This document shows, one piece after another, positions 1 to 33,865 of a stretch of 33,865 nucleotides of DNA (position 1 is the stretch's first letter; every line of letters begins with the position of its first letter). The notes below the pieces were generated by a model. That model saw only the letters and a list, made by a program, of their open reading frames with translations, was not told the origin of the DNA and ran no database searches. This DNA comes from a virus. The DNA is taken from IMG/VR virus record IMGVR_UViG_3300006162_000006, positions 1 through 33,865 of that record. One strand, 5' to 3'. The position numbers and the translations under genes are program-made.

Positions 1-90
1 TTGCCTTTACAGGTTCTCCTGCTATTGATAATACACCAGTAATATATTATCCAGCGCTTCCTGTAATGGGTCTTGCTAACTATGAATTCG
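1..90. repeat. Terminal direct repeat (left copy), circular assembly overlap
   Basis: Bases 1-90 are identical to 33776-33865. The reading frame that begins at 33400 continues in phase into the ORF ending at 2051 when the two copies are merged, so this is the overlap of a circular (or circularly permuted) assembly opened inside a gene. It is most likely an assembly k-mer overlap; a true 90-bp terminal redundancy cannot be excluded from sequence alone. Confidence 0.95.
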
Positions 91-2051
91 GGCCTATAAA
101 TAATCAGCCCTCATTTGCATGGGATACTCAATTTGCTTATAAGTTTGTAACGAGTCAATGGTTGAGATCTACTGCCGGAATAACGCCAACATGGCATGGC
201 AATGATCTTAATTTCTTCTGGGTAAGTAACTGGTCTGGTATTACAGCCGATCAGGTTGTTATGTTTGTTACCAATTTTCAAGCCACCGTTGGAGTATCGC
301 CCGCTTTAACTGATGATCCAATTTGGGCATATAGCGAACAGTTTGCTGTTCCGGGTTGGCAGCCCTTTTCTTATTCGCCAGACGCTGTTATAAATTTTGA
401 GAATCAGCAGCCGTATACCGTAACGCAAACTAAAACAACCGCTAATTCAGGCGACACTATAACAAGCTTTGTTGAAACAGCACGTATTGTATTACCCTTT
501 AAGGATAGATTGATTCTTCTTAATACTATTGAATCAACTATAACTAATGCAACTCCTTATGATCCGACAAATCATGGAACTCGGATTGCATCTGGCATTA
601 CACCAGCTAAATATAATAGCGGAACAACAACAAATACCTCGTATGTCAATCGTTGCCGTTATAGTATTAATGGTAGCCCTTTTGCTTTAAATGCTTGGCT
701 ACAACCTAAATTTACTGTATGGGATCCTATTGCCGCTAAGGCCCTGCCTTCTAGTGGTGCGGGATATATAGATGCACCAACTGAAGAAGCCATTATTAGT
801 GCTGAGTTTATTAAAGATAGATTAATCGTATATTTCGAACGAAGCACATGGGAACTAGCTTATACGGGCAATCAGATTCTTCCTTTTGTGTGGCAAAAAA
901 TTAACACAGAATTGGGCGCTGAAGGAACTTTTTCCGTTGTGCCCTTTGATAAAGTTGTTCTTGGAATTGGTAATACTGGGGTGCATGCTTGTTCTGGTGC
1001 AAATGTTGAGCGTATAGATAATAAGATACCGGATGAAATATTTGCTATAAAAAATAAAAACGAAGGTGTTAAGCGCGTAGCAGGGGTTCGCGACTATTAC
1101 ACTGAAATGGTTTATTGGACTTTCCCGAGCAATGAAGAAAATCAAAGTGAGAAGTTTCCCAACCAAATATTGGTTTACAACTATAAGACGGGCTCTTGGG
1201 CATTGAATAATGATTGTATTACTACTTGGGGGTATTTTGAGCAGCAGACCGACCAAACATGGCAAGTTATACAAGATACTTGGGAAAACGCTGATTATAC
1301 TTGGAATAGCGGTGTAGTTCAGGCCCAATTTAGGCAAATTATAGCCGGGAATCAAGAAGGTTGGGTTTATATTATTGCTCCCGATGTTGCTAGAAATGCT
1401 GGCGTAATGCAAATTACACAGATTACTTATGCGGCAGGTCCTCCAGTAGTTATAACACTCACTATAATAGATCATACCCTTAACTCGGGTGATTATATTT
1501 ATATAGAAAATGCTCCTAGTGTGCCCAATCTTAATGATAAAATATTCCAAGTTACTTTTGTGACAACAAATACTATTACATTAGTTTTACCTAATCCGAC
1601 AACACCAGGCGGAACCTATGCAGGTGGAGGAACTGCTGCACGCGTATCTAACATCCAGATACAATCAAAACAGCTCAATCCATACGTTTCTAAGGGCAGG
1701 AATGTTTATCTGGCTAAAATAGATTTCTGCGTACAGAGAACTACTGATGGAGAAATTACCGTATACTATTCTGCTTCTAGTTCTGAACTTGATATGGTAG
1801 AAGAAGCAATGAATTCCGATTGCATTTTGGGTAATAGTATTTTAGAAACAAAACCTTATACAGCAATTCCTTTTGAAACTACACAGGTTCGTTTATGGCA
1901 TGTAGTTTACTTTCAGACTGAAGGCGAGTTTATACAATTCTTGTTACAATTTAGTGATGCAGAAATTACTAATCCAGACATCGCCCTTTCAGACTTTCAA
2001 TTAGAAGGTATGATTTGGCATACGATGCCTACAAGTTCAAGGTTGCAATAA
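1..2051 (+). CDS. Tail nozzle/stabilisation-like structural protein, C-terminal 682 codons (gene wraps the window ends)
   Basis: This is the larger part of an 808-aa protein that starts at 33400. The start (MAYDRFLIAPINTG, then a patch ending GRVRKRFG) has the layout of podovirus nozzle or tail-stabilisation proteins (role of T7 gp12 or P22 gp10): an early Leu/Asp-rich strand followed by a basic 'vRKRfG' patch. The body is beta-rich with many Trp/Tyr and no membrane segment. Around window codons 470-530 there is a 'DHTLNSGDYIYIENAP...FQVTFVTTNTITLVLP' stretch resembling the small FCCH-like beta domain repeated in the proteins at 29377 and 31212. The gene sits between a fibre-like gene (32828) and a 184-aa structural gene that overlaps it as TAATG. 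Structural role is fairly sure from context; the exact tail role is inferred. Confidence 0.75.
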   Translation, partial: AFTGSPAIDNTPVIYYPALPVMGLANYEFGPINNQPSFAWDTQFAYKFVTSQWLRSTAGITPTWHGNDLNFFWVSNWSGITADQVVMFVTNFQATVGVSPALTDDPIWAYSEQFAVPGWQPFSYSPDAVINFENQQPYTVTQTKTTANSGDTITSFVETARIVLPFKDRLILLNTIESTITNATPYDPTNHGTRIASGITPAKYNSGTTTNTSYVNRCRYSINGSPFALNAWLQPKFTVWDPIAAKALPSSGAGYIDAPTEEAIISAEFIKDRLIVYFERSTWELAYTGNQILPFVWQKINTELGAEGTFSVVPFDKVVLGIGNTGVHACSGANVERIDNKIPDEIFAIKNKNEGVKRVAGVRDYYTEMVYWTFPSNEENQSEKFPNQILVYNYKTGSWALNNDCITTWGYFEQQTDQTWQVIQDTWENADYTWNSGVVQAQFRQIIAGNQEGWVYIIAPDVARNAGVMQITQITYAAGPPVVITLTIIDHTLNSGDYIYIENAPSVPNLNDKIFQVTFVTTNTITLVLPNPTTPGGTYAGGGTAARVSNIQIQSKQLNPYVSKGRNVYLAKIDFCVQRTTDGEITVYYSASSSELDMVEEAMNSDCILGNSILETKPYTAIPFETTQVRLWHVVYFQTEGEFIQFLLQFSDAEITNPDIALSDFQLEGMIWHTMPTSSRLQ

Positions 2052-2605
2052 TGGCAGAATCTACTTTTAATAATCCATCAAGCTTTGGCGCCTTTGCTCC
2101 CACTACGAACGTCTGGGATGTTGGCGAAATCTATGCAGCTGATATTGATCCTAATATCAAAGAAATTATGGTTCGCCTTTATCAGAATCTTAACTTGATG
2201 AGTATATTACTTAATTTGAAAGAGACAGGATTTTATGACCTTAGTGAGTTTGTTAATGGACAACTATGGTTTCCTAATCCCAAAACAAAAGTAACTAGTT
2301 TCGATACTTCAGATTCAATATATAGACAAGATTATACATTGGTAGTTTATTTTCCTGCATTACCTAATAATACTTTTATTCAAATTGCTCACAACATCAC
2401 TGTTACATCGAGTACTTTTTGGACATACATTGGCGGCGCTGCTACCAATTCTACTACTTTTGCAGGAATATCTTTACCTTATGTTTCACTTGTATTAGCA
2501 GATAATGTACAAGTCGATGTCGACAATACCTATGTAACCATAACTACAGCCGCTGATTATTCAGGTTATTCGGGAGTGGTTGTTTTAAAATATTTACAAA
2601 GTTAG
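2051..2605 (+). CDS. Putative tail/virion structural protein, 184 aa
   Basis: Start chosen at the ATG overlapping the previous stop (TAATG at 2049-2053), giving MAESTFNNPS. An upstream in-frame ATG at 2015 would add 12 residues inside the preceding gene. The protein is beta-rich, without signal peptide or membrane segment, and its second half (roughly residues 85-184) alternates Thr/Val/Tyr as in tail-fibre or tail-knob domains. Tight coupling to the nozzle-like gene and to the ejection-type genes downstream argues for a virion part. I do not recognise the family. Confidence 0.7.
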   Translation: MAESTFNNPSSFGAFAPTTNVWDVGEIYAADIDPNIKEIMVRLYQNLNLMSILLNLKETGFYDLSEFVNGQLWFPNPKTKVTSFDTSDSIYRQDYTLVVYFPALPNNTFIQIAHNITVTSSTFWTYIGGAATNSTTFAGISLPYVSLVLADNVQVDVDNTYVTITTAADYSGYSGVVVLKYLQS

Positions 2606-2613
2606 GAGAGCAA

Positions 2614-3276
2614 ATGGCAAATATATTTAGTGGATCTCCGGCATCTTCACAACAAGTGCCAATTTTAAGTCCACAACAAATGGGTGTTAAAAGTGCTGCA
2701 AGTAATCAAGCTCTTAAAATGCTTCAAGGATTAGGGGGCGGACAATTCGGACAATCGCCAATTGCACAAAATGCACAAAGAAATTTTCAACAAAATACAG
2801 TACCAGGACTTGCAGAAAGGTTTACTTCTCTAGGGCAAGGGGCACAGCGATCAAGTGCATTTCAAGGTGCCTTGGGACAAGCTGGATCAGAATTAAACCA
2901 GAATTTGGCTGGAATGGATCAGCAGCAGATGCTTCAACTTTTACCGTTGCTTCTTCAAAGTTCTTTATCTCCTGAAACACATACTTTTGCTAATGAACCA
3001 CAAGAAGGATTTGGTGAAAAAGCATTATCTTCTATCGGATCTATTTTACCGTTTTTGCCTACAATTATTGGAAGCTTCTTTGGTCCTGGAGGTACAGCAG
3101 CAGGAGCAGCGGGAAGTGCAGGCATATCAGGATTAATGGAACTGTTTAAAAATCTATTTAGCAAGGGGCAAACAAATTCATCAGGACAAGCTCGAGCTTC
3201 AATGCAAAACCAACAACAAATACCAATGCTGCCCAATTATAATGCATTAATATCTAATGTTACCGGAGGAAGATAA
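2614..3276 (+). CDS. Putative internal virion (ejection) protein, 220 aa
   Basis: The ribosome binding site AGGAG precedes the ATG by a few bases. The N-terminal half is rich in Gln/Ser/Gly and helical, with a segment 'NFQQNTVPGLAERFTSLGQGAQRSSAF' like small podovirus internal proteins (split here only for display: NFQQNTVPGLAERF, then TSLGQGAQRSSAF). Residues about 140-172 form a hydrophobic Gly/Ala-rich stretch (LPFLPTIIGSFFGPGG, then AAGAAGSAG) that could insert into a membrane. This composition, the position after the tail genes and the overlap with a coiled-coil gene fit DNA-ejection proteins such as those of P22-like phages. No enzymatic motif is seen. Confidence 0.65.
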   Translation: MANIFSGSPASSQQVPILSPQQMGVKSAASNQALKMLQGLGGGQFGQSPIAQNAQRNFQQNTVPGLAERFTSLGQGAQRSSAFQGALGQAGSELNQNLAGMDQQQMLQLLPLLLQSSLSPETHTFANEPQEGFGEKALSSIGSILPFLPTIIGSFFGPGGTAAGAAGSAGISGLMELFKNLFSKGQTNSSGQARASMQNQQQIPMLPNYNALISNVTGGR

Positions 3277-4316
3277 TGTCAGTATCAGTAACAAATAAAC
3301 CATCCCTTGGCGGATCATTTGGACAAGCATTCGGTTCAGGATTACAAGCTTTGGCAAATCAAAAAATACAGCAAATACAGCAACGAAATCAAATGGGAGA
3401 ATTATCTAAAGCTTTACAGGGACAAGGATATTCACCTCAAGAAGCACAGTCATTTTCACAATTGCCGCCTGAATTGCAAAAAATTGCTTTTAAAGAAAAA
3501 CAACAACTTCCTGGAAGACAAGCTTATGCACAAGCATTGGGGCTTGGTGGAGAACAAAATACCCAACAAGAAGGATTTCAAAATCCGGGATTACTAGCGG
3601 GACTTAATGAAAAGCAAGCTTCTGAAATAGCTAAAATGCGACAAAAAGAGGCGCATTATGATAGGAAAGAACGCGCTGAAGCATTCAAGCAAACCAAGGC
3701 TGAACGTAAAGAGTTTATTGATAAAGCTAAAGCTGGAAAACAGAATCTTCAGGATCTCAATAGATTAGAAGAACTTGAAAAAGAAGGTTTAGCTTCACCT
3801 GGCTATACTGAATTTTTAAAAAATTCTGGGTTTGATATACCCACACTTCAAGGAGCTTCAACCGAAGAATTCAATAAAATTGCAGCTAACTTTATAAAGA
3901 ACGCTAGAACTTATTTTGGATCTCGTATTTCTAATTTTGAACTTGAATCCTTTCTTAAAACAATTCCCAATTTGTCACAAAGTCCAGAAGGAAGAAAGCG
4001 AGTTATATCTAATTTGAAAAGTATTGCACGATTAGAAGTTGAAGCAGGTAAGGCTGCACGAGAAATTATCGATAAGCATAAAGGCATACCCCCGCTTGAT
4101 CTTATGGAACGAGTAGAAAAAAAGCTTGATAAAAAAGCTGACAAGCTAGCAAAAAAATTTAAAGAAGATCTAGCTAAGTCTGTTCCAGAAAGACAAAATC
4201 CTTTAGCTACTGTTGCTCAATCACTTCTTGGAAGTGTTGTTGGTGCACCGGGAAAATTGTTGGGGGGCATTGGTAGCGCCTTAAGTAAACTTGGCGGAAT
4301 AGTTCCACCAGTTTAA
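3276..4316 (+). CDS. Putative internal virion/ejection protein with coiled coil, 346 aa
   Basis: Starts at the ATG that overlaps the stop of the previous gene (TAATG). The N-terminus is Gly/Ala/Gln-rich ('GGSFGQAFGSGLQALANQ'), the middle (about 110-170 and 255-300) is strongly charged and helical with Lys/Glu/Ala heptads, and the last 35 residues are Gly/Leu/Val-rich (LLGSVVGAPGKLLGGIGSAL), a possible membrane-active tail. The pairing with the 220-aa protein and the lack of catalytic motifs fit a DNA-ejection component. A long helical protein could also be a tail-length or scaffold-type factor, but scaffold candidates are at 24116. Confidence 0.6.
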   Translation: MSVSVTNKPSLGGSFGQAFGSGLQALANQKIQQIQQRNQMGELSKALQGQGYSPQEAQSFSQLPPELQKIAFKEKQQLPGRQAYAQALGLGGEQNTQQEGFQNPGLLAGLNEKQASEIAKMRQKEAHYDRKERAEAFKQTKAERKEFIDKAKAGKQNLQDLNRLEELEKEGLASPGYTEFLKNSGFDIPTLQGASTEEFNKIAANFIKNARTYFGSRISNFELESFLKTIPNLSQSPEGRKRVISNLKSIARLEVEAGKAAREIIDKHKGIPPLDLMERVEKKLDKKADKLAKKFKEDLAKSVPERQNPLATVAQSLLGSVVGAPGKLLGGIGSALSKLGGIVPPV

Positions 4317-4335
4317 TCTAAAATTCTCCATTTGT

Positions 4336-4359
4336 GGTGGATTAGCAAAATGATCCACC
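4336..4359 (+). terminator. Stem-loop after the ejection-protein gene, possible weak terminator
   Basis: GGTGGAT (4336-4342) can pair with ATCCACC (4353-4359) across a 10-nt loop, 20 nt after the stop of the 346-aa gene. No clear U tract follows, so it may be an RNA-stability hairpin. GATCCACC occurs again at 4376-4383. Confidence 0.35.
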
Positions 4360-4441
4360 CTATTGGATTTAGAAAGATCCACCAGAAAAACATATAAAAT
4401 AATAATCTTCTTAATTTCATGATAACTCCATTTGTTATTTA

Positions 4442-4609
4442 TTAAATTCCGTATTCTTTATCTTTTTTGATCCGTTCTTGAATTGCCCACAAAATATATT
4501 TCTTCATGGTCATGTTATAAATACCGGCTTGATTTTTAATCAAATTATGCGTTTCAAGATCAGTATCAACTATTATTCTTTTTAAGATTTTTTTATCTGC
4601 TATTTTCAT
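4442..4609 (-). CDS. Small ribbon-helix-helix (CopG/Arc-type) DNA-binding protein, 55 aa
   Basis: A 55-codon gene on the opposite strand to its neighbours, starting ATG at 4609 with AGGGG just upstream and ending TAA TAA. The sequence reads MKIADKKILKRIIVDTDLET, followed by a helix, 'GIYNMTMKKYILWAI' and a charged tail. A short beta strand (RIIVDTD) followed by two helices is the plan of ribbon-helix-helix repressors, where the strand of a dimer reads the major groove. It has its own near-consensus promoter with a 14-bp palindrome over the -10 box, as expected for autorepression. Its isolation between ejection and fibre genes suggests a regulator of a phage or superinfection state; targets are unknown. 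Confidence 0.7.
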   Translation of the reverse strand: MKIADKKILKRIIVDTDLETHNLIKNQAGIYNMTMKKYILWAIQERIKKDKEYGI

Positions 4610-4628
4610 TCAACCCCTAATGTATATA

Positions 4629-4663
4629 TGTATAATTATACACAGTTTGCTTTATTAATTCAA
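4629..4663 (-). promoter_or_regulatory. Promoter and palindromic operator of the RHH gene
   Basis: Read leftward: -35 TTGAAT (4658-4663), 17-bp spacer, -10 TATAAT (4635-4640). The -10 lies within the perfect 14-bp palindrome TGTATAATTATACA (4629-4642), a plausible operator for the RHH protein encoded immediately downstream. The core GTATAATTATACAC recurs exactly at 28566-28579 over the -10 of the intron endonuclease promoter. Confidence 0.7.
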
Positions 4664-4710
4664 CTATGTTTTGATTACTGCGACATAAAAATTTTAACAG
4701 AGGAGATAGT

Positions 4711-5751
4711 ATGTCCTTAATTCCATTTAATCAGTCCGCGTATGGATTAACTCAAGCGCTGATTAATATTCCCCAAGCGCCTATTGTAGCTAATAGAGCC
4801 CCAACAGCGGCCGACAAGGCTCAAATAGGTACAACGTGGATTAATTTGCCATCAAATGATTATTATGTTTTAACAAGCATCGTTAATAATTTGGCCAATT
4901 GGCAACTTCTTGCTACAGGAACGGGCGCACTTGATCAATTAACATCAAATTCAGGTGTTGCTTTAGCTGCAGCGGGAAATATAAATGTTGTCGGAGGCGG
5001 TTCTACTAATATTACCACCTCTGCTTCCGGTAGTACTTTAACTGTCGCCGTTATAAGCTCGCCATCATTTGCCGGAACAGTAACTGCGGCAACAGGATTT
5101 ACTGCAACTACAGGAAATATAACAGCATCGACGGGTAATTTTGTTGCGACATTGGGTGGTATTAATGTAGCTACAACTGTCGTTGCGGGTACTGGTATAA
5201 CTGCCACTACAGGAAATATAACTGCTTCGACTGGTAATATTGTGGCCACATCAGGATCGGTTTCTGCTAATACTACGGTAACAGCTGGAACAACCGTAAC
5301 TGCAGGCACCGGCATCACAGTTTCTGCATTTAGTGCGGGAGCTATTGTTGCTGATAATAGTGGTGTATTTAGCTCAATTCCGGGAACTGCGGGCCAAGTA
5401 CTGACAAGTAATGGTGCTGGTGTTGCACCTAGTTTTCAGACCATTGGTGGCGGAGCAGCAACCCTTACGATCATTCAAACCGCAACCACTCCTTATGTTG
5501 CCACAGGTACCGATACATTTATTGCGATTGATTGCTCTGGTGGTGCTATTACGGTTGAATTGCCCGATGCTCCAGTAATGGGAAGAATATTTGTTGTAAA
5601 AGATTACACAGGAAATTCTGCAACAAATAATATCACGGTTACGACGGTCACTGGCGCAGTATTAATTGATGCAAGCACAACTTATTTACTTACTACAAAT
5701 TATGAATCAGTGCAGCTTATTTTTGATGGCACACAATACGAAGTTTATTAA
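4711..5751 (+). CDS. Tail fibre protein with N-terminal anchor module, 346 aa
   Basis: GAGGAG lies upstream of the ATG. Residues 1-69 (MSLIPFNQSAYGLTQALINI to about 'NWQLLATG') match the stand-alone 68-aa protein at 6877 and, more loosely, the start of the protein at 10333, so this is probably the module that attaches fibres to the virion. Residues about 75-235 are low-complexity Thr/Ala/Gly/Val with repeats of the form 'GITATTGNITASTGN-VAT', typical of trimeric fibre shafts. The C-terminal 100 residues (from 'TLTIIQTATTPYVATG' to the final EVY) form a compact beta domain, probably a receptor-contact tip. First of a run of fibre genes; nothing suggests an enzymatic depolymerase. Confidence 0.75.
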   Translation: MSLIPFNQSAYGLTQALINIPQAPIVANRAPTAADKAQIGTTWINLPSNDYYVLTSIVNNLANWQLLATGTGALDQLTSNSGVALAAAGNINVVGGGSTNITTSASGSTLTVAVISSPSFAGTVTAATGFTATTGNITASTGNFVATLGGINVATTVVAGTGITATTGNITASTGNIVATSGSVSANTTVTAGTTVTAGTGITVSAFSAGAIVADNSGVFSSIPGTAGQVLTSNGAGVAPSFQTIGGGAATLTIIQTATTPYVATGTDTFIAIDCSGGAITVELPDAPVMGRIFVVKDYTGNSATNNITVTTVTGAVLIDASTTYLLTTNYESVQLIFDGTQYEVY

Positions 5752-5762
5752 GGAGAATTATA

Positions 5763-6776
5763 ATGGCTTATATGGGCATAGGAATCGCAAATTCTGCACT
5801 AGTGAGTGATGGAAGTTCAAATTCTTTTAGTAGCTCACCAACGATGGGTGGAGATTTTACCGTAGATGGCAATCTGAATTTAACTTCTAATGGCCAAATA
5901 GTTATTGCATCAAATCGTTGTGTTTATGGAATAAACAATGGCGGATCTTTCAACGGTAACTTTTATGCCGGAATAAATGCTGGCCCCGGAACAATAGGTA
6001 GTGGTGCCTTTATTGTTAATAATACTGCTGTAGGTGTTAATGCATTAGGTACTCCTGGACCTTATACTCATAATTTTTTATATAATACGGCACTAGGTTA
6101 TGGTGCTGGTGGAAATATGGCTGCCGGTATTGTTAATTTCTTTGGCGGTTATAATGCTGGGCTCAATGTTGGAAGCGGAAGTCCTGCATCTGGCGCAACT
6201 GCAAACGTCGCTATTGGATCTGATCCTACGGGACCAAATGGTGCATTGCAAAATTTGCTTACCGGCTCTTACAATACGGCAATTGGTGTTGGTTCAGCAG
6301 GCGCTGCTGGTATTAGCTATACTGGTGCAGAAACTCTCAATATTTTAATTGCCAATACGGGCGTTACTGGAGAAAGTCAGGTCACTAGAATAGGATCAGA
6401 TCAAACTACCTGTTATATTGCTGGTATTGCGGGAGTAACTGTTGCTTCTAGTGCTGCAGTATTAATTAACACCTCAACGGGCCAATTGGGAACAGTCGTC
6501 TCTTCATTACGTTATAAAGAAAATGTACAAGACATGGCAGATTCTAGTAACGCGGTTATGAATTTAAGACCTGTTAATTTTAATTTTAAAGCTGATAAGA
6601 CAAAAGAAAAACAATATGGGCTTATTGCAGAAGAAGTTAACGATATATTTCCTGATCTTGTACTTTATAATAATGAAGGCATGCCAGAATCCGTTAAATA
6701 CCATGAATTGCCAATACTGCTTCTTAATGAAATTAAAAAATTGGCCAAGCGTATTGAACAGCTTGAAAAAAATTAA
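5763..6776 (+). CDS. Tail fibre/adhesin with C-terminal peptidase S74 intramolecular chaperone, 337 aa
   Basis: AAGGAGAATTATA precedes the ATG. Residues about 70-190 carry repeats of the kind NTAVGVNALG, NTALGYGAG and NTAIGVGSAG, as in YadA-like trimeric beta-roll heads. Residues about 190-245 contain the 'RIGSDQTTCYIAGI ... GQLGT' module also found in the fibres at 8014 and 10333. From Ser247/248 the sequence turns into 'SLRYKENV' followed by about 85 residues ending in a helix (NEIKKLAKRIEQLEKN). That is the chaperone-of-endosialidase (peptidase S74) domain, which assists trimer folding and then cuts itself off at a Ser of this motif. The only S74-bearing fibre in the window. Confidence 0.85.
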   Translation: MAYMGIGIANSALVSDGSSNSFSSSPTMGGDFTVDGNLNLTSNGQIVIASNRCVYGINNGGSFNGNFYAGINAGPGTIGSGAFIVNNTAVGVNALGTPGPYTHNFLYNTALGYGAGGNMAAGIVNFFGGYNAGLNVGSGSPASGATANVAIGSDPTGPNGALQNLLTGSYNTAIGVGSAGAAGISYTGAETLNILIANTGVTGESQVTRIGSDQTTCYIAGIAGVTVASSAAVLINTSTGQLGTVVSSLRYKENVQDMADSSNAVMNLRPVNFNFKADKTKEKQYGLIAEEVNDIFPDLVLYNNEGMPESVKYHELPILLLNEIKKLAKRIEQLEKN

Positions 6777-6854
6777 CCGAGGCTTCATTACAGTGCATTC
6801 TTGCACTACTTAATTCCTTTTTTCCTCGGTGCTAGTTTTATGCTAGTATCGAGG
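6776..6854 (+). promoter_or_regulatory. Intergenic RNA structure with two mutually exclusive hairpins
   Basis: ACCGAGG (6776-6782) can pair with CCTCGGT (6824-6830), enclosing an AGTGCA-TTCT-TGCACT hairpin (6792-6807). The same CCTCG can instead pair with CGAGG (6850-6854), extended inward by CTAG/CTAG. The two pairings exclude each other, as in attenuators. No U tract follows, so termination is not established. Confidence 0.4.
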
Positions 6855-6876
6855 AAAAATATAACGAGAGGACATA

Positions 6877-7083
6877 ATGTCAGCAAAACAATTAACACAA
6901 GTAAGTTATGGTTTATCACAACCCCTTATAAATCAATCACCGCAGCCAATAGCAAGCAAAAGAAACCCAACAGGCGATGATAAAGCAATGATTGGTACCT
7001 TGTGGGTAAATAGCAGTAATAATACTGCTTATATAATCACAAGCATCGTTGCTAACGTAGCCAATTGGGCTTTAATAACATAG
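6877..7083 (+). CDS. Free-standing fibre anchor-module protein, 68 aa
   Basis: GAGAGGACATA precedes the ATG. The whole protein is the N-terminal module of the fibre at 4711. Matches include 'YGLSQPLIN' against 'YGLTQALIN', 'RNPTGDDKAMIGTLWVN' against 'RAPTAADKAQIGTTWIN' and 'ITSIVANVANWALI' against 'LTSIVNNLANWQLL'. It therefore lacks any shaft or tip. It could cap unoccupied attachment sites, act as a chaperone or adaptor for fibre attachment, or be the remainder of a fibre gene that lost its shaft. The intact start signal and conserved sequence argue against decay. Confidence 0.75.
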   Translation: MSAKQLTQVSYGLSQPLINQSPQPIASKRNPTGDDKAMIGTLWVNSSNNTAYIITSIVANVANWALIT

Positions 7084-7112
7084 ATACTAACATCCAAAAG
7101 AAAGGAATCATT

Positions 7113-7301
7113 ATGGATATTCATTCACAAGTAGTCATCGAAATAAAAAAAGATGACCATGTTTTCAGATTTTCTATGCCACTAGGCTCTCCTTTTGGAA
7201 AGGCATATGATGCTGCATATGAAGTCTTACAACATATTGTAGACCTATCAAAAAAAGCAGCAGAGCAGGCAAAACAAGCTGATTCTACTGCAACAAACTA
7301 A
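7113..7301 (+). CDS. Small conserved-looking phage protein of unknown function, 62 aa
   Basis: Start chosen at ATG 7113 (MDIHSQVVIEIKKD) because AAAGGAA lies 6-7 nt upstream; an upstream in-frame ATG at 7065 is inside the preceding gene. The first 35 residues look like beta strands, and the last 35 (DAAYEVLQHIVDLSKKAAEQ and on) form an amphipathic helix. No membrane segment or known motif. It lies within the fibre cluster and may be a fibre chaperone or accessory subunit, but that is only context. Confidence 0.6.
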   Translation: MDIHSQVVIEIKKDDHVFRFSMPLGSPFGKAYDAAYEVLQHIVDLSKKAAEQAKQADSTATN

Positions 7302-7316
7302 GTTAGGAGAGTGGTA

Positions 7317-7658
7317 ATGGCTGTAAAAAATATTATTCAAGCTGTTCCTATGGCAACATTTAATTCAGCTTCGCTTACGACAAGCTATCAGCCCGTTATT
7401 ACCGGCGGACTTGCCAAGCCTTGCTTTATTTTAAGAATAACCAACCAATCTAATAAAGATGTAACCATAAGCTATGATGGAACAAATGACGCCGACTATA
7501 TATTTTCTAACACTGCAAATAATATTCCTGCTATCTATAGTATTCAGCCGAATACTAGTGTCGCGCTTTGGCCTCAGGGACAACAGATTTACGTAAAAGG
7601 AGCTGCGGGAACCGGCTCAATATTTATATCTGGTTATTATCAACCGCAGGGGGCCTAA
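7317..7658 (+). CDS. Putative tail-associated beta-domain protein, 113 aa
   Basis: Start chosen at ATG 7317, 7 nt after AGGAG; a GTG at 7311 is too close to that site. An all-beta protein (segments FILRITNQSNKDVTISYDG, and QIYVKGAAGTGSIFISGYYQ near the end). It is followed by an overlapping gene (TAATG) whose product has the same size and a similar ending (RFYVKEIGIPSTGTVYISSF), so the two look like distant paralogues forming a pair. Position among fibre genes suggests a fibre-base or tail-decoration role; no family recognised. Confidence 0.65.
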   Translation: MAVKNIIQAVPMATFNSASLTTSYQPVITGGLAKPCFILRITNQSNKDVTISYDGTNDADYIFSNTANNIPAIYSIQPNTSVALWPQGQQIYVKGAAGTGSIFISGYYQPQGA

Positions 7659-8005
7659 TGAGCATTTCTACGCTTTCCATTAGAATGATAGCAGAGCCTC
7701 AAAGATCGTTATCCTACGGGTCGATTTCGGGTGCGTATATGGGTATTGGAACACCACTGGCTTTCCCCTCACGGCTTTTATGGGTTATTAACTTTACAGA
7801 TGCATTATTACAATTTTCATTGGATGGTATAACGGATCATTTTGTTTTGCCGCCACAAAGTAATTTTGTATTTGATGTAACCACTAACACTCCCCAAACG
7901 TTGGGCTGCTATATTGGTGTTGGTACAAGATTTTATGTAAAAGAAATTGGCATTCCGAGCACCGGAACGGTCTATATTTCATCGTTTTATGGTGCAACGT
8001 ATTAG
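7658..8005 (+). CDS. Putative tail-associated beta-domain protein, paralogue of the previous gene, 115 aa
   Basis: Start at the ATG that overlaps the stop of the preceding gene (TAATG); a longer frame from 7568 runs inside that gene and is not credible. The product (MSISTLSIRMIAEPQRSL and on) is all-beta, with a hydrophobic core segment LLWVINFTDALLQFSLDG aligned to FILRITNQSNKDVTISYDG of its neighbour and the shared ending 'YVK..G....TGTVYIS.FY'. The coupled expression of two related small beta proteins suggests a hetero-oligomer, possibly at the tail-fibre junction. Confidence 0.65.
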   Translation: MSISTLSIRMIAEPQRSLSYGSISGAYMGIGTPLAFPSRLLWVINFTDALLQFSLDGITDHFVLPPQSNFVFDVTTNTPQTLGCYIGVGTRFYVKEIGIPSTGTVYISSFYGATY

Positions 8006-8013
8006 GAGAAAGC

Positions 8014-10323
8014 ATGTCAGCAAGTTCAGGATATGGTGGAGGAGGGAGCACGCCCGTGGGACCAGTAATAGAAACTCTAACAGGTAACGTCGGAGGCGCT
8101 GTAGGGCCGACCGGTAATAATATTAATATAATTGGCGCAGGCGGAGTGCTCGTTACCGGCAATCCAGGAACAAGCACGCTTACCATCACTGCACCAGGAG
8201 AGGCAGCATCTTTTCCAACAGATAATCTTACCGCTACCCCTCTTTTAGGAGTGCTTAATATATTTGGTGGCGCATCGACTGCGGGCACTAATATTCACAC
8301 GTCAGCACCAGGAGCATCAAATACTGTAGATGTTATTTTAAATGACAGTCTTTATTTTCCTAATACCAATAGCTCTGGAACAGAAGGAGTTCTTTATTGG
8401 GGTGGTGCAACATTTGTTCATAATTTCGGTATTGGTAATAATACTTTTGTTGGAGCAAATGCCGGAAATCTTTCTTTTGGTGGGGGTATTAGTGGTTCAG
8501 AAAATACTGGAATTGGCGCAGGAGCGCTTAATTCTTTAGTAGCCTCTAATATAAATCTTGGTGAAGCAAATACAGCATTAGGTTGTAATGCTTTAAATGG
8601 AACTACTGATGGTAGTTGGAATGTTGCGGCTGGTAACGGAGCTGGTTTTTTCTTAACAACAGGACAAGGCAACGTTCTGATTGGTAATGAAGTCGCATGG
8701 AATGGTGTTCCTGGCGGCGGCGGTACAGGATTAAGAACCGGCAATAACAATATTCTTATTGGTGGGACCGATGATCTTGGTGTAAATAGTGCTGGTTATA
8801 ATTTTACTGGCGCAGAGTCATCAAATATTATCTTACAGAATATAGGAACTGCCGGTCTAAATAATACTATGCTTTTAGGGACAGATGGATCTGGTGCAGG
8901 TCAAATAAATGCAACGTATGTTGCGGGTATTTATAATAGAAGTTTTGCATCACCTAGTGGAGTGGTCCAAATTGATCATAATTTCAAACTAGGATCAAGC
9001 GCCGGTACTAATGGGCAGTTACTTATTGGCTCAACGGGCGCATCGCCACTATGGGCAAATTTAACATCAATGGGCGGCACTATTGTTATTACCAATGCTC
9101 CTAATGCAATAAACCTAGAAGCAACAGGAACAGGTGCAGGAGCAAGTCAATTCCCAACAGATCTTAATGGGCCTGCGGATGAAGCTGGTGGTGTACTCAA
9201 CATATTTGGTGGTCCTGGAATATTATCCGGCGTTAATAACATTCACACTAATGCCGTAGCTTTATCTAATACCGTACGCGTTGTTCTTAATGATAGTCTT
9301 AAATTCCCTATCACCCATGCTGATGGATCTGGTGGTATTCTTTATTGGAATAACGTACCAGCCATTCAATTTTATGGAACAGGAAACTGTTTTCTAGGTA
9401 CAGGAGCGGGAAATCTTACCCTTACTACGGGATCTGCTATAGATAACACGGCCGTTGGTGATAACTGCTTACCAGCACTAACCACATCACCCGAAAATAC
9501 CTTTATTGGTAGCAATAGTGGAACCCTACTAGCATCTGGTTCTGGCCTTAATACGGCTGCAGGATTTGGCGTTCTTGATAACCTTGTTTCTGGATCTAAT
9601 AATATTGCGATTGGAACATTAGCAGGAACTAATTACACAACAAACGAGTCAAATAATATACTTTTAGGATCATTTGGCACTGTTGGAGATAGTCAGACTA
9701 TTAGAATTGGCCGCACTCAAACAGCGGCTTATATGGAAGGTATTTATAATAGATCAATTGGCGCAACCAATGCCCCTGTATTTATTGATAATACTGGCAA
9801 ATTGGGAACAATATCGGGAGGATCCACTTTAGCAGGATCCAGTTTGATGGCGGTGGTAGGCCCTAGTGATGAATCATTGGGAACATCAACGGGTATTTAT
9901 TTTGTTGGTGCATTACAAGTTATGCAAATAAAATATAATAATTTTGGAGCAGCATTTTCGCCAGGTAATGGTGTAGGAACAGGAGCATCATTTACAGCGC
10001 CTATAGATGGTTTTTATTCTATAAATTGGCAATGTGCAGCACGAGCATTTTTAGGATTAGTTTCGGCGGCTATTCAATTTAATGCGACTATTATAGTTAA
10101 TTCTTCTATATATTATCAAGTTAATAATACTGGGGCCGGTTCAAACCCTTCTTTACCAAATCCCATTTATATTCAACTAACTGCTGCGGACATAGTTAGA
10201 TTTAGTATAACAATTACATCTAATTCCACTGGTGCTAATTTGTTTATAACTGGTGGAAATGGAACTAATACTGCACCTTATTATAGTTTTATTACTGTAA
10301 ACCTACTTGCAACAGCACCATAA
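8014..10323 (+). CDS. Large modular tail fibre with internal duplication and C1q-like tip, 769 aa
   Basis: AGGAGAAAGC precedes the ATG. After a Gly-rich leader, a unit of about 300 residues occurs twice, starting near residue 67 (FPTDNLTATPLLGVLNIFGG) and near 380 (FPTDLNGPADEAGGVLNIFGG without its first residue). Each unit contains 'IHT......SNTV.V.LNDSL.FP', a 'G...WG/N' turn, YadA-head-like NTG/NTA-IG repeats, and the 'ATYVAGIYNRS ... GKLGT' module. Residues about 609-769 form a jelly-roll-like C1q/TNF-type domain (MQIKYNNFGAAFSPGNG, SFTAPIDGFYSINWQC), likely the receptor-binding tip. No S74 chaperone. The duplication points to recombination between fibre modules. Confidence 0.75.
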   Translation: MSASSGYGGGGSTPVGPVIETLTGNVGGAVGPTGNNINIIGAGGVLVTGNPGTSTLTITAPGEAASFPTDNLTATPLLGVLNIFGGASTAGTNIHTSAPGASNTVDVILNDSLYFPNTNSSGTEGVLYWGGATFVHNFGIGNNTFVGANAGNLSFGGGISGSENTGIGAGALNSLVASNINLGEANTALGCNALNGTTDGSWNVAAGNGAGFFLTTGQGNVLIGNEVAWNGVPGGGGTGLRTGNNNILIGGTDDLGVNSAGYNFTGAESSNIILQNIGTAGLNNTMLLGTDGSGAGQINATYVAGIYNRSFASPSGVVQIDHNFKLGSSAGTNGQLLIGSTGASPLWANLTSMGGTIVITNAPNAINLEATGTGAGASQFPTDLNGPADEAGGVLNIFGGPGILSGVNNIHTNAVALSNTVRVVLNDSLKFPITHADGSGGILYWNNVPAIQFYGTGNCFLGTGAGNLTLTTGSAIDNTAVGDNCLPALTTSPENTFIGSNSGTLLASGSGLNTAAGFGVLDNLVSGSNNIAIGTLAGTNYTTNESNNILLGSFGTVGDSQTIRIGRTQTAAYMEGIYNRSIGATNAPVFIDNTGKLGTISGGSTLAGSSLMAVVGPSDESLGTSTGIYFVGALQVMQIKYNNFGAAFSPGNGVGTGASFTAPIDGFYSINWQCAARAFLGLVSAAIQFNATIIVNSSIYYQVNNTGAGSNPSLPNPIYIQLTAADIVRFSITITSNSTGANLFITGGNGTNTAPYYSFITVNLLATAP

Positions 10324-10332
10324 GGAGATCTC

Positions 10333-11727
10333 ATGTCATATAGATTAGGCGGTCGCAATAGTTTACCATATTTAGGCGTAGAAGCACCTACGCCTCCTAA
10401 TACCGTTATTGTAAATAGATCACCAACTATAAATGATAATGCTAATTTCAATTTAGGAACTTTTTGGCTAGTACCCAAATTCCAAAGCAACCCTGAAGAG
10501 CTATGGGTTCTTGTTAATCTTGATGCTGGAATAGCAACCTGGGTTCAGCTTTATCCAACTGGCGGAGGTGGCGCATCTGAATTTATTGAAGATGTTGGTA
10601 TAGCTAACAGTCTTGGTGGAGTTATTAATGTTATTGGCGGACCAGGAACTGGTGGCTATATCAATATAAACACTCTTGGTTCGGGAAATACCGTTGAAAT
10701 CAAACTTAATGATTATATTCAATGGCCTGATTCAGTAGCAGGGTTAACCGAAGGTGCAATTTGGCTTGGCAATTCACCCTTTATGCATAACCTTGGTGTT
10801 GATTCTACATTTTTGGGACCACACGCGGGGCCGTCAACTAATAGTTCAGATGGAAATACCGGTATTGGTACCTTATCATTAAATGATATTACGACCGGTA
10901 CTAACAATACCGGATTGGGTAGATCAGCCGGATCAACCATTAGTTCAGGCAATACCAATCTTTTGCTTGGATATCTTGCTGGATCAAATTATACAACAGA
11001 AGATAATAATATCTGTATAGCTAATAATGGAACAATTGCCGATGCTGGAGTAATCAGAATTGGAAATAGTGCTTTCCAAACATCTGCTTATCTTGCAGGA
11101 ACTTATTTAACGGATATAACTACTAATTCCCCAAAAATGGTATTGCAAAACAATACTGATCTTTTGGGAACTGCAACTATCACGAGTACCGATGGTAGTA
11201 TAGCGGTAACATATGGCGCTGGAACTGTCGATTTCGCTGTTACTGGAGTAGATACTAATAAGCCAGCATTTTTAGCAACGCAAGCAACTGCTGCTGCAGG
11301 TGTAATTGGAGGCGGAGGAACCTATGTTATGGGTACGTCTCAAGCTATGGTTACAATTTATGACGATACTTCAAGTTTTTATGTTGGTAATGGTTCGGGA
11401 ACTCCCGCGCGCTTTACTGCTCCAACTACTGGTAAATATTTTTTAAATTTTGTGGCAAGTGCTTCATATTCAGGAAGTATTACAACAAGTTGGATAATGA
11501 ATATAATTACTCCCGCAAGAACCTACACTTATCAATGCTTTCCTGCTAATACCTCGACAGTGAAAAGTTCTGGATTTTCAACGATAGCAGATATGTCTGC
11601 TGGTGATACAGCAACATTTTCAATTTCAATATCAGCATCTGCAACTGGTTCGATAGCGGGAGATGGTGTTGTTCCTGGAGGATTAACTAATCCAAGAACA
11701 TTTATCACAGGATTTCTTATAGCATAA
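10333..11727 (+). CDS. Tail fibre with anchor-like N-terminus and C1q-like tip, 464 aa
   Basis: AAGGAGATCTC precedes the ATG. Residues 1-75 resemble the anchor module of the proteins at 4711 and 6877 ('VNRSPTINDNANFNLGTFWL ... VLVNLDAGIATWVQL'). Residues about 85-300 form one copy of the duplicated unit of the 769-aa fibre ('GGVINVIGGPG', 'EIKLNDYIQWP', NTGLG/NTNLLLG repeats, 'IRIGNSAFQTSAYLAGTYL'). Residues about 310-464 are another C1q-like jelly-roll (ARFTAPTTGKYFLNFVASAS). It looks like a recombinant of modules from the neighbouring fibres. Last gene of the rightward fibre operon; a convergent operon ends just after it. Confidence 0.75.
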   Translation: MSYRLGGRNSLPYLGVEAPTPPNTVIVNRSPTINDNANFNLGTFWLVPKFQSNPEELWVLVNLDAGIATWVQLYPTGGGGASEFIEDVGIANSLGGVINVIGGPGTGGYININTLGSGNTVEIKLNDYIQWPDSVAGLTEGAIWLGNSPFMHNLGVDSTFLGPHAGPSTNSSDGNTGIGTLSLNDITTGTNNTGLGRSAGSTISSGNTNLLLGYLAGSNYTTEDNNICIANNGTIADAGVIRIGNSAFQTSAYLAGTYLTDITTNSPKMVLQNNTDLLGTATITSTDGSIAVTYGAGTVDFAVTGVDTNKPAFLATQATAAAGVIGGGGTYVMGTSQAMVTIYDDTSSFYVGNGSGTPARFTAPTTGKYFLNFVASASYSGSITTSWIMNIITPARTYTYQCFPANTSTVKSSGFSTIADMSAGDTATFSISISASATGSIAGDGVVPGGLTNPRTFITGFLIA

Positions 11728-11729
11728 TT

Positions 11730-11945
11730 TCACTCCCCGACCCTATCACTGATCGGGGAGCTACTAGCAGTGTCGCCACCTACCAGTCCCACAGATTCCC
11801 ATTTTGGCCTCTCCTGATCTCTACTTGTTTGTCTGTAGATCTCAGCTGTGGTATGTAAACTACTTTTTAAACGAACAATTTCGGTACCGTATGGAAAGGT
11901 ATCGTATTGCCCCGGCGTTTCCCATCTAAATATTCTATCGTTCAT
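11730..11945 (-). CDS. Small phage protein of unknown function, 71 aa, last gene of the leftward early operon
   Basis: Starts ATG at 11945, a few bases downstream of the ERF-like gene. The sequence begins MNDRIFRWETPGQYDTFPYG and is rich in charged and aromatic residues up to about residue 50; the final 20 residues (GGDTASSSPISDRVGE) lie over the convergent hairpin. No membrane segment or recognised motif. The composition of the first 50 residues looks like a real soluble protein, and the gene is colinear with ERF, which suggests an early or recombination-related accessory role. Confidence 0.6.
   Translation of the reverse strand: MNDRIFRWETPGQYDTFPYGTEIVRLKSSLHTTAEIYRQTSRDQERPKWESVGLVGGDTASSSPISDRVGE
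11733..11760. terminator. Hairpin between convergent operons
   Basis: CTCCCCGA (11733-11740) pairs perfectly with TCGGGGAG (11753-11760). It lies just after the fibre gene stop (11727) and overlaps the last codons of the leftward gene at 11730. No strong U tract on either side, so termination may be factor-assisted. Confidence 0.5.
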
Positions 11946-11957
11946 TACTCGCCCTTT

Positions 11958-12704
11958 TTATTTGCCCTCACGAGCCTGTTTAATTTCTCGCACTCTTAAA
12001 ACAGCAGCCATGAATTTTCCCTTAGGCATATCTGCTATTGAGCGTATTTTAAACCCATCAATGATCATCTCTGCAATGTCAGGATAGTTTGTAAGTTCAT
12101 ATTCAAGTTCTTCACGTTGCTCTTTTGTGATCGTTTCTTGAACGTTTTCTTTAGGATTATATTTGGTATTTAACGCCGTACCCTTAGCGACAACATTTCT
12201 ATTATCGTAAACCGCCGCCTCTCCGTCATCATCTTCATCTGCAACCGCAATGTTAATAAGAGCGGCATAACAATATCTTCTAAGATAGGTTATACAAGAA
12301 CCAAATGATTGTACGTCATTTTTAACAGGAATCACCCTCATGCGCGTCTCAATCCATTGCCCACTAGTATGAACCAATAACGTATGTAACCACGTCATAG
12401 CGTCCATATCTGTTGTTATTTGCTGCATCACCGCGAGTCCATTCTTAGTAAGTGCTGGTCTACTAACTTTAATAAGCTCAGCAAGATCGGCATATTTAGA
12501 TTTAAAGAAAGGATTAGTCTCCTTCCTTCCAGCAACTTCTATTTCTGATTGAGCCTTGGCCAAGGCTGTAGCGAGCTCATTAAGGTCATCAGATTGTGTA
12601 GCGCGTTCTTTAGTTTTTTCTTTTATTAATTGAAAAAGATCATCTAAACGCATTTCGATATCGTTAAATGAATCTTTCATAAAAAGTATTTCTTCTGTTT
12701 CCAT
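11958..12704 (-). CDS. erf: ERF-family single-strand annealing recombinase, 248 aa
   Basis: Essential-recombination-function type protein that anneals complementary single strands, used by phages for recombination and genome circularisation. Visible family marks are 'ELATALAKAQSEIEVAGRKE', then 'NPFFKSKYADLAELIK...RPALTKNGLAVMQQ', 'LVHTSGQWIETRMRVIPVK', and the strongly conserved 'SFGSCITYLRRYCYAALINI' followed by the acidic 'VADEDDDGEAA'. The C-terminal 80 residues are a variable helical tail. Start at ATG 12704 with AAGGAAG just upstream; an internal Met at residue 10 is a weaker alternative. It is the second gene of the leftward operon driven by the strong promoter at 13081. Confidence 0.9.
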   Translation of the reverse strand: METEEILFMKDSFNDIEMRLDDLFQLIKEKTKERATQSDDLNELATALAKAQSEIEVAGRKETNPFFKSKYADLAELIKVSRPALTKNGLAVMQQITTDMDAMTWLHTLLVHTSGQWIETRMRVIPVKNDVQSFGSCITYLRRYCYAALINIAVADEDDDGEAAVYDNRNVVAKGTALNTKYNPKENVQETITKEQREELEYELTNYPDIAEMIIDGFKIRSIADMPKGKFMAAVLRVREIKQAREGK

Positions 12705-12716
12705 TAACTTCCTTTC

Positions 12717-13043
12717 TTAAATTTTGCTTAATTTCCAACTAACAACATTTTTTTTTCTATAATCATCAAGATCAACACCATTTAACTCTGGGATCTTTGA
12801 ATAATCAACATTTCCCTTTCTGGTATCGGTCATGAATGCAAATGATTGTGTCATATGCGGGGTTCCATTACACAGCTTTTTAAGATCCGATTTAATCTTC
12901 TCAGCAAGAGCCTTAAAGTGCCTAGCTTGAACTTCGTGACTATAAAGTTCGCCCGCTAAGAGGTCAAATTCCATATTGAATTCTTGTGGTGTTTTGTAAG
13001 AATACGTTTCTTCTTTTTGGTTGAAAACAACGTGTGATAGCAT
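12717..13043 (-). CDS. Early protein next to ERF, probably recombination-associated, 108 aa
   Basis: First gene behind the consensus leftward promoter, with AAAAGGAATAAC before ATG 13043. The middle (about residues 25-60) is helical and charged (LLAGELYSHEVQARHFKALA). The end reads 'TRKGNVDYSKIPELNGVDLD' and 'YRKKNVVSWKLSKI', a motif of the kind 'RKGxVDYxxIPELxGVDLxxYRK' that I associate with proteins encoded near YqaJ/ERF/RecT-type recombination genes. No catalytic signature is visible. The function is inferred only from the motif and its place in front of the annealing protein. Confidence 0.7.
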   Translation of the reverse strand: MLSHVVFNQKEETYSYKTPQEFNMEFDLLAGELYSHEVQARHFKALAEKIKSDLKKLCNGTPHMTQSFAFMTDTRKGNVDYSKIPELNGVDLDDYRKKNVVSWKLSKI

Positions 13044-13080
13044 GTTATTCCTTTTAGTTAATGATTAATTTACATAACTA

Positions 13081-13109
13081 ATTATACATCTATTTACTCA
13101 CAATGTCAA
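13081..13109 (-). promoter_or_regulatory. Consensus leftward early promoter
   Basis: Read leftward: -35 TTGACA (13104-13109), exactly 17-bp spacer, -10 TATAAT (13081-13086). Both hexamers match the sigma70 consensus perfectly. It drives the 108-aa gene, ERF and the 71-aa gene. Its -35 overlaps the leftmost GTCAA repeat. Confidence 0.85.
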
Positions 13110-13144
13110 TATCTAGTCAAATCAAAAGTCAAAATCCTTGTCAA
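13105..13144. promoter_or_regulatory. Phased GTCAA repeats, probable operators of the divergent control region
   Basis: GTCAA occurs at 13105, 13116, 13128 and 13140, spaced 11-12 bp (about one helical turn) on the same face of DNA. A degenerate ATCAA follows at 13150. The first overlaps the leftward -35 and the last the rightward -35, so a protein bound in tandem would control both promoters. The HTH protein encoded at 13202 is the natural candidate. Iteron-like replication sites are the alternative. Confidence 0.65.
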
Positions 13145-13166
13145 CATCTATCAACTTTGCTATGCT
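13138..13166 (+). promoter_or_regulatory. Rightward early promoter with extended -10
   Basis: -35 TTGTCA (13138-13143), 17-bp spacer ending in TGC, -10 TATGCT (13161-13166). The TG one base before the -10 makes an extended -10. The same layout recurs at 15139 and 15511. It drives the HTH gene at 13202. Confidence 0.65.
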
Positions 13167-13201
13167 TTACTCATATTATCCATTCATCATAAGGAATTAC
13201 A

Positions 13202-13477
13202 ATGGAAGAAATCGTTAAAGGATTTAAAAAAGAGTTCGCACATAGTACAATTAGAAATCAAGTAAAAGTTGATGAATTAGATTTAAAAAAAAGATTATTG
13301 CATATTTTTAGTTTAGAATTATTAGGGGCATGTAAATGGGCCGATGAGGTGGGGGTAAGTTATAGAACATTCAAGAGTTTTTTCCTTACTGATAAGTCGT
13401 TTACAGACAGAACAATAAATAAATTTGTTATCTGCTTGACTCGTTTTGAGAAAAAACATAACATTAGGCGTAAATAA
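13202..13477 (+). CDS. Small helix-turn-helix DNA-binding regulator, 91 aa
   Basis: AAGGAATTAC precedes the ATG. The protein is basic and all-helical; residues about 40-72 ('LGACKWADEVGVSYRTFKSF', then 'TDKSFTDRTINKF') have the spacing of a helix-turn-helix with 'WADEVGVSYRTFKSFF' as turn and recognition helix. It is the first gene rightward of a divergent promoter pair carrying phased repeats, the usual place of a Cro- or repressor-type protein. Size (91 aa) is right for a Cro-like regulator without a cleavable C-terminal domain. Role in choosing between early leftward and rightward expression is inferred. Confidence 0.75.
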   Translation: MEEIVKGFKKEFAHSTIRNQVKVDELDLKKRLLHIFSLELLGACKWADEVGVSYRTFKSFFLTDKSFTDRTINKFVICLTRFEKKHNIRRK

Positions 13478-13542
13478 ATGTGTTGGGTGTACCAGCAGAG
13501 TATCCGATGGCAAACGATACTAGTATAATTTGATTGAAATCA

Positions 13543-13705
13543 TACTGTGAGCTTAATTCAATATTATTAACCCATTGTTGATAATGTTAGATGTTTTTAC
13601 TAGGTATCCGGGGACGAATCCCCAGACCTAATAATAATTTTTTACAACTCACAGATACTATAAGAACGCTATTTAGCGACCAAGCAAGATCGTACTTATA
13701 GTTAA
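13543..13705 (+). other. Structured non-coding stretch between the HTH regulator and the replication gene
   Basis: CTGTGAG (near 13543) is complementary to CTCACAG (near 13648), enclosing the terminator hairpin. Next comes an 8-bp stem ACTATAAG/CTTATAGT (about 13657-13704) that encloses a CGCTA-TTTAGCG hairpin. I see no credible ORF here. It could be a small RNA, a 5' leader of the replication gene, or part of an origin. Confidence 0.4.
13601..13642 (+). terminator. Probable intrinsic terminator after the HTH gene
   Basis: TAGGT (13601-13605) pairs with ACCTA (13626-13630), and inside it GGGGA (13610-13614) pairs with TCCCC (13619-13623) across a CGAA tetraloop. It is followed by ATAATAATTTTTT. 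It would stop transcription leaving the HTH gene 120 nt upstream. The tRNA T-arm look of the inner hairpin is coincidental, as no acceptor or anticodon arm fits. Confidence 0.55.
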
Positions 13706-13722
13706 GCTAAGAAGGAATTGTA

Positions 13723-13797
13723 GTGAAAGAAAAACCCCAAAAGGATATTAAGGGATTAATGAAACGAAACATAATGCAAAACCCAACTAAGGAATAA
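13723..13797 (+). CDS. Possible 24-codon peptide upstream of the replication gene
   Basis: GTG start 6 nt after AAGGAA, 24 codons reading MKEKPQKDIKGLMKRNIMQN and so on, rich in Lys. It is very short, but it has a good start signal and a stop 3 nt before the next ATG. It may be a leader peptide; no function can be assigned. Confidence 0.35.
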   Translation: MKEKPQKDIKGLMKRNIMQNPTKE

Positions 13798-13800
13798 CAT

Positions 13801-13854
13801 ATGAATAAACATTTCAGAGTGAATAAGCCAAAAAAGAAACATATTCATGAATAA
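13801..13854 (+). CDS. Possible 17-aa leader peptide overlapping the replication gene start
   Basis: ATG at 13801 follows AAGGAATAACAT and reads MNKHFRVNKPKKKHIHE before stopping inside the start of the next gene (stop 13852-13854, next ATG 13847). That next ATG has only a weak ribosome binding site, so translation of this peptide could feed it by coupling. Both frames start with ATGAATAAACAT, a short duplication. Confidence 0.4.
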   Translation: MNKHFRVNKPKKKHIHE

Positions 13855-15142
13855 ACATATCACTCTTTTACAAAATAATCAAGATAGTATTGAAAATGTT
13901 ATTAAGCGCTTTTCTAAAGGTAAAAGAAGAGTCTTAAATTCAATTATTAAACTAATACTAAAATACAGAACCGCTTGCCCATCACAAACAACATTAGGTT
14001 TATGGGCAAAGATCACCAGAGTTCATTCTAACAGGTTGCTACAGGAATTAGCTGAAGAAAACTACATCTCAATTATAAATCGCGGCTTTAAAAAGACCTG
14101 CATTTACAAACTTAACGAACTTTTTTACAGCCCAACAATAGCATTCCGCTTAAGGCATATTTTACCGGCAATTTGGCTTTCATGGAATCTAACGCTTATT
14201 GCAGCTGCTGGAGCTGACTTATCTAAAAATGTTACACAATTAAAAGTTAATTTAAATTATTATATTTATATTAAAAGCTTAGCTAATAAACAGCATAAAC
14301 TAAGCTATCTCTCTACGAAGAAAATAGTAGGCGATATAAGCCATCAGCTTCAAAATGGCTGGAACGAGAATATTAAGAGCATAGTACGAGGAGAAAAAGT
14401 AATGGAAGCAATGATTTCGCCTCAAATCGAGGTAATAAAGACGTTAAATCTTACTTTGGCTGGCAAAATAGCTCTTATGAGCTTTCCGGATGAGGCCATT
14501 TTATGGGCAGATCAAACATTTGCTCGAAGAAAAGGCATTCTAGAGCCATTTGGCTACTTCAGAAATTTGTGCATGCGGTATTGTAGTGATAATAAGATCG
14601 TTGTTGATTGGTCACTTACAACAAGGCTGAATAGTTACTACAAAATAGTTGAAGGCTCGCCATTTTTAGAAAAAAAAGCAGTTAACAAACAGCAAATTAC
14701 TCATAAGGCTGCCAACTATCAAAGCAAGTCTACTAATACCCCTAAACAGGAAAGCAGAAGACCAACGCAAGAATGGAGCAAGCCTGAAGCAAAAAGATTC
14801 TCTATGCAAAAAAAGGAACTGCCATATTTTGATGGTGAGCCACAATCTCGTTCTAATTTTAGAGCAATGCTAAGAGCTCATAATGCTTTAATAAATGATA
14901 ATGAGCCCTTACCATATCGTGGTATTTGGCCATTAATTTCGAGAGAAGAATCAGATAAAAGCTATGCCAAGTTTTTAAACCCGACACAAACCCGACAAGA
15001 ACCCGACAAGAAAGAACCCCAATCGGTTTCGAACTTATTATCTTCTGTTTTTGGAAAGCAAGAATTAATTATCGACGAACCACCAATAACTGATTATTCA
15101 TTTTATGATGAAGATTTAAGCGATACCATAATTGATCTTTGA
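13847..15142 (+). CDS. Winged-helix replication-initiator-like protein, 431 aa
   Basis: Residues about 20-95 carry a winged helix-turn-helix of the kind found in phage and plasmid replication proteins. 'ACPSQTTLGLWAKITRVHSN' is the helix-turn-helix, followed by 'LLQELAEENYISIINRGFKK' and 'CIYKLNEL' as the wing. The middle is helical and basic (about 170-270), and the last 150 residues are low-complexity, with Gln/Lys/Pro and an acidic end (DYSFYDEDLSDTIIDL), often a partner-binding tail. No helicase Walker motif, HUH or polymerase motif is visible, so it probably recruits host replication enzymes. It is the only replication-type gene in the window. Confidence 0.65.
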   Translation: MNKHITLLQNNQDSIENVIKRFSKGKRRVLNSIIKLILKYRTACPSQTTLGLWAKITRVHSNRLLQELAEENYISIINRGFKKTCIYKLNELFYSPTIAFRLRHILPAIWLSWNLTLIAAAGADLSKNVTQLKVNLNYYIYIKSLANKQHKLSYLSTKKIVGDISHQLQNGWNENIKSIVRGEKVMEAMISPQIEVIKTLNLTLAGKIALMSFPDEAILWADQTFARRKGILEPFGYFRNLCMRYCSDNKIVVDWSLTTRLNSYYKIVEGSPFLEKKAVNKQQITHKAANYQSKSTNTPKQESRRPTQEWSKPEAKRFSMQKKELPYFDGEPQSRSNFRAMLRAHNALINDNEPLPYRGIWPLISREESDKSYAKFLNPTQTRQEPDKKEPQSVSNLLSSVFGKQELIIDEPPITDYSFYDEDLSDTIIDL

Positions 15143-15168
15143 CAACTCGATATTTTAAATGCTATATT
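15139..15168 (+). promoter_or_regulatory. Internal early promoter with extended -10
   Basis: -35 TTGACA (15139-15144) overlaps the stop codon of the replication gene; an 18-bp spacer ending in TGC precedes -10 TATATT (15163-15168). It resembles the promoters at 13138 and 15511 (CAAC after the -35, TGC before the -10). It drives the 106-aa gene. Confidence 0.65.
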
Positions 15169-15187
15169 CTGCGAAAAAAGGAATAAT

Positions 15188-15508
15188 GTGGAATTAAAAT
15201 CAGAAAAAATTCATCCCTTTCAAATGCTTATGTTGAATCTTTCATTTGTTGATGATAATAGAATTGAATGCGATAAATTGCTTGAGCAGATTAAAACGCG
15301 TAAAGAATTTGATGAAGTCGATTCAGAATCAAGATTACTACTCATTACATTCTGGCAATGTGCCACTTGTATAAGACTTTTATTAATCTCACTTAATATG
15401 AAAAACGTTAAATCACTTGAAAATATTAATTGGAATTATGAAAAATTAGATGAGATGGAAAACTATTCTAAGCTAATTATAGATAAATTTAGTTCTCTTT
15501 TAAAATAG
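15188..15508 (+). CDS. Early-region protein of unknown function, 106 aa
   Basis: Starts at GTG 15188, 6 nt after AAGGAA; no in-frame ATG serves better. The product is mostly helical and acidic. A hydrophobic segment near residues 53-70 (LLLITFWQCATCIRLLLISL) is long enough for one membrane helix, although its Trp/Cys/Arg content could equally be a buried helix. It has its own promoter and ends just before a further promoter, so it is a single-gene unit. No family recognised. Confidence 0.6.
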   Translation: MELKSEKIHPFQMLMLNLSFVDDNRIECDKLLEQIKTRKEFDEVDSESRLLLITFWQCATCIRLLLISLNMKNVKSLENINWNYEKLDEMENYSKLIIDKFSSLLK

Positions 15509-15510
15509 TA

Positions 15511-15540
15511 TAGACAACCGATATACAAATTTGCTAAGCT
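15511..15540 (+). promoter_or_regulatory. Promoter upstream of the RusA-like gene
   Basis: -35 TAGACA (15511-15516), 18-bp spacer ending TTTGC, -10 TAAGCT (15535-15540). This matches the layout of the promoters at 13138 and 15139. It covers a TTG codon at 15531 that would otherwise look like a start, so ATG 15588 is preferred for the gene. Confidence 0.5.
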
Positions 15541-15587
15541 TCCGCCAACAAGATTCGATTACAAGCAACGAAAAAAGGCAAGCTGCT

Positions 15588-16031
15588 ATGATTGATCAAA
15601 AAAATAAAAAACGTTTAAATTTAGGCCAAATTGATTGCAATACACACAAATATATACTCGATGGCGATCCTACTTTTATCAGTACTACAAAAGATGGTAT
15701 TGGAAAGATCCACGATAGAACTAAACGCAATAAATTAATAGACACTATTACGGTACGATCTCAACATGATGATAGGCCAATCTGTAGAGGACCCTTGAAG
15801 CTTTTTTTGTATTTATATTTTATTTTGCCTACAAGGCCCGGTACTAAAAGGGGCAATGTTTTTAGTGGAGATTTCCAGACACATTCGCCGGACATTGCGG
15901 GGTGCATAAAATATATTGAAGAAATATGTAAGGGTATTCTTTTTAGTGAAACAAGCCATATTTCTGTTGTTGAAGCCTATAAATTATATGATGATAAGCC
16001 TCGTGCTGAATTTTATTTAATGGAATTATAA
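15588..16031 (+). CDS. RusA-like Holliday-junction resolvase, active site partly degenerate, 147 aa
   Basis: Start chosen at ATG 15588 (MIDQKNKKRLN), since upstream codons lie in a promoter. The length and C-terminal half fit RusA: a strand 'KLFLYLYFILPTRPGTKRG', then 'HSPDIAGCIKYIEEICKGIL' in place of the family's 'KPDxDNxxKxxxDALNGxx', and the ending 'ISVVEAYKLYDDKPRAEFYL' matching the family's 'xxxKxYxxxPRxxIxI'. RusA dimers cut four-way junctions with conserved Asp residues. Here the first Asp (SPDI) and the Lys (CIKY) remain, but the second Asp and the 'DD' after the helix are replaced (AG and SET). Activity is therefore uncertain; the fold assignment is reasonable. Confidence 0.6.
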   Translation: MIDQKNKKRLNLGQIDCNTHKYILDGDPTFISTTKDGIGKIHDRTKRNKLIDTITVRSQHDDRPICRGPLKLFLYLYFILPTRPGTKRGNVFSGDFQTHSPDIAGCIKYIEEICKGILFSETSHISVVEAYKLYDDKPRAEFYLMEL

Positions 16032-16195
16032 TGACAGCTTCTGAATTACAAATAGTGTTTACTATACAACAACATTTATTACGACAGAATTATCTATCTG
16101 AAAAACAAAAAAACCTTTTAAATCGCGTACAAAGGCAAATTAATAATTGTATGCGCGAAATTACAATTAGAGATGGTAAAAAAGACAAAGAATAG
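16031..16195 (+). CDS. Small helical protein, 54 aa
   Basis: ATG overlaps the stop of the RusA-like gene (TAATG), and the last 23 nt overlap the next gene. The product, starting MTASELQIVFTIQQHLLRQN, is a charged helix rich in Gln, Asn, Lys and Arg, with no motif. Tight coupling on both sides supports a real gene; it may be an accessory to packaging or recombination. Confidence 0.55.
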   Translation: MTASELQIVFTIQQHLLRQNYLSEKQKNLLNRVQRQINNCMREITIRDGKKDKE

Positions 16196-16694
16196 CATAA
16201 AAGCGCCATTAGTCACTAAAAGTGCTTATTCTGATTTGTTCACCGATCAAAGAACTAAGCTTTCTATGCGATTAAATGAAGAGTCTATTTTGCATTTAAG
16301 CATGGATATTATTAAATGGGTTGAGGAAGATCCAGATTTGCTTACCATGGAAGAGATATATTCTAAATTAGGAATTCTTCCCTTTGAGTTTTTGAGGCTT
16401 CGAAGTAAATATCAAGATTTAGATAATGCAGCTAAGTTCTGTTTAATGCTTTTAAGTATTAGGCGCCACAAGGGGGGCATGACGGGTAAATATAGTCCTG
16501 CCATGGTGAACTTTACTCAGCCTATGTATAGTGAAGAATGGAAAACTTTGGTTGAGTGGCGTGCAGGATTACAGTCAAAAAACAATGATGGCTATCAAAC
16601 TATCAACGTACAAATGACACCAATACCAAATTCTGATTTAGTGCCGCATAAAAAATCTGAGTCGCTTACTGTAGAAAAGGAGTTAGATGAATAA
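16173..16694 (+). CDS. terS: Probable small terminase subunit, 173 aa
   Basis: Lies two small genes upstream of the large terminase, the usual place of the DNA-recognition subunit. The N-terminus is basic (MVKKTKNSIKAPLVTKSAY). Residues about 48-80 contain a helix-turn-helix-like stretch (DLLTMEEIYSKLGILPFEFL), and the centre is helical with a basic patch (LLSIRRHKGGMTGKYSPAMV). The final 40 residues (INVQMTPIPNSD and on) are probably the partner-binding tail. Small terminases diverge greatly, so the call rests mostly on position, size and architecture. Confidence 0.6.
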   Translation: MVKKTKNSIKAPLVTKSAYSDLFTDQRTKLSMRLNEESILHLSMDIIKWVEEDPDLLTMEEIYSKLGILPFEFLRLRSKYQDLDNAAKFCLMLLSIRRHKGGMTGKYSPAMVNFTQPMYSEEWKTLVEWRAGLQSKNNDGYQTINVQMTPIPNSDLVPHKKSESLTVEKELDE

Positions 16695-16794
16695 TATTAT
16701 AACCTATAACAATATTTCTTTGTTCTTACAAATAGTTGGAATGATAATTAGTTTAGCCATTCTCAACGAATTTAAGATAGCCAATGGTAAGTGA
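16687..16794 (+). CDS. Tiny single-span membrane protein, 35 aa
   Basis: Overlaps the end of the terS candidate by 8 nt and the start of the next gene by 11 nt. It reads MNNIITYNNISLFLQIVGMI and continues ISLAILNEFKIANGK, one hydrophobic helix (about residues 10-26) with a short positive tail. The overlap on both sides argues that the frame is used. Single-span proteins of this size in phages are often holin- or antiholin-like, but no evidence beyond topology supports that here. Confidence 0.5.
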   Translation: MNNIITYNNISLFLQIVGMIISLAILNEFKIANGK

Positions 16795-17062
16795 AGTAAT
16801 ATATATCGTCATAGAAGCACCAATTAGGGCTTTAGTGAATACTGATACTTTAGAAGTGCACATTGAGCTTGATGAAAAATATCGTTTCTTTGAGCCTACT
16901 ATTCTTAAGCATGATGGGATAGAGTATATTTCTATTGATGAGATTAGTGGAGCAGTTAAAGATCTTCATGATAGTTGTCCTGATGATTGCTGTGATGATT
17001 CAGCCTTTATGGATATGTTAGAAGAGATGCGGAATGAGATATTAAAAGCGGTGAGTATGTGA
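16784..17062 (+). CDS. Small acidic protein of unknown function, 92 aa
   Basis: Placed between the terminase subunits and overlapping TerL by 4 nt. The first half is beta-rich (VIYIVIEAPIRALVNTDTLE), and the second half has a run of acidic residues and three Cys (SCPDDCCDDSAFMDMLEEMR) that could bind metal or form a helix. No signal peptide. Conserved position between TerS and TerL suggests a packaging accessory, but I recognise no family. Confidence 0.6.
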   Translation: MVSEVIYIVIEAPIRALVNTDTLEVHIELDEKYRFFEPTILKHDGIEYISIDEISGAVKDLHDSCPDDCCDDSAFMDMLEEMRNEILKAVSM

Positions 17063-18414
17063 ACAGCGAAGTAGTAATAAAGCTCAATAAATTCGTTCCT
17101 CGCTGGTATCAAACTCCTATGCTAGATGCGATAGTCAATAAAGGCTACAAGCGTGTAATTGCAGTGCTTCCTCGTCGCGCAGGTAAAGATATTGCAGCGT
17201 TGAATCTTGCCATTCGTGAACTTATCAAAAGACCACAAACTATCTATTATATCTTTCCTACGTACCAACAAGCAAAAAAGGTTATTTGGAACGGTATTAA
17301 CAATGATGGTATGCATTTTCTTGATTACATACCCAAAGAAGTAATAGACTCCATGAACGGTCAAGAAATGATTGTTCGTTTTAAGAATGGATCAATACTT
17401 TCACTAGTAGGATCAGATAATTACAATTCTCTTATGGGAACTAACCCCAGTGGGATCATTTTCTCTGAATATGCTCTACAGGACGAGAGGGCTTATCCTT
17501 TCCTTCGTCCCATATTAACTGCAAACGGGGGATGGGCATTGTTCATCTCCACCCCCCGTGGAAAAAACCATCTGTATACTCTTTATGAGATAGCTAAAAA
17601 CTCAGACGATTGGTTTTGTTATAAAATGGGCGTTGATGATACACAGCACATATCTCTTCGCGAAATAGATAAAGAGCGCGCCGAAGGTATCATGTCGGAG
17701 GATCTTATCCAACAAGAATATTATTGTAGTTTCGATATGGGTGTAGAGGGTGGGTTCTATACGAAATATTTTGATAAGATGCGTCTTAAAAACCAAATTA
17801 CCCAAGTTTCATGGGAACCATCATTTAAAGTAAACACTGCATGGGATATAGGCGTGAGAGACTCTACCGCCATTATTTTCTTTCAGTGTATTGGCGCGAC
17901 CGTAAGGATAATAGACTACTATGAAAAGAATAAAGAAGGCTTGGAGCATTATGTTGGTGTATTGGAATCTAAACCCTATTCCTATGGAAAGCATATTGCT
18001 CCTCATGACATACGGGTTCGTGAGTTCGGTTCAGGCATTACTCGCATTGAGAAAGCGCGACAGCTCGGAATAAGATTCACGATCGCTGAAGATATCGGCA
18101 TTATGGACGGTATAGAAGCGGTGAGATCAACATTAAACAAAGTATGGATAGACGAAGTACAATGCAGTCAGCTTATTAAATCACTTGAGAATTATCGTCA
18201 AGAATATGACTCAAAAAGGGCGGTTTATAAAACACAGCCATTACATAACTATGCAAGTCATGCAGCGGATGCGATGAGGTATCTTTGCGTGTCATTGCCC
18301 AAAACACGTGATGGCACATCTCCTGAGGACCTTGAGCGTCGTTATGAAGAAGCGCTATTTGGAGAAAATAGAGGATTACCTGCAGTGTTCAGGGATGAGT
18401 TTAAAGGATTTTAG
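17059..18414 (+). CDS. terL: Terminase large subunit, 451 aa
   Basis: Packaging motor ATPase and nuclease that drives DNA into the prohead through the portal. GTG start overlapping the previous stop (GTGA). The Walker A-like loop is PRRAGKD (residues 38-44), and the Walker B-like stretch is GIIFSEYAL with acidic Ser-Glu at 136-137. The coupling motif is 'LFISTPRGKNH' near 158-168. The RNase-H-like nuclease follows, with 'NTAWDIGVRDST' (first Asp), 'HIAPHDIRVREFGSG' and the terminal 'NYASHAADAMRYL' (last Asp). Length is usual for the family. The domain order and all motifs are intact, so the enzyme should be functional; the packaging mode cannot be read from sequence. Confidence 0.95.
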   Translation: MNSEVVIKLNKFVPRWYQTPMLDAIVNKGYKRVIAVLPRRAGKDIAALNLAIRELIKRPQTIYYIFPTYQQAKKVIWNGINNDGMHFLDYIPKEVIDSMNGQEMIVRFKNGSILSLVGSDNYNSLMGTNPSGIIFSEYALQDERAYPFLRPILTANGGWALFISTPRGKNHLYTLYEIAKNSDDWFCYKMGVDDTQHISLREIDKERAEGIMSEDLIQQEYYCSFDMGVEGGFYTKYFDKMRLKNQITQVSWEPSFKVNTAWDIGVRDSTAIIFFQCIGATVRIIDYYEKNKEGLEHYVGVLESKPYSYGKHIAPHDIRVREFGSGITRIEKARQLGIRFTIAEDIGIMDGIEAVRSTLNKVWIDEVQCSQLIKSLENYRQEYDSKRAVYKTQPLHNYASHAADAMRYLCVSLPKTRDGTSPEDLERRYEEALFGENRGLPAVFRDEFKGF

Positions 18415-18427
18415 ATAAAGGAAAAAA

Positions 18428-18622
18428 ATGAGACTATTTTGTAGATGTGATGATGCGTTAACTCTTTATCAGCAACAAGTCATTGGATTTATTAAGCAGG
18501 TAGCAACCCTTAATGATAAGATTAAACAAATGGACCTTATATTGACTGAAACAAGAGACATGATTAATAGCGAAAATAAAGTTGAGCATTTTGTATGCAA
18601 ATGCCCTCAATGTATTCAGTAA
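18428..18622 (+). CDS. Small Cys-rich helical protein, 64 aa
   Basis: AAAGGAAAAAA precedes the ATG, 14 nt after the TerL stop. It begins MRLFCRCDDALTLYQQQVIG, has a long helix in the middle and ends 'HFVCKCPQCIQ'. The Cys pairs at both ends (CRC and CKCPQC) could form a zinc-binding cluster that closes the helix into a hairpin. No family recognised. It lies between terminase and portal and is followed by a leftward-facing terminator. Confidence 0.6.
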   Translation: MRLFCRCDDALTLYQQQVIGFIKQVATLNDKIKQMDLILTETRDMINSENKVEHFVCKCPQCIQ

Positions 18623-18656
18623 AATAAAAAACCCAAGGATAGGAATTAACCTTGGG
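18621..18656 (-). terminator. Intrinsic terminator facing left
   Basis: CCCAAGG (18632-18638) pairs with CCTTGGG (18650-18656). On the minus strand the stem is followed by TTTTTTATTTTAC, a proper U tract; on the plus strand it is not. So it ends a leftward transcript that must start between here and the portal gene. Confidence 0.6.
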
Positions 18657-18700
18657 CAACGAAAACAAATACACTCATTAGGGAGAAGATTTGAGTTGGC

Positions 18701-18832
18701 CTATTCTAACAATCGAAAAATAATTTTACAAATATCTTGCCTCGAATTTATCATCGTACTACGCTCTGCATAGTAACAAGGGAACCAAAACCCATTGACC
18801 CAGTGTCCTAGTGTTACGTTAACCATGGCCAT
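18701..18832 (-). CDS. Candidate 43-aa ORF in front of the leftward terminator (weak)
   Basis: This is the only minus-strand frame that could account for the leftward terminator at 18621. It reads MAMVNVTLGHWVNGFWFPCY and continues for 23 more residues, with no clear ribosome binding site. The start lies in the palindrome CCATGGCCATGG just before the portal gene. It may be spurious, with the transcript acting as a small RNA or antisense RNA instead. Confidence 0.2.
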   Translation of the reverse strand: MAMVNVTLGHWVNGFWFPCYYAERSTMINSRQDICKIIFRLLE

Positions 18833-18853
18833 GGTAATTTAAGGAGAGAAATA

Positions 18854-20908
18854 ATGTTATTCCCCCAGCTCGGGCCCCAATATTATGATGATCGGGATAA
18901 ACCCCTCATTTCACGCATGGAAGCATTTTACGCCGAAGCGGTGACAATTAACCAATCTTTTTGGAATGAATCCGATCTTGATACCAGATTTGAAGCTGGC
19001 GACCAGACTTTATGGAACGACCTTTATGGTAACCTTCCTGCTAATCGTCGCAGACAGTTCAATTTCAATAGAATTAGGCGTGTAGTAAATATGATTGATG
19101 GCCATCAACGCCGCAATCGTAAATCTACCATCGTCACACCCGTAGAAAATGGCGACGCCCATACTGCAGATCAGTTCTCAAAGATCCTTTTATGGATTAA
19201 TCAGCAAGAAGGAGTTTATGAAACAATCTCTGATTCTTTCCATGGCGGCGCTTTGGTTACAGGCCTTAACTTTCTCCACGTTTGGATGGATTATAGGTCA
19301 GACCCTATTTCAGGTAATATTAAAGTTGACAACTGCGCTTACAATAGTTTTCTTGTTGATCCTTATTTTAGAAAACACGATCTATCAGATTGTAATTCTA
19401 TTTGGAAAAGATCCTTTCTATCCAAACGACAATGTATATCGTTAATGCCAGATAGGGCAGAAGAGATATTAGGGCTTATGGGTAATGATTCTGGAACGGG
19501 CCGTGATGGCAAATTTCAATTTATGCCAGAATCATATAATTATGGATTAAAAAATTTATTAACCTATGACGAATTCTATTACCGGGACTTTCGTACACAA
19601 AAGATGCTTGTAGACACCATAACTGGTGAAACGATGGAGTGGAAATCAACCGATGAATCACGGTTGAGAGAATTCATTAAACAAAATCCAACGGTCACTG
19701 TCGTAGATCAAGAGATTCCAACCGTTCGACTAGCTATACTTATACAGGGCAAATCGTTTTATCATGGGCCAAATCCGATGGGAATTGATTCATATCCATT
19801 TGTTCCGGTATTTGGCTATTTTAATCCTCAAATGCCTTATTTTCCCTATAGAATACAGGGAGTGGTTCGTGGACTTCGTGACGCTCAATATCTTTATAAT
19901 CGTAGACGTGTGATAGAGCTTGATCTTTTAGAATCACAAATTAACTCTGGATGGAAATATAAAGAAAATTCTTTAGTTAATCCAAAGGATATATTCCTTT
20001 CTGGACAAGGTAGAGGTCTAGCCCTTAAAGAAGAAGCGCAGATGACTGACGTGGAACAGATTCAGCCTCCAAATGTTCCACCATCAATGATTCAATTAAG
20101 CGAGCTTTTAGCTAAAGAAGTAAGCGAGATATCGGGTGTTAACGAAGAGTTACTCGGCAGTGCAACCGATGAGAAAGCCGGAATCCTAAGCATGCTTCGT
20201 CAAGGAGCAGGACTTACAACGCTTCAGATCCTTTTTGATAATTTAGATAGATCACAAAAGCTTCTTGGCAAGCTTATGCTCGATCTCATACAAGCTAACT
20301 TCACGCCAGGAAAGATTAAAAAAATATTACAAGGCGAAGAGCCTGCGCCCCAATTTTATAACAAAGCATTTGGCCGCTATGATGCTGTTGTTGAGGATGG
20401 ACTTAATACAGCAACACAACGTCAAATGCAGTTTGCGCAGCTTATGTATTTGAAAGAAGCTGGTGTACCAATTCCGACACGACAACTTCTTGAAGCATCT
20501 ACGTTACAGAATAAAGATAAGCTTATTCAGGCAATAGAGTTACAAGAGCAACAACAACAACAGATGGCCCAGCAACAAGCACAAGCACAAATGCAAGTTC
20601 AAATGGCACAAGTTGAACTCTCCAAAGCTAGAGCCCAAGCAGATCAAGGACTTGGCGTAGAAAGATTAAGCCGCGTACAAGAGAATCAAGCACTTGCTGA
20701 AGAACGTAGAGCGGCAGCCATAAAAGATGAAGAAATAGGCCTTCTCAATCTCGTTAAAGCATTAAAAGAAATAGATACTGTTGACTTAGCACATATAGAG
20801 AAGTTAGTATCACTGTCGAATTTATTAAAGGCGGAGCAAGCAGCCCAACAGCCGCAGCAGTCTGCCAACCCTCAGCAGCCACAAGAAGGACTTGTGGTGA
20901 GTAGTTAG
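18854..20908 (+). CDS. Portal protein, P22-like, 684 aa
   Basis: Forms the dodecameric ring at one capsid vertex through which DNA enters and to which the tail attaches. AAGGAGAGAAATA precedes the ATG. Family features include an early 'RRRQFNFNRIRRVVNMIDGH' with 'QRRNRKSTIVTP' after it, 'HGGALVTGLNFLHVWMDY', 'FLVDPYFRKHDLSDCN', and in the stem region 'IQGVVRGLRDAQYLYNRRRV'. Late in the protein come 'EVSEISGVNEELLGSATDEK' and 'GILSMLRQGAGLTTLQILFD'. The C-terminal 130 residues are a Gln/Ala-rich coiled coil (barrel-like). Length close to the 725 aa of P22 gp1. Starts a long rightward structural operon. Confidence 0.92.
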   Translation: MLFPQLGPQYYDDRDKPLISRMEAFYAEAVTINQSFWNESDLDTRFEAGDQTLWNDLYGNLPANRRRQFNFNRIRRVVNMIDGHQRRNRKSTIVTPVENGDAHTADQFSKILLWINQQEGVYETISDSFHGGALVTGLNFLHVWMDYRSDPISGNIKVDNCAYNSFLVDPYFRKHDLSDCNSIWKRSFLSKRQCISLMPDRAEEILGLMGNDSGTGRDGKFQFMPESYNYGLKNLLTYDEFYYRDFRTQKMLVDTITGETMEWKSTDESRLREFIKQNPTVTVVDQEIPTVRLAILIQGKSFYHGPNPMGIDSYPFVPVFGYFNPQMPYFPYRIQGVVRGLRDAQYLYNRRRVIELDLLESQINSGWKYKENSLVNPKDIFLSGQGRGLALKEEAQMTDVEQIQPPNVPPSMIQLSELLAKEVSEISGVNEELLGSATDEKAGILSMLRQGAGLTTLQILFDNLDRSQKLLGKLMLDLIQANFTPGKIKKILQGEEPAPQFYNKAFGRYDAVVEDGLNTATQRQMQFAQLMYLKEAGVPIPTRQLLEASTLQNKDKLIQAIELQEQQQQQMAQQQAQAQMQVQMAQVELSKARAQADQGLGVERLSRVQENQALAEERRAAAIKDEEIGLLNLVKALKEIDTVDLAHIEKLVSLSNLLKAEQAAQQPQQSANPQQPQEGLVVSS

Positions 20909-20958
20909 AGGTATAACCTTGCCCCATAATGGGGTAGTTTCTACGAAAGGGCCATATA

Positions 20959-21393
20959 ATGGCAATGAAAAAAAGACATCACCACTCAAAAAAGCATATG
21001 AGCAAGGCTCGTTACCATGAGCATGCAGGTGAAGAAAGACACCTTCATGGATTACATCATAGCAAATACGATACATTGCACCACGAAGCTGACAAGCATT
21101 CTGGTATTGCTGAAAAAAGCGGTTCTTATCATTATGACAGAGAAAAAGACAATATGAGGGGCCGCTATGAAGGATATCATGGTCGTCGGCATCAAGAAAT
21201 GAAAGATGCTGGTATGATCCATGAGGATCAATCACAAATAGCAAATCTTCCACAAAATGTAATGATCAAACATTATGGAGATGCTTATGGCTATACTCCT
21301 GAAGAACTTGATGACACAATACGTGGCGTAGATAGACAAATTGGATTTGATGATAGCCAAAAAATGCGTCATTTTTTTCCTAAAAAAGTTTAA
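20959..21393 (+). CDS. His-rich phage protein of unknown function, 144 aa
   Basis: ATG preceded by AAAGGGCC; a second ATG two codons later is possible. Residues 1-50 are extraordinarily rich in His and Lys (KKRHHHSKKHMSKARYHEHA and on), suggesting metal or nucleic-acid binding or an unfolded tail. Residues about 78-105 (MKDAGMIHEDQSQIANLPQN) share the pattern '[LM]-[KR]-D-A-x-[LM]-I-x-E-D...A-N-x-P' with the small protein encoded at 21453, so the two are probably paralogues. Its place after the portal suggests a head-associated or assembly role. Confidence 0.65.
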   Translation: MAMKKRHHHSKKHMSKARYHEHAGEERHLHGLHHSKYDTLHHEADKHSGIAEKSGSYHYDREKDNMRGRYEGYHGRRHQEMKDAGMIHEDQSQIANLPQNVMIKHYGDAYGYTPEELDDTIRGVDRQIGFDDSQKMRHFFPKKV

Positions 21394-21406
21394 GAAATCT
21401 TTCACG

Positions 21407-21437
21407 AGCCCCCCTTTTGCTCCATTTTGGGGGGGTT
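21407..21437 (+). other. GC-rich intergenic hairpin
   Basis: CCCCCC (21409-21414) can pair with GGGGGG (21429-21435 region) across a loop of about 14 nt, just after the His-rich gene. No U tract follows, so it more likely protects the mRNA end or tunes expression than terminates. Confidence 0.45.
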
Positions 21438-21452
21438 CATCTAAGGAGAACT

Positions 21453-21713
21453 ATGGAAGCACTATTTTTAATAAAACGCTATAAGATCGATCCGAGGCGC
21501 GTTCCAGAGCTAAGAGATGCTCGTCTTATTCAAGAAGATGGTAATGCCATGGCAAATTGTCCAACGCAACCAATAAATAGAGAATTCCATCATAGTTATG
21601 TGAATCCCTATGATGATAATTCGGCAATTCACCCAAATCCTCATCCACGCAGAAGAAATTACGCCGACGATGAAGATATGAAAAGTTTTAGAGCTAATCA
21701 TTACGCAGTATAA
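21453..21713 (+). CDS. Small phage protein, short paralogue of the His-rich protein, 86 aa
   Basis: Start chosen at ATG 21453 behind AAGGAGAACT; a frame from 21417 would begin inside the hairpin. The product (MEALFLIKRYKIDPRRVPEL, then RDARLIQEDGNAMANCPTQP) repeats the 'RDAxLIxED...AN.P' pattern of the gene before it, and its end is rich in His/Asn/Pro/Arg (HPNPHPRRRNYADDEDMKSF). No membrane segment. Function unknown; probably works with its neighbour. Confidence 0.6.
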   Translation: MEALFLIKRYKIDPRRVPELRDARLIQEDGNAMANCPTQPINREFHHSYVNPYDDNSAIHPNPHPRRRNYADDEDMKSFRANHYAV

Positions 21714-21757
21714 ATATGGTTAATGATATTTATAAATCATCATATAAAGGAGTGTAT

Positions 21758-21907
21758 ATGCCAAGCATGCCAAGAATACCGGGCAAAGGTCCTAAAATAG
21801 CTTTTAAAATATTAGGAGTGCCCGCAAATATTGCAGCTAAAAAAACAAAAGAACAGAAGTTTATCAATAGAAGATTGTGGTTTGAAGAAACGTCCCGAGT
21901 TCGCTAA
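21758..21907 (+). CDS. Small basic protein, 49 aa
   Basis: Start chosen at ATG 21758 because AAAGGAG lies just upstream; a longer frame from 21716 lacks such a signal. Reads MPSMPRIPGKGPKIAFKILG and continues with a Lys/Arg-rich tail (KKTKEQKFINRRLWFEETSR). A short hydrophobic, Pro/Gly-flanked patch sits at residues 13-24. No recognised family. Confidence 0.5.
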   Translation: MPSMPRIPGKGPKIAFKILGVPANIAAKKTKEQKFINRRLWFEETSRVR

Positions 21908-21917
21908 GGAGTTTACG

Positions 21918-22310
21918 ATGCTTAAGTATCTTATTTTATTTTTGAGTATAACAGGATCTATATCGGCAATGGAAAGAGAAAGTGGAACGACAACATTACC
22001 AAAAACGAAGTTCCCCCAGGATAAAAGTTGGCGCGATGCTACACTTTTTGATTGTATAACCAACCCTTGGATTCCAACAGGTCTATTTGCTACTGCTGTA
22101 ACAAAAGAAACGTATAATGCGTATCGCAATAATTCATTACCTACGTTTGAACTTATTAAAAATGAGATAAAGGCTCAACCAAAATTTCTTCTTGCAACTT
22201 CATTGATTTTATTTAGTTGTATGCTTTATGTTTATTATAAACCACTGGTAGTTTCCTGTTATACAGCGGTAAAAGGAAGATTTTATGATCAAAAAAAAAC
22301 CTGTGCCTAA
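21918..22310 (+). CDS. Secreted or membrane-anchored protein with signal peptide and C-terminal membrane span, 130 aa
   Basis: Start chosen at ATG 21918 (AAGGAGTTTACG upstream); the longer frame begins in the preceding gene. Residues 1-17 (MLKYLILFLSITGSISA) form a typical Sec signal peptide, probably cut before Met18-Glu19. The middle is polar, and residues about 93-115 (FLLATSLILFSCMLYVYYK) form a transmembrane helix with a short Cys/Lys tail. Topology would place about 75 residues outside the inner membrane. Such proteins in phages act in lysis (spanin-like), exclusion or envelope change. No lysozyme-type motif is seen. Confidence 0.65.
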   Translation: MLKYLILFLSITGSISAMERESGTTTLPKTKFPQDKSWRDATLFDCITNPWIPTGLFATAVTKETYNAYRNNSLPTFELIKNEIKAQPKFLLATSLILFSCMLYVYYKPLVVSCYTAVKGRFYDQKKTCA

Positions 22311-22599
22311 GAAAGTCACCGTGGCTGTTGGGGTTAAAATCCCTAAGGGACAAGAGTCGAAGATTCGTAAGCGTCCAGGCAGTTCTAACGCGGGCAAATA
22401 CAAGTCAGTCAAACCCAATGAGTTCGCTGGCGCCGCTGGAGGAGCAAGCAAGTTCAGTTTCCCGATAAATACTGAAGCGAGGGCCCGGAATGCTTTGGCG
22501 CGTGCACATTTTGCCCCAAATCCAGAGGGAATAAAAGCAAAAGTTTATAAAAAATACCCCGGCTTAAAAAAAAGAGCCGTAGCTAGAAAGGGAAAATAA
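22285..22599 (+). CDS. Small basic phage protein with 'FPI...ARARNALARA' motif, 104 aa
   Basis: AAAGGAAG precedes the ATG, which overlaps the preceding gene by 26 nt. The first 45 residues are Lys/Arg/Pro-rich. The second half reads 'FSFPINTEARARNALARAHF' and 'EGIKAKVYKKYPGLKK', resembling the short helical module 'FPI.....A..AL...........I..K....YP' found in several phage and bacterial accessory proteins. Likely nucleic-acid or protein binding; the role is unknown. Confidence 0.6.
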   Translation: MIKKKPVPKKVTVAVGVKIPKGQESKIRKRPGSSNAGKYKSVKPNEFAGAAGGASKFSFPINTEARARNALARAHFAPNPEGIKAKVYKKYPGLKKRAVARKGK

Positions 22600-22733
22600 T
22601 GAAAAAACATTCATGTTCACACTGCAAACATATGACGCATAAAAAAGAAGATCGTTTGGAAGAAAAGATATCACCGGGTATACACAAGAAAATTCAAAAG
22701 ATTGAAAAAAAGAAGCACAAAAAGGAGAAATAA
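22599..22733 (+). CDS. Tiny Lys/His-rich protein with CxxC, 44 aa
   Basis: ATG overlaps the preceding stop and its own stop overlaps the next ATG (TAATG both times), a strong sign of a real translated unit. Reads MKKHSCSHCKHMTHKKEDRL and continues with a Lys-rich helix. The C-S-H-C-K-H-M-T-H cluster could bind one zinc ion. Function unknown. Confidence 0.55.
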   Translation: MKKHSCSHCKHMTHKKEDRLEEKISPGIHKKIQKIEKKKHKKEK

Positions 22734-22912
22734 TGGCTAAACAAAAGGCTAAAAAAAAGAAAATAGCTCGTGTCATGGAAGAGTTTAAGGAGCATAAACT
22801 TCATAGTGGTTCTAAAAAGGGACCCGAAGTGACCAATCCTAAACAAGCTATAGCAATTGCCCTTTCTGAATCGCGCAAAGTTGGAAAGAAGAAAACCAAA
22901 AAGCGCAAATAA
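22733..22912 (+). CDS. DUF6496-like small basic protein, 59 aa
   Basis: ATG overlaps the preceding stop, and AAGGAG lies upstream. The core 'ARVMEEFKEHKLHSGSKKGP' followed by 'EVTNPKQAIAIALSESRK' is the well-known 'KVMxEFKxGxLHSGxxxGxxVTNPKQAIAIALSEA' family found in phages and bacteria, framed here by Lys-rich ends. The function of the family is not established; its strongly basic nature suggests DNA or RNA contact. Last gene before a strong terminator. Confidence 0.8.
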   Translation: MAKQKAKKKKIARVMEEFKEHKLHSGSKKGPEVTNPKQAIAIALSESRKVGKKKTKKRK

Positions 22913-22924
22913 GAAATGCTCTTA

Positions 22925-22953
22925 TTGTCGTTTTGTGGTAAATTCGCTAATAA
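22925..22953 (+). promoter_or_regulatory. Possible promoter preceding the terminator at 22968
   Basis: TTGTCG (22925-22930), 17-bp spacer, TAATAA (22948-22953). Downstream are a strong terminator and then a gene, an attenuator-like order. The hexamers are imperfect and no extended -10 is present. Confidence 0.3.
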
Positions 22954-22967
22954 ATCACTTATCTTCT

Positions 22968-22999
22968 GCTCCCCACGACTCCGAGTGGGGGGCTTTTTT
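22968..22999 (+). terminator. Strong intrinsic terminator
   Basis: GCTCCCCAC (22968-22976) pairs with GTGGGGGGC (22985-22993, one G.U) across an 8-nt loop and is followed by six T (22994-22999). It closes the operon ending with the DUF6496-like gene, or attenuates transcription into the gene at 23011. Confidence 0.85.
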
Positions 23000-23010
23000 G
23001 TGGAGCACTA

Positions 23011-23496
23011 ATGAAAAAAATAGTTTTAGCATTGTGGATTTCCCCTATTTTTTGCATGAATAATGACCCGCGCAAACTCACGGTTATAAAAGATAATGTT
23101 AAACATGAAATAGAATGGAATTATAAGGAGCAATTGTCTGATTCTGATGAAGACTGGTCTGATAATTATGAATTAGCAAGCACTAATATAATACGTTATC
23201 TTGCCGGTTTAAGTCTTAATACAAGTGCTGAAAATACAACAGAATCTCAATCGAAATCAAGCAAAAGTAAACCTGATCTCCAATCATCTGATAGAATATC
23301 TTTACTAGCTCAAAGTACTGAAGGGCAAGCAATGCGTAATTTTGCGGGAGAATCAGAAGATTATTCTGATGATTTTGAGCTTGATGAGACACAATCTGAT
23401 TTAGAACAAGGTGTTATACAATTTTTTCAATCATTTGCTTTAAGAAAGGAAGATGATGAAGTTGATCCTAGATCCAAACAAAGAAACAGTTGGTAA
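23011..23496 (+). CDS. Predicted secreted acidic protein, 161 aa
   Basis: ATG follows GGAGC, 12 nt after the terminator. Residues 1-15 (MKKIVLALWISPIFC) look like a Sec signal peptide, ending at Cys15-Met16-Asn17; the position before Cys is Phe, so a lipobox is poor. The mature part is acidic, Ser/Asp/Glu-rich and probably disordered (SDSDEDWSDNYELASTNIIR, and SEDYSDDFELDETQSD). It overlaps the next gene by 44 nt. Function unknown; as an exported phage protein it could modify the host surface or affect superinfection. Confidence 0.6.
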   Translation: MKKIVLALWISPIFCMNNDPRKLTVIKDNVKHEIEWNYKEQLSDSDEDWSDNYELASTNIIRYLAGLSLNTSAENTTESQSKSSKSKPDLQSSDRISLLAQSTEGQAMRNFAGESEDYSDDFELDETQSDLEQGVIQFFQSFALRKEDDEVDPRSKQRNSW

Positions 23497-23950
23497 AATA
23501 TCACAACAATTATCTCTTAAAACTCCTGAATCGCGTGACCCTATAGAATTAGAACGGGCCATGCAAGAAGATTATCTTAAATATCTCGTAGAATGTGTAG
23601 AAAATAATAAGTCTAAAATACAGGGCGATTTTTTTGTCGAAGTAACAACCAAAAATGAAAAGCTTTTACCTAACGTATTTAGAAACTATTTCGCTGCTCG
23701 TAAAAGTTGCCCAACGCCAAATTATGATCAATCTGTCTATAAATATAATAACGCCGCCGAACGTATAGAATATATCTGGACAATACCCAACAAAGAAACA
23801 TGTTACTATCTTCTTAAAAACAAAAACCATGTGGTACAAGAAGAGCAACAGCTTCTAGGATTTGTTATGCAATTTTCCATGGGGGAACTATTTACGCTCT
23901 CTAAGAAGCTTAATAAGGAACAAGAGGCTAGTCCATTGCTTGAGATATAA
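23453..23950 (+). CDS. Phage protein upstream of the scaffold, 165 aa
   Basis: Starts MMKLILDPNKETVGK behind AAAGGA (second Met also possible). A mixed alpha/beta soluble protein with recognisable, probably conserved stretches 'AMQEDYLKYLVECVENNKSK', 'GDFFVEVTTKNEKLLPNVFR' and 'YFAARKSCPTPNYDQSVYKY'. I have a sense of a recurrent family in podovirus genomes placed between portal and scaffold, but no function is known to me. Context suggests a head-assembly factor. Confidence 0.65.
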   Translation: MMKLILDPNKETVGKISQQLSLKTPESRDPIELERAMQEDYLKYLVECVENNKSKIQGDFFVEVTTKNEKLLPNVFRNYFAARKSCPTPNYDQSVYKYNNAAERIEYIWTIPNKETCYYLLKNKNHVVQEEQQLLGFVMQFSMGELFTLSKKLNKEQEASPLLEI

Positions 23951-23952
23951 TC

Positions 23953-24123
23953 ATGGAATCTAGCGCACAATTTATCATCATTTTAAATAGATTAGAGTTC
24001 ATGATTAAAATAATAAACTTGCCTGATATTGAGGAACGTATTAAGCTACTGGAAAATTACACGCATGACATACAAGATTGTCTTTATTGGATAAAAAAGG
24101 AAAGAGAAGGAATCTATGAATGA
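23953..24123 (+). CDS. Small helical protein before the scaffold gene, 56 aa
   Basis: ATG 2 nt after the previous stop and the end overlapping the scaffold start by 8 nt. It reads MESSAQFIIILNRLEFMIKI, then a Glu/Asp/Lys helix ending 'CLYWIKKEREGIYE'. Heptad-like hydrophobics suggest a short coiled coil. Possibly a head-assembly accessory; unrecognised. Confidence 0.55.
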   Translation: MESSAQFIIILNRLEFMIKIINLPDIEERIKLLENYTHDIQDCLYWIKKEREGIYE

Positions 24124-24871
24124 GAACCAATATATCCAACAAACCGGTGCTATTGAAACAAATCTTCCTGAGTCTATTGGGCCTAGTGTTAGTGAGCCTA
24201 CTGAAATGCCACACGAGCTACGCCAACAACAGAATCCATTACAAGACGCTGAAGAGTTCAATCAACAACAAGAACCGCTTGAAACGTATGAACAACCTCA
24301 ACAGCCGCAACGTAAACTTAAGAATGATGAATATAAGAACGCAGCCAATCTACGCAAACAGCTCGAACAAGCACAGAGGGAACGTGATGCCGCGTTGCGT
24401 CAGTTGCAGGATAAAAATGAGAGCATTTTAGGCGATGATGATCTTGCAGAAGGGAAGCACCTTAACCGCGTCCAAAGGGAGATTAAGGCGCTCAAAGAAG
24501 AACTTGTCCAAACAAGGATTAAGGCACAGTATCATGATTTCGATTCTGTTGTTACTGTGGATAATCTTGCTCTATTACGGGATAACTACCCAGAATTGGC
24601 GGCGACCCTCCAATCAGCGCCAGACCTCTATACGCAAGCAGCTTCAGCTTATACTCTCTTAAAAAAGCTTAATATAGCACCCGATCAGCAAGAGATTGCC
24701 AATCGAAGCAGAGTGCAGCAGAATGTAAGTAAACCAAGGCCAGCAAGCTCTGTAGGACCCCAGCAGGGAGAAAGTCCATTAACCAGAGCAAATGCGTTCG
24801 CTGAAGGACTTACTGATGATCTTAAAGCACAACTTAATAGAGAGATGAATCAATCAAGAAGAGGATATTAA
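24116..24871 (+). CDS. Scaffolding-like protein, 251 aa
   Basis: AAGGAATCT precedes the ATG. Typical scaffold build: a Gln/Glu/Pro-rich unfolded start (residues 1-70), a long coiled coil (about 75-140: 'NAANLRKQLEQAQRERDAAL', 'HLNRVQREIKALKEELVQTR'), a small helical block 'NLALLRDNYPELAATLQSAP', and a basic C-terminus (QLNREMNQSRRGY), which in scaffolds such as P22's binds the coat. It lies upstream of the capsid gene with only the leftward accessory block between. Directs coat assembly into proheads and leaves before packaging. Confidence 0.75.
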   Translation: MNENQYIQQTGAIETNLPESIGPSVSEPTEMPHELRQQQNPLQDAEEFNQQQEPLETYEQPQQPQRKLKNDEYKNAANLRKQLEQAQRERDAALRQLQDKNESILGDDDLAEGKHLNRVQREIKALKEELVQTRIKAQYHDFDSVVTVDNLALLRDNYPELAATLQSAPDLYTQAASAYTLLKKLNIAPDQQEIANRSRVQQNVSKPRPASSVGPQQGESPLTRANAFAEGLTDDLKAQLNREMNQSRRGY

Positions 24872-24942
24872 AAAATTTAATTTAGGCATTCATACTACTT
24901 TATTGTACTTCCCCAAAGTACACTTACTGCTCCATTCTTTAG

Positions 24943-24968
24943 TATCCCGGTGATAAAAAGCCGGGATA
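24943..24968 (+). terminator. Hairpin after the scaffold gene, possible rightward terminator
   Basis: TATCCCGG (24943-24950) pairs perfectly with CCGGGATA (24961-24968), followed by TTGTCTT, a weak U tract. It faces the leftward block and would limit rightward transcription into it. Confidence 0.55.
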
Positions 24969-24975
24969 TTGTCTT

Positions 24976-25004
24976 AAAATAAAAAACCTCCCACGAATGG
25001 GAGG
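24976..25004 (-). terminator. Intrinsic terminator of the leftward accessory block
   Basis: CCTCCCA (24987-24993) and TGGGAGG (24998-25004) form a 7-bp stem with a 4-base loop. On the minus strand the stem runs into TTTTTTATTTT. It closes the leftward block of small secreted proteins. Confidence 0.85.
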
Positions 25005-25045
25005 TAAAAATACCTACTAAGTAGAGTATTTATTCTTATTTCTTA

Positions 25046-25204
25046 TTAATCCCGGCTTGAAGCAGTACCATCATCATTATATGATCCGCTAGAGGTCGTA
25101 GTTGTTGTCGTATCGGTTAAAGAACCATTAGAATCCATAGCTGCAACAAAAGCTGGAACTATGAATAAAAGTGCTAACATAGAGAAAGTTTTTCTTATTG
25201 ACAT
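25046..25204 (-). CDS. Small predicted secreted protein A, 52 aa
   Basis: Starts MSIRKTFSMLALLFIVPAFV at ATG 25204, with AAAAGGATATTCTT before it. Residues 1-22 are a signal peptide (probable cut Ala-Ala | Met-Asp). The mature peptide of about 30 residues is Thr/Ser/Asp-rich (SLTDTTTTTTSSGSYNDDG). It shares its start region and upstream sequence with the secreted protein at 25319, so the two are a duplicated cassette. It has its own promoter (25249) and ends before an intrinsic terminator. A secreted peptide from a phage may act at the host surface or as a signal; the function is unknown. Confidence 0.65.
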   Translation of the reverse strand: MSIRKTFSMLALLFIVPAFVAAMDSNGSLTDTTTTTTSSGSYNDDGTASSRD

Positions 25205-25248
25205 AAGAATATCCTTTTAGTTTGGTATTATAAAGTAACTGCTTTATA

Positions 25249-25277
25249 AATATAATACAGTATGAATAGTATGTAAA
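25249..25277 (-). promoter_or_regulatory. Promoter of secreted protein A
   Basis: Read leftward: -35 TTTACA (25272-25277), 17-bp spacer, -10 TATATT (25249-25254). The leader contains AAGCAGTTA, also present in the leader of secreted protein B. Confidence 0.55.
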
Positions 25278-25318
25278 GAGCGACAAAGAAGGGGTGTATA
25301 CTTACATCACCAAATTCG

Positions 25319-25495
25319 TTACTTATTCCCAACATAGAAATCTATTGGTGGTTGTGAAAAGTTTAATGGTGGCTGTTCACAAATAAAGGATGATTGAACG
25401 TCATTGTTTTTAGTAATCTCATCACCACCGTTATTCATTCCAAAAGATAATGATGGTAATACTAATAAAGAAAGAAGAGATTTTCTTATTGTCAT
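25319..25495 (-). CDS. Small predicted secreted protein B, 58 aa
   Basis: Starts MTIRKSLLSLLVLPSLSFGM at ATG 25495, with AAGGATATCTT before it. Residues 1-19 form a signal peptide (cut near Phe-Gly | Met-Asn); the mature part of about 39 residues is polar with Pro repeats (QPPLNFSQPPIDFYVGNK) and one Cys. Start region, ribosome binding site and leader resemble secreted protein A, which points to a tandem duplication followed by free change of the mature part. Own near-consensus promoter at 25541. Confidence 0.65.
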   Translation of the reverse strand: MTIRKSLLSLLVLPSLSFGMNNGGDEITKNNDVQSSFICEQPPLNFSQPPIDFYVGNK

Positions 25496-25540
25496 AAGAT
25501 ATCCTTAAAGTAATGGTATTGGTTTATTAACTGCTCTTTA

Positions 25541-25569
25541 ATTATATTACAATAAGAATCGATTATCAA
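25541..25569 (-). promoter_or_regulatory. Promoter of secreted protein B
   Basis: Read leftward: -35 TTGATA (25564-25569), 17-bp spacer, -10 TATAAT (25541-25546). The leader then shows AGAGCAGTTA, shared in part with that of secreted protein A. Confidence 0.7.
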
Positions 25570-25577
25570 ATGGTTAT

Positions 25578-25694
25578 TTATAACTTGCATCTAAATATTT
25601 TATCTTCTTGTTTTGGAGATTCTTCATCATCAATTCTAATAAATACTGCGCCTATTATAAGTGCTCCAAGATATGCTATTAACAATGGATCCAT
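25578..25694 (-). CDS. Tiny membrane protein, 38 aa
   Basis: ATG 25694 begins 2 nt after the preceding leftward stop, with AAGGAATAAC overlapping that stop. It reads MDPLLIAYLGALIIGAVFIR and then a charged tail (IDDEESPKQEDKIFRCKL). One membrane helix (residues 3-20) with a short cytoplasmic tail. With the gene before it, it forms a pair of small membrane proteins; holin-like or toxin-like roles are possible, but unproven. Confidence 0.5.
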   Translation of the reverse strand: MDPLLIAYLGALIIGAVFIRIDDEESPKQEDKIFRCKL

Positions 25695-25696
25695 TG

Positions 25697-25843
25697 TTAT
25701 TCCTTCTCAATATCTTTGTATATTCTTGTTAGGTTGGCATTCAGCTTTCGTTGTTCTTTTTCTATGGCCCTATTAAGTTCAAAAACGGGCGATAAGATAA
25801 GATATGTTGCTATGATGGCAATATCAAAGGGGGTGAATGTCAT
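25697..25843 (-). CDS. Small membrane-anchored helical protein, 48 aa
   Basis: ATG 25843 follows the previous leftward stop by 2 nt, with AAGGAATAAC as ribosome binding site. It reads MTFTPFDIAIIATYLILSPV, one membrane helix, then a strongly charged helix (ELNRAIEKEQRKLNANLTRI). The N-anchored coiled-helix layout resembles spanin- or inhibitor-type phage peptides. It is coupled to the 38-aa membrane protein downstream. No direct evidence for function. Confidence 0.5.
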   Translation of the reverse strand: MTFTPFDIAIIATYLILSPVFELNRAIEKEQRKLNANLTRIYKDIEKE

Positions 25844-25845
25844 TG

Positions 25846-26031
25846 TTATTCCTTGGCTAATCGTTTTAATACGGGTTCAAGTTGGTCCATTATGCTGTTA
25901 TTGATAGAACGCTTAAATTTAATTAACTCTTCGTTATTGTCATCTTGTGTCAATTGTTCAAGGATCTCTTTGGGCGTTTTACCCTCAACAAAGTAGTCTT
26001 CAAGGGGTAAATCAAGTGGTTTGTTTTCCAT
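25846..26031 (-). CDS. Small acidic helical protein, 61 aa
   Basis: ATG 26031 lies 2 nt after the HNH gene's stop, with AGGATAAC as ribosome binding site. The sequence (MENKPLDLPLEDYFVEGKTP, then 'EILEQLTQDDNNEELIKFKR') is acidic and helical, without motif or membrane segment. It is the second gene of a four-gene leftward operon and is translated with its neighbours. Function unknown. Confidence 0.55.
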   Translation of the reverse strand: MENKPLDLPLEDYFVEGKTPKEILEQLTQDDNNEELIKFKRSINNSIMDQLEPVLKRLAKE

Positions 26032-26033
26032 TG

Positions 26034-26591
26034 TTATCCTGCCTGTTCAAAGTCGGTTATTTTAAGTTGGTCGTGTTTTGGTTTATAATTCTTTAGATTA
26101 GACGCGCGCCTATTTTTTAGATTTTCACTATGGGTAGTCCAGCGACAATTATCTTTTGAATAACCCTTATTATTATCTATGCGGTCAATTTCAAATCCTT
26201 TTGGTCGATCTCCCATATCTGCATAGAAGTTCTTAAAATCCTTCCATTCTTCGCAAATTGTTATTCCTCGACCACCATAATATTCAAATTTAGTATGATT
26301 TGGATTTGTCGTTCTTTGCATTATACATTCCCAAACGGCATATGTTAGCGAGCGTGACATTTTATGTTTTGAAGATCCACAAGTTCTACATTTTAATGAA
26401 TCACCAAATCTCAAACGAATTCCCTTTAATATACGTTGAAATCCACATTTACATTGTACCAAATAATGTTTTCTTTTTTCAGCCATTTTGACCTCATTAA
26501 TGACAGTCCAATCACCAAAAACATCACCAGGATTTATAACTTTTTTGCAATTTGCTCCAATAGACTCCCCAGAATTAATTACATCATTCAT
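26034..26591 (-). CDS. HNH homing endonuclease, phage type with zinc ribbon, 185 aa
   Basis: Free-standing HNH nuclease placed just before the intron-rich capsid gene but on the opposite strand. Residues 47-71 form a zinc ribbon (C47-x-C49 ... C68-x-x-C71). Residues 83-162 have the phage HNH layout: 'YAVWECIMQRTTNPNHTKFE', 'YYGGRGITICEEWKDFKNFY', 'GFEIDRIDNNKGYSKDNCRW' and 'ENLKNRR'. The D-R-I-D and N-C-R-W motifs form the active centre. Start ATG 26591 with AAGGATAATTGC upstream. Such enzymes spread themselves by cutting genomes that lack them; the target may lie in or near the capsid gene. Confidence 0.85.
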   Translation of the reverse strand: MNDVINSGESIGANCKKVINPGDVFGDWTVINEVKMAEKRKHYLVQCKCGFQRILKGIRLRFGDSLKCRTCGSSKHKMSRSLTYAVWECIMQRTTNPNHTKFEYYGGRGITICEEWKDFKNFYADMGDRPKGFEIDRIDNNKGYSKDNCRWTTHSENLKNRRASNLKNYKPKHDQLKITDFEQAG

Positions 26592-26797
26592 TGCAATTAT
26601 CCTTAGGATTATATTATAATGTGCTCAGCGTAAGCGGTTCGCTTTCCGCATCTTTGATTTAGACGTATTCTACTTTTAGGTAGATGTCGCGATTCGTCAT
26701 CGCAAACGACGTACTATATGCTCATTGTGACATATAGACAAGATTTCGTCAATCTTTGTTGGTTTACAAATAGTAAATTTAAGCAAAGGATAAAACT
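26592..26797. promoter_or_regulatory. Divergent intergenic leader between the HNH operon and the capsid gene
   Basis: 206 nt with no ORF. It holds several short stem-loops, for example AAGCG-GTT-CGCTT, and GCGAT-TCGTC-ATCGC (near 26698), with GTC/GAC flanks. An AT-rich TATAAT-like stretch lies close to the HNH start on the minus strand. No convincing -35/-10 pair for the capsid gene is seen; AAAGGA (26785-26790) is its ribosome binding site. Confidence 0.35.
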
Positions 26798-29367
26798 ATG
26801 TCAATTACTACTACAAGTAGTTTACCGGCGCCAGTTCAGCAAAGCTTTAGTTATAAGTTGCTTAGCGTCCCGGTTCCGAACATGATTCATTGCCTGTAAG
26901 TTGTGAATCGAAAACCCTCTCTGATTGACTTGGATCTCCCACTGGGACGACAAGGCGGAAGCGAAAGCACCGTGAACGACTAAGCGAGAGGGCGCTTTAA
27001 AAAGCGATGCGATAGTCTGAACTCTATGGCAACATAGAGAAGTTGGATCGAAGAATCTGACTCGCCTAGCAATAGGTCATAAAAGTAACAGAATGAAAAT
27101 CCCGGCGATGAAAAAAAATATGCCTAGGAATGGTGGAACAACGCTCAGGATGCGTAGATACAACCCATTAAATACTGCCATGGTTCCATTAGGAAATAGC
27201 GGTGTCACGCCTAGAATGAGTGGGCGTGTAAAATCTTCTCTGATAGACTTGGAAACCGTAGTGACTAATTAGTTAACCGGCGACAAGGGGCAAGATTATG
27301 AGTTTTTTATCAAATTTTTTAACACAGCAAATGATATCAAAAATTGTTAATAGCAGTAGAAAACAAAATAATCAGCCTGAACGTAGTAAGCGAGAAGACC
27401 CTTATGATAATTGGAAAGCTCCTCAAGAAAAATGCTTCCATGAATATCCTAACAATACGGATAGTTATAGATATTTTTCACAACGTGGCTGCCGATGTAA
27501 AAGGGATGCGGTACTCTGAACATTGTGGAAACACAGTGAGGGATAAGTAGAGAAAGTCCCCGCCTCGTATGAGGTCATAAAAGTAACAGAATTGCCTCCA
27601 CAAAACTTAACTGCAATAGATATCGATGCTAAGATATCGTTTTACGGTAAATAATAGGTGCCGTATGAGTTTATCTGATTAAGACCTATGTACAGATAAA
27701 CGAGCAGGTTAATTTGGCCTGCTTTAAACCCACTCTGATTGACTTGGACCTCCTTATAGGAAGACAGGGCGGAAGCGAAAGCACCGTGAACGACTAAGTG
27801 AGAGGGCGCGAAAGCGAAGCGATAGTCTGAACTTCATAGTAATATGAAGAGGATTCTCCGAAGAGGGAGTCCCGCTCGAAAGAGTCATAAAAGTAACAGA
27901 TTTGCACATTACAAAATCAAGACCCTAAAATGAATGGGGTCGTTAAATCTTTTCTAATTGACTTGGAAACCGAAGCTTAAGAGCCGGCAACAAGGGCCAA
28001 TGACAAGATTTAAGGATTATTTTTTAAAGGATGCAAATGACAACGAGAATTGAGTTTACGACTAGCCAAAACACATTCATTGCGAATGGCAATAGATTCA
28101 TCAGAGAGTTTATTGCTTCCAAGTTTTGTGGAATAGGTTTTTCTAAATTTTATCATATTCTCACAATGCTCTTTTTTGATAACAAGATATGGAAGTATTT
28201 GTTCACATATATCAAGCAATCTATCTCCAGTTGCAATCCAAGTGAAAACTTCTCTTTCAAATTTTTTAGAAGAAGTATATCTGGAAACAGCCGAGGCAGT
28301 GCCACTAAATATATTATCAAGCCACTCCATCAATTTATAATCAGTGTTATCAATTTTAAGCAAACCTCTAAAATGTTCGGTGACATAACCATCACCAGCC
28401 TTTTTAGGTATTTTTCCAAGCCAAAAGCATCCTTCACCATCAACAATTCCAGCCATATAAGCAAGATCACTTTCTTTATGAATTGTTGGTACAAAATCCT
28501 TAGATCTACGGTAATATTTTCTTCGTTCTTTCATAATATATCCTCTATAATTAAACAAAACTACGGTATAATTATACACGAAGCAAAATTACTAGTCAAG
28601 GCTGAACGACTAAACGAAAAGACTTCTAGAAATAGAAGATGCGATAGTCTGACCACGATTCGATAAGATCGTGAGGGAATGCCGAAGAGCTTCCCCGCCT
28701 AGAAATAGGTCATAAAAGTAACAGAATGGTTCTCAATGAGTGCGCCGCTCGTTTAGGCGTATCTCTCCGCCAAACAGAAGATCAATTAACGCGTGATATG
28801 CTTGCATCTACCGCGTCATTTATCAACTGTACTGGTGGTGTTAATGGTGATAATCCTACTGAAATTACTCGTTCAGATGTTGATACGGTAGTTCGTACAC
28901 TTCTCAACAACAATGCTTATACAATTATGGATAACATTGAGGGTGAAGATAAGTTTGGTACTGCACCAGTTCGTGATGCGTACTTTGCTTTGTGTTCTAC
29001 TCAACTTACGGGCAACTTAGACAACGTTGCTGGTTTCATTCAAAAGAACCAGTATCCGGCGCCTATGAATGCTTTACGATCAGAGTGGGGAGCTATTGGC
29101 AACTTAAGATTCCTTATTTCTAGTATTGGGTCTTTTTTTGCTAATGCTTCGTCTTTAGGGCAAAACGTGTACAACATCTTTTGTGTTGGCATGGAGGCTT
29201 ATGCTTGCATCGAACAAGATGGATATAGTGCGGCATTCATTTACAGACCACCAATTTATGATGGTCCATTAGCGCTCAACGTCAGCGTTGGGTACAAATT
29301 TGCTGAAGTTCCACGGATCACTAATGATCTTTGGGTGATTAACCTTCGTGCAACCCAAGCGGTTTAA
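26798..29367 (+). CDS. Major capsid protein, N4-gp56 family, interrupted by four group I introns and a 35-nt insert (spliced 316 aa)
   Basis: Exons by reading frame plus P1 pairing are 26798-26890, 27096-27212, 27595-27648, 27684-27709, 27905-27926 and 28729-29367; together 951 nt, 316 codons plus stop. The spliced protein begins MSITTTSSLPAPVQQSFSYK. It runs through 'NMIH|KIPAMKK', 'GNSGVTP|PPQNLTAIDIDA', 'SFYG|TYVQINEQV' and 'NQDP|VLNECAARLG', and ends in 'YDGPLALNVSVGYKF'. These are the conserved blocks of the N4-gp56-type HK97-fold coat family, in the right order. All breaks fall in the conserved N-terminal third, the usual target of homing introns. AAAGGA precedes the ATG. Removal of the 35-nt segment by splicing is inferred from the frame, not proven. 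Confidence 0.88.
26891..27095 (+). ncRNA. Group I intron 1 (205 nt, no ORF)
   Basis: Self-splicing ribozyme. P1: exon GATTCAT (26884-26890) pairs with GTGAATC (26903-26909), with U.G at the splice site. P3: CCCTCT (26915-26920) with AGAGGG (26987-26992). P7: GACTA (26978-26982) with TAGTC (27013-27017). P8 hairpin lies between, with a P9 hairpin after. The 3' end 'TAAAAGTAACAGAATG' ends in G. Shares a 31-nt core block (26954-26984) exactly with intron 4. Confidence 0.93.
27213..27594 (+). ncRNA. Group I intron 2 (382 nt, ORF over the core)
   Basis: P1: exon CACGCCT (27206-27212) with GGGCGTG (27222-27228), U.G at the splice site. P3: CTTCTC with GAGAAG (27392-27397). P7: AGTA in 27384-27390 with TACT near 27512, a compensated change compared with intron 1. 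The 3' end is 'TAAAAGTAACAGAATTG'. Its 5' part matches intron 5 ('GACTTGGAAACCG', 'CCGGCGACAAGGG'). A 73-codon ORF lies across P6-P8. Confidence 0.9.
27298..27519 (+). CDS. Intron 2 ORF, small Cys/His protein overlapping the ribozyme core, 73 aa
   Basis: ATG 27298 lies 7 nt after AAGGGG. The frame runs from the P6 loop through P7 5', P3' and P8, and stops with the TGA inside P7 3', so the DNA is used both for ribozyme and for coding. The product starts MSFLSNFLTQQMISKIVNSS; the C-terminal part (CFHEYPNNTDSYRYFSQRGC followed by RCKRDAVL) has a Cys-His ... Gly-Cys-Arg-Cys pattern resembling short Cys-rich ORFs of mobile phage elements. It may be a maturase-like helper, a decayed endonuclease or fortuitous. 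No full nuclease motif is present. Confidence 0.5.
   Translation: MSFLSNFLTQQMISKIVNSSRKQNNQPERSKREDPYDNWKAPQEKCFHEYPNNTDSYRYFSQRGCRCKRDAVL
27649..27683 (+). other. 35-nt core-less insert with group I-type guide sequence
   Basis: Splits the capsid frame between Gly (GGT, 27646-27648) and Thr (ACC, 27684-27686). It is not a multiple of three and contains TAA and TAG in frame. ATAGGTGCCGTA (27654-27665) is complementary to the joined exons TACGGT+ACCTAT in 11 of 12 positions. The single exception is the G.U at the splice position that every group I P1 needs. GTTTATCTG (27669-27677) is also complementary to CAGATAAAC of the next exon (27693-27701). The insert ends in G, as group I introns do. 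No P3, P7 or P9 can fit, so any splicing must use a core elsewhere. Confidence 0.75.
27710..27904 (+). ncRNA. Group I intron 4 (195 nt, no ORF)
   Basis: P1: exon AGCAGGT (27703-27709) with GCCTGCT (27717-27723), U.G at the splice site. The core block 27768-27798 is identical over 31 nt to intron 1, followed by P3' (GAGAGG), a P8 hairpin (GCGCGAAAGCGAAGC region) and P7 3' 'GATAGTCTGAAC'. 3' end 'TAAAAGTAACAGATTTG'. Splits the codon for Val (GT|C). Confidence 0.92.
28010..28534 (-). CDS. LAGLIDADG homing endonuclease encoded antisense inside intron 5, 174 aa
   Basis: Start chosen at ATG 28534 with AGAGGAT upstream; the frame is open 15 codons further but without a start signal. Residues 24-35 (LAYMAGIVDGEG) are a LAGLIDADG helix, followed by 'CFWLGKIPKK' and, later, 'LLKIDNTDYKLMEWLDNIF' and 'WIATGDRLLDICEQILPYLV', the usual alpha/beta fold. 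One motif at this size means a homodimer. It should cut intron-less capsid genes near the exon 4/5 joint. It is read from its own consensus promoter on the strand opposite to the capsid gene, so its transcription does not depend on the capsid mRNA and may even oppose it. Confidence 0.9.
   Translation of the reverse strand: MKERRKYYRRSKDFVPTIHKESDLAYMAGIVDGEGCFWLGKIPKKAGDGYVTEHFRGLLKIDNTDYKLMEWLDNIFSGTASAVSRYTSSKKFEREVFTWIATGDRLLDICEQILPYLVIKKEHCENMIKFRKTYSTKLGSNKLSDESIAIRNECVLASRKLNSRCHLHPLKNNP
28571..28599 (-). promoter_or_regulatory. Promoter of the intron endonuclease
   Basis: Read leftward: -35 TTGACT (28594-28599), 17-bp spacer, -10 TATAAT (28571-28576). The -10 sits in GTATAATTATACAC (28566-28579), identical over 14 nt to the palindrome at the RHH promoter (4630-4643). 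Confidence 0.8.
28729..29367 (+). CDS. Major capsid protein, exon 6 (C-terminal 212 aa)
   Basis: Longest exon of the N4-gp56-type coat. It enters directly after the G of intron 5 at GTT (VLNECAARLGVSLRQTEDQL); the ATG three bases upstream belongs to the intron and is not a start. It contains the conserved 'LTRDMLASTASFINCTGGVN', 'AYTIMDNIEGEDKFGTAPVR', 'LRSEWGAIGNLRFLISSIGS' and 'YSAAFIYRPPIYDGPLALNV' blocks. Uninterrupted up to TAA; the next structural gene follows after AAGGAG. Confidence 0.93.
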   Translation, partial: VLNECAARLGVSLRQTEDQLTRDMLASTASFINCTGGVNGDNPTEITRSDVDTVVRTLLNNNAYTIMDNIEGEDKFGTAPVRDAYFALCSTQLTGNLDNVAGFIQKNQYPAPMNALRSEWGAIGNLRFLISSIGSFFANASSLGQNVYNIFCVGMEAYACIEQDGYSAAFIYRPPIYDGPLALNVSVGYKFAEVPRITNDLWVINLRATQAV

Positions 29368-29376
29368 GGAGATAAC

Positions 29377-30579
29377 ATGGACGGAACTATAATTGGACAA
29401 GGTACTTTTACTGCTTCAACATCTCTTACTAACCCAAATCCTGGTAGTGCTTCAATACAAGCTGGCGATGCTCGTGTTATTGCGATACCATCAGGCGTAG
29501 ATTGGCTTAAGGTTTCTAACTATTCAAGTTGGGGTCTTGCTGGCACATCGACTGCTTATTTTCAGGGAACGGGGAACGCTGCCGTTGGTATAGAGTTTTT
29601 TTGGCAAAGAGGAATGGCTCCCGGAACTGCTATTGTAACGTATAAGGGCGCTGCTGCGGCAACTCTTTCGGGTGATACGCTAGTTTCAGGCGGCTTTACG
29701 CTTTATGATCCATCAGGAAATACTGCTGGCGCTGTACCGTTGCTCGGAAATCCTGTTGCTACAACAGCGAGCACGAATGCTACAAGACCGGTAGTATCTA
29801 CCGGTAATACTGCCGGCATTTCTGTGGGTACAATTGTTAGAATGAGCAACACAGCTCAAACTGATGTTAATGGTATTGATATGGTAGTTAGTGCTGTCAC
29901 AGCAAACACAAGCTTTGAGCTTTTATTTGCTGGTAATGCTTTAGCTACAGCTCCAGGCGCTATTGGTGGTGCTGGATTCTACAGAATTGTTAATGTAGAT
30001 CCATTGTTCTACCCACGCAGACGCTATGTAACCAATATTACACAAGCAGTTAATGCTCAAGTAAGTACTTCGGTTCCCCATCAGTATGTTGCTGGACAAG
30101 CGGTAAGATTTAATATCCCTTCTGTTTCTGGAATGATTCAGTTGGATGCTACGCCGCAAAATAACTATTTAACTTGTACTGTTGTTACTGTTGTTGATAG
30201 TTATAACTTTACTATCAATATAGACACGACAGCATTCACAGCATTTACGTGGCCTACTATTGCTCAACAGCCATCACAATTCCCTATTGTTGCACCTGTT
30301 GGCGAAGATAGTGCGCTTGCATTGGCTTCAACTCAACCTCAAACGCCAATTGATATCTTTGGCAATCAAATTAACGCTACCAATACTGGCTTCTTGTCAG
30401 ATTCTACCGTTAATACTGGTTTCCTTGGAATGCTATTTGGATCTGGTGGTAATGGTCTTGAGCTAACAACGCCTATTGTTGGGCCTGCTGGTTCTGTTGA
30501 TTTCAATAGCTCTAACGTTATATCTGCACGAGATGTAATGTATTGGGTTGCTGGTAAATCTACGTACGGCGGATTGTAA
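29377..30579 (+). CDS. Capsid-proximal structural protein with FCCH-like domain, 400 aa
   Basis: AAGGAGATAAC precedes the ATG, 9 nt after the capsid stop. The first 130 residues are beta-rich (MDGTIIGQGTFTASTSLTNP, and 'VDWLKVSNYSSWGL'). Residues about 140-205 (STGNTAGISVGTIVRMSNTA and on) and about 220-290 ('TSVPHQYVAGQAVRFNIPSV' to 'SYNFTINIDTTAF') are two small beta domains of the FCCH/tail-associated kind, 'H.y.~G..VrfniP...gm.qLd......V~~v.~~.fti.idt..f'. Probably a decoration or head-tail protein. The same domain forms the whole of the 123-aa protein at 31212. Confidence 0.75.
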   Translation: MDGTIIGQGTFTASTSLTNPNPGSASIQAGDARVIAIPSGVDWLKVSNYSSWGLAGTSTAYFQGTGNAAVGIEFFWQRGMAPGTAIVTYKGAAAATLSGDTLVSGGFTLYDPSGNTAGAVPLLGNPVATTASTNATRPVVSTGNTAGISVGTIVRMSNTAQTDVNGIDMVVSAVTANTSFELLFAGNALATAPGAIGGAGFYRIVNVDPLFYPRRRYVTNITQAVNAQVSTSVPHQYVAGQAVRFNIPSVSGMIQLDATPQNNYLTCTVVTVVDSYNFTINIDTTAFTAFTWPTIAQQPSQFPIVAPVGEDSALALASTQPQTPIDIFGNQINATNTGFLSDSTVNTGFLGMLFGSGGNGLELTTPIVGPAGSVDFNSSNVISARDVMYWVAGKSTYGGL

Positions 30580-30587
30580 GATAAAAA

Positions 30588-30611
30588 GAGGAGAAGTATA
30601 CGCTTCTCCTC
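30588..30611. terminator. Hairpin ending the capsid operon
   Basis: GAGGAGAAG (30588-30596) and CTTCTCCTC (30603-30611) form a perfect 9-bp stem with a 6-nt loop just after the stop of the 400-aa gene. On the minus strand it is followed by TTTTTATC, on the plus strand only by TCAATAATT. It may work on both strands or only partly. Confidence 0.55.
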
Positions 30612-30665
30612 TCAATAATTAGAAAAAACTAATTATGAACAATACCCCAGATAGTTTATCAACCT

Positions 30666-30707
30666 GTGACATTTTGTCACGAATTGAATCGTCGACATTT
30701 TGTCGAC
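30666..30707 (+). promoter_or_regulatory. Tandem hairpins with identical ATTTT loops in the leader of the 157-aa gene
   Basis: GTGAC-ATTTT-GTCAC (30666-30680) and GTCGAC-ATTTT-GTCGAC (30691-30707), 10 nt apart, share the core GACATTTTGTC. They lie 20-60 nt before the start at 30728. They could be binding sites for a protein that represses translation, or DNA operators. Confidence 0.5.
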
Positions 30708-30727
30708 AACTGAAAAGGAACCATTTT

Positions 30728-31201
30728 ATGGAAATGTCTAAAGCAAATAAAGAAGCTGCAAAAAATGAGCCCGTTAATCTTGCTCCTAAGATTTCAGAAA
30801 CAGTAAGTAAGTTAGAAGAAAAGAAAAAAACCGTAGCGCAAAACCTTAAATATATGCGCGATAAAGATAGAGAGATTGTTAAGGGTATCTTTAGATTTCA
30901 TGAAGTTCCTGGTGGTTGTATGAGCTTTGTTTATAAAGGTTATAAGCAAGACGAAGTAGAACGTTATGATATGGTCGACGGTCAAGTTTATTCGATTCCT
31001 TTAGGTGTTGCTAAACATCTTAATAAAAATCTCTGGTATCCTGAATATTCTTATGTTAAATCTGAAGGTGTATACAATGGATTTGGTCCTAATCAGACCA
31101 TGAAGGCTACTAAAAAGGTACGACGTTGTAGCTTTCAGAGCTTAGAGTTTATTGACGTAGAAGAAGTTCCGACCAATGTTATGTCGGTTGAATTTATATA
31201 G
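30728..31201 (+). CDS. Virion-associated protein of unknown function, 157 aa
   Basis: Start chosen at ATG 30728 (AAAAGGAACC upstream) and not 30635, as the longer frame runs through the tandem hairpins. A basic/acidic helical start (MEMSKANKEAAKNEPVNLAP), then a compact beta domain: 'IFRFHEVPGGCMSFVYKGYK', 'YDMVDGQVYSIPLGVAKHLN', 'LWYPEYSYVKSEG' and 'KVRRCSFQSLEFIDVEE'. It looks like a conserved structural protein of podovirus genomes with N4-gp56-type coats. Context suggests a minor capsid or head-completion role. Confidence 0.7.
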   Translation: MEMSKANKEAAKNEPVNLAPKISETVSKLEEKKKTVAQNLKYMRDKDREIVKGIFRFHEVPGGCMSFVYKGYKQDEVERYDMVDGQVYSIPLGVAKHLNKNLWYPEYSYVKSEGVYNGFGPNQTMKATKKVRRCSFQSLEFIDVEEVPTNVMSVEFI

Positions 31202-31211
31202 AGGAGTTGTG

Positions 31212-31583
31212 GTGTCAACGTGTATAGCAATACCATTTCCAGTCTTTCAACCTGCCATGAGATTAATTGCAGCAATAACGAATTCATTTCCTATGGTGGT
31301 TACTACCACCTTTGCTCATCAATATATTTCTGGTACCGTTGTTAGACTTGATATCCCCCCAGCTGATGGAATGCAACAAGCAAATCAACAATTTGCTCCG
31401 CTTGTCGTTCTGTCGCCAACTAGTTTCAGTTTGCCGATTGATAGTACTTTATTTGAACCTTTTGCTATACCCGTTTCACCACCACCGTATGTTAATACCT
31501 GCGCTCAAGTGGTGCCCATTGCTGAAAATAATAATACTTTAAATGCAGCAACTCAGAATGTGCTGCCGTATGGAGCGATCTAA
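31212..31583 (+). CDS. Single FCCH-like domain structural protein, 123 aa
   Basis: Start chosen at GTG 31212, 5 nt after GAGGAG; the frame extends to an ATG at 31176, but that is inside the preceding gene. The product (MSTCIAIPFPVFQPAMRLIA and on) contains 'TTTFAHQYISGTVVRLDIPP' and 'SPTSFSLPIDSTLFEPFAIP', the same small beta domain as in the 400-aa protein and the nozzle-like protein. It ends with the TAATG overlap to the adaptor-like gene. Probably a head-tail or tail component. Confidence 0.65.
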   Translation: MSTCIAIPFPVFQPAMRLIAAITNSFPMVVTTTFAHQYISGTVVRLDIPPADGMQQANQQFAPLVVLSPTSFSLPIDSTLFEPFAIPVSPPPYVNTCAQVVPIAENNNTLNAATQNVLPYGAI

Positions 31584-32695
31584 TGGCTGCGCCAACGAGT
31601 AGCTTGGCTACAATACAACAGAAAGTAAGACGATTAACACGAACACCTTCAACAGCTCAATTATCCGATGATGATATTAATCAGTATATTAATACATTTG
31701 TGGTCTATGATTTTCCAGAACATTTGCGCATGTTTAATCTGCGCACCACTTTTACTTTTTACGCTAACCCTTTTCAGGATGTTTACCCAACTGATACTAT
31801 TTCTTTCCTTGGCGTTACTACTAACCCATTGTATAATTTCCAAAATCTTTATATAAGCGTCCATGATCCAGTTTATATAGCTGGCTATCAAAGCTTTTAT
31901 ACTCAAAGCAGAGAGCAGTTCTTTGGTATTTATCCTATGGTTAATAGCATAGCCAGCATTGGGCCAACGGGTAATGGTGTTACTCAAAACTTTATTGGCG
32001 TCATAAATAGTCAGCAGGCAATTTTGCCGCCTAATAATTTTCAGCAGACAATTACCCTATTGCAAAACAATGTCCTTTTTAGCTCAATTGCTACTAATGG
32101 GGAGGGGCTAGCTCTAGTAGATGTACCCCTAACTGATAGCGTAACGGGTAATAAGTTGCCGATTGGTAACCTTTATGTTCCTAATGCATTACCAGTAGGG
32201 CCTATAACAACCTTAGATCCAGCGCCTTATGGTACCATAAATTATGTTACGGGAGCTTTTAATATTACATTTCCGAGCGCACCAGCAGCTGGAGTACTTA
32301 TTAATAGCCAGACCGTGCCACAGAATTGCGCATTACCACAGGCGCTTATGTATTATGATAATCAATTTACTATTAGACCGGTTCCTGATCAGCCCTATAG
32401 AGTTAATTTCGAAGCATATATGAGGCCTACTGCATTACTTGCGGGCAATCAAAGTCCACAACTTGAGGAATGGTGGCAATATATTGCCTACGGAGCCGCA
32501 AAGAAGATATTTGAAGATCGTATGGATACTGATTCGGTTGCTCAAATAATGCCTGAATACAAAAAGCAAGAAGCATTATGCTTACGCAGAACCATTGTAC
32601 AATATACTAATGAAAGAGTCGCAACAATCTATACAGAACAAGCATCAGGTCCAAGTGGATCGGGCGGTTGGGGTTGGGGCTTTGGAAGCTTTTAA
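31583..32695 (+). CDS. Head-tail adaptor-like protein, 370 aa
   Basis: Overlaps the preceding stop (TAATG). The N-terminal helical part (IQQKVRRLTRTPSTAQLSDD, then 'INQYINTFVVYDFPEHLRMF') is typical of podovirus adaptors that bind the portal (role of T7 gp11 or P22 gp4). The middle (about 110-250) is a beta-rich insertion, and 'YYDNQFTIRPVPDQPYRVNF' followed by 'QLEEWWQYIAYGAAKKIFED' is the recurrent adaptor ending. A Gly/Trp tail (GSGGWGWGFGSF) closes the protein. It precedes the nozzle-like gene by two small genes, the usual order. Confidence 0.75.
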   Translation: MAAPTSSLATIQQKVRRLTRTPSTAQLSDDDINQYINTFVVYDFPEHLRMFNLRTTFTFYANPFQDVYPTDTISFLGVTTNPLYNFQNLYISVHDPVYIAGYQSFYTQSREQFFGIYPMVNSIASIGPTGNGVTQNFIGVINSQQAILPPNNFQQTITLLQNNVLFSSIATNGEGLALVDVPLTDSVTGNKLPIGNLYVPNALPVGPITTLDPAPYGTINYVTGAFNITFPSAPAAGVLINSQTVPQNCALPQALMYYDNQFTIRPVPDQPYRVNFEAYMRPTALLAGNQSPQLEEWWQYIAYGAAKKIFEDRMDTDSVAQIMPEYKKQEALCLRRTIVQYTNERVATIYTEQASGPSGSGGWGWGFGSF

Positions 32696-32705
32696 GGAGA
32701 TAAAA

Positions 32706-32828
32706 ATGATATTACCCATAATTGGCGTTGTTACTTTTTCAAAAATTGCCATTACTTTTATGCTAGGATGCTTCATGGCTATTGTTGTATTGGAATTAGT
32801 AAGATTTATAAAAAGTAAGGTAGATTAA
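32706..32828 (+). CDS. Tiny single-span membrane protein, 40 aa
   Basis: Start chosen at ATG 32706, behind AAGGAGATAAA; the longer frame from 32595 overlaps the adaptor. Reads MILPIIGVVTFSKIAITFML and continues with GCFMAIVVLELVRFIKSKVD: one long hydrophobic segment and a basic end. The location among tail genes and the topology would suit a holin-like or tail-membrane protein. It overlaps the next ATG (TAATG). Confidence 0.6.
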   Translation: MILPIIGVVTFSKIAITFMLGCFMAIVVLELVRFIKSKVD

Positions 32829-33400
32829 TGGCTTATAATAGCAATATTCCTCAACCTACTGATCAAATATCACAATCTCAGGCTGATATATTAGGAAACT
32901 TCCAAGCCTTGAATCCATTGATTTTAGGGCAGATATCATTTCCCCCTAGTGGTTCGATACCTGTTTTTCCAGTAGGTACAGATGGACTTTATGGAAAAGT
33001 TCCTGCGTTGCCATTTCCAACTACGGGCGTTAATGAAATATTTCTTGTGAAATCTACAGGAGCCAGCTTTCCACTTACCGCACAGGGCATTTTTGGTGGT
33101 GTTTCATGGTGCTATTTGCCGAGTGGTCTCATTATGAAATGGGGATCTTCTTTTAATGCCACAGGCACACAACAATTTGTATACCCTGTTGATAATAGTG
33201 TGCCAGTATTTACTGCGACCCCAACATTAATACTATTAACTCCAAAAAGAACACATGCAACAGAAAATGCACAAATTTATGTTGATGCTTTTACAGCTGG
33301 GGCCAATACTAATTTGCAATTGGGTGTGTATGTAACACAACTCAATAATCCAGCTAATAATGGCAATGTACTCTTTGACTTTCTTGTTGTGGGGTTCTAA
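32828..33400 (+). CDS. Putative tail fibre/knob protein, 190 aa
   Basis: TAATG overlap at both ends, so it is translationally coupled with its neighbours. The N-terminus (MAYNSNIPQPTDQISQSQAD, then 'ILGNFQALN') is a widespread start of phage fibre-like proteins, and the rest is beta-rich with a hydrophobic 'SWCYLPSGLIMKWGSSF' stretch typical of fibre knob ends. Located between the adaptor-like and nozzle-like genes, it may form a short tail spike or appendage. Confidence 0.7.
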   Translation: MAYNSNIPQPTDQISQSQADILGNFQALNPLILGQISFPPSGSIPVFPVGTDGLYGKVPALPFPTTGVNEIFLVKSTGASFPLTAQGIFGGVSWCYLPSGLIMKWGSSFNATGTQQFVYPVDNSVPVFTATPTLILLTPKRTHATENAQIYVDAFTAGANTNLQLGVYVTQLNNPANNGNVLFDFLVVGF

Positions 33401-33865
33401 TGGCTTATGATCGTTTTCTTATTGCTCCAATAAATACAGGTTTACAAACTGATCTACGACCTTGGCTCATAGCAGAAGATGCATTTACTACTTTAACAAA
33501 TGCCTATGTATTTCGGGGACGAGTTAGAAAGCGATTCGGTTCAATTTATATGAATCAAACGCCATTATCTTCCCGATTGGGCGTTGCTTTAACTCCTACA
33601 ATTATGGCAGGCGCAGCAACGGGAACCGTACCAGGAACTGTTAATCCATTACAATTTGGACAAGCTTTTTCTATAGGTACTGAAATATTTACTGTTCAGG
33701 CATTAGGAAATCCAGTTACTATGCTTGATACTGGGACAACAACAACACATACTTTTGATACTACTAGTGGAGTATTTGCCTTTACAGGTTCTCCTGCTAT
33801 TGATAATACACCAGTAATATATTATCCAGCGCTTCCTGTAATGGGTCTTGCTAACTATGAATTCG
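33400..33865 (+). CDS. Tail nozzle/stabilisation-like structural protein, N-terminal 155 codons (continues at window start)
   Basis: ATG overlaps the preceding stop (TAATG). Encodes MAYDRFLIAPINTGLQTDLR, then 'PWLIAEDAFTTLTNAYVFRG' and 'RVRKRFG', an N-terminus of the nozzle/stabilisation type. The frame stays open to the end of the window and continues in phase at base 3 of the window (the last 90 bases equal the first 90), giving 808 aa in total. Described further at 1-2051. Confidence 0.78.
   Translation, partial: MAYDRFLIAPINTGLQTDLRPWLIAEDAFTTLTNAYVFRGRVRKRFGSIYMNQTPLSSRLGVALTPTIMAGAATGTVPGTVNPLQFGQAFSIGTEIFTVQALGNPVTMLDTGTTTTHTFDTTSGVFAFTGSPAIDNTPVIYYPALPVMGLANYEF
33776..33865. repeat. 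Terminal direct repeat (right copy)
   Basis: Identical to bases 1-90. See the left copy; the duplicate should be counted once when the genome is closed to about 33,775 bp. Confidence 0.95.

Follow-up and report, generated by a model that had tools for sequence, protein, structure and literature searches.

The introns of T4 td, nrdB and nrdD are examples of phage group I introns. The T4 gene 60 bypass and the yeast mitochondrial byp elements are short non-coding gaps (tens of nt) with structure and stops. The group III introns of Euglena are degenerate, and are believed to depend on catalytic parts from other sources. That a group I intron can interrupt a phage capsid gene was already known from mycobacteriophage LittleE (PMC3706429), and in the engineered Tetrahymena spliceozymes a group I core removes introns other than itself (PMC4094466, PMC4509937).

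The 35-nt insert described here and its relatives (mini-introns) resemble phage group I introns in having a U before the 5' splice site, a guide that pairs as P1 and P10, and G as the last base, and their partners are ordinary group I introns; but they contain no P3–P9 core and carry an extra tether to the neighbouring intron. As in the spliceozymes, a group I core would recognise both splice sites of another intron. The spliceozymes, however, are engineered and act in trans, whereas the mini system would be natural and act in cis, with the guide in the intron to be excised and a tether that reaches P1 of the ribozyme. The gene 60 and byp elements are likewise short stop-containing gaps in coding sequence, but the mini-introns differ from them in the lack of consistent matched codons, in that removal at a group I-type joint would give back precisely the conserved residues, and in the dependence on a downstream intron. 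The Euglena group III introns differ in that they derive from group II and have no retargeted tether. The papers searched, all outside the subscription literature, contained engineered analogues but no naturally occurring core-less intron of group I type. The mini-introns appear, from sequence comparison, to be a previously unrecognised class in which one ribozyme would naturally serve two introns. Catalyst-less introns served by a nearby ribozyme are commonly invoked as an intermediate between self-splicing introns and a shared splicing machinery, and the same papers yielded no natural group I example of this step.

The 35-nt insert in the capsid reading frame

The window, that is, the whole stretch of DNA analysed, comprises the 33,865 bases of an IMG/VR virus record, has a terminal direct repeat of 90 bases, and encodes a portal of P22 type, a terminase and a major capsid protein of the P22/N4 type. 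By spliced alignment, PHROG match and comparison with uninterrupted relatives, the major capsid protein gene (phrog_1357-like, P22/N4 type) was located at 26798–29367 on the plus strand, as are all features below unless stated otherwise. It was found in six exon pieces (26798–26890, 27096–27212, 27595–27648, 27684–27709, 27905–27926 and 28729–29367), which were separated by the 35-nt insert and by full group I introns: intron 1 (26891–27095, 205 nt), intron 2 (27213–27594, 382 nt), an intron of 195 nt without ORF (27710–27904), and intron 5 (27927–28728, 802 nt), inside which a LAGLIDADG-type endonuclease gene lies on the minus strand (28010–28579). Because an Rfam search of the window, at the gathering threshold and at E ≤ 5, recognised no intron, the introns were delimited by alignment. 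Among named phages, just distant relatives of the capsid protein were found. A genome-contig search gave three binned MAG contigs, which indicated no host.

It was read in the sequence that the capsid exon ended with TTT TAC GGT (last base 27648) and that the frame picked up again at ACC TAT GTA (27684), so that the protein was broken between SFYG and TYV by the core-less insert at 27649–27683 (AAATAATAGGTGCCGTATGAGTTTATCTGATTAAG). The insert is preceded by a U and has G as its last base (27683). Its guide consists of two strands: GCCGTA (27660–27665) pairs with TACGGT in the 5' exon (27643–27648, last base U) to give a P1 of 6 bp ending in U.G, and ATAGGT (27654–27659) pairs with ACCTAT (27684–27689) to give a P10 of 6 bp, the two forming 12 contiguous positions. 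Located 3 nt past the guide, the tether strand GTTTATCTG (27669–27677) pairs over 9 bp with the exon strand CAGATAAAC (27693–27701), which directly adjoins the P1 strand of the next intron. The insert, its break points and its P1 and P10 pairings had been put forward in an earlier note on this DNA, and were found to be base for base correct. The further pairing that it reported with the next exon was present and covaried in relatives, and its count of 21 of the 35 nt complementary to flanking exon was recovered as 12 + 9.

Both the MFE and the centroid fold of 27636–27733 (−28.2 kcal/mol, z = −4.07) contained exactly the mini P1, the tether helix and the P1 of the downstream intron as neighbouring helices. 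This fold, together with the covariation in independent relatives, demonstrated that the pairings of the mini-intron are beyond chance. In the inserts examined, of 28–59 nt, there was neither a trace of nor room for a ribozyme core, i.e. a P3–P9 of their own with the P7 guanosine site, in agreement with the earlier remark that P3–P9 cannot fit in 35 nt. By this defining feature the mini-intron is not a group I intron, yet it would work like one.

After removal of the insert, the capsid protein has 316 aa and matches uninterrupted relatives over its full length, the best of which is 95% identical (the relatives being the best 80 of 580 candidates in IMG/VR). The Gly at the joint was kept in all aligned relatives, and Gly-Thr in nearly all. 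Intron-less homologues, whose comparison at the joint codon had been proposed as a check, read through it, always with this Gly. Removal of the mini-intron would therefore restore exactly the conserved capsid protein, and the capsid peptide bearing on it is predicted to be SFYGTYVQINEQ. An in-frame stop was present in 42 of 45 related inserts, and their lengths were mixed modulo 3, which implied removal before or during translation.

Retention of the insert, as a control element for splicing order or expression with the capsid made as a variant or as split chains, would agree with the conserved RNA structure and with the other frame breaks seen in some relatives (L091, L234). But the flanking capsid exons are conserved and form a continuous sequence in hundreds of relatives, and the guide is arranged as for the recognition of splice sites, with P10 spanning the joint; retention is very improbable. 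Removal during translation would be achieved by bypassing, in which the ribosome takes off at Tyr UAC (27643–27645) and lands at Tyr UAU (27687–27689). The shortness of the insert, its stops, and the Tyr codons that flank the inserts at this codon (88.0) fit such a bypass, which would, however, delete the conserved Gly-Thr. The Gly codon GGT has no nearby landing Gly codon, and at two other sites (86.1 and 104.0) no matched codons flank the inserts when read by hand. Matched take-off and landing codons with nothing conserved lost were thus not seen for the mini-intron, and its removal from the RNA is the preferred reading.

Related inserts in other phages

Other IMG/VR phages were found to contain at least about 50 distinct inserts of the same design, 28–59 nt in length, which interrupt the capsid gene at several sites and also occur in a portal gene and in a second capsid gene of an unrelated kind. 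The guide pattern yielded loci with inserts at the same codon as in the window (L084/L085, L086); at this codon L083 has a full intron that carries the guide of the mini-intron. When the hits of a scan by intron 3' end and of a broader scan with the guide were run through a spliced aligner, at least 45 distinct mini-introns were obtained; the counts of these scans are lower bounds. Most were located at capsid codon 88.0 and the rest at 81.0, 86.1, 91.2 and 104.0. The P1 sequences at the latter sites were different (for example GATTGGT/GCCAATC, GTGGAT/GTCCAC, GAGGGT/GCCCTC and TTCGGT/GCCGAA), and the guide still paired there despite the differing P1.

The 45 distinct mini-introns had a P1 of 6–8 bp ending in U.G, a P10 of 3–6 bp, which was contiguous with P1 in nearly all, and a 3' G. 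The U.G at the end of P1 was present in the window and in all 45, the aligner preferring U and the contiguity of P1 being independent of it. Because the spliced aligner rewards a U before and a G at the end of an insert, these ends were not regarded as independent evidence; the P1–P10 contiguity separately points to the same joint as the aligner. In the long mini-introns (53–59 nt), a closing helix between the insert ends seemed present by eye (GGAGG/CCTCC in L107, AGAGG/CCTCT in L311, TTGCAAG/CTTGCA in L217, GCCAC/GTGGC in L294 and GGGG/CCCC in L306).

Full introns occur at the same codon (706 nt in L083, 217 nt in L172 and 749 nt in L235), as would be expected if the insert were an ordinary intron that had lost its middle in assembly. 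Nevertheless, independent contigs contain about 50 different mini-inserts whose covarying tethers are specific to each insert, which makes the chance of such an artefact negligible; since related inserts were found in dozens of contigs from different metagenomes, the mini-intron is not an assembly accident. Inserts of 19–20 nt at 119.0 (L091, L153 and L234), which had been candidates, turned out to be stop-start breaks of 4–5 nt (TAATG/TATG).

The tether and the downstream group I intron

The mini-intron and the 195-nt intron at 27710–27904, the proposed source of the catalytic core, are separated by 26 nt of exon. In P1 of this intron, the 5' exon strand GAGCAGGT (27702–27709) pairs with GCCTGCTT (27717–27724). 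P3 was found at 27729–27735/27800–27806, and P7 (GACTA/TAGTC) at 27792–27796/27823–27827. Comparison of 27 short introns revealed covarying P3, P4–P6, P8 and P9 helices in the downstream introns, and no P2 was found in them. The hallmarks of group I, namely a P1 with U.G, the P3/P7 pseudoknot, P4–P6, P8 and P9, were all present in 27710–27904, and on the basis of covariation the downstream introns are assigned to group I.

In the unbiased set of loci, which were identified only through the guide pattern, all 34 distinct contigs that had an 88.0 mini-intron and enough DNA carried a full group I intron within 30 codons downstream (L277 and L282 ended too soon and were left out). These downstream introns sat at 96.2, 104.0, 104.2 or 116.2; in L249, L254, L303 and L306 the intron start was positioned by its P1 and not by the aligner. 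Full introns without a mini-intron also exist at these sites (L093, L101, L110, L161, L092 and L106), and the dependence is therefore one-way. As judged from these contigs, the downstream full intron is obligate for the mini-introns.

The register of the tether was set beforehand (g+9, i.e. 3 nt beyond the P1 guide strand of 6 nt, paired with exon positions 9–17). In 25 distinct mini-introns with the downstream intron at 96.2 (88.0→96.2), the tether was 93.8% paired in this register, compared with 23–43% in slid registers. The covariation of the tether was 0.294 (shuffle mean 0.053) and that of P10 was 0.121 (shuffle mean 0.018), and in both cases 0 of 1000 shuffles was as high; P1 was uninformative in this class because it is invariant there. 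The gap between tether and downstream P1 was 0 nt in 31 of 44 mini-introns and ≤1 nt in 41, and the linker from guide to tether was 2–4 nt in 40 of 44.

It was observed that the tether target followed the downstream intron (at 96.2, 103.0, 104.0, 104.2 and 116.2), lying beside its P1 each time. At codon 88.0, the mini-intron of L112, with its intron at 104.2, had another tether (CTGATTTTGTAA/TTACAAAATCAG), as did those of L217 and L294, with introns at 104.0 (GTTCTGCA/TGCAGAAC against GTTCTGTA/TACAGAAC), and that of L084, with its intron at 116.2 (ACCAAGAC/GTCTTGGT). The tether would change with the intron site because it is aimed beside the downstream P1, and this required position would also be the reason why mini-introns occur only upstream of and close to full introns. 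In L144, L179 and L171 the tethers were weak or adjoined the downstream P1 imperfectly, which counts against this explanation. Bypassing, the main rival idea of the earlier note, offers no account of the tether that tracks the intron, of the intron downstream in 34 of 34 contigs, or of the P10-like pairing with a terminal G; with the loss of Gly-Thr in addition, it is disfavoured and has little probability, if slightly more than retention of the insert.

The same observations bear on splicing in trans by another group I core, either of another intron or of an excised one. The capsid gene of the window holds four full introns of one family, and engineered group I ribozymes do remove introns in trans (PMC4094466). 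But the tether target adjoins the adjacent downstream intron wherever that intron is located, and no mini-intron without a downstream intron was found in the unbiased set. A relic kept active in trans, as had also been suggested, is thus less likely since the tether aims at the adjacent intron; splicing in trans is improbable, although it is the strongest of the rival readings. The comparative evidence, with a full intron always downstream where the contig is long enough and a covarying tether adjoining its P1, favours the other suggestion of the earlier note, namely that the neighbouring intron lends its core for the excision.

Proposed mechanism and occurrence in other genes

We conclude that the insert is probably a non-autonomous ('satellite') group I-type mini-intron, whose core is supplied in cis by the downstream intron. 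The pairings, their fixed geometry and the obligate downstream intron come from the comparison, and from them we infer the chemistry, its order and the swapping of P1 as follows. The mini-intron would provide just the splice-site guide (P1 and P10) and the terminal G, with the core coming from the full intron that lies 26 nt further on. Since the 9-bp tether pairs with exon adjoining the downstream P1, the two helices would stack as one continuous helix, and the mini P1 would therefore hang by its 3-nt linker at the point of entry of the native guide strand into the core, J1/3 (UUUAAA). The mini P1 could then swap in for the native P1. Guanosine would cleave after U27648, and the exons would be joined at G27683 with P10 aligning them, after which the ribozyme would excise itself. 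In this candidate arrangement, catalysis would have to proceed with a P1 that comes from outside the native guide and with a 3' splice site in the tether loop, which counts against it. The case in the window, with the 35-nt mini-intron and the 195-nt intron on an RNA of ∼330 nt, is testable in vitro. If the proposal is true, short frame-breaking phage inserts annotated as frameshifts can be functional introns.

More generally, there is probably a natural phage class of non-autonomous group I-type introns (28–59 nt) that consist of a guide and a retargetable tether and are removed by the ribozyme of the adjacent intron, the tether joining with the downstream P1 in a composite helix and thereby positioning the mini splice site in the shared core. 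A gene-blind detector, which combined the guide P1 and P10 with a tether 5–10 nt before the 5' splice site, found mini-introns upstream of 45 of 214 full introns compared with 3 of 428 shuffles, and 38 of the 45 were already known. In a fresh set, fetched by the J1/3–P3 motif, they were found in 10 of 118 (1 of 236 shuffles). Hits in L103, L168, L229, L320 and L381 were at chance level or at nonsensical positions, and were not counted.

The fresh set included mini-introns in a P22-like portal gene (L348 and L360; phrog_156), with two dissimilar tethers that each form a pairing, as well as in an unrelated capsid gene (L377). Among the matches listed, uninterrupted relatives read through the predicted joint in 80 of 80 for the portal and 80 of 80 for the L377 gene; no relatives of either gene were found among named phages. 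The downstream 5' splice site in the portal was set after GCAGGGT from the YAGSQTF of its relatives, one base earlier than by the detector. In both genes the tether adjoined the downstream P1 with a gap of 0 (GCAGGGT and ACTTGAGT, respectively). In a quick capsid tree, the mini-introns were scattered, with at least 20 changes for the main class, 5 of which were forced by well supported branches.

Full-size introns at the mini-intron codon

It was found that capsid codon 88.0, the position at which most of the core-less mini-introns are inserted, was also occupied by full-size group I introns in three related phage loci (L083, 706 nt; L172, 217 nt; L235, 749 nt). Because these introns share the codon with the mini-introns, and their guide was similar to the mini-intron guide where it was read (L083 and L172), the comparison suggests that the mini-introns arose by core loss, or the reverse.

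The P1 loop of many full introns located downstream of a mini-intron, at capsid position 96.2, contained a conserved stretch around GTTCTTTGAAATTTCTTGRTTTTGTAAGCAGAT (L086, L098, L129, L234, L254, L270, L285, L290, L292 and L295), which is similar to a boxA antitermination element. This stretch was missing from the 195-nt intron of the window (27710-27904).

Intron annotation and endonuclease genes

Rfam, even at E ≤ 5, missed four clear group I introns at 26891-28728 of the window; therefore, group I introns of this kind are probably annotated too rarely in phages. Intron 5 (27927-28728) contained a LAGLIDADG-type endonuclease gene (28010-28579, minus strand, opposite to the capsid gene), with a Pfam score slightly below the cut-off. 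An HNH endonuclease gene (26034-26591, minus strand) was located upstream of the capsid gene and thus not within any of the capsid introns.

Genome ends and a second capsid frame break

A terminal direct repeat of 90 bases (1-90 and 33776-33865) was observed. The record probably represents a complete genome, either circular or circularly permuted.

In L091, L153 and L234, the capsid frame was disrupted near codon 123, upstream of the codon-144 intron, by a TAATG/TATG insertion of 4-5 nt that supplied an in-frame ATG. The capsid protein of these loci is possibly split and reinitiated at this break.

What the first reader, a model, noticed from the sequence alone, without database searches (positions are those of the whole stretch)
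26798..28728. Four group I introns crowd one third of a phage capsid gene and leave exons of 22 and 26 nt
Seen: P1, P3 and P7 pairings and a common 3' end (TAAAAGTAACAGA plus 2-4 nt ending in G) at four places, each restoring the frame of the N4-gp56-type coat exactly. Exons are 93, 117, 54, 26, 22 and 639 nt. Known: phage group I introns usually occur once or a few times per gene and favour conserved codons. Here 1,619 nt of intron and insert interrupt only 312 nt of coding sequence, which must be removed for any virion to form. Splicing order, co-transcriptional folding and exon-size limits (P1 needs 6-7 nt of each tiny exon) become real constraints.
Basis: partly seen in the sequence, partly recalled or inferred. 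Interest (0 to 1): 0.82.

Follow-up and report, generated by a model that had tools for sequence, protein, structure and literature searches.

The report
Core-less mini-intron beside phage ribozyme introns
A phage coat gene is cut by four ordinary self-splicing introns plus a 35-letter mini-intron that has splice sites but no catalytic part, and it appears to be removed by the catalytic RNA of the next intron, which would make it one of the smallest introns known and the first natural one to borrow a neighbour's ribozyme.

Summary
Six exons (93, 117, 54, 26, 22, 639 nt; 951 nt) rebuild a full-length capsid protein under strong purifying selection. Four of the five gaps are group I introns: P3, P4, P6, P7 and P9 covary across 18 short introns (99.1% of cells paired).

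The fifth gap, the 35-nt "insert" at 27649-27683, is the real find. A 28-41 nt insert at the same codon recurs in 46 distinct relatives. All 46 end in G and carry an in-frame stop. All have a P1 with a U.G at the 5' splice site. All have a P10 whose inner pair exists as G-C, U-A, A-U and C-G without exception. None has a catalytic core. Wherever the downstream sequence could be read, a full group I intron follows. The insert's second half pairs with the exon stretch that abuts that intron's P1, wherever the intron sits (nt 290, 312, 314 or 350).

I infer a core-less satellite intron excised by the neighbour's ribozyme, a natural counterpart of engineered trans-excision splicing. Nearest known: 56-81 nt degenerate group I introns of fungal rRNA. 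Excision itself has not been shown. Four introns in one phage gene and a 22-nt exon go only modestly beyond phage Twort (three introns, 23-nt exon).

The parts
26798..26890 (+). capsid exon 1 (93 nt, starts at ATG)
   Evidence: spliced alignment; protein matches intact relatives
26891..27095 (+). group I intron 1 (205 nt, no ORF)
   Evidence: RF00028 E=3e-4; covariation with 17 other introns
27096..27212 (+). exon 2 (117 nt)
27213..27594 (+). group I intron 2 (382 nt; holds a 73-aa ORF with no significant family match)
   Evidence: same 3' end AAAAGTAACAGAATTG; Pfam scan
27595..27648 (+). exon 3 (54 nt), ends TTTTACGGT
27649..27683 (+). core-less mini-intron (35 nt), ends in G, in-frame stop
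   Evidence: recurs in 46 distinct relatives; stops in 46/46
27643..27648 (+). P1 5' strand UACGGU (exon), U.G at the splice site; pairs with the IGS GCCGUA at 27660-27665
   Evidence: 100% paired in 32 sequences but invariant; MFE fold
27656..27659 (+). P10 strand AGGU, pairs with ACCU at 27684-27687
   Evidence: inner pair GC/UA/AU/CG in 46 of 46
27669..27677 (+). guide GUUUAUCUG, pairs with CAGAUAAAC at 27693-27701
27684..27709 (+). exon 4 (26 nt): P10 partner, guide target, then GAGCAGGU = P1 strand of the next intron
27710..27904 (+). partner group I intron 3 (195 nt): IGS GCCUGCUU 27717-27724, P3 27729-27735/27800-27806, P7 27792-27796/27823-27827, no P2
27905..27926 (+). exon 5 (22 nt)
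27927..28728 (+). group I intron 4 (802 nt)
   Evidence: same 3' end
28010..28579 (-). antisense LAGLIDADG-type endonuclease ORF inside intron 4
   Evidence: Pfam LAGLIDADG_1 E=3.4e-4, just under its cut-off; phrog_5046 endonuclease E=5e-21
28729..29367 (+). exon 6 (639 nt), rest of capsid protein
   Evidence: PHROG 1357 major head protein, E=1.6e-14

Best explanation
The capsid gene carries four group I introns and one 35-nt mini-intron. The mini-intron is a group I intron reduced to its substrate parts: a 5' splice site and internal guide (P1, UACGGU/GCCGUA), a P10 that recognises the 3' exon, a last G, and a guide that pairs with exon 4 right next to the P1 of the following intron. It has no catalytic core. 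Proposed order: (1) the next intron (27710-27904) folds; the guide helix stacks end to end on that intron's P1 and so acts as a P2, placing the mini P1 three nt away within reach of the core; (2) guanosine bound in the neighbour's P7 cuts after GGU, and the freed exon 3 attacks after the mini-intron's G, aligned by P10, releasing 28-41 nt; (3) the guide is gone, the neighbour's own P1 docks, and it splices itself out normally. Shown from sequence: the parts, their pairings and covariation, and the dependence on a downstream intron. Inferred: that excision happens, that the neighbour's core does it, and the order.
For: The insert recurs at the same codon in 46 distinct relatives, 28-41 nt. It ends in G in 46/46 and holds an in-frame stop in 46/46, so it must be removed. 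P10 third pair: Watson-Crick in 46/46 with all four combinations; shuffled mean 23.8, maximum 34 in 20,000; at least 7 changes on the tree of the 3' exon. [quoted passage not shown] Within the 290 class the own-exon score is 8.22 against 5.58 permuted, maximum 6.41, 0/5000. Pair counts on 32 sequences: 96.1% paired against 34-44% when slid. RNAalifold and the single-sequence MFE find P1 and the guide helix unaided. Dependence: in a set not chosen for the insert, 19 of 19 genes with it have a group I intron downstream, against 15 of 60 without (Fisher 2e-9), while nt-290 introns without it exist. The exon codons forming P1 are TACGGT in 16/16 genes with the insert and 7/49 without. Partner introns have real cores: 18 of 26 pairs with double changes.
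Against: No RNA evidence: excision has not been seen. P1 is invariant, so it is supported by fit and codon fixation, not by covariation, and one search fixed its letters. P9.0 was not identified in the mini-intron. Permutations ignore relatedness, and in the 350 class the exons are too alike for the test to discriminate (1471/5000). Mini-intron, exon 4 and partner may be inherited as one co-converted block, which explains part of the linkage. Small fungal introns are reported to splice with their own short P7, so a self-contained mechanism cannot be fully excluded.
Confidence: 0.77

Rival explanations
1. The mini-intron self-splices without a neighbour's core, like the 56-81 nt degenerate group I introns of fungal rRNA, using a minimal fold of its own plus flanking exon.
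For: Phialophora small introns have P1, P10, P7 and a mid-intron pairing with the 3' exon, and one of 67 nt splices in vitro (PMC3160393).
Against: At 28-41 nt, with P1, P10 strand and guide assigned, 3-10 nt remain, too few for a P7. It does not explain why a full intron always follows or why the guide is re-aimed at that intron's P1.
Confidence: 0.08
2. The ribosome bypasses the insert (programmed hopping, as in T4 gene 60 or mitochondrial byp elements).
For: Short, hairpin-forming, non-coding insert inside a coding frame.
Against: In the bypassing cases recalled, take-off and landing codons match; here take-off would be GGU and no insert ends in a Gly codon (sequences). P10 covariation, the invariant last G and the link to a downstream intron are not expected.
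Confidence: 0.03
3. The insert is removed, but by an excised intron acting later in trans or by another of the introns; the guide only tethers or prevents exon skipping.
For: Exon skipping between group I introns is known in Twort and Coxiella (PMC10136302).
Against: The guide always abuts the P1 of the nearest downstream intron, which implies that both exist in the same precursor.
Confidence: 0.09
4. The capsid copy is a decaying pseudogene and the inserts are debris.
For: Five interruptions within 312 nt of coding sequence.
Against: Joined exons are intact with mostly synonymous change in every exon; one copy only; the same architecture recurs in many metagenomes.
Confidence: 0.02

Closest known systems
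Small degenerate group I introns of fungal SSU rRNA (Phialophora PaSSU, Arthonia, Porpidia; 56-81 nt; PMC3160393)
   Same: P1 with G.U at the splice site, P10, most core helices missing, and a pairing between mid-intron and 3' exon
   Different: Those have a proposed P7, a last U in the Phialophora cases, lie in rRNA genes, and one is reported to self-splice; here 28-41 nt, no P7, last nt G, a protein gene of a phage, and a fixed geometric link to a neighbouring full intron
Engineered trans-excision-splicing ribozymes and spliceozymes (as described in PMC4094466)
   Same: A group I core removes an internal segment from another stretch of RNA using P1 and P10; segments up to 28 nt in vitro
   Different: Man-made and acting in trans; here natural (inferred), in cis, with the recognition strands carried by the removed piece
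Tandem group I introns with tiny exons in phage Twort orf142 and Coxiella 23S rRNA
   Same: Exons of 23 and 34 nt between group I introns
   Different: Both introns have their own cores; the known oddity is exon skipping, not a core-less intron
Trans-spliced, discontinuous group I introns of mitochondria (e.g. PMC3873408)
   Same: Group I splicing with parts on separate RNA segments
   Different: There one core is split between two RNAs; here one complete core is thought to serve two introns
T4 gene 60 bypassing element
   Same: Short non-coding insert in a phage gene
   Different: Matched take-off and landing codons absent; P1, P10 and last G present

Membership tests
Group I intron (the four large introns) | Conserved core helices P3, P4, P6, P7 with P3/P7 pseudoknot | tested here: met
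   99.1% of cells paired, 18 of 26 pairs with changes on both sides, 0/500 shuffles; the alignment holds introns 1 and 3 of the window; introns 2 and 4 are assigned by shared sequence
[quoted passage not shown]
   All four in the window have exon T before and G at the end
Group I intron (the four large introns) | Guanosine-dependent self-splicing | not testable with these tools
   needs bench work
Group I intron (the 35-nt mini-intron) | P1 with U.G, P10 and last G | tested here: met
   46/46 end in G; P10 covaries in 46/46; P1 paired in all but invariant
Group I intron (the 35-nt mini-intron) | Own catalytic core (P3, P7) | tested here: not met
   3-10 nt remain once P1, P10 and guide are assigned; so not filed as an autonomous group I intron
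Fungal small degenerate group I introns | P7 present | tested here: not met
   no room for it
Fungal small degenerate group I introns | Middle of intron pairs with the 3' exon | tested here: met
   guide helix, 6 of 9 pairs with double changes
Trans-excision splicing | A core outside the removed segment catalyses both steps | not testable with these tools
   inferred from obligate downstream intron and guide geometry
Programmed translational bypass | Take-off and landing codons match | tested here: not met
   codon before insert GGT, no insert ends in a Gly codon

The most novel reading that the evidence does not exclude
A natural class of catalysis-free satellite introns, 28-41 nt, that spread with and are removed by a neighbouring group I ribozyme: one core, two introns, with a guide that evolves to fit whichever ribozyme intron lies downstream.
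Probability: 0.7. Interest if true: 0.9.

Novelty: new variant of a known kind. Interest (0 to 1): 0.83.

Why it matters
If true, it is the first natural case I know of in which a group I ribozyme removes an intron other than its own, and these would be among the smallest introns known. It gives a concrete intermediate between self-splicing introns and introns that depend on outside machinery, a step often proposed for the origin of spliceosomal introns. It comes with 46 natural variants whose guide rules can be tested at once in vitro, and it supplies a ready-made two-cut cis-splicing design. It also shows that inserts of about 30 nt with stops in metagenomic phage genes need not be errors or pseudogenes.

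Tried and rejected
Rfam at gathering threshold finds nothing; the group I model is too insensitive here. An exact search for the window's insert hit one unrelated 186-kb contig, a chance 18-mer. Seven or eight hits of the P1/IGS pattern outside capsid genes lack exon, P10 and guide and were dropped as chance. 'Introns' at nt 7-8 in the third relative set are alignment artefacts of a divergent N-terminus. Translational bypass rejected (no matching landing codon). Pseudogene rejected. A scan of the genome collection gave four relatives, in bins named Simkaniaceae, Parachlamydiaceae, Thermotoga and Saccharibacteria; the one I read is intronless; host left open. Literature searches for phage group I surveys, natural trans-excision and mini-introns found no description of this arrangement; absence from an open-access subset is weak evidence.

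Full report
WHAT IS THERE. The window is a 33,865-base virus record. Its capsid gene starts at 26798. A spliced protein-to-DNA alignment against intact relatives returns five gaps: 205, 382, 35, 195 and 802 nt. The joined exons give 951 nt with no stop, and differences from 37 intact relatives are mostly synonymous in every exon, including the 26-nt one (174 synonymous to 33 non-synonymous codon differences) and the 22-nt one (138 to 2). There is no second copy in the record.

THE FOUR LARGE INTRONS are group I introns. Rfam misses them at its gathering score and aligns one at E=3e-4 in a focused scan. An alignment of 18 short introns from this gene and its relatives (introns 1 and 3 of the window among them) supports P3, P4, P6, P7 and P9: 99.1% of cells paired, 18 of 26 pairs with changes on both sides, against 37-55% paired when slid. 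They have no P2: the 3' strand of P1 runs through a few A/T-rich bases into P3. In a sample of 79 untruncated relatives chosen only by similarity of the 3' exon, 37 genes have no intron in this region and 42 have one or more, at about 15 sites. So the 5' third of this capsid gene is an intron hot spot. Four large introns is the most I saw; several relatives have three. Tiny exons between group I introns are known: 23 nt in Twort orf142, 34 nt in Coxiella (PMC10136302).

THE 35-NT INSERT. The same alignment found a 28-38 nt insert at exactly the same codon (after nt 264...TTTTACGGT) in 19 of the 79 relatives and never in a gene without a group I intron shortly downstream (19/19 against 15/60, Fisher 2e-9). 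A pattern search brought the total to 46 distinct cases of 28-41 nt, and a 47th with a slightly different upstream exon turned up later. Each of the 46 ends in G and has a stop in the entry frame.

ANATOMY. (a) P1: exon UACGGU pairs with GCCGUA in the insert, with U.G at the splice site. It is invariant, but the exon codons are TACGGT in 16/16 genes with the insert and in only 7/49 without. (b) P10: the three to five nt before the IGS pair with the first nt of exon 4. The base facing the third position of the Thr codon is G, U, A or C whenever the codon is ACC, ACA, ACU or ACG: 46/46, shuffled mean 23.8, maximum 34, with at least 7 changes on a tree of the 3' exon. (c) Guide: as a rule 2-4 nt after the IGS a stretch pairs with exon 4. 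[quoted passage not shown] Eight nt is the length of that intron's P1, so the two helices abut. In eight 290-class cases, by eye, the uninterrupted run is short because of a one-base bulge or a mismatch. (d) Re-aiming: when the next intron is at nt 290 the guide matches ACAAATAAAC and its variants; at 314 TTACAAAATCAG; at 312 CTCCAAAAC; at 350 GTCTTGGT. The nt-350 introns were confirmed by resumption of the reading frame at RQTED in five of the seven loci; in the other two (one distinct case) the resumed exon was not found in the sequence held. (e) On 32 sequences of the 290 class the three helices are 96.1% paired against 34-44% when slid, with 58 double-change cells against 17 in shuffles. 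RNAalifold proposes P1 and the guide helix, and the minimum-energy fold of the window proposes P1, guide helix and partner P1, without being told.

HOW IT MOST LIKELY WORKS. Splice-site elements are present and a core is absent; a core lies next door, with its P1 held end to end against the guide helix. I infer that the guide helix plays the part of P2, so that the mini P1 can dock in the neighbour's core first. Both cuts are made there, then the guide is lost and the neighbour's own P1 docks. Dependence is one-sided: nt-290 introns without the insert exist (L153, L155, L161, L172), but no insert with readable downstream sequence lacks an intron. That is what a satellite would look like. Presence of the mini-intron is scattered over the tree (18 changes, at least 5 forced by well-supported branches), which fits spread together with the mobile partner.

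WHAT IS NOT SHOWN. No RNA data. P1 does not vary. P9.0 was not found. The permutation tests do not correct for relatedness, and within the 350 class they are uninformative. Co-conversion of the whole block can explain linkage, though not the maintained complementarity or the re-aiming to four sites.

COMPARISON. The nearest natural relatives are the 56-81 nt degenerate group I introns of fungal rRNA, with P1, P10, a small P7 and a mid-intron pairing with the 3' exon. The 67-nt one is called the smallest intron with demonstrated group I activity, and it needed about 300 nt of flanking RNA to splice in vitro (PMC3160393). The nearest reaction is engineered trans-excision splicing, up to 28 nt (PMC4094466). 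I found no report of a natural intron excised by its neighbour's group I core; the library searched is open-access only.

VERDICT. Observation confirmed. The four introns are a rich example of a known kind. The 35-nt element is a new variant of group I splicing, well supported by covariation and untested at the bench.

Noticed in passing
window 28010-28579 (-); L005, L011, L029, L045, L058, L064, L079, L105, L122, L142 introns at nt 290/312: LAGLIDADG-type endonuclease ORFs in the introns at nt 290, 312 and 314 mostly run antisense to the capsid gene, while those in introns at nt 36/38 run sense.
   Followed up: partly
window 26034-26591 (-): A reverse-strand HNH endonuclease ORF (PHROG 374, E=4e-48) sits just upstream of the capsid gene, outside the introns.
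   Followed up: no
window 27213-27594: Intron 2 carries a 73-aa sense ORF (27298-27519) with no significant family match, perhaps the remnant of a lost insert.
   Followed up: partly
L178, L179: Close relatives of this capsid gene lie in metagenome bins named Simkaniaceae and Parachlamydiaceae, one on a 35-kb contig; the hosts might be environmental chlamydiae, if the binning is right.
   Followed up: no
L005-L084, capsid nt 26-350: About 15 different group I intron positions crowd the first 350 nt of this capsid gene across relatives; the remaining 600 nt of these loci have none, but they were chosen for an unbroken 3' exon.
   Followed up: partly
window 27710-27904: The partner intron in the window has no endonuclease ORF, unlike most nt-290 partners (about 670-880 nt), so here the pair may have lost its mobility.
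   Followed up: no
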